A stretch of DNA of 40,453 nucleotides from a virus, in the IMG/VR virus record IMGVR_UViG_3300018465_000008, positions 1-40,453 of that record. The stretch is one strand, 5' to 3'. This document shows positions 1 through 40,453 of this stretch, one piece after another; the first letter of the stretch is position 1, and each line of letters opens with the position of its first letter. A model generated the notes under the pieces. That model saw only the letters and a list, made by a program, of their open reading frames with translations, was not told where the DNA came from and did not search any database. A program made the position numbers and the translations under genes.

Positions 1-130
1 CTACGACAAGGAGTCCCCGCGGGCCGGCGAGGCCGACTTCATCTTCGACAAGAGCCGCTCCGGGCCGCCGGACGACGTGACCGTGGCCGCGCAGCTGCAC
101 CTGTCCCGCTTCGTCGACATGGCGCTCTGA
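1..130 (+). CDS. Replicative DnaB-family helicase, C-terminal end (partial)
   Basis: The window opens inside this gene, with codons starting at base 2 and a TGA stop at 128-130. The 42 visible residues read as the extreme C-terminus of a DnaB-type hexameric replicative helicase: an acidic patch, then the F-x-x-x-K-x-R-S-G-P segment (the conserved K-x-R-x-G-P loop of RecA-fold helicases that contacts the neighbouring subunit's nucleotide), and finally the S-R-F-V-D-M tail. In the family this enzyme unwinds DNA at the fork. The Walker motifs and the primase-interacting N-domain lie outside the window. It marks the edge of the replication module. Its stop overlaps the next start (TGATG), so the two genes are probably co-translated. 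Recognition rests on the short tail only. Confidence 0.8.
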   Translation, partial: YDKESPRAGEADFIFDKSRSGPPDDVTVAAQLHLSRFVDMAL

Positions 131-348
131 TGGTCATCTGCGCAGGCTGGCTCGCCGCGGACTTCCTGGCCCGGAAGGGCTGGCAGATCACCGCCGCGGC
201 CGACGGCACCCGGACCGCTGTCAGACCGGCCAACCCGGGCCTGGTGTTGGACGTGCCTCGGGCGTGTGACCACGCGGATTGTCCGCCGCGGCACGGCGAG
301 CCGGAGCCGCAGATGGTGGCGGACGACCTGATCGGGATGCCGTGGTGA
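130..348 (+). CDS. Small Cys/His-rich hypothetical protein (72 aa)
   Basis: This small protein starts at an ATG sharing one base with the helicase stop (TGATG), which fixes the start by translational coupling. No family is recognised. The N-terminal third is hydrophobic with two tryptophans (W7, W18). The C-terminal half carries C46-x-H48-x2-C51-x3-H55, which could hold one metal ion. The stop overlaps the GTG of the next gene by four bases, so it sits tightly inside an operon. Its position beside a helicase would suit a replication or nucleic-acid accessory role, but that is inference from location alone. Confidence 0.6.
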   Translation: MVICAGWLAADFLARKGWQITAAADGTRTAVRPANPGLVLDVPRACDHADCPPRHGEPEPQMVADDLIGMPW

Positions 349-1862
349 CCGCGCTCCTACCCGCCTCGACGCTGCCCGCAGTCCCGTGCCGGGGCGGCTG
401 CGGCCAGCTGCTCACGGATCCGGACTCGCGCGCGGTCGGCATGGGCCCGGACTGCGCCGCGCAGCACGGGATCTGGCATCCGCGCAACCAGACCATCGCC
501 CGCCCGGCTGCCGTGTGGCAGGACGGGCCGAACCTTCTCGACCTGATCGGAGATCAAATGACCGACACCGACACCGACACCGGCGTCCAGACCGAGACGC
601 TGTACGAGAACCCGTGGCTGTCCCTGCGGATCGCCCGCGCACCCGAGCGCGGCATCAACGGTTACGTGTACTCGCATGAGGCCCGTTGCCAGGGTCGGAT
701 CGTCGCTGTCCTCCCGCACCGGGTCCACAACGGCCGCCGCCAGTATCTCGTCCGTGTCGAGGTCACCCCATGCTGGGGACTCGACCCGCAACAGTCCGCG
801 ATCACCGGCGCGTACGAGGGCGGCGACATCGAAGACGACGCCGTGCGCGAGTTGGCCGAGGAAGCGGGCTACCACATCACCCGCGCCGACCTGATCCGAC
901 TCGGCGAGTCATGGGCGTCCAAGTCAGCCGACACGGTGTACTCGCTGTTCTCCGCCGACCTGACCGGCAAGACCCCAGGCGAGGCGGCAGGTGACGGCAG
1001 CCGCCTGGAGGCCGAGGGCGCAACCGTGTGGCTCGATGAGGACGCGGTCTTCGGAGTGCGCGATCCGCAGGTCGGACTCATGGCGGCGCGGCTTCGCGAG
1101 ATTCTGCCGGTCCTGACTTGCGAAGGAACCCGCCCTGCGCCCGCTGAGAGCAACGCTGACGGCAGCGCGGCCCCTAGCGCGAACCCGAGTAGCCCCAAAG
1201 GCGGCTCCGGCGAACTGGGCGGGCTGGAGGTGGCCGACGCCATCGCCGAACTCCGCAGCATCGGCCACCACACGACCGCCGACCTCATCGAGCGGATCTG
1301 GGACGAACGGACGACGCTCGCCGCCGAACTGACCCAGGTCGGGGTCATCAAGGACCGCATGACGCTCGTCGTGGACGCCGCCGTCGACCTGATCGAGGCC
1401 AGCGACCGCGACGCCTCACCCGACGCGACCGTGGACGATGAGCGCGCCCTGGCCAGCGCCCGCCAGCAGTTCGACGCCACGGTCCGCGCCTATACGGACA
1501 ACCTCCGCACGCTGCCGCGGCGGAGTGCCGAAAGCGAACGGGACTCGCTCGTCCGGCGGCTCGCCATCCGCTTCGAGGAGACCGAGCGGCTCCGCGCTGA
1601 GGTTGCCGCCATGCAGCCCATCTGCCAGGCAGCCGACGAATGGGTCCGGCTCGGAGTTTGCACCGTTGGGCCCACCGCCAGGATCAGCGACGAGCGCGCC
1701 TACGCCGCGGCCGGAGACCGGCTCGAAGACGCTGTTCGCGCCTACCCGACAGCCGGCCCGTGCCCGACTTGCTCGCCGCCAGTCCGCGAAACCGTCGGCC
1801 TCGTCTGCCAGACCTGCGGCACCGACTACGGCCAGCGCGCCACGGAGCGGCCGGATCTGTGA
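345..1862 (+). CDS. Zinc-knuckle / Nudix-like / C-terminal zinc-ribbon fusion protein
   Basis: I place the start at GTG 345 (GTGA overlap), giving 505 aa. Residues 15-41 (C15, C19, C37, H41 around a TDPDSRAVGMGPDC stretch) resemble the DUF6011-type zinc knuckle common in actinophages. Residues ~85-215 look like a Nudix hydrolase fold: the second half of the Nudix box is intact (RELAEEAGY, 168-176), but the first conserved Glu is a Gly (GGDIEDD), so activity is uncertain. A Pro/Ser/Gly linker follows, then a long helical region (~290-450) and a Cys4 ribbon at the end (CPTC...CQTC). ATG 558 with GGAG upstream (residue 72) is a plausible second start yielding only the Nudix-like and later parts. 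Nudix enzymes cleave nucleoside diphosphates linked to other groups; the substrate here is unknown. Confidence 0.7.
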   Translation: MTALLPASTLPAVPCRGGCGQLLTDPDSRAVGMGPDCAAQHGIWHPRNQTIARPAAVWQDGPNLLDLIGDQMTDTDTDTGVQTETLYENPWLSLRIARAPERGINGYVYSHEARCQGRIVAVLPHRVHNGRRQYLVRVEVTPCWGLDPQQSAITGAYEGGDIEDDAVRELAEEAGYHITRADLIRLGESWASKSADTVYSLFSADLTGKTPGEAAGDGSRLEAEGATVWLDEDAVFGVRDPQVGLMAARLREILPVLTCEGTRPAPAESNADGSAAPSANPSSPKGGSGELGGLEVADAIAELRSIGHHTTADLIERIWDERTTLAAELTQVGVIKDRMTLVVDAAVDLIEASDRDASPDATVDDERALASARQQFDATVRAYTDNLRTLPRRSAESERDSLVRRLAIRFEETERLRAEVAAMQPICQAADEWVRLGVCTVGPTARISDERAYAAAGDRLEDAVRAYPTAGPCPTCSPPVRETVGLVCQTCGTDYGQRATERPDL

Positions 1863-2173
1863 CCACCACCGTCGTCGCCCGCCCGGCCGACACAGCCCCG
1901 CCGGCGGCTCAGACCGACACGCTCGTCTGCACCGCAGGCTGCGGCTGGCCCCTTTACCCGGCCGTGGCGGCAGGCGGGTTCACCACACACCCGGCCTGCG
2001 ACCTACCCGAACGAGTCCCGCAGGCAACCAGTTGGCAGTGCGGGCAAGACGGCTGCGCCGCAGGCGGACCGGCACGCGGCGACCAAGACGCGATCAGCCG
2101 GGCACAACGCCACGGCCGAGAAGCCCACACGCGACTGACGCTCGCGCCGCGACGACGAAAGGCACGACGATGA
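1859..2173 (+). CDS. Small zinc-finger-like hypothetical protein (104 aa)
   Basis: The gene starts at GTG 1859, overlapping the previous stop by four bases (GTGA). After a Thr/Ala/Pro-rich N-terminus come C24-x3-C28, H44-x2-C47 and C61-x4-C66, three pairs that could ligate one or two zinc ions. The C-terminus is strongly basic, ending in several arginines and lysines, which suits nucleic-acid binding. No named family is recognised. The stop overlaps the following ATG (ATGA). It belongs to a run of coupled Cys-rich small proteins between 130 and 2442, probably expressed as a unit. Function is not assigned. Confidence 0.65.
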   Translation: MTTTVVARPADTAPPAAQTDTLVCTAGCGWPLYPAVAAGGFTTHPACDLPERVPQATSWQCGQDGCAAGGPARGDQDAISRAQRHGREAHTRLTLAPRRRKARR

Positions 2174-2442
2174 CCCCCGCCATCGACTTCACCCAGCCGC
2201 TCACCTACCGGCCCTGCAACACCTGCCACGCCCCGATCGTCGCCGGCGACCGGTTCCCCGCCGACTGGCACCTCGACGCAATCAAGGAAGGCCTACTCGA
2301 CGGGCCCGTCACCGCCTGGGCGACCCCGCACACGCCCGGCTGCGACGCACCCAAACCCGACCCGCAACCCGGCGTCGCCATCCGGATCAACGGCAGCCGC
2401 GTCGGACGCCTCCTCGCGGCACCCGTCGATGGAAGCAGGTGA
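2170..2442 (+). CDS. Small Cys/His hypothetical protein (90 aa)
   Basis: It starts at ATG 2170 in an ATGA overlap with the previous gene. A CNTCH element (C16, C19, H20) precedes a region containing H54 and C58, giving a possible single zinc site of the kind seen in many actinophage early proteins. The C-terminal part (GVAIRINGSRVGRLLAAP) looks like a short beta hairpin. No enzyme signature is visible. It directly precedes the probable small terminase gene, whose Shine-Dalgarno lies within this gene's last codons, so the two are likely co-translated. Confidence 0.65.
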   Translation: MTPAIDFTQPLTYRPCNTCHAPIVAGDRFPADWHLDAIKEGLLDGPVTAWATPHTPGCDAPKPDPQPGVAIRINGSRVGRLLAAPVDGSR

Positions 2443-2447
2443 ACGCC

Positions 2448-3323
2448 ATGGGAGACATCACCCCAGGTGGACGCCACGGACCCCGGTACGTGGGCAAAGC
2501 GTCCCGTCAATACCCCGACGGCCGGCCACTGTGCGGCGGGAACAAGGGCAACGACGAGGACGGCAACCACAAGGGCTACTGCCAGCGGACCGCCGGGCAC
2601 GGCACCAGCCACCTCGGATACGGCGATTGCCGCAACCACGGCGGGTCGATGCCGAACAACATCAAGCACGCCGAGAAGCTGGCAGCTGAGGAAGCCGCCG
2701 GGAAGATCCGCGCCGAGTACGTCGGGATGCGGACCCTCGACGATTTCGCTGACGACCAGCTCGCCAGGATCGACCCCGCGACCGAGGTGCTGCGGTTGAT
2801 TGCGTTCTGGCGCTGGAAGACCGACTTCTACGGCAAGTTGGTCAAGGACGCCTATGCGGCGGCGGAGCGGCTGAAGGAGTCCGCCGCCGCCGAACAGATC
2901 ACCGTCATCGACGAGCAGGACGAAGTCGACGACGAAGGCCGCCGCCGGCCCGAACATCCCGAACTTCAGACGGCACGCCGCGACCTGCAGCGCGTGTTCG
3001 CGCTCGGCGGGGTGACGGCGCTCGTCGGGCAGAAGTACGACGCGGACCGATCCGGGCGCATCTACGGCGTCGATGAGGGTGTCCGGGCGCTGGTCAAGTT
3101 GGAGACCGACGCCGCGGACCGGCTGACGAAGAACCTGACGTTGGCGCATCAGATGAAGGTCGACGAGAAGCGGATCGAGCTGGCCAAACAGGCCGGCCTG
3201 TGGATCCAAACGGTGCTGGTGCGGTCGCTGGCCCGCCTGGGCGTGAAGGCCGGCGACGACGAAGTGTGGCGGGTGCTGGTGGAGGAGATGGACGCGATCG
3301 AGGGTGCGGGGGTGCCGGCATGA
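2448..3323 (+). CDS. Probable terminase small subunit
   Basis: This 291-aa protein begins with a Cys/His cluster (a Cys near residue 33, then CQRTAGHGTSH and CRNHGG), the zinc-bound segment found at the start of many actinophage small terminases and related DNA-recognition proteins. Helical regions with acidic linkers follow, and the C-terminal ~80 residues are predicted amphipathic helices. In the family the small subunit recognises phage DNA and loads the large terminase. I chose ATG 2448 because AGGTGA at 2437-2442 is a well-spaced Shine-Dalgarno; GTG 2439 is the alternative (+3 residues). The large subunit lies 7.4 kb downstream rather than next door, which weakens the call. It could instead be an unrelated zinc-containing virion or DNA-binding protein. 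Confidence 0.5.
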   Translation: MGDITPGGRHGPRYVGKASRQYPDGRPLCGGNKGNDEDGNHKGYCQRTAGHGTSHLGYGDCRNHGGSMPNNIKHAEKLAAEEAAGKIRAEYVGMRTLDDFADDQLARIDPATEVLRLIAFWRWKTDFYGKLVKDAYAAAERLKESAAAEQITVIDEQDEVDDEGRRRPEHPELQTARRDLQRVFALGGVTALVGQKYDADRSGRIYGVDEGVRALVKLETDAADRLTKNLTLAHQMKVDEKRIELAKQAGLWIQTVLVRSLARLGVKAGDDEVWRVLVEEMDAIEGAGVPA

Positions 3324-3637
3324 GCAGCGACGACGACGCGGTGCTCGCCGCGATGGAGTGGGATCTCGCCTACGGCCCCGACCCGGTGCTGGTCGACGCC
3401 GTCCGGCGGGAGGTCAACCGTGGCCGGCCGTGGTGGCGGCGGGCATCGTTCGAGCGGGTGTCGGATCTGGTCGGTGCGGTGCAGGCCGTGCGCGCCGAGG
3501 GGCTGCTTGGCTCGGATGATCCGCACGGGATCGAGGCGGTCGTGACCGCATCCGGGCTACGCGGCCGGCGTGTGGTCGAACTCGCGTGGCAGGTCACCAC
3601 CGCCGTGCTGGCGATCGAGGAATGGAACTCGCGATGA
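3320..3637 (+). CDS. Hypothetical protein (105 aa)
   Basis: It is coupled to the gene before it by ATGA (start 3320) and to the HIT gene after it by the same type of overlap. The sequence is mostly helical, acidic at the N-terminus, with a PWWRR patch near residue 38 and a hydrophobic C-terminal helix. No cysteine cluster, signal peptide or membrane segment is present and no family is recognised. Its placement directly after the probable small terminase and before a HIT-family enzyme gives no firm clue to function. Confidence 0.6.
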   Translation: MSSDDDAVLAAMEWDLAYGPDPVLVDAVRREVNRGRPWWRRASFERVSDLVGAVQAVRAEGLLGSDDPHGIEAVVTASGLRGRRVVELAWQVTTAVLAIEEWNSR

Positions 3638-3996
3638 GGGCTGCTGAGTGCGTGTTCTGCGACATCATCGACGGGCAGACGCCCGCCACGGTCGTGCACC
3701 GTTGGCCGGATGCGTGGGCGATCGTGCCGCTCGGCCCGGTCGTCGACGGGCACGTGATCGTCATCCCGGTCGACCACGTCGCTGACTACCGGGAGGACCC
3801 GGCGGTGACGGCGGCGGTGATGGCTCGGGCGGCGGAGATCGCCCCGCACCCGTCGAACCTGATCACGTCGGCTGGCCGGGAAGCAACACAGAGCGTCTTC
3901 CACCTCCACGCGCACATCGTGCCCCGCGCTGACGGCGATGATCTCGCGCTGCCGTGGCACAGCGGCCGGTGGTCGAAGAGCCCCTTGCCCCGCTGA
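3634..3996 (+). CDS. HIT-family (histidine triad) nucleotide-binding protein
   Basis: This 120-aa protein carries the complete histidine triad H90-L-H92-A-H94-I-V-P, with the typical CVFCDII opening (C6, C9) and the GHVIVIPVDHVA strand-helix segment. HIT proteins hydrolyse or transfer nucleoside monophosphates from substrates such as AMP-lysine, adenosine phosphoramidates or dinucleotides, using the middle His as nucleophile. Length and domain order match the family closely. Start ATG 3634 overlaps the previous stop. The gene is followed by a ~100-bp gap, so it ends the first coupled cluster. A phage-borne copy may serve nucleotide salvage or counter a nucleotide-based host signal; that role is inferred. 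Confidence 0.9.
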   Translation: MRAAECVFCDIIDGQTPATVVHRWPDAWAIVPLGPVVDGHVIVIPVDHVADYREDPAVTAAVMARAAEIAPHPSNLITSAGREATQSVFHLHAHIVPRADGDDLALPWHSGRWSKSPLPR

Positions 3997-4005
3997 GAAA
4001 TGGGC

Positions 4006-4038
4006 GACGGCCCGGGGATCCCCATCACCCAGGCCGTC
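4006..4038 (+). terminator. Weak hairpin in the gap after the HIT gene
   Basis: A 7-bp inverted repeat (GACGGCC at 4006-4012, GGCCGTC at 4032-4038) encloses an inner palindrome GGGGATCCCC (4014-4023). No T-tract follows, so it is at best a GC-type terminator or an mRNA-end stabiliser. It sits in the only sizeable gap (3997-4101) of the first 5 kb, which supports a transcription boundary. I see no convincing promoter hexamers in the rest of this gap. Confidence 0.35.
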
Positions 4039-4101
4039 TCGAACCCCTCAAACACCCCTTGATCAGGTTGCCCCGCACGATACCGACCGGGAGCAGCCAC
4101 G

Positions 4102-5457
4102 ATGCGCAACCACGTGCACGACACACCCAGCCCAACCCATACGCCTGACCCGCCGTGCCCGTGCTGCGGGCACAAACGGCCGTACGTCGTCGGTGCCTGC
4201 ACCAACTGCCGGATCCGGATGGCCGACTGGCTTGCCGCAATGCCCGGGCAGGTCGCCCGCCTCGCCCTCTGCCTCGTCCCCGGTAGTGCGCCGGCGGGGG
4301 AGCGGGTCACGACCTCCCGCACCGGCTCGCCTACACCCGCCCGCCTCGACGTCCTGTCGCTCATCGGGCCGGGGATCGGGGAGGTCCGCTACGACCGCCG
4401 GTCCCTGATCCCGCGCGTCCGCCGCTGGGCCACCGTCCAAACCGTCAAGACGTCCCGGGACGACGCCGAGCACCAGATCCCCGTCTGGCACCGCACCGTC
4501 GACCGGGGGCCCGACGGTCGACCGCTCCTCGCCCTCGCCGACGACCAGGTCGGGAGCATCCCGCCTGCCGAGTGGGTCGACATGCAGGTCCGGGCCGTAC
4601 GCCGCGCCCTCGGCCATCACGTGCCCGGCCGCACCCGCATCGACCTGGAGCACGTCCGGGCCGCCCGCGACCAAGCAGGACGGCTCGAAGCCGCCGCACG
4701 GCGTGCCCAGGTCGACTTCGACTGGCTACGCTGCGAACGTCGCCCGCAGCTCGCCGCCCTGCTCGAACTCGCCGCCGCCCGCCGGCAGCCCGCCATCGAC
4801 GGCCACCAGCAGCGGATACAGCGGCAGTGGCTCGGCCAGAACGGGCACGGCGGGCTGCTGCCGGCCGCCGACCGTGAGGACGACCAGCTCGCCGACGAAT
4901 GGCGTGACCGGTACGGGCTCGCCGAGACCGCCGCCGCCGTGGAAGTCGACACCCGGTATCTGACGCTGTGGCTCGACGAGATGTGCGACCGGCCGCTCGT
5001 CGACGTGCCCCGCTTCCACGCCGAGCTCCGGGCCCTGCACGCCGAACTCGAGCGCACCCTCGGCGAGACCCGCGACGAGCAGTACCTCGGCCGCTGCCCG
5101 ACGATGCTCACCGACCGCGACACCGGCGCAGAGACTGCCTGCGGGATGGCGTTGTGGCAGGACCCGCACGCCTCCGTGATCTCGTGCGCGCGCTGCCGGT
5201 CGACGTGGGCGCAGGGCCGCGACTGGATCCAGGTCGCGATCGACATCCAACGCGTCTGGCCCGTCGACCGGCGCCGCCGGTACACGGTCGACGACGCGAA
5301 CCGGGCCACCGACTCCGACCACGCACCCCGCTGCCCGGCCGTCGGGCATCCGCTGCCGATCTCGTGGCGGGACGTGACCGAGGCCCGCGACAAGCAGCGC
5401 ATGTGGCGGCCCGAGGTTGGCCCGTGCCGGTACTGCGATAGCGCGGTCGCGGCATGA
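4102..5457 (+). CDS. Large zinc-ribbon hypothetical protein (451 aa)
   Basis: The protein opens with a Cys4 ribbon (CPCC followed ~13 residues on by CTNC) and ends with two more cysteine groups: a CARC, with an upstream Cys-Pro, near residue 372, and a terminal CRYC preceded by a CPAVGHP motif. The middle ~250 residues are Arg/Asp/Glu-rich helices with repeated Trp, resembling the zinc-finger, HTH-containing hypothetical proteins common in Streptomyces phages. Alternating zinc sites and basic helices suggest DNA or RNA binding. Start ATG 4102 follows a GAG-type Shine-Dalgarno (GGGAGCAGCC). It heads a second cluster, overlapping the next gene by ATGA. No catalytic motif is visible. Confidence 0.6.
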   Translation: MRNHVHDTPSPTHTPDPPCPCCGHKRPYVVGACTNCRIRMADWLAAMPGQVARLALCLVPGSAPAGERVTTSRTGSPTPARLDVLSLIGPGIGEVRYDRRSLIPRVRRWATVQTVKTSRDDAEHQIPVWHRTVDRGPDGRPLLALADDQVGSIPPAEWVDMQVRAVRRALGHHVPGRTRIDLEHVRAARDQAGRLEAAARRAQVDFDWLRCERRPQLAALLELAAARRQPAIDGHQQRIQRQWLGQNGHGGLLPAADREDDQLADEWRDRYGLAETAAAVEVDTRYLTLWLDEMCDRPLVDVPRFHAELRALHAELERTLGETRDEQYLGRCPTMLTDRDTGAETACGMALWQDPHASVISCARCRSTWAQGRDWIQVAIDIQRVWPVDRRRRYTVDDANRATDSDHAPRCPAVGHPLPISWRDVTEARDKQRMWRPEVGPCRYCDSAVAA

Positions 5458-5744
5458 CCCTGTATTCGCCAAACCGGCCCCCGTGGGCGCCGCCGCCTCG
5501 TCGGCGCGACAGCTTGCGCCGGATCGGCATGCACCTGCTGACGGCGACGGCGGCCGTCGCCGAAATGGTGACCCCACCCCCGCCCGCCACCCGCGAAGGC
5601 GGCATCCACCAGGAACGCGGCCAGGTCTACGGCCTGCCCGCCCGGGCACGCCGCTACCGCTCCTACCTGCGTCTCGGCTGCCTCGTCGCCGTCATAGCGC
5701 TCGGCGGATACGCCGTCATCTGCGCCGTCACCCTGATCACCTGA
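5454..5744 (+). CDS. Small single-span membrane protein (96 aa)
   Basis: Start ATG 5454 overlaps the preceding stop (ATGA). The first ~65 residues are basic and proline-rich. A single hydrophobic segment of about 20 residues (LGCLVAVIALGGYAVICAV) closes the protein, with a short TLIT tail. The basic residues before the span predict a cytoplasmic N-terminus and a C-terminal anchor. No family is recognised. C-terminally anchored small phage proteins sometimes act in superinfection exclusion or lysis regulation, but nothing here distinguishes such roles. Confidence 0.6.
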   Translation: MTLYSPNRPPWAPPPRRRDSLRRIGMHLLTATAAVAEMVTPPPPATREGGIHQERGQVYGLPARARRYRSYLRLGCLVAVIALGGYAVICAVTLIT

Positions 5745-5756
5745 AGGAGAACCCAC

Positions 5757-6032
5757 ATGGGCCACCAGATCATTCAGCAACCCGACGGACACCTGTGCGT
5801 CTGGTCCACCGTCGTTGACGACTTCATCATCACCGACGCGACCGCCGACGAGCTGGCCGACTATTACGCCAAGGACGCCGCAGCAAAGGCACGCAAGGAC
5901 ACGAAGAGACTCACGGAAGCCGTGCTCGCGGGCCGAGCGCGAGAGGTGTACTACCAGTTCACGAAGACGTACGACGAGGCCACCGAACGGCGACGCAGCG
6001 TCCACGAGCGGCTCGATGAGGAGGCCGTGTGA
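5757..6032 (+). CDS. Hypothetical protein (91 aa)
   Basis: A strong Shine-Dalgarno (AAGGAG, 5744-5749) precedes ATG 5757, so this gene is probably translated well independently of its neighbours. The N-terminal 25 residues alternate like a beta hairpin (H-L-C-V-W-S-T-V-V). The remainder is a charged helix rich in Lys, Arg and Glu, resembling the small helical early proteins of actinophages. No motif points to a function. Its stop overlaps the GTG of the next gene. Confidence 0.65.
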   Translation: MGHQIIQQPDGHLCVWSTVVDDFIITDATADELADYYAKDAAAKARKDTKRLTEAVLAGRAREVYYQFTKTYDEATERRRSVHERLDEEAV

Positions 6033-6322
6033 GCCGCCTCGGTGACGCGATGGATCTCGAAGACCTAGCCACCCGCACCCTCGAACTCGCCGAGATGGCT
6101 GACCGGCTCGCCGCCCGAGGCGACGCCCAAGATGCTGCCCGCGAAACCGAGGAACTGCTCTGCATGGTCCGGCAGTGGAACAACCGCGCCGAGGTGCGCG
6201 TCCGCCGCCTCGGCGACGTCTGGCGTGCCGCCGAAGAGCTCGACAACGACCCGTACAGCAAAGCCGCGAAGGAGCGGCTTGAACAAGAACTAGCCGCGTA
6301 CCGCGACGAGGTGAAGCCGTGA
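6029..6322 (+). CDS. Hypothetical helical protein (97 aa)
   Basis: The gene begins at GTG 6029 in a GTGA overlap. The whole protein is predicted as two or three long amphipathic helices with regularly spaced leucines and heavy Glu/Arg content, so a coiled-coil or helical-hairpin fold is likely. A single Cys is present and no membrane segment. No family is recognised. It is coupled at both ends to adjacent small genes. Confidence 0.6.
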   Translation: MSRLGDAMDLEDLATRTLELAEMADRLAARGDAQDAARETEELLCMVRQWNNRAEVRVRRLGDVWRAAEELDNDPYSKAAKERLEQELAAYRDEVKP

Positions 6323-6510
6323 CCTGCCGCGCCTGCGGCCGGGACAACCACGGCTTCGTCTGTTGGCAGTGGCTCACCGGCGAGGAGCCGCAGGAACCGG
6401 CCCCCGACCCGACCCTCGCCCTCGTCGAAGTCCGCCGGCGGCGCGGCCCGCATGGACCCCAGCCCAAACGGCGGCCACCGCGCCGACTCCACCCCGGCCG
6501 CCGACGCTGA
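6319..6510 (+). CDS. Very small Cys-containing basic protein (63 aa)
   Basis: It starts at GTG 6319, overlapping the previous stop by four bases. The N-terminus reads CRACGRDNHGFVC (C3, C6, H10, C14), a compact possible zinc site. The C-terminal half is almost entirely Arg/Pro/Gly. The basic tail could bind nucleic acid. The stop at 6510 is followed directly by the AAGGAG Shine-Dalgarno of the next gene. Support is mainly its coupling and cysteine pattern; the low-complexity tail lowers confidence. Confidence 0.5.
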   Translation: MTCRACGRDNHGFVCWQWLTGEEPQEPAPDPTLALVEVRRRRGPHGPQPKRRPPRRLHPGRRR

Positions 6511-6521
6511 AGGAGCAGGAC

Positions 6522-7439
6522 ATGAACATCACCCGCACCATCACCGGTGTCGACGACAGCGGGCAGCCCGCAAAGGTCGTCGTCACCACCACCGAACCCG
6601 AAGCCCAGCTCGACACCGCCCATCCGGAAATGCTCGTCGGCATTACCTGCGACCCCGCCCAGTACACGACCCGGCTGGCCCACTGGCCGGCCGCCCGGAT
6701 GACCCGCATCTTCGGCTACCCGGGCAAAGGCATCCCGCCGTGGAAAGCAACGAAGAACGACGCACGGACCGCCACCGTCCGGCGTCTATGCCCCGACGTG
6801 ATTCCGCACGTGTCGTTCAAAGACTGGCCGACCGACAGAGACGCCGAGAGGATGGTCCACGCCTGGCTCGACCAGCTGCCGACACCGTCGCCCATGCCCG
6901 ACCTGCTCGGAGGGCCGCCGCTGGTGATGGTCTCGCACATGCACGAGCCGGGGCCGAAGGACTTCCCGCCTGCCGAGTACCGGCGGCGGCAGTTCCTGCT
7001 CGGTTGCTGGCTGGCCGCGCACCCGAACGGTCACCTCGTCGAGCTGGTGCACATCGACGCGAACATCTGGGTCGAGGACAAAGGCGGCCGGGACCTGTCG
7101 ATCTACCTGCCGGGGGCGGGGATCCCGTCATGTGACACGTACGCCCGGTCGTGGAAGCCGTACCCGACCGTCGACCAGTTGCTGTGGGCCCCGTTGACGT
7201 TGGCCGCCGCGACTGGCCAGGCGCCGTTCCTGCCCGAGTTCGCGATCGCGAAGCGCCCGGATGATCCGACAGGTCAGCGGCGCGCTGACCTGGTTGTGAC
7301 ATGCGTGATCAAGCTGCGGTCCGAGGGGTGCCGTGGAGTGTCCTGGTGGGATGACCTCGGCACGGGCGGGACTGATTTCCGGCTGGACGACCAGCCGAGC
7401 CGTGCCGCGTGGGCAGACGCGATGGCAGGGCGGATCTGA
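6522..7439 (+). CDS. Putative TIM-barrel glycoside hydrolase-like protein
   Basis: This 305-aa protein starts at ATG 6522 behind AAGGAGCAGG. Its landmarks match clan GH-A barrels such as GH5 and GH26: GITCDP strand 1 (~40), an acid/base candidate E142 in SHMHEPGP at the end of strand 4, a second candidate E239 in FLPEFAI (strand 7 nucleophile position), and an aromatic strand 8, VSWWDD (W275, W276). The domain fills the protein, without signal peptide or carbohydrate-binding module. By family it would cut a beta-linked glycan. The match is by motif spacing only. It could be a tail-associated depolymerase or a metabolic gene; its position among early small genes argues against a structural role. 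Confidence 0.5.
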   Translation: MNITRTITGVDDSGQPAKVVVTTTEPEAQLDTAHPEMLVGITCDPAQYTTRLAHWPAARMTRIFGYPGKGIPPWKATKNDARTATVRRLCPDVIPHVSFKDWPTDRDAERMVHAWLDQLPTPSPMPDLLGGPPLVMVSHMHEPGPKDFPPAEYRRRQFLLGCWLAAHPNGHLVELVHIDANIWVEDKGGRDLSIYLPGAGIPSCDTYARSWKPYPTVDQLLWAPLTLAAATGQAPFLPEFAIAKRPDDPTGQRRADLVVTCVIKLRSEGCRGVSWWDDLGTGGTDFRLDDQPSRAAWADAMAGRI

Positions 7440-7651
7440 TGCGGGCCTCGGCCAAGAGCCTTGAATCTAGCGCCGCTCGCGTTCTCTCGATCGCTTACGG
7501 ATTCGCCGAGCTGGAGGGTGCGATGCGTCGAACGATGATCGCCTTACAAGTGGTCGGCGTGCTGATGAATGCGTCGGTCCGAGACGAGAGCATCAGGCAC
7601 CGGGCGCACGTGGAGGCTCAACGCGCCAAGTGGCGAGCGCTTCACCGATAA
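7439..7651 (+). CDS. Small hypothetical protein (70 aa)
   Basis: ATG 7439 shares a base with the stop of the glycosidase-like gene (TGATG). The protein is basic, mostly helical, with one mildly hydrophobic segment (MIALQVVGVLMNASV) too short and too polar at its ends for a confident membrane span. No family is recognised. It is the last gene of its cluster: a long perfect hairpin begins 15 bases after its stop. Confidence 0.5.
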   Translation: MRASAKSLESSAARVLSIAYGFAELEGAMRRTMIALQVVGVLMNASVRDESIRHRAHVEAQRAKWRALHR

Positions 7652-7665
7652 GGCCCGGTGACGGG

Positions 7666-7706
7666 GATGTGACCGGGGGTGCGGTGCGACCACCCCCGGT
7701 CACATC
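7666..7706 (+). terminator. Perfect 16-bp hairpin at the end of the early small-gene cluster
   Basis: The arms 7666-7681 and 7691-7706 are perfect reverse complements of 16 bases (GATGTGACCGGGGGTG on the left) with a 9-base loop. There is no T-tract, as is common for actinobacterial terminators. It lies in the 244-base gap 7652-7895, the largest gene-free stretch in the window, where I find no other convincing element. The structure is long enough to stop transcription or protect an mRNA 3' end in either direction. It could also be a protein-binding dyad, since it contains a GTGACC/GGTCAC core. Confidence 0.6.
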
Positions 7707-7895
7707 ACCTCGACCAGCCGTCACAGTGGAGGGTGAAAACGGCCCAGCCTCCACCGCTAGCAACCACCGCATGCGCATACTCCCCGACGTGACCACGCCC
7801 GGTATCCCGACCGCCGACCAGCGCACCGAGGCCCCGCACCCGCGACAAGCCCGACGGGACACGCACGCGAGCACCGGGCCAACCTCGGGAGCCGC

Positions 7896-8645
7896 ATGCG
7901 CCGCACCACCATCGCACTCGCCGCCGTCACCGCCCTCAGCCTGCAGGCGCTGCACACGCCCACGCCGGCCACCGGGACACCCGGCCCGCTGGAGGACCCG
8001 GCCCACGTACACGCGGCCACGCTCCTAGCGGACCGGAGCGTTCCTCCCAACTTGGGAGGAAGTGGCAGCGAATTGGGAGCAACGCATTTCAGCGCCGCAC
8101 TACTTCTGCCCGCCGAGGTGCTGGACACTCGTGCCGAGCTTGCCGCCACCGATGCGCTCGCCGTACGCGCCCAGCACGCCGCGAAAGCCACCCGGAAGTC
8201 CGCGCCGAGGAAGACCCGCAGCACGCCGGCCAGCACCCGCACCGAATCGGCCAAGACGAAGAGCACGCCGAAGAAAACGAAGCGCCGCACCAGTTCCGTG
8301 AAGCCCTCCGGCCGCGCTTCCGGGATCGTCATCCGGTTCGCACTCGCCCAGGTCGGCAAGCCCTACATCTGGGGTGCCGACGGGCCGGCCGGCTACGACT
8401 GCTCCGGGCTTACCTCCGCCGCCTGGCGCCGCGCCGGCGTCCATCTTCCGCCCCAGTCCGGTGCCCAAGCCCGCCGCGGAATGCGCGTCTCCCGCTCAGC
8501 GGCCCGCCCAGGTGATCTCGTCGTGTGGTCCGGCCACGTCGCCGTGTACGCCGGCGACGGGCTCGTTATCCACGCACCCGGCCGCGGTCGGCGCATCCAG
8601 GTTTCACCGATCTGGGGGAGCCCCACCTTCCGTCGCGTCGGCTAA
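7896..8645 (+). CDS. Secreted NlpC/P60-family cell-wall peptidase
   Basis: Start ATG 7896 follows GGGAG. Residues 1-25 form a Sec-type signal peptide (basic RR, hydrophobic core, then small residues). An Ala-rich region leads to a Lys/Ser/Thr/Pro-rich linker (~97-138), and the NlpC/P60 domain occupies ~140-249. The catalytic Cys is C169 in YDCSGL, the His is H214 in WSGHVAVY, and H226 in VIHAPG is the third polar residue. These enzymes cut D-Glu-to-diaminopimelate or similar bonds in peptidoglycan stem peptides. A signal peptide makes it exported without a holin. It may be a signal-type endolysin or a wall-remodelling gene of host origin. It lies far from the lysis cassette at the right end, which has its own M15-like enzyme. 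Confidence 0.85.
   Translation: MRRTTIALAAVTALSLQALHTPTPATGTPGPLEDPAHVHAATLLADRSVPPNLGGSGSELGATHFSAALLLPAEVLDTRAELAATDALAVRAQHAAKATRKSAPRKTRSTPASTRTESAKTKSTPKKTKRRTSSVKPSGRASGIVIRFALAQVGKPYIWGADGPAGYDCSGLTSAAWRRAGVHLPPQSGAQARRGMRVSRSAARPGDLVVWSGHVAVYAGDGLVIHAPGRGRRIQVSPIWGSPTFRRVG
8041..8061 (+). repeat. Perfect 10-bp palindrome inside the NlpC/P60 gene
   Basis: TTCCTCCCAA (8041-8050), one central C, then TTGGGAGGAA (8052-8061) form a perfect dyad. A further half-site-like TTGGGAG occurs about 20 bases downstream (8075-8081). As DNA this resembles a dimeric repressor operator; as RNA it pairs an internal CCTCC with a GGAGG. It falls in the Ala-rich part of the coding sequence, where codon use is relaxed. 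No regulator is known for it. Confidence 0.4.
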
Positions 8646-8672
8646 ACCAGCCCTGAAAGGTAGCGTGGCCTC

Positions 8673-8984
8673 GTGTTCCTCGAAGACCTCATCACCGCAC
8701 TCGCCCGCGAAGATCGCACCAAGTCCGTCAGACTGGGCTTCGGTAACCCGCACTCCTACCGCGGGCACAACGAGCAAGTCGCGTTCGAGCCGGTCGAAAA
8801 CACCACCGTCGGTGACATGCTCGACGCCGCCTGCGCAGCTCTCGACGCGACCTTTGATGGCTACAAAGGCGGCAGCTACCGGATGACCGGATTCGCTGAA
8901 TGCTGGCTATCTGAGCACGGATCCGCGTCCGGTGAAACGCTGGGGTCGACGATGCTGCGGCTCATGCTGGCGGATGCGGCGTGA
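8673..8984 (+). CDS. Hypothetical protein (103 aa)
   Basis: GTG 8673 is the only good start in frame; the Shine-Dalgarno GAAAGG is 12 bases upstream, a long spacing. The sequence mixes an N-terminal helix with beta-like segments (RLGFGNPHSYRG, VAFEP) and ends in a hydrophobic helix. No membrane segment or metal cluster is seen and no family is recognised. It overlaps the next gene by GTGA, so the two are coupled. Confidence 0.6.
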   Translation: MFLEDLITALAREDRTKSVRLGFGNPHSYRGHNEQVAFEPVENTTVGDMLDAACAALDATFDGYKGGSYRMTGFAECWLSEHGSASGETLGSTMLRLMLADAA

Positions 8985-9340
8985 CCTACGACGAACTCAT
9001 CGCCACCCTCGACCGCATCCTCGTCGACATCGAGTTCGCGAGGATCTGGCGCGAGGAATCCAAACGGACCATCATCTGCCGGCCCGAGCACGCCACCGAG
9101 CTCCGATGGCGGATCGACCAGGCCGGGCTCGACGACGTGCTCAAAATCGTCGAGCAGTCGTTCGTGCCCGAAGGCACCATCTGGATCATCGACGAGCAGG
9201 CGATCGAAGCCGGCACGCGGCAGGCGCTCGCGAAGCCACCGGTTCTCTTCGGCTACCGGCCGGCGCTCTACTACCGGCCGCCAGGGCACGTGCCGCCACC
9301 CATCGACCCGCGCGCCTTCTTCCTGATCACCGGCTGCTGA
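8981..9340 (+). CDS. Hypothetical protein (119 aa)
   Basis: The gene starts at GTG 8981, overlapping the previous stop. The first 80 residues alternate helix and strand (a TIICRPEHATELRW stretch, then GTIWIIDEQAIEAG). The C-terminus is Pro/Tyr-rich (YYRPPGHVPPPIDPRAFF), a segment that looks like a flexible tail binding another protein. No motif of known function is visible. A tiny gene follows ten bases after its stop. Confidence 0.6.
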   Translation: MTYDELIATLDRILVDIEFARIWREESKRTIICRPEHATELRWRIDQAGLDDVLKIVEQSFVPEGTIWIIDEQAIEAGTRQALAKPPVLFGYRPALYYRPPGHVPPPIDPRAFFLITGC

Positions 9341-9350
9341 GGAGACACCA

Positions 9351-9524
9351 ATGCCCGTCCCCGACTTCGCCCCGCTCATCGACGTCACCGACCTGCCCAT
9401 CGCCGACATCGTCAGCCAAGGGCACCCGCGCCTCGCGCAGTCCGCCGAACGCGTTGCCCGCGACCTCGACGACCCCGACGGGGTGATCGCGGCGTTTTCC
9501 TCGTACGCGGCCGGGCGGGAGTAG
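9351..9524 (+). CDS. Small hypothetical protein (57 aa)
   Basis: This short frame has an excellent ribosome site, GGAG at 9341-9344 before ATG 9351, and fits precisely between its neighbours. It encodes 57 residues, starting MPVPDFAPLIDV and ending AAFSSYAAGRE. It is acidic, with hydrophobic residues spaced as in a short helix pair. No family is known to me. Start spacing, codon bias and lack of overlap with other genes make it likely to be real despite its size. Confidence 0.55.
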   Translation: MPVPDFAPLIDVTDLPIADIVSQGHPRLAQSAERVARDLDDPDGVIAAFSSYAAGRE

Positions 9525-9568
9525 GCGGTAGAGCGCCCCGGGTCGACGGCCTGCCGCACACTGACCCT

Positions 9569-10087
9569 GTGGAACTGTGGACAGCTCTCATCGGCCTGAT
9601 CGGGGCGCTCGCCGGCGCGGGCGCGGGCGCATGGTTGACGCACCGCCTCACCGCCAACCAGGCGAAACGCAGACACCTCAGCGACCGGCTGCTGGAGCTG
9701 TACACCGACGCCTACGTCTACGCCTACAAAACAGACCGCTGGCTCACCCAACTCACCTGGCACCAATCTGAGCGGACCCTCATCAACTGGAGCGGCCTCG
9801 ACAGAGACCTCATCACCGCAAAGATGCTGCTCCTCGCCGACGTCGAAGTCCGCAAGGCGTGGACAAAGTTTGCCGAAGCCGACGAGCACTTGCGCTGGGA
9901 ACTTGCCGAGGTCTACGACCCCCGCATCGTGGAGGAAGGCCTCAAGAAAGACGATCTCGTGGAGGTCCGTCATCCCGCCGAGGCATTCATCGGCGCTGTG
10001 CATGATTCCGTTGGCAAGGAACTACCAATTCCTCCACGGACCCGCCCGGAACTCGATGCCAGCGGGCAGGCAGTCGTCGAACAGTAG
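9569..10087 (+). CDS. Membrane-anchored hypothetical protein (172 aa)
   Basis: GTG 9569 begins a protein whose residues 4-24 form a Gly/Ala-rich membrane span (ALIGLIGALAGAGAGAW). A basic stretch and long charged helices then predict a cytoplasmic body of about 145 residues. The layout, one N-terminal span plus a helical cytosolic domain, is frequent in actinobacterial and phage proteins of unknown function. No clear Shine-Dalgarno lies before the GTG. There are 44 bases without a gene upstream, in which I see no clear promoter. The C-terminal tail is Pro-rich. Confidence 0.6.
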   Translation: MELWTALIGLIGALAGAGAGAWLTHRLTANQAKRRHLSDRLLELYTDAYVYAYKTDRWLTQLTWHQSERTLINWSGLDRDLITAKMLLLADVEVRKAWTKFAEADEHLRWELAEVYDPRIVEEGLKKDDLVEVRHPAEAFIGAVHDSVGKELPIPPRTRPELDASGQAVVEQ

Positions 10088-10096
10088 TCTCGGATC

Positions 10097-10396
10097 ATGC
10101 CGACGCGCACACCTACCTACGTCGCCACCGTCACCGACACCGGGATGTACGCCGACCGGGACACAATCGCCCAGCGGACCGGGTTCTCCGCCCGCACGAT
10201 CCGCGCCTACTGCCAGCCGATCGGCTACGACGCCAAGACCCGGCGGGCGATCTACGACGCGCTCGCCGTCTGCGACCTCATGAAGGAACGCGGCTACCAG
10301 CCCCGACCCGAGAAGCAAGGCGTACCCCGCCCCCGCCGGCCGTACGGGGCACCACGCCGGCCCCACCGACGCGTCGTGCTTGCAGAGGGGCTCTGA
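10097..10396 (+). CDS. Helix-turn-helix DNA-binding protein (99 aa)
   Basis: Residues ~20-55 read as a MerR/excisionase-type helix-turn-helix: an ADRDTIAQRTGFSARTIRAY turn with a recognition helix, then a short wing (PIGYDAKTRRAIYD). The C-terminal third is Arg/Pro-rich and probably disordered, adding nonspecific DNA contacts. ATG 10097 lies 7 bases after the previous stop. It sits just upstream of the terminase and head operon, next to tandem hairpins, so it might regulate late transcription or assist DNA packaging. Both are inferences from position. Confidence 0.65.
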   Translation: MPTRTPTYVATVTDTGMYADRDTIAQRTGFSARTIRAYCQPIGYDAKTRRAIYDALAVCDLMKERGYQPRPEKQGVPRPRRPYGAPRRPHRRVVLAEGL

Positions 10397-10424
10397 CAGG
10401 TGTTTCATCCGAGGCTAGAGGTTT

Positions 10425-10456
10425 GAGTCGGGTCGACTCCCTCACGCGCCCGTGAG
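10425..10456 (+). terminator. Two adjacent small hairpins upstream of the terminase operon
   Basis: GAGTCG-GGT-CGACTC (10425-10439) and CTCACG-CGCC-CGTGAG (10441-10456) are two 6-bp stems with 3- and 4-base loops, back to back. They occupy the 90-base gap (10397-10486) between the HTH gene and the small membrane protein. No T-tract follows. They may end the accessory-gene transcript or act as binding sites for the HTH protein. Neither use is proven by the sequence. Confidence 0.4.
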
Positions 10457-10486
10457 ACGGCCGGGCTACGCCGGCATGGAGGTGCC

Positions 10487-10711
10487 GTGCAACGCCTCCG
10501 CAAGATCGCCGTTAACCCGCGCTTCTGGCAGATCTTCCACGGCGTCAACGCCGGCAAATGGGTGGTGCTGTTCCCGCTCGGCATGATCTGGCTCCGAGAC
10601 TCCGTGCCGTTCCTGATGTACGTGTCGCTCGATACCGCGCTCACCGGCAGCCTTGCCGCCTACGGTGCTGCGCTTGGTGCGCGCAAAGCCGACCCCGACG
10701 ACCCGCTCTGA
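10487..10711 (+). CDS. Small two-span membrane protein (74 aa)
   Basis: GTG 10487 follows a strong GGAGGT with short spacing. Two hydrophobic segments are visible, roughly residues 24-36 (KWVVLFPLGMIW) and 42-66 (FLMYVSLDTALTGSLAAYGAAL), joined by a short R-D-S turn, with a basic N-terminus and an acidic tail. Proteins of this shape occur just before the large terminase in many actinophages and have no known role. Its hairpin shape could be holin-like, but the lysis genes lie elsewhere. Confidence 0.65.
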   Translation: MQRLRKIAVNPRFWQIFHGVNAGKWVVLFPLGMIWLRDSVPFLMYVSLDTALTGSLAAYGAALGARKADPDDPL

Positions 10712-10722
10712 CGAGGTGAGTC

Positions 10723-12273
10723 GTGACCGCCGGCCTGCTCGACATGCGCATGGCCTGGCGCGAAGCACGCGAACGCATGGTGCCACGGGCCCGTCGGTGG
10801 GCGTCGCCGCTCGACATGGCCGTAGACCTCGACCCGGCCCGCACCAGCGACACCGGAGAACGCGTCGGAACGATCCGCACGCCCGCCCTGAACGTCATCA
10901 ACGACGCGCTCGTCCGGCTCGCCACCAAACCCGGCCAAGGACGGCTCGCGGTATTTGTCTCGCCCCAGGAGGGCAAGTCAACGACCTGCTCCTACTGGAA
11001 CCCGCTATGGCTGCTCGTCAACAACCCCGACCTGCGGATCATCACCGTCTCGTACAACGCGGAGAAGTCCCGCGAGTGGGGCGCCGAAGTCAAGAACGCG
11101 ATCGAGAACTTCAGCGGCGACGACGGCATGGAAGACCTCGGGCTCCGACTGCGGACCGATACGCGGGCCGCAGGCAGATGGAAGGTCGAAGGGCACCGCG
11201 GCGGGCTCTACTGCGCCGGGATCGAATCCGGCATCACCGGCCGCCCAGGCGACTACATCATCGTCGACGACCCGACGAAGAACCTTCAGGAAGCGCAGTC
11301 GCCGGCCCGGCGCGGCAAGGTCACCTCGACCTACCGGGGCGCGATCATCCCCCGCATGGGCCCCACCACCAAGCTGGTGTGGATCCAAACCCTCTGGCAC
11401 GAATCGGAGACCATCCAGGAGATCCTCGCCAATGAGGGCGACAGCTGGGAAGTCGTCCGGATCCCCGCCATCTGCGACTCCGAAGACGACCCCCTCGGCC
11501 GCGCCATCGGCGAGCCGATGCAATCCGCACGCGGCGACCGCGACTGGGCCAAGACCCGCCGAGACGTAGGCGAATACGTGTTCTCCGCCCTCTACCAGCA
11601 GCGTCCCTCACCGGCCGAAGGCGGCCTGTTCAAGCGCATCCACTGGCGGTACTTCACCCTCCACGACGACCGCGTCCACCTCGGTGGACGGGAGTTCGAC
11701 CTCCGCGACTCGTGGATCTTCGTCACCGCCGACCTTGCCGCCTCCACCCGGACCAGCGCCGACTACACCGTCTTCTGCGCATGGGCCCGCACCATCGCCG
11801 GCGACCTCGTCCTCCTCGACCTCCTCCGGGCGAAGATCGGCGAACACGACCACTTCGCCTACGTCCACGGCATGTGCCAGCGCTGGAACGTCGACACCGT
11901 CTTCGTCGAAGCCAGCCAGTTCGGCACCACGCTGGTCCGCGAAGCCACCCAGCAGAACATCCCCGTCACGCCCTTGAAGGCCGAGCAGGACAAGTTTTCC
12001 CGCGCTCTGCCCGCGAGCGCCTGGGTGTCCGGCGGACGCGTCTGGCTTCGCGCAGGAGCCGCTTGGACCGACGCGTTCGTCACCGAATGCGCGGCCTTCC
12101 CGAACGGCCGCAACGACGACCAGGTGGACTGCCTCGCCTACAGCGTCCGCGTCGCCGTGACGCGGACCGCGCCCATGCCGTCGTCGAGGACAGCACACAA
12201 GACCCCGCCGCCGGTCGAGTTCCCGGAACTTGGCGGCGGCGCTCCGCTCGACCTCGGTTCGATCGCCCTGTGA
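10723..12273 (+). CDS. terL: Terminase large subunit
   Basis: This 516-aa protein is the packaging motor: an N-terminal ATPase plus a C-terminal RNase H-like nuclease. The Walker A-like loop is SPQEGKST (80-87) and Walker B is YIIVDDP (178-184). The nuclease acids are D337 in VTADLAAS, E396 in VFVEAS and the D465-D466-x2-D469 group in NDDQVDCLAYS, the terminase 6C arrangement. Length and motif spacing fit headful-type terminases of actinophages. GTG 10723 lies 11 bases after the preceding stop and has a GACGAGG Shine-Dalgarno. Together with the portal it anchors the head module. The probable small subunit is 7.4 kb upstream. Confidence 0.95.
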   Translation: MTAGLLDMRMAWREARERMVPRARRWASPLDMAVDLDPARTSDTGERVGTIRTPALNVINDALVRLATKPGQGRLAVFVSPQEGKSTTCSYWNPLWLLVNNPDLRIITVSYNAEKSREWGAEVKNAIENFSGDDGMEDLGLRLRTDTRAAGRWKVEGHRGGLYCAGIESGITGRPGDYIIVDDPTKNLQEAQSPARRGKVTSTYRGAIIPRMGPTTKLVWIQTLWHESETIQEILANEGDSWEVVRIPAICDSEDDPLGRAIGEPMQSARGDRDWAKTRRDVGEYVFSALYQQRPSPAEGGLFKRIHWRYFTLHDDRVHLGGREFDLRDSWIFVTADLAASTRTSADYTVFCAWARTIAGDLVLLDLLRAKIGEHDHFAYVHGMCQRWNVDTVFVEASQFGTTLVREATQQNIPVTPLKAEQDKFSRALPASAWVSGGRVWLRAGAAWTDAFVTECAAFPNGRNDDQVDCLAYSVRVAVTRTAPMPSSRTAHKTPPPVEFPELGGGAPLDLGSIAL

Positions 12274-12280
12274 GGTGCCC

Positions 12281-12655
12281 GTGAGCTTCATCCAAGACCT
12301 GCTCGGCACCACCAGCATCCGGCACACCCTCACCCGAATGGAGACCGAAATGGCCACCGTCATCGAGTCCCTGCGTCTGCTCGCCGAGCAGACCAACGCC
12401 GTTTCCGCCGCCCAGGCGACCTCCTTCTCCAACCTTCAGAACGCGGTCTCCCGGCTGGAGCAGGCCGTCCGCGACGGCGAGGTCTCCCCGGAGATCCAGG
12501 CCGCCGTCGACGAGCTGTCCGCGTCCCTGACCCGTCTCGGTGACGACGCCCGCCGCGCCGACGACGGCTTCGAGCCGCAGGAGCCGGCCGAGCCGACCCC
12601 GGATGGCGGCAACGAGCCCGCCGTCTCGCCGGTGACCGAGCCGAACGAGCGCTAA
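12281..12655 (+). CDS. Coiled-coil hypothetical protein before the portal (124 aa)
   Basis: The GTG start at 12281 has GAGGTG at 12272-12277, overlapping the terminase stop. Residues ~15-95 form long amphipathic helices with heptad-like Leu/Ala spacing (SNLQNAVSRLEQAVRDG). The last 30 residues are Glu/Pro-rich and disordered. No family is recognised. Downstream ATGs at 12341 and 12350 are possible but lack as good a ribosome site. A role in portal or capsid assembly is conceivable from position. Confidence 0.6.
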   Translation: MSFIQDLLGTTSIRHTLTRMETEMATVIESLRLLAEQTNAVSAAQATSFSNLQNAVSRLEQAVRDGEVSPEIQAAVDELSASLTRLGDDARRADDGFEPQEPAEPTPDGGNEPAVSPVTEPNER

Positions 12656-12665
12656 CCCCACGGGC

Positions 12666-12706
12666 CGGGTGCGGCTGGATGCAGGCCACGGCTCGGGCCG
12701 CACCCG
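12666..12706 (+). terminator. 10-bp hairpin between the coiled-coil gene and the portal
   Basis: The arms CGGGTGCGGC (12666-12675) and GCCGCACCCG (12697-12706) pair perfectly over 10 bp, with a 21-base loop that contains further short complementarity. It fills the 85-base gap 12656-12740, ending ~35 bases before the portal start. No T-tract follows. It may reduce read-through, or mark a processing point so that head genes are translated from a separate transcript. Confidence 0.5.
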
Positions 12707-12740
12707 CAACAACATCATCTGATCTGGTCGAGGGGGACGG

Positions 12741-14210
12741 ATGGCCACCTCCTCGATCCCGACCCGCCCGCACGGCACGGCGACCACAGACCAGTTCGGC
12801 TCCACCGTCTTCTACGACGTGCTGGAGTCGATCCCCGAACTCCAGCCCGGCTACCTTGCGACGCTCGAGTACAGCCGCATGCGCCGCGACCCGAACCTCG
12901 CCGCGATCCTCGCCGGCTACACGCTGCAGCTGCGGCGCGCTCAGTGGCAGGTCGACGGCCGCGGTTGCCGACCCGAGGTCGTTAAGGCCGTCGCCGAAGA
13001 CCTCGGCCTGAACGTCGCCGGGTCCGATGAGGCCGGCGCCGCACGCACCCGCGGCGTGTCGTGGTCGGAGCACCTCCGGTCGGCGCTGCTCATGCTGACG
13101 TACGGGTACATGGCGTCGGAACTCGTCGCCGAGGTGTCCGACGGCCGCGCCCGGCTGATCTCGCTCGCGGACCGGATGCCGCACACCGTCGAATACGTGC
13201 ACGCGGACCCGAAGACGGGCGCGCTGCTGGGCATCACCCAGTCCGGGATCCGGGCGACGGACCAGCCGCAGATCCGGGCTGACCGGCTCGCGTACTACGT
13301 CAACGAGCGCGAGGGTGCGAACTGGTACGGCACCAGCCTCCTGCGCAGTTCGTTCGGTTTCTGGCGGATCAAGCAAGAGATGGTCCGCACGCACGCCATC
13401 TCGAACCGCCGCTGGGGAGCTGGGGTACCCGTCGCGCAGGCCCGCGCCGGCACCACGCCCTCGCAGGCGCAGATGGCCGAAGCGCAGCGGATGGCCGCCG
13501 CCGCCCGGGCCGGCGACCAAGCCGGCGTTTCGATGCCACCCGACTTCGACCTCGTCATCCAGGGGCTGTCCGGTGCGGTACCGGACACGCTCGCGTTCAT
13601 CGAATGGCTCGACCGGCAAGCAACCCGATCCGCGCTCATGGGCCACCTCGAACTCGGCCAAGGCGGCAACGGCGGCTCCCGGGCGCTCGGCACGACGTTC
13701 GTCGACAGCCTCATGCTGGCGTTGGAGACGCACGGCGAGGCCGTGGCCGACACCGCCACCAGGCACGTCGCCGCGCCGGTCGTCGCCTGGAACTGGGGCG
13801 ACCAGGAAGCCGTCCCGCGCATCGTCGTGTCCGGTATCGGCTCCCGGCGCGAAGTCACCGCCGAAGCACTCCAGTCGCTCCTCGGCTCCGGTGGACTCGC
13901 CGCCGACCCCGCGCTCGAGGCGTGGATTCGGCGTGAATGGCGCCTCCCTGAACGGGACGGCATGTCCCAGCCGGCGGTGACTGCCCCCGGCGTTGATTTG
14001 CCAGGGCAGGAGAAGCCCGAGCTCTCGGACCAGCCTGATGGTGAGCCGGCCGAACCCGACGACCTACCCGAGCCCGTGGCCGCGCGGATGGCCGACCTGG
14101 ACTGGGGGCTGTTCGGGCGTGCCGCAGACGCGCAGCCCGCGCCGGAGCCGCTTGACCTGTTCGACCAGGAAGACGACGACCTCGACCTCGGGGCGTTCGC
14201 GCCCGCGTAG
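12741..14210 (+). CDS. Portal protein (DUF935 / Mu gp29-like)
   Basis: The 489-aa sequence matches DUF935-type portals, which form the dodecameric ring through which DNA enters and leaves the capsid. Landmarks are an early MRRDPNLAAILAGY helix, the RAQWQVDG strand, a wing region around VSWSEHLRSALLMLTYGYM, the conserved ADRLAYYVNEREGANWYGTSLL segment (recognised in shorter parts), and a stem/crown region rich in Ala and Gln. The last ~70 residues are acidic and disordered (DLFDQEDDDLDLG). ATG 12741 has GAGGGGGACGG upstream. It follows the terminase and precedes the ART-domain and MuF genes, the usual Mu-like order. Confidence 0.9.
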   Translation: MATSSIPTRPHGTATTDQFGSTVFYDVLESIPELQPGYLATLEYSRMRRDPNLAAILAGYTLQLRRAQWQVDGRGCRPEVVKAVAEDLGLNVAGSDEAGAARTRGVSWSEHLRSALLMLTYGYMASELVAEVSDGRARLISLADRMPHTVEYVHADPKTGALLGITQSGIRATDQPQIRADRLAYYVNEREGANWYGTSLLRSSFGFWRIKQEMVRTHAISNRRWGAGVPVAQARAGTTPSQAQMAEAQRMAAAARAGDQAGVSMPPDFDLVIQGLSGAVPDTLAFIEWLDRQATRSALMGHLELGQGGNGGSRALGTTFVDSLMLALETHGEAVADTATRHVAAPVVAWNWGDQEAVPRIVVSGIGSRREVTAEALQSLLGSGGLAADPALEAWIRREWRLPERDGMSQPAVTAPGVDLPGQEKPELSDQPDGEPAEPDDLPEPVAARMADLDWGLFGRAADAQPAPEPLDLFDQEDDDLDLGAFAPA

Positions 14211-14230
14211 CCCTCTGTGAGGCGGTGCCC

Positions 14231-16522
14231 GTGGCCGCCCGCAAGTTCATCCCGTCGCAGCATCCGCGGGACCGGTTCGGTCGGTTCACGCGCTCGAGGT
14301 CGGCGAGAGCGACGCCGGCCGAGCTGAAGACGGCGCAGGACACCGCGGCGGCCCTCAATCCGAAGCGTGGTATCACCGGTGCGAAGGCCGGCCCGTACCT
14401 GCAGGGCATCGCTCCCGAGCGGGGGCAGGCCGCAGTGTCGGCGTACACCGGGGGCGGCTACGTCGACACGCACAAGGCGCTGCGGGCGGGAAAGACCGAC
14501 AGCCCGGATGTGCGCGCCATGGACGACGCGATGGTCGAGCTCCCGGACGACCTGGTCCTTTCCCGGCGGGTGCCGATCGCGGCGTTCGGGAACGTCGATC
14601 CGGAGAGCCTTGAAGGGCTGACGGTCCGCGACGCGGCCTACGCGCCGACGTCGATCGGGACGGTCCGGCCCGCCAAGGACACCGTCAGGATGCGGATCGC
14701 CGCCCCGGCCGGCACCCGGGCCGCCGTCGACCCGGGCACGGGAGAAGTCATTCTCGACCGCGACCTTGACATGGTTGTTGCCAGGGTTGCACGCACTCCG
14801 TCCGGCGTCGACATGTACGTCACCGTCCTGCCTCGGCGGCGGGGTGGTGACTCCTCCGACAACGACGTGACGGACGGCAGCAGCCCTGGCAATGACTCCG
14901 GCACGGACGACAACGGCCCCGCAGACGGTGCCGATGAGGTCCGCGCCGACCTGATGCGCAGGAAGCTGCCCGAGCTTCGCGCCGAGGCGAAGGACCGCGG
15001 CATCAAGGGCTACAGCCGGCTACGGAAGTCTCAGCTGGTCGACTTGCTGGTTGCTGACGAGACCGGCGACGAGCAGACCACGAGAGACCGTGAAGACTCG
15101 GCCGATCTCGCTCCGGCTGCGGTCGCCGATCAGGCGCCGTCCGATCCCGGTGACGAGCCGGCCACGGCCCCGCTGACCGGCGCTGCTGCTGTCGCTGCCG
15201 CACCGGTCGGGGCCGGATCCGCCGAGCCGCAGAAGCTGACCAGGCAGCAGAAGACCACCCTGACGCTCCTGAAGGAGCCGTACGGGCGGCCGTCGGTACA
15301 GCGGGCACTGGCAGGCGGGGAAGCATCCGCTGCGACCGAGACGCACATCGCCGCTCTGGACGAGATGATGGCCGGCTCGCCGCTGCCGAACTCGGTCGAG
15401 GTGTGGCAGGGCAGCAGCCGGCCGCGTGACGTGTTCGGCGACAGCCTCGCCGGCGACCTCGCTGGTTTCGAATGGGACGAGAACCGGTTCGTGTTCACCA
15501 GCGCGACCGAGAAGGCCGCCACCCAGTCGACGAAGGCGGCCGACCGCTCCGGTGGCGTACTCATGCGCATCACCGCCCCCGAGGGCGCCGCCGCGGTGAG
15601 CCTGTCGAAGCGGGACCTGATCCTCGACCGCGGACATCGGATGCGCGTGACCGCCGACCGTGGTGTCAACGCCGACGGTAACCGGGTCCTCGACGTCGAG
15701 ATGCTGCCCCGCACCGGCCCGCCGCCGACCCGCGAGAACGCGCCCGCAGCCGAGGATCTCGCCGACCCGGCCCGAGCGGTCGCCTACCGGCCGTCGGGCG
15801 CCGACAACAGCATCTCCCGCGGCTACGCGTCCGGGATCGTCTCAAGCGAAGACATCGCCGCCGGCGACATGGCGCAGACGTCGTTCGTCGAGTTCGGCGA
15901 CGGCTCCCGGGCGGTCAAGAAAGTCGCCCGGCAGATCGAGGACAAAACCGTCCGCCGGCAGCAGGACGCCGAGGAACTCGCCCCGCTCGTCCTCGGCGCT
16001 GCGGGGCTCCGTGCGCCGGAAATCCACCGCCCTAAAGCCAACGAACTGTACATGCAGGTCATGCCGGGCCGGCTCGCGATGGGGTTGCCCCGCGACAAGC
16101 TCGCCCCACTGGCGGCATCCCGGGAACGCTACGACGAAGACCAGTGGATGCTCCTCGGCATGGTCGATCAGGCGATCGACAACTTCGACCGGCACGAAGC
16201 GAACTGGATCGTCGACGATGCCGGCAACATCTCCGGCATCGACCACGGGTTCGCGTTCGGATACGCCGAGGGTGTGACCGCCCGGGAGCCGCGGGTGGTC
16301 CTCGGCCAGCCGTCGCAGGTCTTCGGCCAGGGCGCGGCAGCCGGCAACCGGTGGGTGCCGAACGACATCCACCCGGATGACGCCGCCGCGTTCAGGGCCC
16401 GGGTGGAGGCGCTGCTGCCGGAGTTTGAAAGGCTCGGCCGGCGGGACTGGTATGAGAAGATGCTGATCCGCATCGACCTGATCGGTGAGCACGCGTCAGG
16501 CCTATTCAGGAGGATGACGTGA
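14231..16522 (+). CDS. Minor head-associated protein with two ADP-ribosyltransferase folds and a kinase-like C-domain
   Basis: This 763-aa protein sits in the MuF slot between portal and MuF protein. Residues 1-20 (SQHPRDRFGRF) are the short motif often opening actinophage minor head proteins. Residues ~85-200 resemble an ART exoenzyme domain: R112/R113, APTSIG at 138-143 in the Ser-Thr-Ser position, and E172 in GEVILDR. Residues ~236-276 look like a Rho-N/SAP helix pair. Residues ~335-495 are a second ART-like domain with key positions altered: Q393 (WQGSS) in place of Arg, FTSAT intact, and D462 (RDLILDRG) in place of Glu. Residues ~520-763 resemble a PI4-kinase/HipA-like fold: K563, DRHEAN (653-658) and the metal loop IDHGFAFG (670-677). 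GTG 14231 is chosen because GAGG at 14219-14222 suits it and is too close to GTG 14225. It may be packaged and injected, like T4 Alt. Confidence 0.7.
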   Translation: MAARKFIPSQHPRDRFGRFTRSRSARATPAELKTAQDTAAALNPKRGITGAKAGPYLQGIAPERGQAAVSAYTGGGYVDTHKALRAGKTDSPDVRAMDDAMVELPDDLVLSRRVPIAAFGNVDPESLEGLTVRDAAYAPTSIGTVRPAKDTVRMRIAAPAGTRAAVDPGTGEVILDRDLDMVVARVARTPSGVDMYVTVLPRRRGGDSSDNDVTDGSSPGNDSGTDDNGPADGADEVRADLMRRKLPELRAEAKDRGIKGYSRLRKSQLVDLLVADETGDEQTTRDREDSADLAPAAVADQAPSDPGDEPATAPLTGAAAVAAAPVGAGSAEPQKLTRQQKTTLTLLKEPYGRPSVQRALAGGEASAATETHIAALDEMMAGSPLPNSVEVWQGSSRPRDVFGDSLAGDLAGFEWDENRFVFTSATEKAATQSTKAADRSGGVLMRITAPEGAAAVSLSKRDLILDRGHRMRVTADRGVNADGNRVLDVEMLPRTGPPPTRENAPAAEDLADPARAVAYRPSGADNSISRGYASGIVSSEDIAAGDMAQTSFVEFGDGSRAVKKVARQIEDKTVRRQQDAEELAPLVLGAAGLRAPEIHRPKANELYMQVMPGRLAMGLPRDKLAPLAASRERYDEDQWMLLGMVDQAIDNFDRHEANWIVDDAGNISGIDHGFAFGYAEGVTAREPRVVLGQPSQVFGQGAAAGNRWVPNDIHPDDAAAFRARVEALLPEFERLGRRDWYEKMLIRIDLIGEHASGLFRRMT

Positions 16523-17475
16523 CAGCCCTCGTGGTCGTGGACGTCGCCTCGGGTGAAGTCCTGGACACGGTCACGCTCGACGGCGGCGCCCTGGTCTTCG
16601 CCACCGGTGTGGCGGAGGGGATCTTCGCGGCGAAGCGCGCGCTCGGTCTTGACGACGCTGCGGTGTTCGCGCTGCTGACCGCCTGGTCGAACGGCTACGT
16701 CAACGTCCGGGCGCAGGAGCAGCCCGCGGTGCGGGCATCCGCTGCGGGCCCGTCGTTCGCCGGACTTCAAGCGCAGTGGGAGCAGGCACGGCAGGAGATG
16801 CTCGCTGCGTGGCCCGCCACAGCCCAGCCGATGGTCGACGAACTCGCCGCCCAAGCCGAGACGGCAGCCGCGGAGGAAGACCTGGGCGCGCTCGGCACCC
16901 TCGCGGTGTCGGCGGGTGTGATCGCCGCGGTGGCGCTGATGCTGTCCGGCGGTGCGGTCGGCCTCGCTGTAGAAGCCGCTGCCGGTGTGGTCGCCGAGGC
17001 GGCCGGTCAGGCAGTGGACGTCGCCATCCCGGACGAGCCGGGTGCGGTGCGGGTTCGGCAGACCGCCGGCGCGGTCGCGCACATCATCGCCGCCGGCTAC
17101 GCCTCGGGTGCCGCCCGGGCGGCGCTGCAGGTGGCGGGCGCGGTGCCGGAGATCGTCCGGGATGCGGTCGAGCAGCACCTAGCAGGGCTGTCGACGGCAG
17201 GGCGAGGGATGGTCGCCGACCAGATCGGCTCTCTGCTATCTGCGGCGCAGCACGCCGGCCGGGTGTCCGTGTTCGAGCAACTGCCGCCGACGACCCGATA
17301 TCGGGCGGTGGAGGAACCGCCGGGCCCGCGCCGCTGCCAACCGTGCGGCGACATCGCGGGCCGAACCTACGACAGCCTCGCCGAAGGGCTAAGCGACTAC
17401 CCGGCGATGGGTTATCGATCGTGTGCGGGTGGGCCGAGCCGTTGCCGCGGCGGGCTCCACCCGATTTGGGAGTGA
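16519..17475 (+). CDS. MuF-like minor capsid / head morphogenesis protein
   Basis: Start GTG 16519 overlaps the preceding stop (GTGA). The 318-aa protein ends in the MuF signature: CQPCGDIAGRTY (C273, C276), then an SDYPAMGYRSC segment and CRGG (C302, C309), the metal-binding tail that connects portal and capsid in Mu-like heads. Residues ~125-165 are unusually hydrophobic and Ala/Gly/Val-rich, as seen in several actinophage MuF proteins. In the family it is a few-copy internal head protein needed for assembly, and sometimes injected. It pairs with the ART-kinase protein just upstream. Confidence 0.8.
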   Translation: MTALVVVDVASGEVLDTVTLDGGALVFATGVAEGIFAAKRALGLDDAAVFALLTAWSNGYVNVRAQEQPAVRASAAGPSFAGLQAQWEQARQEMLAAWPATAQPMVDELAAQAETAAAEEDLGALGTLAVSAGVIAAVALMLSGGAVGLAVEAAAGVVAEAAGQAVDVAIPDEPGAVRVRQTAGAVAHIIAAGYASGAARAALQVAGAVPEIVRDAVEQHLAGLSTAGRGMVADQIGSLLSAAQHAGRVSVFEQLPPTTRYRAVEEPPGPRRCQPCGDIAGRTYDSLAEGLSDYPAMGYRSCAGGPSRCRGGLHPIWE

Positions 17476-17480
17476 GCAGC

Positions 17481-17738
17481 ATGCAGCAGCCGAGCGTCAA
17501 CCGTGCCGTGCACTACGTCTCTCACGGCACCCCGGTCCGCGCCGACGGCACGCAGGCATACCGGTCGGTGTGCCGGGCGGCGACCGTCACGGAGGTTGAC
17601 CCCGCCGACCCCGACCGCGTCGGCCTGTGCGTGATCAACCCGACCGGGTTCTTCTTCCACCCGCTGTCCGACGGCGGCAGCGTCCACGACGAGGACGGGC
17701 ACGCCGGCGGCACGTGGCACTGGCCCGAGCGGGTCTAG
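17481..17738 (+). CDS. Hypothetical protein after MuF (85 aa)
   Basis: ATG 17481 is preferred because GGGAG at 17468-17472 is well spaced for it; GTG 17472 (GTGA overlap, +3 residues) is the alternative. The fold looks all-beta: repeated short strands (VHYVSHGTPVR, TVTEVDPADP, LCVINPTGFFFHPL) and a Gly/His-rich C-terminus ending GGTWHWPERV. Proteins of this look are found beside MuF genes in actinophages and lack a known function. It may be a small head-associated protein. Confidence 0.65.
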   Translation: MQQPSVNRAVHYVSHGTPVRADGTQAYRSVCRAATVTEVDPADPDRVGLCVINPTGFFFHPLSDGGSVHDEDGHAGGTWHWPERV

Positions 17739-17745
17739 GCAGCCG

Positions 17746-17907
17746 GTGGCGCTACACGTTCCACCCGTCGACGATCTGATCCAGCACGACACCAGCAACG
17801 ACTGCCCGTGCGGGCCGACCACCGAGCCGGTCCGCCGTGACGACGGCACCTACGGCTGGCTCGTCATCCACCACTCACTCGACGGCCGCGAAAAGGCCGA
17901 GCGCTAG
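17746..17907 (+). CDS. Conserved small Cys/His protein of actinophage head modules (53 aa)
   Basis: This very short frame starts at GTG 17746, seven bases after the preceding stop. It encodes a typical actinophage mini-protein recognisable by LIQHDTSNDCPCGPTTEPV and a closing WLVIHHSLDGRE. I recall near-identical motifs in head regions of Streptomyces and Arthrobacter phages. The C20-x-C22 and H42-H43 pairs could share a metal ion. Function is unknown. The frame has strong third-position GC bias and no competing gene. Confidence 0.75.
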   Translation: MALHVPPVDDLIQHDTSNDCPCGPTTEPVRRDDGTYGWLVIHHSLDGREKAER

Positions 17908-17958
17908 CTGTCGTAGGTCATGACGTTGTTGCCATGCCACGTAGCTCACGGAGGTGAA

Positions 17959-18330
17959 ATGCGTACCAAGACCGCCCTACAAAGGGCCGACGGGACTGGC
18001 TGGCACTACGGCATTGCAGGCAAGGCTGGCGGCCACCCGCTCGGCCGCTGCACCGAGCACCCGCCCCACCCGACCGAGGCCGAGGCCCGCGAGTGCTACG
18101 GCGCCTACGTCCGCGAGGACACGATCAAGCTCGACGCCGGCACGACCAGCTGGACCAGCTGCGAGCACCGCGCCGACGGGAAGCGCTGCCCGAACCCGAC
18201 CGTGGCGTTCGCCACGTACGGCGACGACGGGTACGGACAGGTCTCAGTCTGCCCCGATCACATGACCGTCGAATGCGTCATCGCCGCCGCCCGTCTGGAC
18301 GGCCCGGCTGGTGACGCCTGGATTTCCTGA
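17959..18330 (+). CDS. Zinc-finger-like hypothetical protein (123 aa)
   Basis: ATG 17959 is fixed by GGAGGTGA at 17950-17957; ATG 17920 upstream lacks a ribosome site. Two possible metal sites are visible: C31-x2-H34 with H37 and C46, and C68-x-H70-x6-C77 with C98-x2-H101. The arrangement recalls two small treble-clef or ribbon units. No enzyme motif is present. It lies between the MuF and protease genes, where actinophages often carry such uncharacterised proteins. A 107-base gap (18331-18437) follows, in which I see no clear promoter or hairpin. Confidence 0.6.
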   Translation: MRTKTALQRADGTGWHYGIAGKAGGHPLGRCTEHPPHPTEAEARECYGAYVREDTIKLDAGTTSWTSCEHRADGKRCPNPTVAFATYGDDGYGQVSVCPDHMTVECVIAAARLDGPAGDAWIS

Positions 18331-18437
18331 ACGGTGATCGGGCGAGCGGGTCTGACTGGATTCGACACTGTAACCCGAGCCCACGTGCATACAACCGCCT
18401 GACCCAACACAGCTAGCAGCACCGAATCGGGGTGACC

Positions 18438-20411
18438 ATGACCGCCCCGACTGTGCAGCTTGCCCGCCGCGACGGGGTCGAGCTCGTCCGCACCGGCCGC
18501 TGGCCGCTGATGACCGGAACGTGGGAGCCGACCCGCGACGACATTCGGCACGCGATCGACGCGCTGAACTGTCCCGCCGTGCGCCGGCCGGTGCTGAAGA
18601 TCGGCCACCTGGACGACCGGTTCACGCCCCCGAACGTCCGCGCCTCGGACGGGGAGCCGTCGATCGGCTGGGTCGACAACCTCCGCGCCGCCGATAACGG
18701 GAACCTGCTCCTCGGCGACTTCGTCGGAGTCCCCGGGTGGATCAACGAGGTGATGGCGTCGGCGTGGCCCGACCGGTCGATCGAGGGCGACAAGAACTAC
18801 CGCTGCTCACTCGGCCACACCCACCCGTTCGCGCTGCACGCGGTGTCGCTGCTCGGCGTCACCCGGCCCGGGATCGGCACCCTCAAATCTTTGCAGGACG
18901 TCGCCGACCTGTACGGCGTCCAGGTCGCCGCCGCCGGCGAGGAGAACGGGGAACGCGTGCAGGTAACAATCCGGGCCGCCGCCGAAGTCCACACCGGGGC
19001 GATGGTCGCGCTCATCCCGACCAAGGAGGACGCGGCCCGGCTCGCAGTCGACGAGGGCGAGCTGGCGGAGGAACTACACCTGACGCTCCGGTACCTCGGC
19101 AAGGCCGCAGACCTTGGAGCACGCGGCATCCAAGACGTGATCGACCGGGTGTCGACCGTCGCGAACGGCCTGCCGCGCATCGAAGCCGACATCTCATCCG
19201 TCGCCGTGTTCAACCCCGGCGACGCCAACGACCGGGATACCTGCCTGGTGTGGCTCGTGGCTGGCGACATCATCGACGCCGTCCACGAACTCGTCGAGGA
19301 CGCCCTGGACTTCGTTGAGGCACCGATCCCGCCGCAGCACCGTCCATACACGGCGCACATCACCGCCGCTTACACCGACGACCTCGGCCGGCTCGGCGAG
19401 CTGGTGTCGCGGGTCGGACCGGTCCGATTCGACCGGCTGCGGCTGGCGTTCGGCGGCGAGTTCACCGACATCCCGCTCATGGAGTGGCCGGGCGAGGACG
19501 TCGATGACGACGCTGAGGCGGTCGCTGCCGCGGCGGGCAACGCCGACGCGCTCCACGACTACTGGACCAAGGGCAAAGGTCTGGCGAGGTGGAAGGGCAA
19601 GCCGCATCCGTGGACGGCCTTGTTCAAGCAGTTGCTGAAGCACCTCGGCCCGGACAAGGCGAAGCGGACCACGTCGAAGTGGTACCGCGAGGTGATGGGC
19701 CACACGCCCAATCAGCGTGGCAAGGTCGCCGCATCCGCTGACCCGCCCGAGCCTGACATTCCGCCGACCGCGACCACAACCGAAGAGACCCACGAGCTGA
19801 CGCCACCCGATCCGGGTGGCGTTTCTGTTTCCCCGGCCGCCGAGCCGGACCCATCCATCACCGAGGAGGACATGGTGTCCACCCTGAACGCAGACCTGCG
19901 TCAGGCGCTCGGCCTGGCCGACGACGTCGACGACGCGGGCGTGCTCGCGAAGGTCGGCGAGCTGAAGTCGCGCGCCGAAACGCCGCCGCCGGCCGAGCCG
20001 AGCCCCGAGCAGGTCGCCGCGAGTGCGGCGGCCGACGAGAAGAAGGCCGAGCTGGAGAAGGAGGTCGCGGCGCTGTCCTCCCGGATGGCGGAGGTGACCG
20101 CCGAGCTCGCCGCCGCGAAGGCCGAGAAGGTCGAGACCGTGAAGGCATCCGTCCTGGACACTGCCGTCCGCGAAGGCAAGATCAAGCCCGCCGACAAGGA
20201 GCAGTGGTCCAAGGACTACGACGAGGCCCCCGGCGTCACGACCCGCGTCCTCGCCTCCATCGCCCCCGGCACCGCCGTCCCGGTCATGGCGGCCGGTCAC
20301 ACCGGACCCGCCGAGCCGGACGTCGCCGACCCGCAGGCGTTCACCGACGCGGAACTCGACGCGTGGGCGTCGCAGCTCGGCGTCGACCCGAAGGAGCTGT
20401 CGAATGGCTAA
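18438..20411 (+). CDS. Capsid maturation protease - 2H phosphoesterase - scaffold fusion protein
   Basis: This 657-aa polyprotein starts at ATG 18438 (GGGGTGA upstream). Residues ~1-155 resemble Mu I-type head proteases: H57 in VLKIGHLDD, S114 in PDRSIEG, and the closing HAVSLLGVTRPGI segment. Residues ~187-345 are a 2H phosphoesterase (LigT/2'-5' RNA ligase superfamily) with both signature motifs, HLTL (214-217) and HITA (307-310). Residues ~370-425 hold a HDYWTKGKGLARW...HPW module seen in other actinophage proteins. From ~479 a coiled-coil scaffold follows (Lys/Glu/Ala-rich, ~530-572) with a short C-terminal capsid-binding segment. An in-frame ATG at 19872 behind GAGGAGG could give the scaffold alone, as lambda C/Nu3 does. 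The role of the 2H domain is unknown. Confidence 0.75.
   Translation: MTAPTVQLARRDGVELVRTGRWPLMTGTWEPTRDDIRHAIDALNCPAVRRPVLKIGHLDDRFTPPNVRASDGEPSIGWVDNLRAADNGNLLLGDFVGVPGWINEVMASAWPDRSIEGDKNYRCSLGHTHPFALHAVSLLGVTRPGIGTLKSLQDVADLYGVQVAAAGEENGERVQVTIRAAAEVHTGAMVALIPTKEDAARLAVDEGELAEELHLTLRYLGKAADLGARGIQDVIDRVSTVANGLPRIEADISSVAVFNPGDANDRDTCLVWLVAGDIIDAVHELVEDALDFVEAPIPPQHRPYTAHITAAYTDDLGRLGELVSRVGPVRFDRLRLAFGGEFTDIPLMEWPGEDVDDDAEAVAAAAGNADALHDYWTKGKGLARWKGKPHPWTALFKQLLKHLGPDKAKRTTSKWYREVMGHTPNQRGKVAASADPPEPDIPPTATTTEETHELTPPDPGGVSVSPAAEPDPSITEEDMVSTLNADLRQALGLADDVDDAGVLAKVGELKSRAETPPPAEPSPEQVAASAAADEKKAELEKEVAALSSRMAEVTAELAAAKAEKVETVKASVLDTAVREGKIKPADKEQWSKDYDEAPGVTTRVLASIAPGTAVPVMAAGHTGPAEPDVADPQAFTDAELDAWASQLGVDPKELSNG
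19800..19822 (+). terminator. Terminator-like hairpin inside the protease-scaffold gene
   Basis: ACGCCACCCG (19800-19809), an ATC loop, and CGGGTGGCGT (19813-19822) form a perfect 10-bp stem with a 3-base loop, followed by a T-rich run (TTTCTGTTT from 19822). This is the most canonical intrinsic-terminator shape in the window, yet it lies in frame within a coding sequence, in the Pro/Thr/Ser linker just before the scaffold's internal start. It could attenuate transcription, pause polymerase, or isolate the internal ribosome site from upstream structure. Confidence 0.6.
19872..20411 (+). CDS. Probable nested scaffold protein (internal start, 179 aa)
   Basis: ATG 19872 is in frame with the large protease gene and has GAGGAGG at 19863-19869, the best ribosome site anywhere inside that gene. 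Translation from here would give the coiled-coil scaffold alone: an N-terminal LNADLRQALGLADD helix, a disordered Pro/Ser stretch, a Lys/Glu/Ala coiled coil, and a C-terminal PKELSNG. Scaffold proteins are needed in hundreds of copies and proteases in few; a nested start solves this in lambda and many other phages. The product is inferred, not proven. Confidence 0.55.
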   Translation: MVSTLNADLRQALGLADDVDDAGVLAKVGELKSRAETPPPAEPSPEQVAASAAADEKKAELEKEVAALSSRMAEVTAELAAAKAEKVETVKASVLDTAVREGKIKPADKEQWSKDYDEAPGVTTRVLASIAPGTAVPVMAAGHTGPAEPDVADPQAFTDAELDAWASQLGVDPKELSNG

Positions 20412-20769
20412 CGACTACCTGCCGAAGTTCAAGCCCGGCCAGGCCATCACCCGCACCGCCTCCGGCACCATCGTCGCCGGGAACATGGTCACGGTCGCGG
20501 GCGCGGTCGCCGGCGCGGACGCGACGACATGGCTCGGTGTCGCCTCCCGCGATGCGGTCTCCGGTCAGACGTTCGGCGTCTACGCCGACGGCGTACAGCG
20601 TGTCGTCGCCTCCGCAGCGATCGCAGTTGGCGACCGGGTGAAGTGCGCCGCGGCCGGGAAGGTCGCCACGCTCACCGCCGGCTCTGACGCCTACGACCGG
20701 CTGGTCGGTATCGCACTCGAAGCGGCAACCGCCGACGGCGACGTCATCGCCGTGAAGTTCCTCCGGTAA
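20404..20769 (+). CDS. Capsid decoration / head stabilisation protein (DUF2190-like)
   Basis: The start ATG 20404 overlaps the last codons of the protease gene, with AAGGAG at 20392-20397. The 121-aa sequence is all-beta, with ITRTASGTIVAGNMVTV, a TTWLGVASRDAVSGQ turn and VKCAAAGKVATLTAG. This pattern matches DUF2190-type proteins, which trimerise on the outside of the capsid at local threefold axes. Position directly before the major capsid gene supports the role. It was probably co-translated with the scaffold for matched stoichiometry. Confidence 0.75.
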   Translation: MANDYLPKFKPGQAITRTASGTIVAGNMVTVAGAVAGADATTWLGVASRDAVSGQTFGVYADGVQRVVASAAIAVGDRVKCAAAGKVATLTAGSDAYDRLVGIALEAATADGDVIAVKFLR

Positions 20770-20784
20770 GGGAGCCCCAGACAG

Positions 20785-21702
20785 ATGCCTAACGTGTACA
20801 GTCCGCCGGCTCCTACGGTGTCCGGCGACAACATCACCGTCAACCGGCTGGTCAACAGCCCGGTCATGCTGCAGCGGACGCTGCGGACGCTGACGCAGAT
20901 GCGCCTGGTCGGCGACAAGATCCTCACAGGGAAGGTCGATCTGACCGGCACCGGTGCGGTCAACTACGAGGTGTCGGAGGCCATCATGGCCACGAGCCTC
21001 GCGGAGCGCATCGACGATCTGATGGAGTACCCGAACTCGGCTGAGCCGTCTGCGGTGTCGCAGATGGCGGCGGCGGAGAACTGGGGCCTCGCCACGATGA
21101 TCTCCGACAAGCTCGTGGCCCGGAACCGGGTCGACATCGTCAACCGCAAGCTGATCAAGCTCGCGAACCGGATCGCGTTCGGATTCGACGCCCTGATCCT
21201 GTCGGCCGTCGCCTCGGCCGTCACCCAGACGTCCGCTGCGGCGACCGCCTGGTCGAACACGTCCACCGCGGACCCGTTCGCGGACATCACCCTCGCCGCG
21301 TCGGTCTCGGACTCCCTCAACCAGGGCTACGAGATCGACACGGTCCTCGCGACCCCGACGCGGTGGGCGCGCCTCATCGCCGCCGCGAAGGTCATCGAGC
21401 GTGCCCCGCGCGAGGGCAACGACACGCTTCTGCTCACCGGCCGGCTTGCCCGGATCGCCGGCCTGAACGTGTGGAAGACGACGAACATGCCCGCGGGCGT
21501 GGACGTGATGGTCCTCGACTCGCGGCAGCTCGGATCGATCGGCTGGGAGGACCAGGGCGGCGGCTACATGGGCACCGCCGACGGTGTTCAGTCGAAGCGG
21601 ATCCGGCTGGAGGAGAACGACGGCTGGAAGATCCAGGGCCGTCGGGTCGGGGTGCCGATCGTGCAGGAGCCCGGCGCCGCAGTCAAGATCACGTCCACCT
21701 AG
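20785..21702 (+). CDS. Major capsid protein (HK97 fold)
   Basis: This 305-aa protein starts at ATG 20785 (GGGAG upstream). It shows the order expected for an HK97-fold coat protein without a long delta domain. A short N-arm (PNVYSPPAPTVSG) comes first, then an E-loop-like strand region, the long spine helix around NRVDIVNRKLIKLANRIAFG, and an A-domain with DTVLATPTRWARLIAAAK. The P-domain closing strand is WKIQGRRVGVPIVQEP. It is preceded by scaffold and decoration genes, the classical order. The scaffold is encoded separately, consistent with the missing delta domain. Confidence 0.9.
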   Translation: MPNVYSPPAPTVSGDNITVNRLVNSPVMLQRTLRTLTQMRLVGDKILTGKVDLTGTGAVNYEVSEAIMATSLAERIDDLMEYPNSAEPSAVSQMAAAENWGLATMISDKLVARNRVDIVNRKLIKLANRIAFGFDALILSAVASAVTQTSAAATAWSNTSTADPFADITLAASVSDSLNQGYEIDTVLATPTRWARLIAAAKVIERAPREGNDTLLLTGRLARIAGLNVWKTTNMPAGVDVMVLDSRQLGSIGWEDQGGGYMGTADGVQSKRIRLEENDGWKIQGRRVGVPIVQEPGAAVKITST

Positions 21703-21716
21703 GAAGGGGCGCAACC

Positions 21717-22208
21717 ATGGCAGAGAAACTCCTGCGAGGCAAAGCCCCCCTCACCGTCTGGCGCGGCGCCAACGACGGCCCTGGCGGGCAGCTCTACCGC
21801 GGCGGACTCATCGACGCCCGGCTCGTCGACGCCGACGACCGCAAGCGACTCATCGCCGAGGGGTTCCTCGAACTCGTCGTCCGCGACGGCGAGGACTTCA
21901 AACTCGCCGAGGACACCAACACCGGCCAGGCCGGTGACCCGGTCACGATCGGAGACGCCAGCGTGGCGGACCCGGACGAGCCGGATCCCGGCAAGGTGAA
22001 CACCGCCGCCGACACGGTCGCGGACCCGGAGCTGGAAGCCCGGCGGGCTGAGGCCCGTTCGAAGCTGCCCGCCGATGGCAGCGCACCCGACGGCCGCGCG
22101 AGTCAGGCTGTGTGGGTCGAGTACCTGGTCCGTGAGGGCGGCAACTACGACGACCTGGCGTCCCAGGACAAGGCCGAGCTGACCAAGCTGGCGAAGGCTC
22201 GCCAGTGA
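21717..22208 (+). CDS. Virion-associated hypothetical protein after the capsid gene (163 aa)
   Basis: ATG 21717 follows GGAAGGGG. The first ~70 residues (LTVWRGANDGPGGQLYRGGLID) are beta-like, and a Pro/Asp-rich linker follows. The last ~45 residues (SKLPADGSAPDGRASQAVWV, then YLVREGGNY) look like a small SAP/HeH-type helix pair. It sits where actinophages often encode capsid-associated or connector proteins. The exact role is unknown. A long near-perfect hairpin starts seven bases after its stop. Confidence 0.6.
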   Translation: MAEKLLRGKAPLTVWRGANDGPGGQLYRGGLIDARLVDADDRKRLIAEGFLELVVRDGEDFKLAEDTNTGQAGDPVTIGDASVADPDEPDPGKVNTAADTVADPELEARRAEARSKLPADGSAPDGRASQAVWVEYLVREGGNYDDLASQDKAELTKLAKARQ

Positions 22209-22214
22209 TCGAAG

Positions 22215-22249
22215 GGTGCGGGGCCGTCTGACGGGGGCGGCCCGGCACC
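22215..22249 (+). terminator. Near-perfect 12-bp hairpin after the capsid gene pair
   Basis: GGTGCGGGGCCG (22215-22226) and CGGCCCGGCACC (22238-22249) pair in 11 of 12 positions (one G:G mismatch) around an 11-base loop. It lies just after the stop at 22208 and within a 110-base gap. No T-tract follows. It likely limits read-through from the capsid genes or protects the 3' end of their abundant mRNA. Confidence 0.55.
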
Positions 22250-22318
22250 GTCACAGCACTCGCCTGACCTCCCTCCCGCCGCCTCGCGGCCCGTACTCGA
22301 TGCCGAGGAGGCGCACCA

Positions 22319-22597
22319 ATGGCCGATCCCACCGCCCAGTCCGGCACCCTGACCGCCAACGTCACCACAACCGTCAACATCACCGACGCCTACCCCGCCG
22401 TCCTGGTCGTCAACCGATCGCAGACGGGCACGATCTGGGTCCGGCTCGACGGCGTCAACCCCACCGTTGCCGGCGCGAACTGCCGGCCGGTCCTCGGCGC
22501 CCGCTCGTTCGGCATCAACCCGTACGAGCGGCCGACCAGCGTCCGGCTCATCGCCGACACCGCCCTCGACTACACGGTGGAAGGCGGCTACTCGTGA
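22319..22597 (+). CDS. Small beta-rich virion protein (92 aa)
   Basis: ATG 22319 has the leader GCCGAGGAGGCGCA (22302-22315), which recurs before the gene at 23223. The protein is all-beta, with repeated strand-turn patterns (NITDAYPAVLVVNRSQTGTI, then WVRLDGVNPT). Low charge and frequent Thr/Val suggest a virion surface or connector component. No family is recognised. It overlaps the next gene by GTGA. Confidence 0.6.
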   Translation: MADPTAQSGTLTANVTTTVNITDAYPAVLVVNRSQTGTIWVRLDGVNPTVAGANCRPVLGARSFGINPYERPTSVRLIADTALDYTVEGGYS

Positions 22598-23163
22598 GCC
22601 TGTACGAGATGCCCGCACTCCGCCCGGTCTACGACCACGGCAACGGTGCGGCCAGCGCCGCCGGCGTCGAGACCCTCTCCCGGTTCGGGCTCACGGAGTT
22701 CGCCGGCGCGTCGGGCCGGCTCTGGTTGTCGTATGTGACGGCTGAGGTCTCGACGGTGGTGTCGAAGCTGATGGTGGCGTCAGCATCCTCGGCGGGCGTC
22801 TCGGTGACATTCGCCCGCATCGCCCTGTTCACGGTTGCCGCGGACGGGGCCGTGACGCTGGTCGCACGCACCGCATCCGACACGACGATCGGCGCGAATC
22901 CGTTCACCTCGTACGAGCGTCCGCTCGCGACTGCGGGCGGGTTCCCGGCGACCTATCCGATCGTCGCCGGTCGCCGGTACGCGCTCGGCTTTCTGCAGCT
23001 CGCGGGGACCCCGATGTCGCTGTCCGGGCAGTTCATCCTCGACTCCGGTGAGCCACCGATCGCGTCGCGGATCATCGAGGCGCAGACCGACATCGCCGCT
23101 TCGTACACCGGCGGGGCGCTGACGAACTTCTACCAGCAGCCGTACGCGCGCGCCCGTCCCTGA
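22594..23163 (+). CDS. Hypothetical virion protein (189 aa)
   Basis: It starts at GTG 22594 in a four-base overlap. The sequence is Ala/Ser/Thr/Val-rich with alternating strands and few helices (GRLWLSYVTAEVSTVVSKLM, VTFARIALFTV, RRYALGFLQLAG), typical of a jelly-roll or Ig-like structural protein. The C-terminal SYTGGALTNFYQQPYARARP is unstructured. I cannot name a family. Its place among head and connector genes supports a structural role, possibly decoration or head fibre. Confidence 0.6.
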   Translation: MSLYEMPALRPVYDHGNGAASAAGVETLSRFGLTEFAGASGRLWLSYVTAEVSTVVSKLMVASASSAGVSVTFARIALFTVAADGAVTLVARTASDTTIGANPFTSYERPLATAGGFPATYPIVAGRRYALGFLQLAGTPMSLSGQFILDSGEPPIASRIIEAQTDIAASYTGGALTNFYQQPYARARP

Positions 23164-23175
23164 CCTCTTCAGTCC

Positions 23176-23195
23176 TCCGCCGCCGCGGCGGCGGA
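23176..23195 (+). repeat. Perfect 20-base GC palindrome in a structural-gene leader
   Basis: TCCGCCGCCG followed by CGGCGGCGGA is a perfect palindrome. As RNA it forms a short, very stable hairpin with a minimal loop. It sits 12 bases after the stop at 23163 and ~30 bases before GTG 23223. Together with the shared GCCGAGGAGGCGCA ribosome region it forms a leader related to the one before 22319. It may act as a terminator, an RNA-processing site, or a translational insulator. Confidence 0.5.
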
Positions 23196-23222
23196 TCCCC
23201 TGCAACGCCGAGGAGGCGCATC

Positions 23223-23687
23223 GTGCTGGCCGTCAGGAAACGCGCCGACAAGACGGTCGGCACGCGCGTGCCCGGCGTCGACCCGGGCACCGGAGAGAAG
23301 ACCCTGATCAACCCGGCGTCGGGTTTGCCCGAGCCGTGGCCGCTCGCCGGCGTACAGATCGAGGGTGAGCCGCCGGCCTCGTGCCGGGTACCGACGTCCT
23401 GGGTCGAACGCGGCATCGACGAGGGCTGGATCGAACTCGTCAACCCGCGGCTCGTTCACCGCCCGGGTGGCCCGGCTGGGGCGAAGCAGTGGTCGACCGT
23501 ACATACCTTCACCCATGCCGACGCGATCGTCCTCCGTACCGTCGACGGCCCTGTCCGATACCGGGTCGTGCACCAGCCCGACAAGTACGTCGACTCCGAC
23601 GACCCTGGCGAGCCGGTCACCGACGACATCTACCAGGCGGGCAACACCCGCGTTGACCGGCTGTATGGCCTGGAGCTGGAGGTCTGA
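23223..23687 (+). CDS. Hypothetical virion protein (154 aa)
   Basis: GTG 23223 sits two bases after the shared GCCGAGGAGGCGCA leader (23207-23220). The N-terminus is basic. The rest is a beta-rich domain with VERGIDEGWIELVNPRLVHR and a HADAIVLRTVDGPVRYRV segment, ending in DDIYQAGNTRVDRLYGLELEV. Similar proteins in actinophages are annotated only as hypothetical. Its slot before the 23690 gene and the repeat protein suggests a connector or head-tail joining role. Confidence 0.6.
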   Translation: MLAVRKRADKTVGTRVPGVDPGTGEKTLINPASGLPEPWPLAGVQIEGEPPASCRVPTSWVERGIDEGWIELVNPRLVHRPGGPAGAKQWSTVHTFTHADAIVLRTVDGPVRYRVVHQPDKYVDSDDPGEPVTDDIYQAGNTRVDRLYGLELEV

Positions 23688-23689
23688 CC

Positions 23690-24163
23690 GTGGCGAACTT
23701 CGCCTTCAACCGGGGGCTCGGCCGCGGAGTCGAGTGGGCTGAGCGGGTTAACGCCAGCGACCCGACCAACGCCGTCCTTGTCATCATGATCCTCGCCGCG
23801 TCCGGGATCGAGTCCGACGCGACGTTGAAGGACAAGGACTCCTTCGCCGACATCGTCGCCGGCGCCACCAACGAGGTCACCAACAGCGGCTACACGCGGA
23901 AGGTCATCGACCAGTCCGGCGGGATCGTCATCACCTACGACGACACCAACGACCGGGTGGACGTCGACATGCCCGACCAGACGTGGACCGCGGTCGCTGC
24001 GGGCGACGGCTGGTCGGACCTGGTGATCGGCTACGACCCGGACTCGACCGGCGGCACGGACTCCGCGATCCTGCCCTGGTCGCAGCACGACTTCACCACG
24101 ACCCCAGACGGCAGTGATCTTGTCGTGCAGTTCCCCGCCACCGGCTTCTTCCGCGCCTCCTAG
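23690..24163 (+). CDS. Hypothetical virion protein (157 aa)
   Basis: GTG 23690 has GGAGG (23679-23683) as its ribosome site, inside the end of the preceding gene. After a short basic start comes a hydrophobic helix (NAVLVIMILAASGIESDA). A beta-rich acidic domain follows (GIVITYDDTNDRVDVDMPDQ, then SDLVIGYDPDS) and ends in VQFPATGFFRAS. The layout is common among actinophage proteins next to the head-tail junction, and function is not known. It may be a stopper or virion component. Confidence 0.6.
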   Translation: MANFAFNRGLGRGVEWAERVNASDPTNAVLVIMILAASGIESDATLKDKDSFADIVAGATNEVTNSGYTRKVIDQSGGIVITYDDTNDRVDVDMPDQTWTAVAAGDGWSDLVIGYDPDSTGGTDSAILPWSQHDFTTTPDGSDLVVQFPATGFFRAS

Positions 24164-24181
24164 CCGCCGGGGAGGCCAGCC

Positions 24182-25699
24182 GTGGCCGGAATCCGGTACG
24201 TCGCCAGCAGCTTCGACGGCACCATCACCATCGCGTCCGGGGCCGGCGTCGTCGCCGGCGACTGGGTGCTGATCGGCCAGGGCAACGACTTCTACCAGCT
24301 GGCCACGATGGTCACGCCGACCTGCGCCACGTGCGGGGTCTGGACCGATAGCGCCGGAATCTCCAGTAACCCCGGCAACGACAACGCCGTCCTCGGGAAG
24401 TGGTGGTGGGCGCCAGTCACCACCGGCGGCGCCCAATCCATTCAGGTCACCACGACGCCCGGCGACGGCTCCTACGTCGTCGTGTACGTGATCCAAGACT
24501 CCGCGGGCGTGTACCCGACACCCGCGGGGCTGGCGTCGAATACGGCGACGACCGCGCACACCATCCCGTCGGTGCCGTCGATCGCGGGCGGCTTACTGCT
24601 CGGGTTCGTCGTCGCCGGCAGTAACGGCGTCGTCGACTTCAACGCCAACACCGGTACGACCGGGCTGACGAAGGACACCGAGTACGACTCGCCGCCGTTC
24701 TCCACAATCGCCGGGTTCTCCAAGGCGTTGGTGTCGGGTGGTTCCACAGGTGCGCTGACGGTGACGCCGTCGGTGAGCCGCCGGTACGCGGCGAACAGCA
24801 TCGTGTTCCTTCCGGCGGCGACCGGTATCACCATCGTGGTCGGCCAGGCCGCCGAGACCGACACCGCGCAGCCGACCGGCCGCATCAAGGTCCGGCCGGT
24901 CGGTGCCGTCGTGGAGACGGGCGCCGCGCAGCCGGTCACCCGCTCCCGTCGCCGAGCGGTCGGGGCCGCGTCGGAGACCAGCAGCGCCCAGCCGGTCACG
25001 GCAGTCCACCGCCGCCTGGCCGGCCAAGCCACCGAGACCGGCACCGTCATGCCGGTGGGCCGCATCCACCGGCGGGCCACCGCAGCGGCAACGGACACCG
25101 GCACCGCGCAGCCGCTCGGTCGCGGCAGGAACAGCACGGTCGGCCAGGCCGCAGAGACCTCCGCCGCCCAACCGGTAACCGCGCCGAGCGACACCATCGT
25201 CCCGGTTGCCGCCGTGTCGGAAACGTCGACCGCTCAGCCAGCCGGCCGGCAGAAGACGAAGACGCTGGGCGGCGCAGCCGAAACCAGCGTGGCGCAGCCG
25301 CCGACTCGCCGGAAGATGCGGGCGCTCCTTCCGGCCGGCGACACCAGCGCCGCCCTCAGCGTTCGCTGCAGCAAGCCCTTCCTGATCGGGGCGGCCGGGG
25401 AGATCGCCGCCGCGTGGCCACTTGCCGCCGCCCGGCGCCCGCTGACCGGTGCGGTCAGCGAAACCAGCACCGCAGGTGTACTCCGGTCGCCGCGCCTCGT
25501 CCCGGTCGGCGGCACCATCGCGGTGGATACGGCCATGCCGGTCATCGTGTCCGGCGGAGCACTCGGTGCCACACCCGGTCGGCTCACCGCCACCACGATC
25601 AGGTCCCGCCTCACCCCATCCGCCACACCGGCTTCCCGGCGAACACCCAGCACGACGCGGGCCCGGCTGGACGCCACCAGCACGAAAGGGACCGCATGA
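24182..25699 (+). CDS. Virion protein with 12 tandem ETxTAQP-type repeats
   Basis: GTG 24182 (GGGGAGG upstream) opens a 505-aa protein. Residues ~1-215 are a beta-sandwich region (IRYVASSFDGTITIASGAG, then a GVVAGDWVLIGQG turn, ending RYAANSIVFLPAAT), resembling the structural modules of phage surface proteins. Residues 220-461 contain twelve imperfect repeats of ~20 residues built on G-x-A-x-E-T-x-T-A-Q-P followed by Arg-rich positions (for example VGQAAETDTAQPTGRIKVRP). Units 1-8 fit the core; units 9-12 decay. The last ~45 residues are Ser/Thr/Arg-rich. Repeats of this kind occur in actinophage virion proteins and probably form an extended decorated rod. Function is unknown. Confidence 0.7.
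   Translation: MAGIRYVASSFDGTITIASGAGVVAGDWVLIGQGNDFYQLATMVTPTCATCGVWTDSAGISSNPGNDNAVLGKWWWAPVTTGGAQSIQVTTTPGDGSYVVVYVIQDSAGVYPTPAGLASNTATTAHTIPSVPSIAGGLLLGFVVAGSNGVVDFNANTGTTGLTKDTEYDSPPFSTIAGFSKALVSGGSTGALTVTPSVSRRYAANSIVFLPAATGITIVVGQAAETDTAQPTGRIKVRPVGAVVETGAAQPVTRSRRRAVGAASETSSAQPVTAVHRRLAGQATETGTVMPVGRIHRRATAAATDTGTAQPLGRGRNSTVGQAAETSAAQPVTAPSDTIVPVAAVSETSTAQPAGRQKTKTLGGAAETSVAQPPTRRKMRALLPAGDTSAALSVRCSKPFLIGAAGEIAAAWPLAAARRPLTGAVSETSTAGVLRSPRLVPVGGTIAVDTAMPVIVSGGALGATPGRLTATTIRSRLTPSATPASRRTPSTTRARLDATSTKGTA
24839..25564 (+). repeat. Twelve ~60-bp coding repeats (ETxTAQP units)
   Basis: At the DNA level the repeat unit is about 60 bases, encoding G-x-A-x-E-T-x-T-A-Q-P plus an Arg-rich half. 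Units are diverged in sequence, so the array is old rather than freshly amplified. Two units (6 and 7) are 21 rather than 20 residues. The last four have lost the Q-P core, consistent with decay at one end of an expanding array. Confidence 0.75.
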
Positions 25700-26424
25700 G
25701 CGACGTCGGCGTCGGTGACTCCGAGGTACCCCGCCTCACGATCAGTCCCGCTGACGGCACCACCGCCGCCACCCTCGTCTTGCGGGCACCTGACGGCACC
25801 AGCACCTCCGTCACGACCGCGCAGGAGCTCGCCACCGCCGACTCGCAGGTGTGGGAAGGCGCGCCCGTCGTCTACAGCCAGCCCGGCTGGTGGGTCCTCG
25901 ACTGGACCGTCACCGGTACCGGGCAAGGCTCCGAACAGCAGCGCGTCTACGTCGCGCCGTCACCGGTCGCCGGCGGGCCCACGTGGTGGCCGACCCGCTC
26001 CCAGGTCGCGAACTACATCCCAAGCCGGACGCTCGTCGTCGACCCGGCCACGCACTCCGAGGCCGGCGAGCTGCACGAGCTGACGTGGACGGCGCAGACG
26101 CGGCCCACCGGAGTCCAGGTGGATCAGCTCATCGCCGACCAGGGGGCGTGGGTCGCCGCTCGGCTGCCGGACCTCACCGCCGCGAACCAGGCGGCTGCCG
26201 CATCGGTGGTGGCGATGCTGACCGCCGCCGCGATCGAGCGCGGATGGCCGGACAGTGACAGCACCAGCCTGCAGCGGGCGACCGACCTGGAGAAGCGGGC
26301 ACTCGGCGCCCTCTCCGATCTGGTCGCCGCCAACGACGAGCAGACCGGCGAGCAGGGCGACGGGTCGGTGGCCCCGGTGTGGAGCTTCCCGCCCCCTGTC
26401 GCCTGGGGCGACCAGCTGACCTAG
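25696..26424 (+). CDS. Head-tail connector / adaptor protein
   Basis: ATG 25696 overlaps the previous stop (ATGA). The 242-aa protein has an Ig-like N-domain (LTISPADGTTAATLVLRAPD, then a WWVLDWTVTGTG strand) ending near residue 95. A helical C-domain follows, with TWWPTRSQVANYIPSR, a segment around ANQAAAASVVAMLTAAAIER, and QRATDLEKRALGALSDLV. This helical bundle is the usual shape of head-completion adaptors (gp6/gp15-like) that sit under the portal. Position before the gp10-like and tail-terminator genes supports the call. Confidence 0.7.
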   Translation: MSDVGVGDSEVPRLTISPADGTTAATLVLRAPDGTSTSVTTAQELATADSQVWEGAPVVYSQPGWWVLDWTVTGTGQGSEQQRVYVAPSPVAGGPTWWPTRSQVANYIPSRTLVVDPATHSEAGELHELTWTAQTRPTGVQVDQLIADQGAWVAARLPDLTAANQAAAASVVAMLTAAAIERGWPDSDSTSLQRATDLEKRALGALSDLVAANDEQTGEQGDGSVAPVWSFPPPVAWGDQLT

Positions 26425-26432
26425 GAGGACCG

Positions 26433-26816
26433 ATGGCACGCGTCAAGTTCACCCCGGACCGGGCCGGGATCGCCGCCGTCGGCCGCTCTGAAGGCGTCTG
26501 GCGGAACCTCGAAGGCCGCGGCGACCGCATCATCGGTGGTGTCCGCGCTGTCGGCCCGGAGAAGACCGGCGAGTACAAGCAGAAGCTCGGCCGTGACCGG
26601 GTCGCCGGCCGGACCGCCACTGTCCGTGTCACCGCCCGCGCCCGGCACTCCGCCGTCCTGGAGGTCGGGTCCCGGCCGCACATCATCCGGCCCAGGAACA
26701 AGAAGGCGCTCGCCTGGCCTGGCGCCGAACACCCCTGGGCGAAGGTTCACCACCCCGGGACTCAGGCCTTACACCTGCTCCGTGATGCGGCGATCCGCTA
26801 CGGCGGGGACCGGTGA
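26433..26816 (+). CDS. Tail component / neck protein (HK97 gp10-like)
   Basis: ATG 26433 has GGAGG at 26424-26428. The 127-aa sequence opens with a helix-rich half (GIAAVGRSEGVWRNLEGRG). It then shows the GEYKQKLG stretch and a basic beta region (TATVRVTARARHSAVLEVGS, then RPHIIRPRNKKALAW), with PHIIRP as the hallmark loop of the HK97 gp10-like family. Members stabilise the head-tail interface. It ends four bases into the tail-terminator gene. Confidence 0.75.
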   Translation: MARVKFTPDRAGIAAVGRSEGVWRNLEGRGDRIIGGVRAVGPEKTGEYKQKLGRDRVAGRTATVRVTARARHSAVLEVGSRPHIIRPRNKKALAWPGAEHPWAKVHHPGTQALHLLRDAAIRYGGDR

Positions 26817-27220
26817 CCACGCCGCTGTACGCCGACGTCGAAACGCTGGTCTCCGAGTGGCTGCACCAGCGCCTCGACGGCGACCTGACCGTCAAGACGT
26901 GGATCGACCCGCGACTGCCCGACAGTTGGCCGTACACGGCGCCGCTGGTGCACATCCAGCGGGCCGGAGACGGCGACGCCCGCCTCACCCTCGACGCGGC
27001 GATCGTCGACGTCGACGTGTACGCGCGTATCGCTGACAACGCCCGCGCAGTCGCCGAGCGGATCCGCGCAGAGTTGCGGCTCCACCTGCCGCAGCACGTC
27101 GCCGGGACCGTGGTCGTGCAGGGCGTGCAGGTGATCGCGGCACCGCAGTGGCGGCCCGACCCGGCGATTTTCCGGCGCGGCGCCACGTACCGGGTGTTCG
27201 TGCACGGCATGACCGCCTGA
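26813..27220 (+). CDS. Tail terminator / tail completion protein
   Basis: GTG 26813 overlaps the previous stop. The 135-aa protein has the helix-strand pattern of tail terminators (lambda gpU-like/HK97 gp11-like). It opens with an N-terminal helix (VETLVSEWLHQRLDG) and a PLVHIQRAGDGD strand. Next come VDVDVYARIADNARAVAERI and a closing beta pair, VIAAPQWRPDP and YRVFVHGM. In the family it forms a hexameric ring that caps the tail tube. Gene order supports the call. Confidence 0.75.
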   Translation: MTTPLYADVETLVSEWLHQRLDGDLTVKTWIDPRLPDSWPYTAPLVHIQRAGDGDARLTLDAAIVDVDVYARIADNARAVAERIRAELRLHLPQHVAGTVVVQGVQVIAAPQWRPDPAIFRRGATYRVFVHGMTA

Positions 27221-27287
27221 CCCCTTTTCGACCGCTTCAGCCGACCCGCCTCGGGGCTCGGCCATCTCACCATGCCCGGAGGTAGCC

Positions 27288-27629
27288 ATGGCGCGTACCG
27301 CGCTCACCGTCGTCGAATCCACCAAGGCCGGAACGCTCCTGCCCGCGGGCGCGACCGCCGACGTCGCCAACGGCAACGTCGTCAACGGCAACGACGGCCG
27401 CGTCATCGTGCTGGCCCAGAACACCAACGGAGCCAGCACCGCCCGCACCGTCACGATCACCGTCACCGGCGCCATCGACGGATTCGCGCCCGCACCCCGC
27501 ACCGTCTCGGTGGCGGCCGGCACGACGAAGACACTCGGCCCCTACGACACGACCGCCTACTCGACAGCACTGCAGATCTCCGGTGACCACGCCGAGCTGA
27601 AGTTCCAGGTCATTCGCATCCCCGGCTGA
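27288..27629 (+). CDS. Small beta-rich tail-region protein (113 aa)
   Basis: ATG 27288 follows CGGAGG. The protein is an Ig-like or fibronectin-like beta sandwich by pattern: ALTVVESTKAGTLLPAGA, a GNVVNGNDGRVIVLAQ segment, TARTVTITVTGAIDGF and SVAAGTTKTLGPYD. It has no cysteine. Its slot between the tail terminator and the tail tube gene suggests a tail decoration protein. The 67-base gap upstream holds only weak complementarity (27240-27262). Confidence 0.6.
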   Translation: MARTALTVVESTKAGTLLPAGATADVANGNVVNGNDGRVIVLAQNTNGASTARTVTITVTGAIDGFAPAPRTVSVAAGTTKTLGPYDTTAYSTALQISGDHAELKFQVIRIPG

Positions 27630-27665
27630 CGAGCCCGCTCGACCCAACCTGCTGAACGTTTCTCA

Positions 27666-27681
27666 CCCGGCGACCGCCGGG
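27666..27681 (+). terminator. 6-bp GC hairpin before the tail tube gene
   Basis: CCCGGC (27666-27671), a GACC tetraloop and GCCGGG (27676-27681) form a compact stable stem, followed by CCTTCAT. It is part of the 80-base gap 27630-27709, which also contains the AAAGGAG ribosome site of the tail tube gene. It could be a weak terminator or a 5' stabiliser for the abundant tail tube mRNA. Confidence 0.45.
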
Positions 27682-27709
27682 CCTTCATCGTGCGTAAAGG
27701 AGTCAGCCC

Positions 27710-28273
27710 ATGGCGGTCGACGTCAACCTCATCCGGGCCTACACGAACGGACTCGTCGCGGTCACCGACTTCGGCGTGACCGGCGCGACCGCCCCGACCA
27801 ACGCCTCGTCGCCGCTGAACGCGTCGTTCAAGGAGATCGGCGCCGTCTCCGAGGACGGCATCACCGAGGCGACCAGCCAGGACCGGACGGACGTCTACAT
27901 CTGGCAGGGCGCGACGCTGGCCCGCCGGATCGCCGGCCAGTACGCCAAGACGATCACCGTGGCGGCGGCCGAGACGAACATGACGACCCTCGGCGTGAAC
28001 TACCCGGGCTCGACGATCACGCAGACCGCCGAGGGCGTGTCGATCGCGGAGAAGCCGCCGGTCACGGACATCCGCCAGTGGGTCGTCCACGGCGTCGACG
28101 GCACCCGGGCGCTGCGCCTGTACATCCCGCGCGGTGAGGTGACGGAGCGCGGCGACGTCGTCTGGTCCGCCGGGGACATCACCATCTACGAATGGCAGGT
28201 CTCCTGCTACGTCGACGTCAGCGGCAACGTCATGTACCGCTACTACCTCGACGAGTCCCTCGCGACCCCGTAA
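27710..28273 (+). CDS. Major tail (tube) protein
   Basis: ATG 27710 has AAAGGAG upstream. The 187-aa sequence fits siphophage tail tube subunits: an N-terminal arm, a FKEIGAVSEDGITEATSQD segment (the usual G-x-x-S-x-D-G strand pair), a loop SIAEKPPVTDIRQWVVHGVD, and closing beta strands VVWSAGDITIYEWQVSCYVD. Length is at the lower end of the family, without an added Ig domain. It lies between the tail terminator and the chaperones, the normal place. The downstream leader carries strong RNA structure. Confidence 0.85.
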   Translation: MAVDVNLIRAYTNGLVAVTDFGVTGATAPTNASSPLNASFKEIGAVSEDGITEATSQDRTDVYIWQGATLARRIAGQYAKTITVAAAETNMTTLGVNYPGSTITQTAEGVSIAEKPPVTDIRQWVVHGVDGTRALRLYIPRGEVTERGDVVWSAGDITIYEWQVSCYVDVSGNVMYRYYLDESLATP

Positions 28274-28286
28274 CCCGCCCATGTTC

Positions 28287-28359
28287 GACGCCGGCGGGGT
28301 TCCTCAGCGGGTTGCCCGCCGGCGTCTCCCCATCAACCCGCTGAGCAACCCGCTGGAGG
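28287..28359 (+). promoter_or_regulatory. Interlocked RNA leader: two perfect 12-bp stems and a Shine-Dalgarno-covering alternative
   Basis: Stem A pairs GACGCCGGCGGG (28287-28298) with CCCGCCGGCGTC (28315-28326). Its 16-base loop contains CTCAGCGGGTTG (28303-28314), which pairs perfectly with CAACCCGCTGAG (28334-28345), giving stem B. Stems A and B can form an H-type pseudoknot or be exclusive. A second copy, CAACCCGCTG (28346-28355), continues into GGAGG (28355-28359), the ribosome site of the 28364 gene. It can pair with the same left arm (28302-28314) over 13 bp with one bulged base, hiding the Shine-Dalgarno. The element thus looks like a terminator after the tail tube gene combined with a translational switch. 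Confidence 0.6.
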
Positions 28360-28363
28360 AACC

Positions 28364-28828
28364 ATGGCACGTCTTCAGATTTTCACCCTGCCGCCTTGGC
28401 AGCAGGCCGAGCGGCCGTTCGCGTTGATCCTGGACCGCTGCGACCCGGACGCCCTGGTCGGCGCCGACTGGCAGAGGTTCGCCGAGGAGTGCGGCGCGCG
28501 TTCGTTCATGGCGACCGACCAGGAGATCACCCTTGACGGGGAGCCGTCCGAGGTCGAGATCCCGGAGGACGTCATGGCCGAGATCGCGGTGATGATCCGC
28601 GACCATGTGCAGGCCGCCGTCGACGAGGCCGCCGCAGTGCGCCCGCAGGTCGTGCAGCAGCTCGACAACATGGGTCTGCTGCCGAAGGGCGAGAAGCCGC
28701 CGCGGTCCGTGTGGGGTGCGGGCGCCAAGCCGGACCCGCGGGAGCAGATCCCGGGCTGGATGCCGCCGTCGGGCGAGGTGACGCAGGCCGTCGACACGGC
28801 GATCGGTGAGGCGGCCGGCCGTGGCTGA
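28364..28828 (+). CDS. Tail-region hypothetical protein (154 aa)
   Basis: ATG 28364 follows GGAGG. The protein starts with a beta segment (ARLQIFTLPPWQQAERPFAL), continues with helical stretches (VMAEIAVMIRDHVQAAVDEA, then VVQQLDNMGLLPKGE), and ends in a Gly/Pro-rich linker. It sits exactly where a first tail-assembly protein is expected in siphophages, before the frameshifted chaperones. Its leader suggests tight control. I cannot name a family, and a chaperone-like role is inferred. Confidence 0.6.
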   Translation: MARLQIFTLPPWQQAERPFALILDRCDPDALVGADWQRFAEECGARSFMATDQEITLDGEPSEVEIPEDVMAEIAVMIRDHVQAAVDEAAAVRPQVVQQLDNMGLLPKGEKPPRSVWGAGAKPDPREQIPGWMPPSGEVTQAVDTAIGEAAGRG

Positions 28829-29255
28829 CACCGTCTTCGACCTCGACGCGGTGTTCGCCGAGCAGCGCCAGGCGCCGTTCCGGTTCAAGTGGGACGGCCG
28901 CGAGTGGGAGCTGCCGCACCTGCACGACATCGACATTCACCTCCTGAACCGGATCCACGAAGCCGAGTCGTTCTCGGCCGACGAGGTCATGGACCTGTTC
29001 CCGCAGCTGTTCGCGCCTCGTGACCGGGTGGAGTGGCTCAAGACTCCGCAGCCTGCGCTGATGCTGACGACGCTGTTCACGCAGTGGATGGAGCATGTCG
29101 GGGTGACGCCGGGGGAATCGGTGGGCTCCGGCGACTCCTCGTCGAGCACGGAGCCGAAATCGAAGCAGACCTCCACCGGTTCTACGGCATCCGCCTCTCC
29201 CAAGCGCTCTTCTCGCAGGCCCCGGAAGACCGCTACACCGCCCGCGAACTCCTAG
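28821..29255 (+). CDS. Tail assembly chaperone, short product (gpG-like)
   Basis: GTG 28821 overlaps the previous gene by eight bases; GGTGAGG at 28805-28811 suits it. The 144-aa product has an acidic and aromatic N-domain (FKWDGREWELPHLHDIDIHL, then a NRIHEAESFS helix), typical of gpG-type chaperones that coat the tape measure. The tail from residue ~99 is Ser/Thr/Lys-rich and low-complexity, as expected for the part bypassed by frameshifting. The longer product is made by a -1 shift at 29111-29117. Confidence 0.8.
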   Translation: MADTVFDLDAVFAEQRQAPFRFKWDGREWELPHLHDIDIHLLNRIHEAESFSADEVMDLFPQLFAPRDRVEWLKTPQPALMLTTLFTQWMEHVGVTPGESVGSGDSSSSTEPKSKQTSTGSTASASPKRSSRRPRKTATPPANS

Positions 29256-29515
29256 TCCGGATCAGGGCTTTGCCCCGCGAGTCCGCCCTTCACCGCAAGC
29301 TCCTCGGCGATCGGGCCGAGTGGGACCTGACCGCGATCCTGCTGCGGAACGTTCTCCACTCCCTCAACGGGGCCAACTGGCAGCGGGCCGGCGGCAAGGG
29401 CTCCAGGCCGAAGCCGATCGACATCCCGGACGGGAAGCAGAGGAAGCCGGCCGCGCAGCGCGGTGACGAGATCGCCCGGCGGCTGCGGAACCTGAACTTG
29501 ATCCCCGCGGCCTGA
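28821..29515 (+). CDS. Tail assembly chaperone, -1 frameshift product (gpG-T-like)
   Basis: Reading the GGG codon at 29112-29114 and slipping back one base continues in the -1 frame, open from 29033 to the stop at 29515. The predicted join is 28821-29114 plus 29114-29515, 231 aa. The T-domain has a clear VEHGAEIEADLHRFYGIRLS helix-turn, then TARELLVRIRALPRESALHR and a basic C-terminus. In siphophages the long form binds the tape measure, the short form coats it, and their ratio sets tail assembly. The next gene, the tape measure, starts 22 bases after this stop, in the usual order. Confidence 0.8.
29111..29155 (+). promoter_or_regulatory. -1 ribosomal frameshift signal: GGGGGAA slip site plus hairpin
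   Basis: The heptamer GGGGGAA (29111-29117) is in the right phase: zero-frame codons are GGG GAA, and after slippage the ribosome reads GGA in the -1 frame. Six bases downstream, GGCTCCG (29124-29130) pairs with CGGAGCC (29149-29155), enclosing CGAC/GTCG (29132-29135 with 29141-29144) as an inner stem. Slip site, spacer and stem match classic -1 frameshift signals, and G-run slip sites are known in actinophage G/T genes. Confidence 0.75.
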
Positions 29516-29537
29516 CGACCTGGGCGGGGGTGTCCCC

Positions 29538-32500
29538 GTGACGGCTCCGCTCAGCGTGGGTCAGGTCAGCGTCGAGGTCACCGCGGACGTCTCGAAGCTC
29601 GCGAAGGACCTGAAAGCCAAGGTCGAGAAGTCGTTCCGTGACATCGACTTCGACAAGGCGATCCGGGACTCGATCGGCGACAAACCGATCAAGGTGCGGG
29701 TGTCGCCTGAGGTCGACACCGCCACGATCGGGGAGAAAGTCCGCAAGATCCGGCTGCCGAAGGTCAAAGTCGAACCCGAGGTCGACCCGAAAGCGATCAC
29801 GGAGCAGGTCGGGAAGGCCAAGCCGCCGAAGGTCCCGATCGAGTTGGACCCGGTCCTGGCAGCGTTTCAGGCCGAGGTCCGCCGGCAGACCCAAGCCCTC
29901 GCCGCGACGGTCAACGCGCGTGTGCCGGTCGGCGCGGACACGACCGGGTTTCGGCAGCAGGTCGGCGCCGAGCTGGGTGCGATCCAGCGTCAGCTGAAGG
30001 CGCGGATCCCGACGGAACCTGAGGGTCGGCGGCAATACGAGGCCGAGCTTCGGGCGCTCGTCGCCGCCGCATCCTCGCGGGTCAAGGCCCGGGTGGAGGT
30101 CGAGGCGGACCGGTCGGGCGGCATCCGGTCGGTGCTGTCCGGTCTGCAATCCCTCGGTGCGGCGGCCGGGTCCGCGATCGGGCAGCTGGCACAGGTCGGT
30201 AACGCCCTGTCCGGGCTGGGCTCGGTGGCCGGTGTCGCGGGCATCGTGGCCGGCGCGATCGCCGCGATCGGGTTCGCCGCGTCCGCGGCCGTGCCCGCCG
30301 TGTACGTGCTCGGCGGTGCGCTCGCGTCCCTGCCGGGTTTGCTCGCCGGTATCGGCGCCGGGTTCGCCACACTCAAGCTCGGCTTCTCCGGCATCAGCGA
30401 CGCGTTCAAGCGCCGCCCTGGTGGCGGTGGCGGGGGAGGCGGCGGTGGCGGGGGCGAGTCCCCGGAGGCCCGCGCCCGCCGTATCGCCGCGGCCGAACGC
30501 GGGGTGGAGGCGGCCCGCCGCGGGATCGCTGCCGCGTCCCGGGGGCTGCAGGCGGCGCAGCGTGGCCTTGCCGACGCGCAGCAGGCGTACACGGACGCGA
30601 TCGAGGACGAGCGGCGCGCCCAACTGGCGGTTGCGCGGGCGCGCAAGGAAGCCGCCGAGCGTATCGACGACCTCGGTCGCAGCCTGCGCGGCGCCGTCCT
30701 GGACGAGAAAGAGGCGCAGCTTGAACTCCGTGATGCGGAGCGGGACCTGCGGGCGGCGGAGACAACGTTCAACCCGGAGCTGATCGAAGAGGCGCAGCTG
30801 CGGTATGAGCGGGCGAAACTCGCCGTCGAGGAGGCGAAGGACGAGGTTGCTGACCTGGGCGAGGAGCACGCCGACGCGAACGCCAAGGGTGTCGAAGGCT
30901 CCGACGAGGTTGTTGCGGCGCTTGAGGATCAGAAGCAGGCGCAGCGGGCGGTCCAGGACGCGGCGAACGGGATCATCGACGCGCAGGACCGGGTCGCGTC
31001 CGCCAACGATGCGGTCGCCGCCTCGTACGACTCGCTGGCCTCGGCGCAGGACGCGCTCGCGCAGGCGCAGCAGAGAGCCGCTTCGGCCGGCGGCGGGGGT
31101 GGTGGGGGCGGGTTCGGGCAGGACTTGGTCAAGCTCGCGCCGGCTGCGCAAGAGTTCGTCGATGCGATCAAGCGCCTCAAGCCTGCGTTTGATTCGCTTC
31201 GTCTCGACGTGCAACAGCGCCTGTTCCAGGGGCTGGGCGAGACGGTCACGGATGTCTTCTACGCGTGGGAGGACCAGCTCCACGACACGCTCGGATCGTT
31301 CGCGACGACGTTCAACACCTTGTTCAAGGATCTCGGACAGACCCTCCAGAAAGAGGACGTCATCCAGGGGCTCGCCGCGGGGGCGGAGTCCGTCCGGGAG
31401 AACTTCGAGAAGGTCGGCAAGGTCATCGTCGGCCCGCTGCTGGAGGCGTTCGCGGCGCTGTCGGAGGCGGCCGATCCGTTCATCGACGCGGTCGGGGATT
31501 CGCTCGCGAATGGGCTGCAGAAGTTCTCGGACAAGGTCACCGACATGGCCGAGGACGGCCGGCTGGACGCGTTCTTCCAGCGGGCGACGGGCTACTTCGA
31601 GGACTTCAAGGACATCGCGAGGGACGTCGGGTCGATCCTCGGCTCGGTCTTCTCGATCCTCACCGACTCGGAACTCTCCGACGCCGAGTCGCCGTTCGAG
31701 CAGTTCAAGAACGGCATCAACGATCTCGCTGAGGTGCTGAAGGACCCGAAGGTCCGCGAGGAGATCCAGGGCTACATCGAGGACTTCAAAGGCTTCGCGA
31801 CCACGGTGATGGACTTGGTCGAGACCGCCGATGACATCTCGGACTTCTTCCGCAACCTCGACCCGGGCGACGACGGCGCTTTCCTGGGCCAGTACGAGCT
31901 CCTCGCCACGATCGGCGACAAGATCGCCGCCGTGGACTGGGGTGCGCTCGGCACCACCGTCAAGGAAGAGGCCAAGAAGATCGGCTCGGCGGTCTGGGAT
32001 GGCCTCAAGGCCGGCTGGGATGCGGTCGCCGACGTGGGCGGCTGGATCGCCTCGAAGCTGTGGCAGGGTCCGGACAGCCTCGTCGGGAAGGTCAAGGCGG
32101 GGCTCGGGATCGCCAGCCCCTCCCGGGTCTTCATGGAGATCGGCAAGGACATCATCCGAGGCCTGATGAACGGCATCAGCGCCCAGTTCGGTGCGCTCGG
32201 CGCGAAGGCGCGGGAGATCCCCGGGAAGATCCGCGACGGTGTCGGTGCGGCGGGCTCGCTGCTGCTGCAGAAGGGCCGCGACTTCGTCACCGGCCTGCGC
32301 AGCGGTATCTCGTCGCAGTTCACGTCATTGTCCTCGACCGCGTCGAATCTTCGGGGGAAGGTCACGTCGGGGCTCGGCAACGTCGGCAACCTGCTTTACA
32401 GCGCGGGCCGGGCGATCGTGTCCAGCCTCATGTCGGGTATCCGGTCGATGCTGTCCTCGCTCGGGAGCCTCCTCGGTTCGGTCGGGACGTTCATCAAGAA

Positions 32501-32822
32501 CAACAAGGGTCCGATTGAGAAAGACCGCCGCCTGCTCATCCCCGAGGGCGCGGCCATCATCCAGGGCCTCATCGCCGGTATCGCCTCCGGCCGCGGTGAC
32601 CTGCACGCGGAGCTGAACGGCATCACGGACATGATCTCGGCGGATGCGGCGGCCCGCCTCGACTACGGCATCTCCGGTGCGATCACCGCACCGGACCCGG
32701 CGCCGCTGCTGGTCGGCGTGGACCGGTCGTCGACCGGTGACTGGCTGGTGGACGGGCTGCGCCGGCACATCCAGATCCGGCACGGCGGGAACGTCACCGT
32801 GGCGCTCGGGAACGGGAGGTAG
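29538..32822 (+). CDS. Tape measure protein
   Basis: GTG 29538 has GGGGG at 29526-29530. The 1094-aa protein shows all tape-measure features: a charged N-terminus with repeated KVRVSPEVDTATIGEKV- and PKVKVEPEVDPKAI-like strand units, hydrophobic Ala/Gly segments (~200-285), and a 12-residue polyglycine linker (near 295-306). A long Ala/Arg/Glu coiled-coil region and a second Gly run (~519) follow. The C-terminus is amphipathic with repeated motifs (KIRDGVGAAGSLLLQKGRDF, then LRGKVTSGLGNVGNLL). By the usual ~0.15 nm per residue, the tail would be about 160 nm. No lytic enzyme domain is visible in it. It follows the chaperones directly. Confidence 0.9.
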   Translation: MTAPLSVGQVSVEVTADVSKLAKDLKAKVEKSFRDIDFDKAIRDSIGDKPIKVRVSPEVDTATIGEKVRKIRLPKVKVEPEVDPKAITEQVGKAKPPKVPIELDPVLAAFQAEVRRQTQALAATVNARVPVGADTTGFRQQVGAELGAIQRQLKARIPTEPEGRRQYEAELRALVAAASSRVKARVEVEADRSGGIRSVLSGLQSLGAAAGSAIGQLAQVGNALSGLGSVAGVAGIVAGAIAAIGFAASAAVPAVYVLGGALASLPGLLAGIGAGFATLKLGFSGISDAFKRRPGGGGGGGGGGGGESPEARARRIAAAERGVEAARRGIAAASRGLQAAQRGLADAQQAYTDAIEDERRAQLAVARARKEAAERIDDLGRSLRGAVLDEKEAQLELRDAERDLRAAETTFNPELIEEAQLRYERAKLAVEEAKDEVADLGEEHADANAKGVEGSDEVVAALEDQKQAQRAVQDAANGIIDAQDRVASANDAVAASYDSLASAQDALAQAQQRAASAGGGGGGGGFGQDLVKLAPAAQEFVDAIKRLKPAFDSLRLDVQQRLFQGLGETVTDVFYAWEDQLHDTLGSFATTFNTLFKDLGQTLQKEDVIQGLAAGAESVRENFEKVGKVIVGPLLEAFAALSEAADPFIDAVGDSLANGLQKFSDKVTDMAEDGRLDAFFQRATGYFEDFKDIARDVGSILGSVFSILTDSELSDAESPFEQFKNGINDLAEVLKDPKVREEIQGYIEDFKGFATTVMDLVETADDISDFFRNLDPGDDGAFLGQYELLATIGDKIAAVDWGALGTTVKEEAKKIGSAVWDGLKAGWDAVADVGGWIASKLWQGPDSLVGKVKAGLGIASPSRVFMEIGKDIIRGLMNGISAQFGALGAKAREIPGKIRDGVGAAGSLLLQKGRDFVTGLRSGISSQFTSLSSTASNLRGKVTSGLGNVGNLLYSAGRAIVSSLMSGIRSMLSSLGSLLGSVGTFIKNNKGPIEKDRRLLIPEGAAIIQGLIAGIASGRGDLHAELNGITDMISADAAARLDYGISGAITAPDPAPLLVGVDRSSTGDWLVDGLRRHIQIRHGGNVTVALGNGR

Positions 32823-32825
32823 CCG

Positions 32826-34607
32826 GTGGCTCGCACCCTGTTCGGCGGGTCACCCGCCGACTATGCGGCGACAACGCAGGTCATCGGCCAGTACACGGTG
32901 CCGGTCGTGCAGCCGGGAGTGTCGCTGACGGCGTGGACGGCCCGGACCGGCGGGTCGCAGCTCGTCGACCTCGAGACCGCCGCGGGTGCCGCTGCGACGG
33001 TCGTGACGGCCGACGAGCTGGGCCGGGTGCTGTTCTACGGCCCGGACCCGTACACGGTGCCGATCTGGTTGCAGGACCCGCCGTCTGGGGTCCGGTATCG
33101 GATCGATCCCGCGTCAGGTGCCGGCGGCGGGTCGGCCGGTGCGCCGAACACGGTGGTGGTTGCCGCGTCCGGGAGCGGGATCACGGACGCGGACTACTTC
33201 TGTGACGGGACCGCCGACGACGTCGAGATCAACGCGGCGTTGGCGGCGGTCCGGGCGGCAGGCGGCGGGACGGTCCAGTTGACCGGCGGCTCGTACATCC
33301 TTGCCGCACCGATCGTCATGGAGGGCTTCGACGACGTCGACGTCGCGCAGGATCTGTACCTGCGCGGCGCCGGCCCGGCGAACACGACCCTCGCCGTCTC
33401 CAGCGGCGTGTCCGCGGGGATCCGGTGGACGGCGTCCGTTCGCGCGCACGTCTGGGACGTCGGCATCGTGATGGCCGGCTCGTCGGACGGCGTCCAGGCG
33501 GTCCCGACTGCTACGCCGGCGGCCGGGCACCGCTCGGCGTGGCTGTCGTCGATCGCCCGGGTGCAGGTGCAGGGCCCGTTCGACGGCTCCGACACCGGCT
33601 GGGCGTTCGACCTCGACAACGTGTTCCGGTCGACGATCGAGAACGTCGAGGTCAACGGCACCACGAACGGGATGCGCTGGTACAACTCCGATTCGGATTT
33701 CAACGCCGGCGATTCGACGATCAACCGCTGCTTCGTCGACCTGAGCAGTGGCGCGGCCGGCGGTATCGCATACTCGATGGAGTCCGCGGCGGGGAACATG
33801 AACCAGCTGCTGTTCATGACATGTCATGCGATCGCGAACGCGGGAGTCGCGAACACGGTCTGCTGGCGGTTCGCCGGGGCCGGGGCGACCTCCCACATCC
33901 GGATGATCAACTGCAATGTGGAGCAGTTCGCCGTCACGATCCTGCTCGCTGCGACCGCCTACGACATCGACGCGGACTTCGTGCACGTCACCCTCCGCAA
34001 CGGCTCGACGCTCGCGGACCTGGACGGGCACGACTCCCGGATCCGGGTCGGGCAGGCATACGTCGAACCGTCCGCGACCACGCTGCTCATCGACGACGAC
34101 AACAACTTCTCCCGCAAACCGAACATCGTCGGCCCGATCGCGCTCTACGCCGACACCGGCTCGACCGTCAACGCCGACGTCGACGCGTACTGCATCGTCC
34201 GGGACATCACCTACGACGGGCCCGGCACCGTGGCCGCCGCCGTCAAGGTCGGCCCGGGCGTGACCACGCAGTCGCCGGCGATCGCCCTCACGGACGCGGC
34301 CACGGTCGCCACCGACGCGTCCCTCGGCTCGACGTTCGCCGTGACGGCGATGGCCGGCAACCGGACGATCGGCGTCCCGACGAACCCGACACCGGGCCAG
34401 GAGATCACCTGGCGGTTGACCGCCTCAGGTGGCGCCCGCACGCCCGTGTTCGCGACCGGCGCCGGCGGTTTCGTCCTCGCCGGCGGCACCCCCGCGGTGA
34501 CGGTGTCGGCGATCGCTTCCGGGTCCACCGCCGAGGTCAGCGCGGTCTACAACGCGACCGACAACCGGTGGCGGATCAGCCGCTACCAAACCTTCACGGC
34601 CACATAG
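32826..34607 (+). CDS. Beta-helix tail spike / minor tail protein
   Basis: GTG 32826 has GGGAGGT in the end of the tape measure gene. The 593-aa protein has a ~95-residue N-terminal tail-binding part, a Gly/Ser linker (GAGGGSAGAP), and a pectate-lyase-like beta-helix region (~115-470). That region opens with the typical DDVEINAALAAVRAAGGGTV segment and continues with repeated strands such as STIENVEVNGTTNGMRW. The last ~110 residues form a beta C-domain (TFAVTAMAGNRTIGVPTNPT, ending WRISRYQTFT) seen on many phage fibres. It probably recognises or degrades a surface glycan. It lies directly after the tape measure, earlier than usual. Confidence 0.75.
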   Translation: MARTLFGGSPADYAATTQVIGQYTVPVVQPGVSLTAWTARTGGSQLVDLETAAGAAATVVTADELGRVLFYGPDPYTVPIWLQDPPSGVRYRIDPASGAGGGSAGAPNTVVVAASGSGITDADYFCDGTADDVEINAALAAVRAAGGGTVQLTGGSYILAAPIVMEGFDDVDVAQDLYLRGAGPANTTLAVSSGVSAGIRWTASVRAHVWDVGIVMAGSSDGVQAVPTATPAAGHRSAWLSSIARVQVQGPFDGSDTGWAFDLDNVFRSTIENVEVNGTTNGMRWYNSDSDFNAGDSTINRCFVDLSSGAAGGIAYSMESAAGNMNQLLFMTCHAIANAGVANTVCWRFAGAGATSHIRMINCNVEQFAVTILLAATAYDIDADFVHVTLRNGSTLADLDGHDSRIRVGQAYVEPSATTLLIDDDNNFSRKPNIVGPIALYADTGSTVNADVDAYCIVRDITYDGPGTVAAAVKVGPGVTTQSPAIALTDAATVATDASLGSTFAVTAMAGNRTIGVPTNPTPGQEITWRLTASGGARTPVFATGAGGFVLAGGTPAVTVSAIASGSTAEVSAVYNATDNRWRISRYQTFTAT

Positions 34608-34622
34608 CGGGGGGTGGACTGA

Positions 34623-37508
34623 GTGCCGCTGTTCATCACCCCCGCTACGTCCCGCACCGGCTCGCCGTTTCCCGACGCGCCGCTGGACGTCACGTTCGAG
34701 ATGGCGTGGGGCGCGGACCTGACCGCGGCGCCGCGCACCTGGACGTGGACGGACATGACCGGCAGGCTCCTCGCCAACGCGGTCAACGTCACCCGCGGTG
34801 TGTCCCCGGGCGCGTCCGAGGCTTCGGCGACGACCGGCAGTGTCGTGCTCGCCAACGACGACGGGCACCTGACGCCGAAGAACCGGCAGTCGCCGTACAC
34901 GATCACCCGCGCCGTGCCGGGCCGGCTGCGGGTCCGCCCGCACACCGGCGACGGCGTCGACGGCTTCGACCGGCCCCCGGCCGGTGACATCACCTGGGGG
35001 TACGCCGAGACCGGGCAGGTGTGGGGCTGGGCAGCGACCCTGCCGTACACCACGAGCACGGACTTCGCCCTCAACGGCACCCAGGGCATCCACCGCGTCC
35101 AGGCGGCGAACGGCTACCGGATCTCGTCGCTGCAGATCCTTGACCGGGACGTCGACATGTACGGCACCGTCACCCTCGACGCGCTGCCGACCGGCGGCGC
35201 CGCGAACCTGGGGTTCGCCGCCCGGCAGACGGACCTGTCGAACTACATCCAGCTGCGGGCGCAGGTTCTGGCGTCGACCGGCGTCGTCACCGCGCAGATC
35301 CTGCGCCGTGTCGACAACGTCGACACGACCCTCGCCAGCATCCCGACCGTCCTGACCGTGACACCGGGCATGCCGATCCACCTGCACGCCCGCCTCGACG
35401 GCCCGGACCTGTACCTGAGCGTGTGGCTCGGCGCGGACCCGGAGCCGGACACATGGACGGCGTCCGCGACGACGGTCCTGACCGTCAACAACCTCGGGCA
35501 CGGGCTCCGTTCCGGCGTCACCTCCACCGCGACGGTCCTGCCGGACATGGCCTGGGACAACGTCGCCATCGTCCCGTTCTCAACCCGCCTGGCCGGGCAC
35601 GCCGACGACTGGAAGCCCACGTTCCTGCCGGCGGCAGGCGGCTACACCTGGTCGCAGGTCACCGTCGGGATCTCCGGCATCCGGCGCCGGCTCGCCCGCG
35701 GGCAGGCACCCGCGCGGTCGCCGCTACGCGCTGCGGCCGAGATCTACCGGGCCGCCGGGCAGCCGCTGATCGCGTACTGGCCGCTCGAGGACGAGTCCGA
35801 TTCGAAGCGGGCGCTCAACGTCGTCGACGACCGCCGGCCGATGACCGTCGGCACGCTGCCGGTGTCGTTCGGCGCCTACACCCCGCCCGCCCCGACGACG
35901 AGTTCCAGGCGGTGGGGGACCGCACCGATCGCGGACCTGTCCGACGGGGGCCGGCTGTCCGGCACCGTGCAGGCGGGCACGTCGTCGCCGACACAGTTCG
36001 CAGTGCGGGGCCTGTTCGGGGTGTATGCGCCGGGGTTCGGCGCCGACATTCCGATCATGGACATCGTGTTCACGGGCGGGCCGTGGGCGAAGTGGACGCT
36101 GCTGCAGTTCGCAAGCGGGGTCCTGGCCGTCCAGCTGTGGGATCAGGTCGGCGGTCACACGTTCTCGACCGGTGTCGGCGCGGCCACGACCGGGCTGGGC
36201 CAGTACCAGGTCGACGCGATCCAGTCCGGGGCCGACGTGGACCTGCGGCTGTGGGTCGGCACGTCGGCGGGATCCGGTTACGTGCTGACGAACCTGCCGG
36301 GGATGACGCTGGCGCGGGTGGCCAGGGTGGTCGTCAACCCGCTGTCGGTCGTCAACTCGGCCGCGTCCAACGACCTGGGCAAGCAGTGGGCGGCCGGGCA
36401 CGTGCAGGTGTGGGACACCTGCGACATCCCGATCGACGCCGACAGCGCCACCGACCCCGACACCGGGTTCATCAGCAGGGTGTGGCAGGCGTGGGCCGGT
36501 GAGAACGCCCACCGGCGGTTGGCCCGCCTGTGCGCCGCGGAGGGCGTGCCGATGACCGTCACCACGCTGACCGATGCGGCGCTGGCGACACCGATGGGTG
36601 CGCAGCCGGACGCGCCGCTGCTGGATCTGCTCGGCGAGTGCGCCCGCACGGACGGCGGCCTGCTCTTCGAGGGCGCGTTCGACCTCGCGTATCTGCCGCG
36701 CGGGGAACGCTACAACCGGGACCCGGGCCTGACCGTCGACCTGGCCACCTACCGGGTCGGGTCGGGTGAACAGGAGCAGGTGCTGCTGCCCGTCTACGAC
36801 GATCAAGGCCTGATCAACGACGCCACGGTCTCCCGGACCGGCGGGTCGAGCGCCCGCTACGAGGACCTCGATCACATCGAGGAGAACGGCCGCTACTCCG
36901 ACTCCCGGGAGATCAACGCCCTGGACGACGAGCAGCCGCCGGCGCATGCCGCCTGGGATGTGCGCGTCGGCACGGTCGAGGATCTGCGCTACCCGGACCT
37001 GAACCTCGACCTCGCCGCGAACCCGGACCTGATCGGGCAGTGGCTCGGCTGCGACGTCGGCTCGCGGATCACCCGCACGAATCCGCCGGAGCCTGCGACG
37101 TCGGGGGAGCCGATCGAGCAGGTCCTGTACGGCTACACGGAGACGCTCGCCCCGACGGAGTGGTCGGTGAAGGCGAACTGCGCCCCGTACGAGCCGTGGC
37201 AGATCGCGGTCGTCGACGACGGCACCACCGGCGCAGTCGAGTCGACGGCCGCGTACGTGTCGGTTCCGGCCGGGGCCGCGTCCACGTCGATTCAGGTGAC
37301 GGACACCTTCCTGCCGTGGACGACCGACCCGGCGGACATGCCGATCGACGTGCTCGCTGAGACCGGTGAGCAGCTGCGGGTGACCGCGATTGCGGGGACG
37401 TCGTCGCCGCAGACGTGGACGGTGGTCCGTGCCGTCAACGGCATCTCGGGGTTCCTGCCGGCGCTGACGACGATCCGGCTCGTGACGCCCGCTATCCCCG
37501 GCCTGTAG
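34623..37508 (+). CDS. Large minor tail / baseplate protein
   Basis: GTG 34623 follows GGGGGTGGA. The 961-aa protein begins with a beta domain resembling Dit/distal-tail or actinophage minor tail proteins (DVTFEMAWGADLTAAPRTWT; the NVTRGVS segment). A middle region has LamG-like beta-sandwich features (GYRISSLQILDRDVDMYGTV, LNVVDDRRPMTVG). A Tal-like part follows around NAHRRLARLCAAEGVPMTV and LLDLLGECARTDGGLLFEGA, and the protein ends in a compact beta domain. These pieces fit a fusion of baseplate hub parts. It is the likely central baseplate protein of this siphophage. Confidence 0.75.
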   Translation: MPLFITPATSRTGSPFPDAPLDVTFEMAWGADLTAAPRTWTWTDMTGRLLANAVNVTRGVSPGASEASATTGSVVLANDDGHLTPKNRQSPYTITRAVPGRLRVRPHTGDGVDGFDRPPAGDITWGYAETGQVWGWAATLPYTTSTDFALNGTQGIHRVQAANGYRISSLQILDRDVDMYGTVTLDALPTGGAANLGFAARQTDLSNYIQLRAQVLASTGVVTAQILRRVDNVDTTLASIPTVLTVTPGMPIHLHARLDGPDLYLSVWLGADPEPDTWTASATTVLTVNNLGHGLRSGVTSTATVLPDMAWDNVAIVPFSTRLAGHADDWKPTFLPAAGGYTWSQVTVGISGIRRRLARGQAPARSPLRAAAEIYRAAGQPLIAYWPLEDESDSKRALNVVDDRRPMTVGTLPVSFGAYTPPAPTTSSRRWGTAPIADLSDGGRLSGTVQAGTSSPTQFAVRGLFGVYAPGFGADIPIMDIVFTGGPWAKWTLLQFASGVLAVQLWDQVGGHTFSTGVGAATTGLGQYQVDAIQSGADVDLRLWVGTSAGSGYVLTNLPGMTLARVARVVVNPLSVVNSAASNDLGKQWAAGHVQVWDTCDIPIDADSATDPDTGFISRVWQAWAGENAHRRLARLCAAEGVPMTVTTLTDAALATPMGAQPDAPLLDLLGECARTDGGLLFEGAFDLAYLPRGERYNRDPGLTVDLATYRVGSGEQEQVLLPVYDDQGLINDATVSRTGGSSARYEDLDHIEENGRYSDSREINALDDEQPPAHAAWDVRVGTVEDLRYPDLNLDLAANPDLIGQWLGCDVGSRITRTNPPEPATSGEPIEQVLYGYTETLAPTEWSVKANCAPYEPWQIAVVDDGTTGAVESTAAYVSVPAGAASTSIQVTDTFLPWTTDPADMPIDVLAETGEQLRVTAIAGTSSPQTWTVVRAVNGISGFLPALTTIRLVTPAIPGL

Positions 37509-37521
37509 AAGGGAGCTGATC

Positions 37522-38025
37522 ATGGCGTGGTTTCTTCCTGGGCAGAAGCTGACCGCGGACCGGCTCAACGCGCCGCTGCCGATCATCCGCCGCAAGTCCG
37601 CCGACGAAACCGTCACGAACTCGGCCAGCCTGCAGGACGACGACGACCTGTGGTTCCCGATCCCGCGCGCGAACACGTTCTGGCAGATCCGCTGCGACCT
37701 CATGTACTCCGGCACGACGACCGGCGACTTCGCCGTGTCGTTCTTCTTCCCGGCCGGGTGCCGCGCCGACGTCGGCAAGATCGGCTATTCGACGGCGCTG
37801 GCGATGGAATCCGTTGCGTTCGCGAACTACACGTCCGGTTCGGGGCTGACCTGCGGCGGGAACGGCGCCGGAAACAGCCTCGTCGCGTTCTTCACCATCG
37901 GCCTGTCCGTCGGCGCGAACATCGGCAACTTCCGGGTGCGGTTCGCCCAGGCCACCGCCGTCGCCGCCGAGGTCGCCCGGATGCGGGAAGGCTCAACCCT
38001 GTCGGCGCTGCAGGTCCAGACGTGA
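37522..38025 (+). CDS. Minor tail protein (167 aa)
   Basis: ATG 37522 has GGGAG upstream. The sequence begins MAWFLPGQKLTADRLNAPLP, a motif at the start of many small baseplate-associated actinophage proteins, and then is beta-rich (RANTFWQIRCDLMYSGTTTG, FAVSFFFPAGC). It has a Gly-rich stretch (TSGSGLTCGGNGAGNS) near the middle. It is probably a small receptor-binding or baseplate-tip protein. Its stop shares a base with the next start. Confidence 0.65.
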   Translation: MAWFLPGQKLTADRLNAPLPIIRRKSADETVTNSASLQDDDDLWFPIPRANTFWQIRCDLMYSGTTTGDFAVSFFFPAGCRADVGKIGYSTALAMESVAFANYTSGSGLTCGGNGAGNSLVAFFTIGLSVGANIGNFRVRFAQATAVAAEVARMREGSTLSALQVQT

Positions 38026-38288
38026 TGACCGGCCTGCCGTACGAGGCGATATGCGTGGGCGGCCCGCTCGACGGGTCGCCCTGGCTGTCGCGGTTCCCCC
38101 GCGGGTTCGTCCTCGCGGACAAACCCCGCCGCATGGTGTGGATCTACAAGTGGGACGGACACAACTGGCGCATCGACCCCGCCGGGCACGCCGGCGACAA
38201 CCGCTGGCTGTCCGACGACGCGGCACTGCAGGCGGCCCTCGGCGCCGACTTCGACGTCGTCGCGCTACCCCAGGCGGGTGAGCGCTGA
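38025..38288 (+). CDS. Hypothetical protein (87 aa)
   Basis: ATG 38025 overlaps the previous stop (TGATG); GTG 38022 one codon upstream is a less likely start. The short protein has a CVGGPLDGSPWLSRFPRGF opening and a beta-rich middle with MVWIYKWDGHNWRIDP, then a helix. No family is recognised. It lies between tail fibre genes and the lysin, so it may be a tail or lysis accessory. Its stop overlaps the lysin start. Confidence 0.6.
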   Translation: MTGLPYEAICVGGPLDGSPWLSRFPRGFVLADKPRRMVWIYKWDGHNWRIDPAGHAGDNRWLSDDAALQAALGADFDVVALPQAGER

Positions 38289-39334
38289 TGGCGGCGAAGA
38301 GGAACCCTGCGCCCGCAGTCATCCCCGTCCAGACTTGGTTGCTGTGGCTGGGCTTCGACGATCTGGAGGCGACCGCGCTGCTCGGCGGCATCTGGGCCGA
38401 CAAGCCCGGCTATCACGGCAAGCCCGAAGACCTGCCGCTGTCGGACTATTCGCTGCAGCTCGCCGCCGACAAGGCCGGCCCGCGAGACAAGGCCGCGGCG
38501 ATCGACCTGACCATGTCGACGTCCGCGATGAAGAAGTACACCGCCCGCCTCGACAAAGCCGCCCGCGCCCGGGATCCGCGGCTGTTCATCGGCGGCGAGC
38601 CGATCCTGCGAGAGTTCATCGGCACCCTCGACGGCGTAACCGTCTACTGCTGGGTGCTCGTCGGCGGTAAGGCCCTCGGCGTCGGCGCCGACGCGGGTCC
38701 CGACCCGGGGCGGGACAAGAGTCACCTCTGGCACATCCATCTGAGCATCATCCGGAAGTTCGTCAACCATCCCGAACTCGCCGACCGGCTCCTGTCGGTG
38801 CTGTCCGGCGAGACGCTCGCGGCATGGCAGGCACGCACCACCACCAGCACGGGGGACGACATGCAGCAGTCCGACAAGCTCGTCGCGAAGACCAGCAACC
38901 CGAACCGGGACGTCGGTGACCTTTACGGGGATCTGTCGAACCATCGCGACTGGGAGGTCAGCCCTGTAGGCACGCCGGGGCTGATCAACCCGCCGGCGCC
39001 CGGCTCGCCCGCACAGCTCATCCTGGCGATGGCCCGCGACTGGCAGGCCGAATCCGCCCGGCAGCGGCTGCGCGACGAGGCGATCCTCACCGCGGTCAAG
39101 GGCCTGCCCGTCGGTGACGTCCTCGCCCGCGTCGATCAGCGGGCCGCGCAGCTGGTCGAGGCGGTCGGGATGATGCGCTCGCAGATCGCCACCGAACTCG
39201 CGCCGCTGCTGGCCGCGGCGATCCGCGAGGAACTCGCCGGCGTGCCGGCGGAGGCGTGGGCGGCGCACTCGAGCACTGCGGCGGAGGCGGCGATCCGCCG
39301 TGTCCTCGGCGGTCTCGACGGGATGGGCGCGTGA
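38288..39334 (+). CDS. M15-like peptidase endolysin or tail lysin
   Basis: ATG 38288 overlaps the previous stop (TGATG). Residues ~1-175 resemble the M15 (D-Ala-D-Ala carboxypeptidase-like) fold: H43 in GYHGK, D73 in AAAIDLTM, and H146-x2-H149-x-H151 in DKSHLWHIHLS, the Zn-binding pattern. The domain includes the conserved REFIGTLDGVTVYCWV stretch seen in actinophage homologues. The second half (~180-348) holds a linker and Ala-rich helices, possibly for wall binding or oligomerisation. Two membrane proteins follow immediately, so I favour an endolysin over a tail lysin. No signal peptide is visible. Confidence 0.65.
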   Translation: MAAKRNPAPAVIPVQTWLLWLGFDDLEATALLGGIWADKPGYHGKPEDLPLSDYSLQLAADKAGPRDKAAAIDLTMSTSAMKKYTARLDKAARARDPRLFIGGEPILREFIGTLDGVTVYCWVLVGGKALGVGADAGPDPGRDKSHLWHIHLSIIRKFVNHPELADRLLSVLSGETLAAWQARTTTSTGDDMQQSDKLVAKTSNPNRDVGDLYGDLSNHRDWEVSPVGTPGLINPPAPGSPAQLILAMARDWQAESARQRLRDEAILTAVKGLPVGDVLARVDQRAAQLVEAVGMMRSQIATELAPLLAAAIREELAGVPAEAWAAHSSTAAEAAIRRVLGGLDGMGA

Positions 39335-39789
39335 CGTTGCGGCCGGTGCAGGTCACGACCGGCCGGCATCCGTTCGAGTCGGCGATCCTCGCCGCGACCG
39401 TGTTCGTCGGCGTGGTCCTGGCGGTGACGGGTCGGGCGCCACGGTCGGCGGAGGAGACGATGGGTCACGCGGTGCTCGTCCTGTGGATGACGCTGCTCGC
39501 CTTTGCGGGCCTGATTGCGTTGGTGGGCGCGTGGTGGCGGGGCAGCGTCGAGACGGGCCTGCGGGTGGAGATGGCCGGGGTGCTGCTGCTGGCGGCGGGC
39601 GTGTCCATGTACGTGATCGCGGTGTTCACCGTGTCCGGGTGGGCGGCGCTGGTCGCGGGGGGTTTCACCGCGTCGATCGCGGCGGGGGCGTGGGCGCGGG
39701 CGGTGCAGATCGCCCTCGACCTGCGCAAGATCGACCGGGCGGATGTGGTGCGGGAGATACCGCTGCTGGTCGAGGACGGCGGCCGGTGA
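39331..39789 (+). CDS. Probable holin (multi-span membrane protein, 152 aa)
   Basis: GTG 39331 overlaps the lysin stop (GTGA). Four hydrophobic segments are visible, near residues 18-34 (AILAATVFVGVVLAV), 46-67 (HAVLVLWMTLLAFAGLIALVGAW), 79-100 (VEMAGVLLLAAGVSMYVIAVF) and 104-124 (GWAALVAGGFTASIAAGAWA). The C-terminus is charged. Small four-span proteins beside a lysin commonly act as holins, forming lesions that release the lysin. Position and topology support this, but sequence alone does not prove it. Confidence 0.65.
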   Translation: MTLRPVQVTTGRHPFESAILAATVFVGVVLAVTGRAPRSAEETMGHAVLVLWMTLLAFAGLIALVGAWWRGSVETGLRVEMAGVLLLAAGVSMYVIAVFTVSGWAALVAGGFTASIAAGAWARAVQIALDLRKIDRADVVREIPLLVEDGGR

Positions 39790-40181
39790 AGACGTCCGAG
39801 TGGGCGACGCTGATCGTCGGTGTGCTGGGTGGCTTGTCGGGCCTCGGTGTGCTGCTCAACGCCGTGTTCGGGAAGACGAAGTCGAAGGCCGACGCGGCGC
39901 AGATCATCACCGGGACGGCGATGGAGTGGATCGGCCGCTTCGAACGCGCCGCTGAGCAGGCGCAGGTGCAGGCCGAGGCGGCGCAGGTGCAGGCGGCGCG
40001 AGCAAGGGATCAGATGTCGGCGGCGCAGGTCCAGATCGAGCGGGTGACGGCGGAGGCGCGGGCGCTCGCGTCGGAGCTGCATCTGCTGCGCACGGCGATC
40101 CTGCGCCCGGACGCGTCGATGGACGAGCTGCGTCAGCTGGTGCGGCAGGGAATGAACGGGTCGGGCCGGCGAGACGGCTAG
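39786..40181 (+). CDS. Membrane-anchored coiled-coil lysis-accessory protein (131 aa)
   Basis: GTG 39786 overlaps the previous stop (GTGA). An N-terminal span (WATLIVGVLGGLSGLGVLLNA) is followed by ~85 residues of Ala/Gln/Glu-rich coiled coil (EQAQVQAEAAQVQAARARDQ) and a short disordered tail. One span plus a long coiled coil is typical of second holins, antiholins and spanin-like proteins in actinophages. It is the last plus-strand gene in the window and its stop is within three bases of a convergent gene. Confidence 0.65.
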   Translation: MKTSEWATLIVGVLGGLSGLGVLLNAVFGKTKSKADAAQIITGTAMEWIGRFERAAEQAQVQAEAAQVQAARARDQMSAAQVQIERVTAEARALASELHLLRTAILRPDASMDELRQLVRQGMNGSGRRDG

Positions 40182-40453
40182 GCTCCCCGCTTTGGCCGCC
40201 ATTCGTCGCGGTAGCCGGGCAGATGCGCCCACGCGGTTGCGAGTTCACGGATGGTGTCGGCGAGCGCCTGGTCGTAGCCGGCCTCGAAGTCCTTCACCTC
40301 GGACGTGAAGTCGGACAACTTCAGGACCCGCCGGACAGCAGCGGTCACGTCCAGGGTTCGGTCCGGCGCCCACCGGGCCATGTGCGCCTCTGCGGGGGTG
40401 GCGGGCCCGTCCAGGTAGGTGATGTAGTCGCCGGCGTCGTGGGCGAGCCGGTC
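40178..40453 (-). CDS. DUF6221-like protein, C-terminal part (partial, minus strand)
   Basis: On the minus strand an open frame enters at the right edge and stops at 40178; its 5' end is outside the window. The 91 visible residues, from DRLAHDAGDYITYLDGPATP through HMARWAPDRTLDVTAAVRR to LPGYRDEWRP, match the C-terminal pattern of DUF6221, a family common in Streptomyces and its phages (the RWxPxRxL motif and the closing YRDEWRP). Function is unknown. An ATG at 40381 is internal to this frame. It is the only minus-strand gene, converging on the lysis cassette, and probably belongs to a separately regulated early or accessory transcript. Confidence 0.7.
   Translation of the reverse strand, partial: DRLAHDAGDYITYLDGPATPAEAHMARWAPDRTLDVTAAVRRVLKLSDFTSEVKDFEAGYDQALADTIRELATAWAHLPGYRDEWRPKRGA

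Follow-up and report, generated by a model that had tools for sequence, protein, structure and literature searches.

A putative leader pseudoknot with duplicated partner words at the tail-tube/tail-assembly junction of actinobacteriophages

To our knowledge, the usual explanation of how siphophages obtain abundant tail-tube protein and sparse chaperones from one late operon covers only the chaperone frameshift. The locus considered here raises the question whether the RNA between these genes takes part in setting their output. It is located in a stretch of viral DNA of 40,453 nt (IMG/VR record IMGVR_UViG_3300018465_000008, in the following termed the window), where a set of interlocked repeats sits between the major tail protein gene and an operon running to the tape measure gene. 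The features of the locus are as follows:

27710–28273, + strand: major tail (tube) protein gene (phrog_117 major tail protein, 4.1e-29; Pfam PF25681 Phage_TTP_17, 2.3e-15)
28287–28298, + strand: 5′ arm of stem S1, GACGCCGGCGGG, part of a perfect 12-bp inverted repeat
28299–28314, + strand: apical loop of 16 nt, containing the loop word W (28303–28314, CTCAGCGGGTTG)
28315–28326, + strand: 3′ arm of stem S1, CCCGCCGGCGTC, perfect 12 bp with 28287–28298
28327–28333, + strand: linker L3 of 7 nt, short and G-poor, as in relatives
28334–28345, + strand: first partner copy R1, CAACCCGCTGAG, perfect 12 bp with W (28303–28314)
28346–28355, + strand: second partner copy R2, CAACCCGCTG, 10 bp with CAGCGGGTTG (28305–28314), abutting the Shine-Dalgarno sequence (SD)
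28355–28359, + strand: SD, GGAGG, read directly from the sequence
28356–28363, + strand: SD-masking extension, GAGGAACC, 8 bp with GGTTCCTC (28298–28305)
28364–28828, + strand: ORF X, the first gene under the ribosome site of the element, a small protein with the C-terminal motif WG...DPRE.IPGW.P
28821–29255, + strand: tail-assembly-chaperone-like ORF, its GTG start (28821) overlapping the ORF X stop
29538–32822, + strand: tape measure protein gene (phrog_4197, 4.9e-80)

Pairings and genes in the window

The interlocked 12-bp pairings described in an earlier note on this DNA are present at all of these positions. A scan of the window, both strands included, for hairpins with loop-complementary copies downstream returned the element as the sole two-copy match, against 0.04 matches expected per 40-kb strand (0.33 under looser scan settings), in line with the claim that such an arrangement is improbable by chance. 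That the second copy covers the whole GGAGG holds in part. The 10-bp pairing of W with R2 by itself masks only the first G of the SD; together with the extension it becomes a 17-bp helix with one bulge, which can mask the entire SD as far as the ATG. Since this extended helix consumes the whole loop and position 28298, S1 must open for full masking. The minimum-free-energy nested fold is the SD-masked form (−49.5 kcal/mol, z −2.98), while enforcing S1 gave −38.2 and enforcing W:R1 gave −44.1; these energies are for nested folds and take no account of pseudoknots, which would allow S1 together with W:R1 or W:R2.

The gene under this ribosome site had been called the first tail-assembly gene. 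No Pfam or PHROG match was found for ORF X, and the chaperone-like ORF follows as the second gene, at 28821 (matches of the ORF 28806–29255 are phrog_8595 tail assembly chaperone, 2.7e-4, and phrog_22068, 5.3e-9), so that this designation is only approximate in the window. ORF X belongs with an unnamed family of very variable N-termini and a conserved C-terminal WG....DPR..IPGW.P, whose members separate the element from the chaperone gene in (pro)phages of Micromonosporaceae; such first ORFs were seen in L002, L003, L004, L006, L014, L016, L028 and L030–L033. Elsewhere in the window, a 659-aa ORF (18432–20411) matches head maturation protease families, has a stretch matching phrog_2659 (a PHROG labelled RNA ligase) and matches further structural families; it is possibly a multi-domain fusion.

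Occurrence and covariation in other phages

Searches for related phages by DNA identity or with ORF X found no relatives. The productive query was the tail-tube protein, which led to loci of (pro)phages in Paractinoplanes, Catenuloplanes and Micromonospora and on uncultured contigs. Nearly all of these share the arrangement, with stems and words that differ between loci (W/R pairs include GCGGGTTG/CAACCCGC, ATGCGGGGTT/AACCCCGCAT and GCGGGC/GCCCGC). An equivalent layout precedes the tail-assembly genes in (pro)phages of Micromonosporaceae, Streptomyces (VWB, Rowa, Nesbitt), Gordonia (Banquo and Schmidt, the latter with GGTGAGTC/GACTCACC), Arthrobacter (Reedo and Emotion, GCGTGGG/CCCACGC), Microbacterium (Mabodamaca and Dismas, the latter with CGGGAGCC/GGCTCCCG), Rothia (Spartoi) and Mycobacterium. 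Among the mycobacteriophages, TM4 combines CCTGGTG with several copies of CACCAGG, the final one inside the SD, Che8 combines GGGGCTGGC with GCCAGCCC and AGCCCC, and Bxb1 combines TGGCGGGCC with GCCCGCCA and GGCCTGCCA. The chaperone gene lies directly 3′ of the element in the Streptomyces, Arthrobacter, Gordonia and Mycobacterium phages, and downstream genes of Bxb1, Rowa, Emotion, TM4 and Che8 match chaperone PHROGs. In each of the three whole genomes scanned (window, VWB, Schmidt) the junction was the only match. At the corresponding junction the element was absent or not recognisable in phiC31 (which has no gap there), Kromp, LC001, Giles, phiLC3, HK97, Catfish and L012; as phiC31, Kromp and L012 have a similar gene order, the element is not essential to every such phage. 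One cluster F group (L166 and other cluster F loci) has an extra sub-hairpin inside the loop and three AGCCCC copies matching GGGGCTGGC, with a further AGCCCC just 5′ of the stem (L166).

For a quantitative comparison, a sample of 200 gaps was reduced to 43 clusters with less than 70% identity. The element is present in 33 of the 43, and 32 of these 33 have at least two partner copies. A stem of 12–18 bp was found in 34 of 38 gaps tested (probability of at least 12 bp in shuffled gaps, 0.004). Loops scored 722 with their own downstream regions, as opposed to 439±26 with permuted partners (maximum 555 among 5000), and comparison with Markov-shuffled downstream regions gave a Fisher p of about 1e-33; these pairing statistics ignore phylogeny, and alignment A4 was assembled from trimmed pieces. 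In the alignment of the Arthrobacter/Microbacterium group 100% of cells are paired, both partners have changed in 9 of the 12 pairs of S1 and in the variable pair of W:R, and sliding columns by 1–3 positions cut the paired cells to 45–69%. Segments were picked by complementarity, which hairpin selection and word search both favour; the permutation and slide controls address such bias. The variable position of this group lies in W = GCGNGGG: where N is T, both copies carry A, and where N is C, both carry G. VWB and L031 conform to this rule as well; in L031, N is G and the copies carry C. Two interleaved helices, S1 and W:R, thus each covary, as expected of an H-type pseudoknot.

Covariation in relatives had been named beforehand as the test on which the earlier note could fail, and the controls above pass it strongly; there is support, too, for the location at the ribosome site, for the presence of two competing partners and for a possible pseudoknot. 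Chance or a compositional artefact of GC-rich DNA, which the G/C-rich words might bring to mind, is disfavoured by the shuffle, permutation and slide controls, and we regard it as practically negligible. An explanation at the level of DNA would take R and the inverted W as a set of three sites bound by a phage protein, with a DNA specificity that drifts from phage to phage. The word does occur at least three times in duplex DNA, once inverted. Binding to DNA, however, would call neither for a covarying stem with W in its loop nor for copies at the SD. Where copies differ by one base, a G.U pair is kept in 12 of 19 cases, a tendency that is irrelevant to DNA binding and lends modest support to RNA pairing, and we consider a DNA-level role highly improbable. 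Because loop and copies change together while the word itself differs between phages, the comparison points to a real RNA control element, which is apparently undescribed. Its structure is well supported by this comparison; a proposed function is given below.

Geometry, attachment to the tail-assembly start and possible function

Over the 33 elements S1 has a median length of 14 bp and a median energy of −30 kcal/mol. W usually abuts its 3′ arm (L2 near 0), L1 measures 0–7 nt, linker L3 contains 5% G, and the W/R words are G/C-rich. In all 33 elements one copy lies 7–20 nt 3′ of S1, within the linker span of an H-type pseudoknot. The geometry of linker and words is that of a long-stem H-type pseudoknot, as far as sequence can tell. 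In 12 of the 33, the first copy is only 2–5 nt from S1 and too near for a pseudoknot with an intact stem. This linker-length problem would be removed if the element acted in trans, i.e., if tail-tube transcripts ending past S1 displayed W and repressed tail-assembly mRNAs via R on other molecules, and W displayed in a loop does resemble the seed of an sRNA. Such a mechanism, however, requires an additional, hypothetical RNA with a discrete end past S1, and one copy is always at a distance compatible with a pseudoknot in cis; we consider it very improbable.

The last copy ends at most 20 nt before the start codon in 31 of 32 elements and includes bases of the start codon in five. In 26 it overlaps, abuts or follows the SD of the ribosome-binding site (RBS). 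Complete masking of GGAGG was seen in the window only; elsewhere the last copy overlies the SD or is located immediately 5′ or 3′ of it. The position of the whole element points to the same start. At loci with an additional gene behind the tail-tube gene, the element is found 190–669 nt farther downstream, directly before the next tail-assembly start. Several Micromonospora loci that seemed to have no element were explained in this way, as the inserted gene displaces it downstream. An extra gene between tail-tube stop and element was seen in L007, L008, L009, L010, L015, L018, L022 and L023; in L022 it lies at 3562–3954 on the opposite strand. Since the element stays with the tail-assembly start despite the insertion, it belongs to the tail-assembly leader and not to the 3′ end of the tail-tube gene. 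Coupling to the ribosome finishing the tail-tube gene was rejected as a general rule, because the distance from its stop codon to S1 is 6–71 nt and reaches 190–669 nt behind an inserted gene.

These observations also bear on a role in mRNA processing or stability, where the element would protect the 3′ end of the tail-tube mRNA, or would be an RNase cleavage signal that splits off the tail-assembly mRNA. A very stable stem (median −30 kcal/mol) that follows an abundant message would suit this purpose, but after gene insertion the element keeps with the tail-assembly start rather than with the tail-tube stop, and its partner copies are located at the ribosome site. We therefore consider this role improbable.

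The main rival is a transcription attenuator, in which S1 would be an intrinsic or suboptimal terminator cutting transcription past the tail-tube gene, and the pairing of loop and repeats would modulate the hairpin or the release of RNA polymerase. In favour of this rival are the GC-rich stem, strong and placed behind a highly expressed gene, and the pyrimidine-rich tail, which is U-rich in some cases. The stem equivalent to S1 in cluster O mycobacteriophages, located behind the gene of the major tail subunit, was called a likely terminator by the authors (PMC4351075), and a putative terminator is annotated at the same junction of HK97. All elements have a strong stem, but a U-tract occurs in a minority (e.g., CTTCTTCCTTTTT in L004 and CTTTT in L030 and L032). 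The first 8 nt past S1 consist of 79% C+T with a median of 2 T, most elements have no clear U-tract, and the window has none (TCCCCATC). This speaks against termination in so far as mycobacterial polymerase reportedly depends on a U-tract (Czyz et al. 2014, as cited in PMC4351075). Moreover, a terminator alone leaves both the duplicate copies fixed at SD and start and the covariation of W and R unexplained. Attenuation thus appears unlikely to us, and still deserves to be taken seriously. In HK97 (L162), putative terminators are annotated on both sides of the major tail subunit gene (693–720 and 1444–1463), which suggests that isolating the expression of this gene is a broader theme.

Comparison between phages supports the pairings, their co-variation, the placement at the ribosome site and the attachment to the tail-assembly gene. 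Since the element stays with the tail-assembly gene and its last copy falls at the SD or the start codon, we favour a control of translation initiation. We consider it fairly likely that the element forms a pseudoknot of the H type, whose 3′ partner is duplicated, and that translation of the tail-assembly genes is limited or gated by it at the initiation step. It would be a cis-acting structure in the mRNA leader of these genes. The strong hairpin S1 (12–17 bp) would form first, and the 3′ part of its loop, W (7–12 nt), would then pair with a downstream complement R, so that an H-type pseudoknot with a linker poor in G results. There are two to four copies of R, of which the last is about 20 nt or less from the start codon, and with several copies for one loop these copies would compete. 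Pairing with the copy at the ribosome site would hide the SD/start region and lower initiation, while pairing with an upstream copy would leave this region free. The duplicated copy thus suggests a competition between RBS-hiding and RBS-sparing pairings. The net result would be that tail-assembly genes are initiated at a fixed low, or a gated, rate when compared with the tail-tube protein, which is abundant and encoded just upstream. We infer pseudoknot formation in the cell, translation (not transcription) as the controlled step, the direction in which output changes, and a signal, should one be involved.

A broader reading, which we put forward tentatively and hold to be possible rather than probable, is that of a widespread undescribed RNA family of actinobacteriophages, in which one loop serves two copies of the word, a decoy and the one at the ribosome site. 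Because the competing helices are nearly identical in sequence, geometry would fix the ratio of open to closed forms, independently of temperature and expression level, and the element would set the stoichiometry of tail-tube and tail-assembly proteins. A covarying leader pseudoknot at this junction would represent a general control point and an apparently new RNA family. The element occurs in the genetically tractable phages Bxb1, TM4 and Che8, where such control would be directly testable, and its duplicated-partner design seems suited to transfer into other GC-rich bacterial settings in which expression ratios are to be set.

Comparison with known systems

Rfam returned no match for the element at the gathering threshold nor at E values up to 0.5. 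Full-text searches of an open-access library returned no account of a loop pairing with downstream repeats; at most the stem is mentioned there, as a terminator. This applies to the cluster O stem, for which only the stem with TTTCT was noted and no loop/repeat pairing was described in that paper (PMC4351075). The record of Giles (L246, 1608–1675) contains a ncRNA annotated as 'pseudoknot RNA' across the overlap of genes 16 and 17, likewise without an Rfam match at E up to 0.5. It is probably a frameshift element and not a leader element, and was rejected as an example of the latter on account of its position.

Cluster K mycobacteriophages carry the SAS/ESAS repeats, one conserved 13-bp word (GGGATAGGAGCCC) in 11–19 copies per genome (PMC3203893). 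Short repeats at translation starts, in some cases with an upstream inverted repeat, are common to both systems. In contrast to SAS/ESAS, the word of our element is phage-specific, a complement in the loop is required, and there is one junction per genome (three genomes scanned). The SAS word is not found at the tail-tube/tail-assembly junction of TM4. The possibility that the window has a SAS-like word at many gene starts was rejected, since CAACCCGC is scattered elsewhere in the window and lies outside hairpins.

Frameshift pseudoknots of the IBV type have a long S1, a short L1, little or no L2 and a linker of about 8 nt or more. The phage element shares the long S1, the short L1, the little or no L2 and the linker length, but it is located in an untranslated leader, with no coding overlap and no slippery site. 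H-type pseudoknots that control translation at the ribosome site are known from rpsO/S15, the T4 gene 32 leader, preQ1 riboswitches and IncI-alpha repZ. As in these, the loop of a stem pairs with downstream RNA at or near the SD, which makes translation initiation the likely target. Unlike them, the phage element has no known ligand or protein and no sequence in common with them, and it combines a stem of 12–17 bp with two to four competing 3′ partner copies. The element would act like the known RBS pseudoknots while matching none of them in sequence, and its multi-copy partner is a difference.
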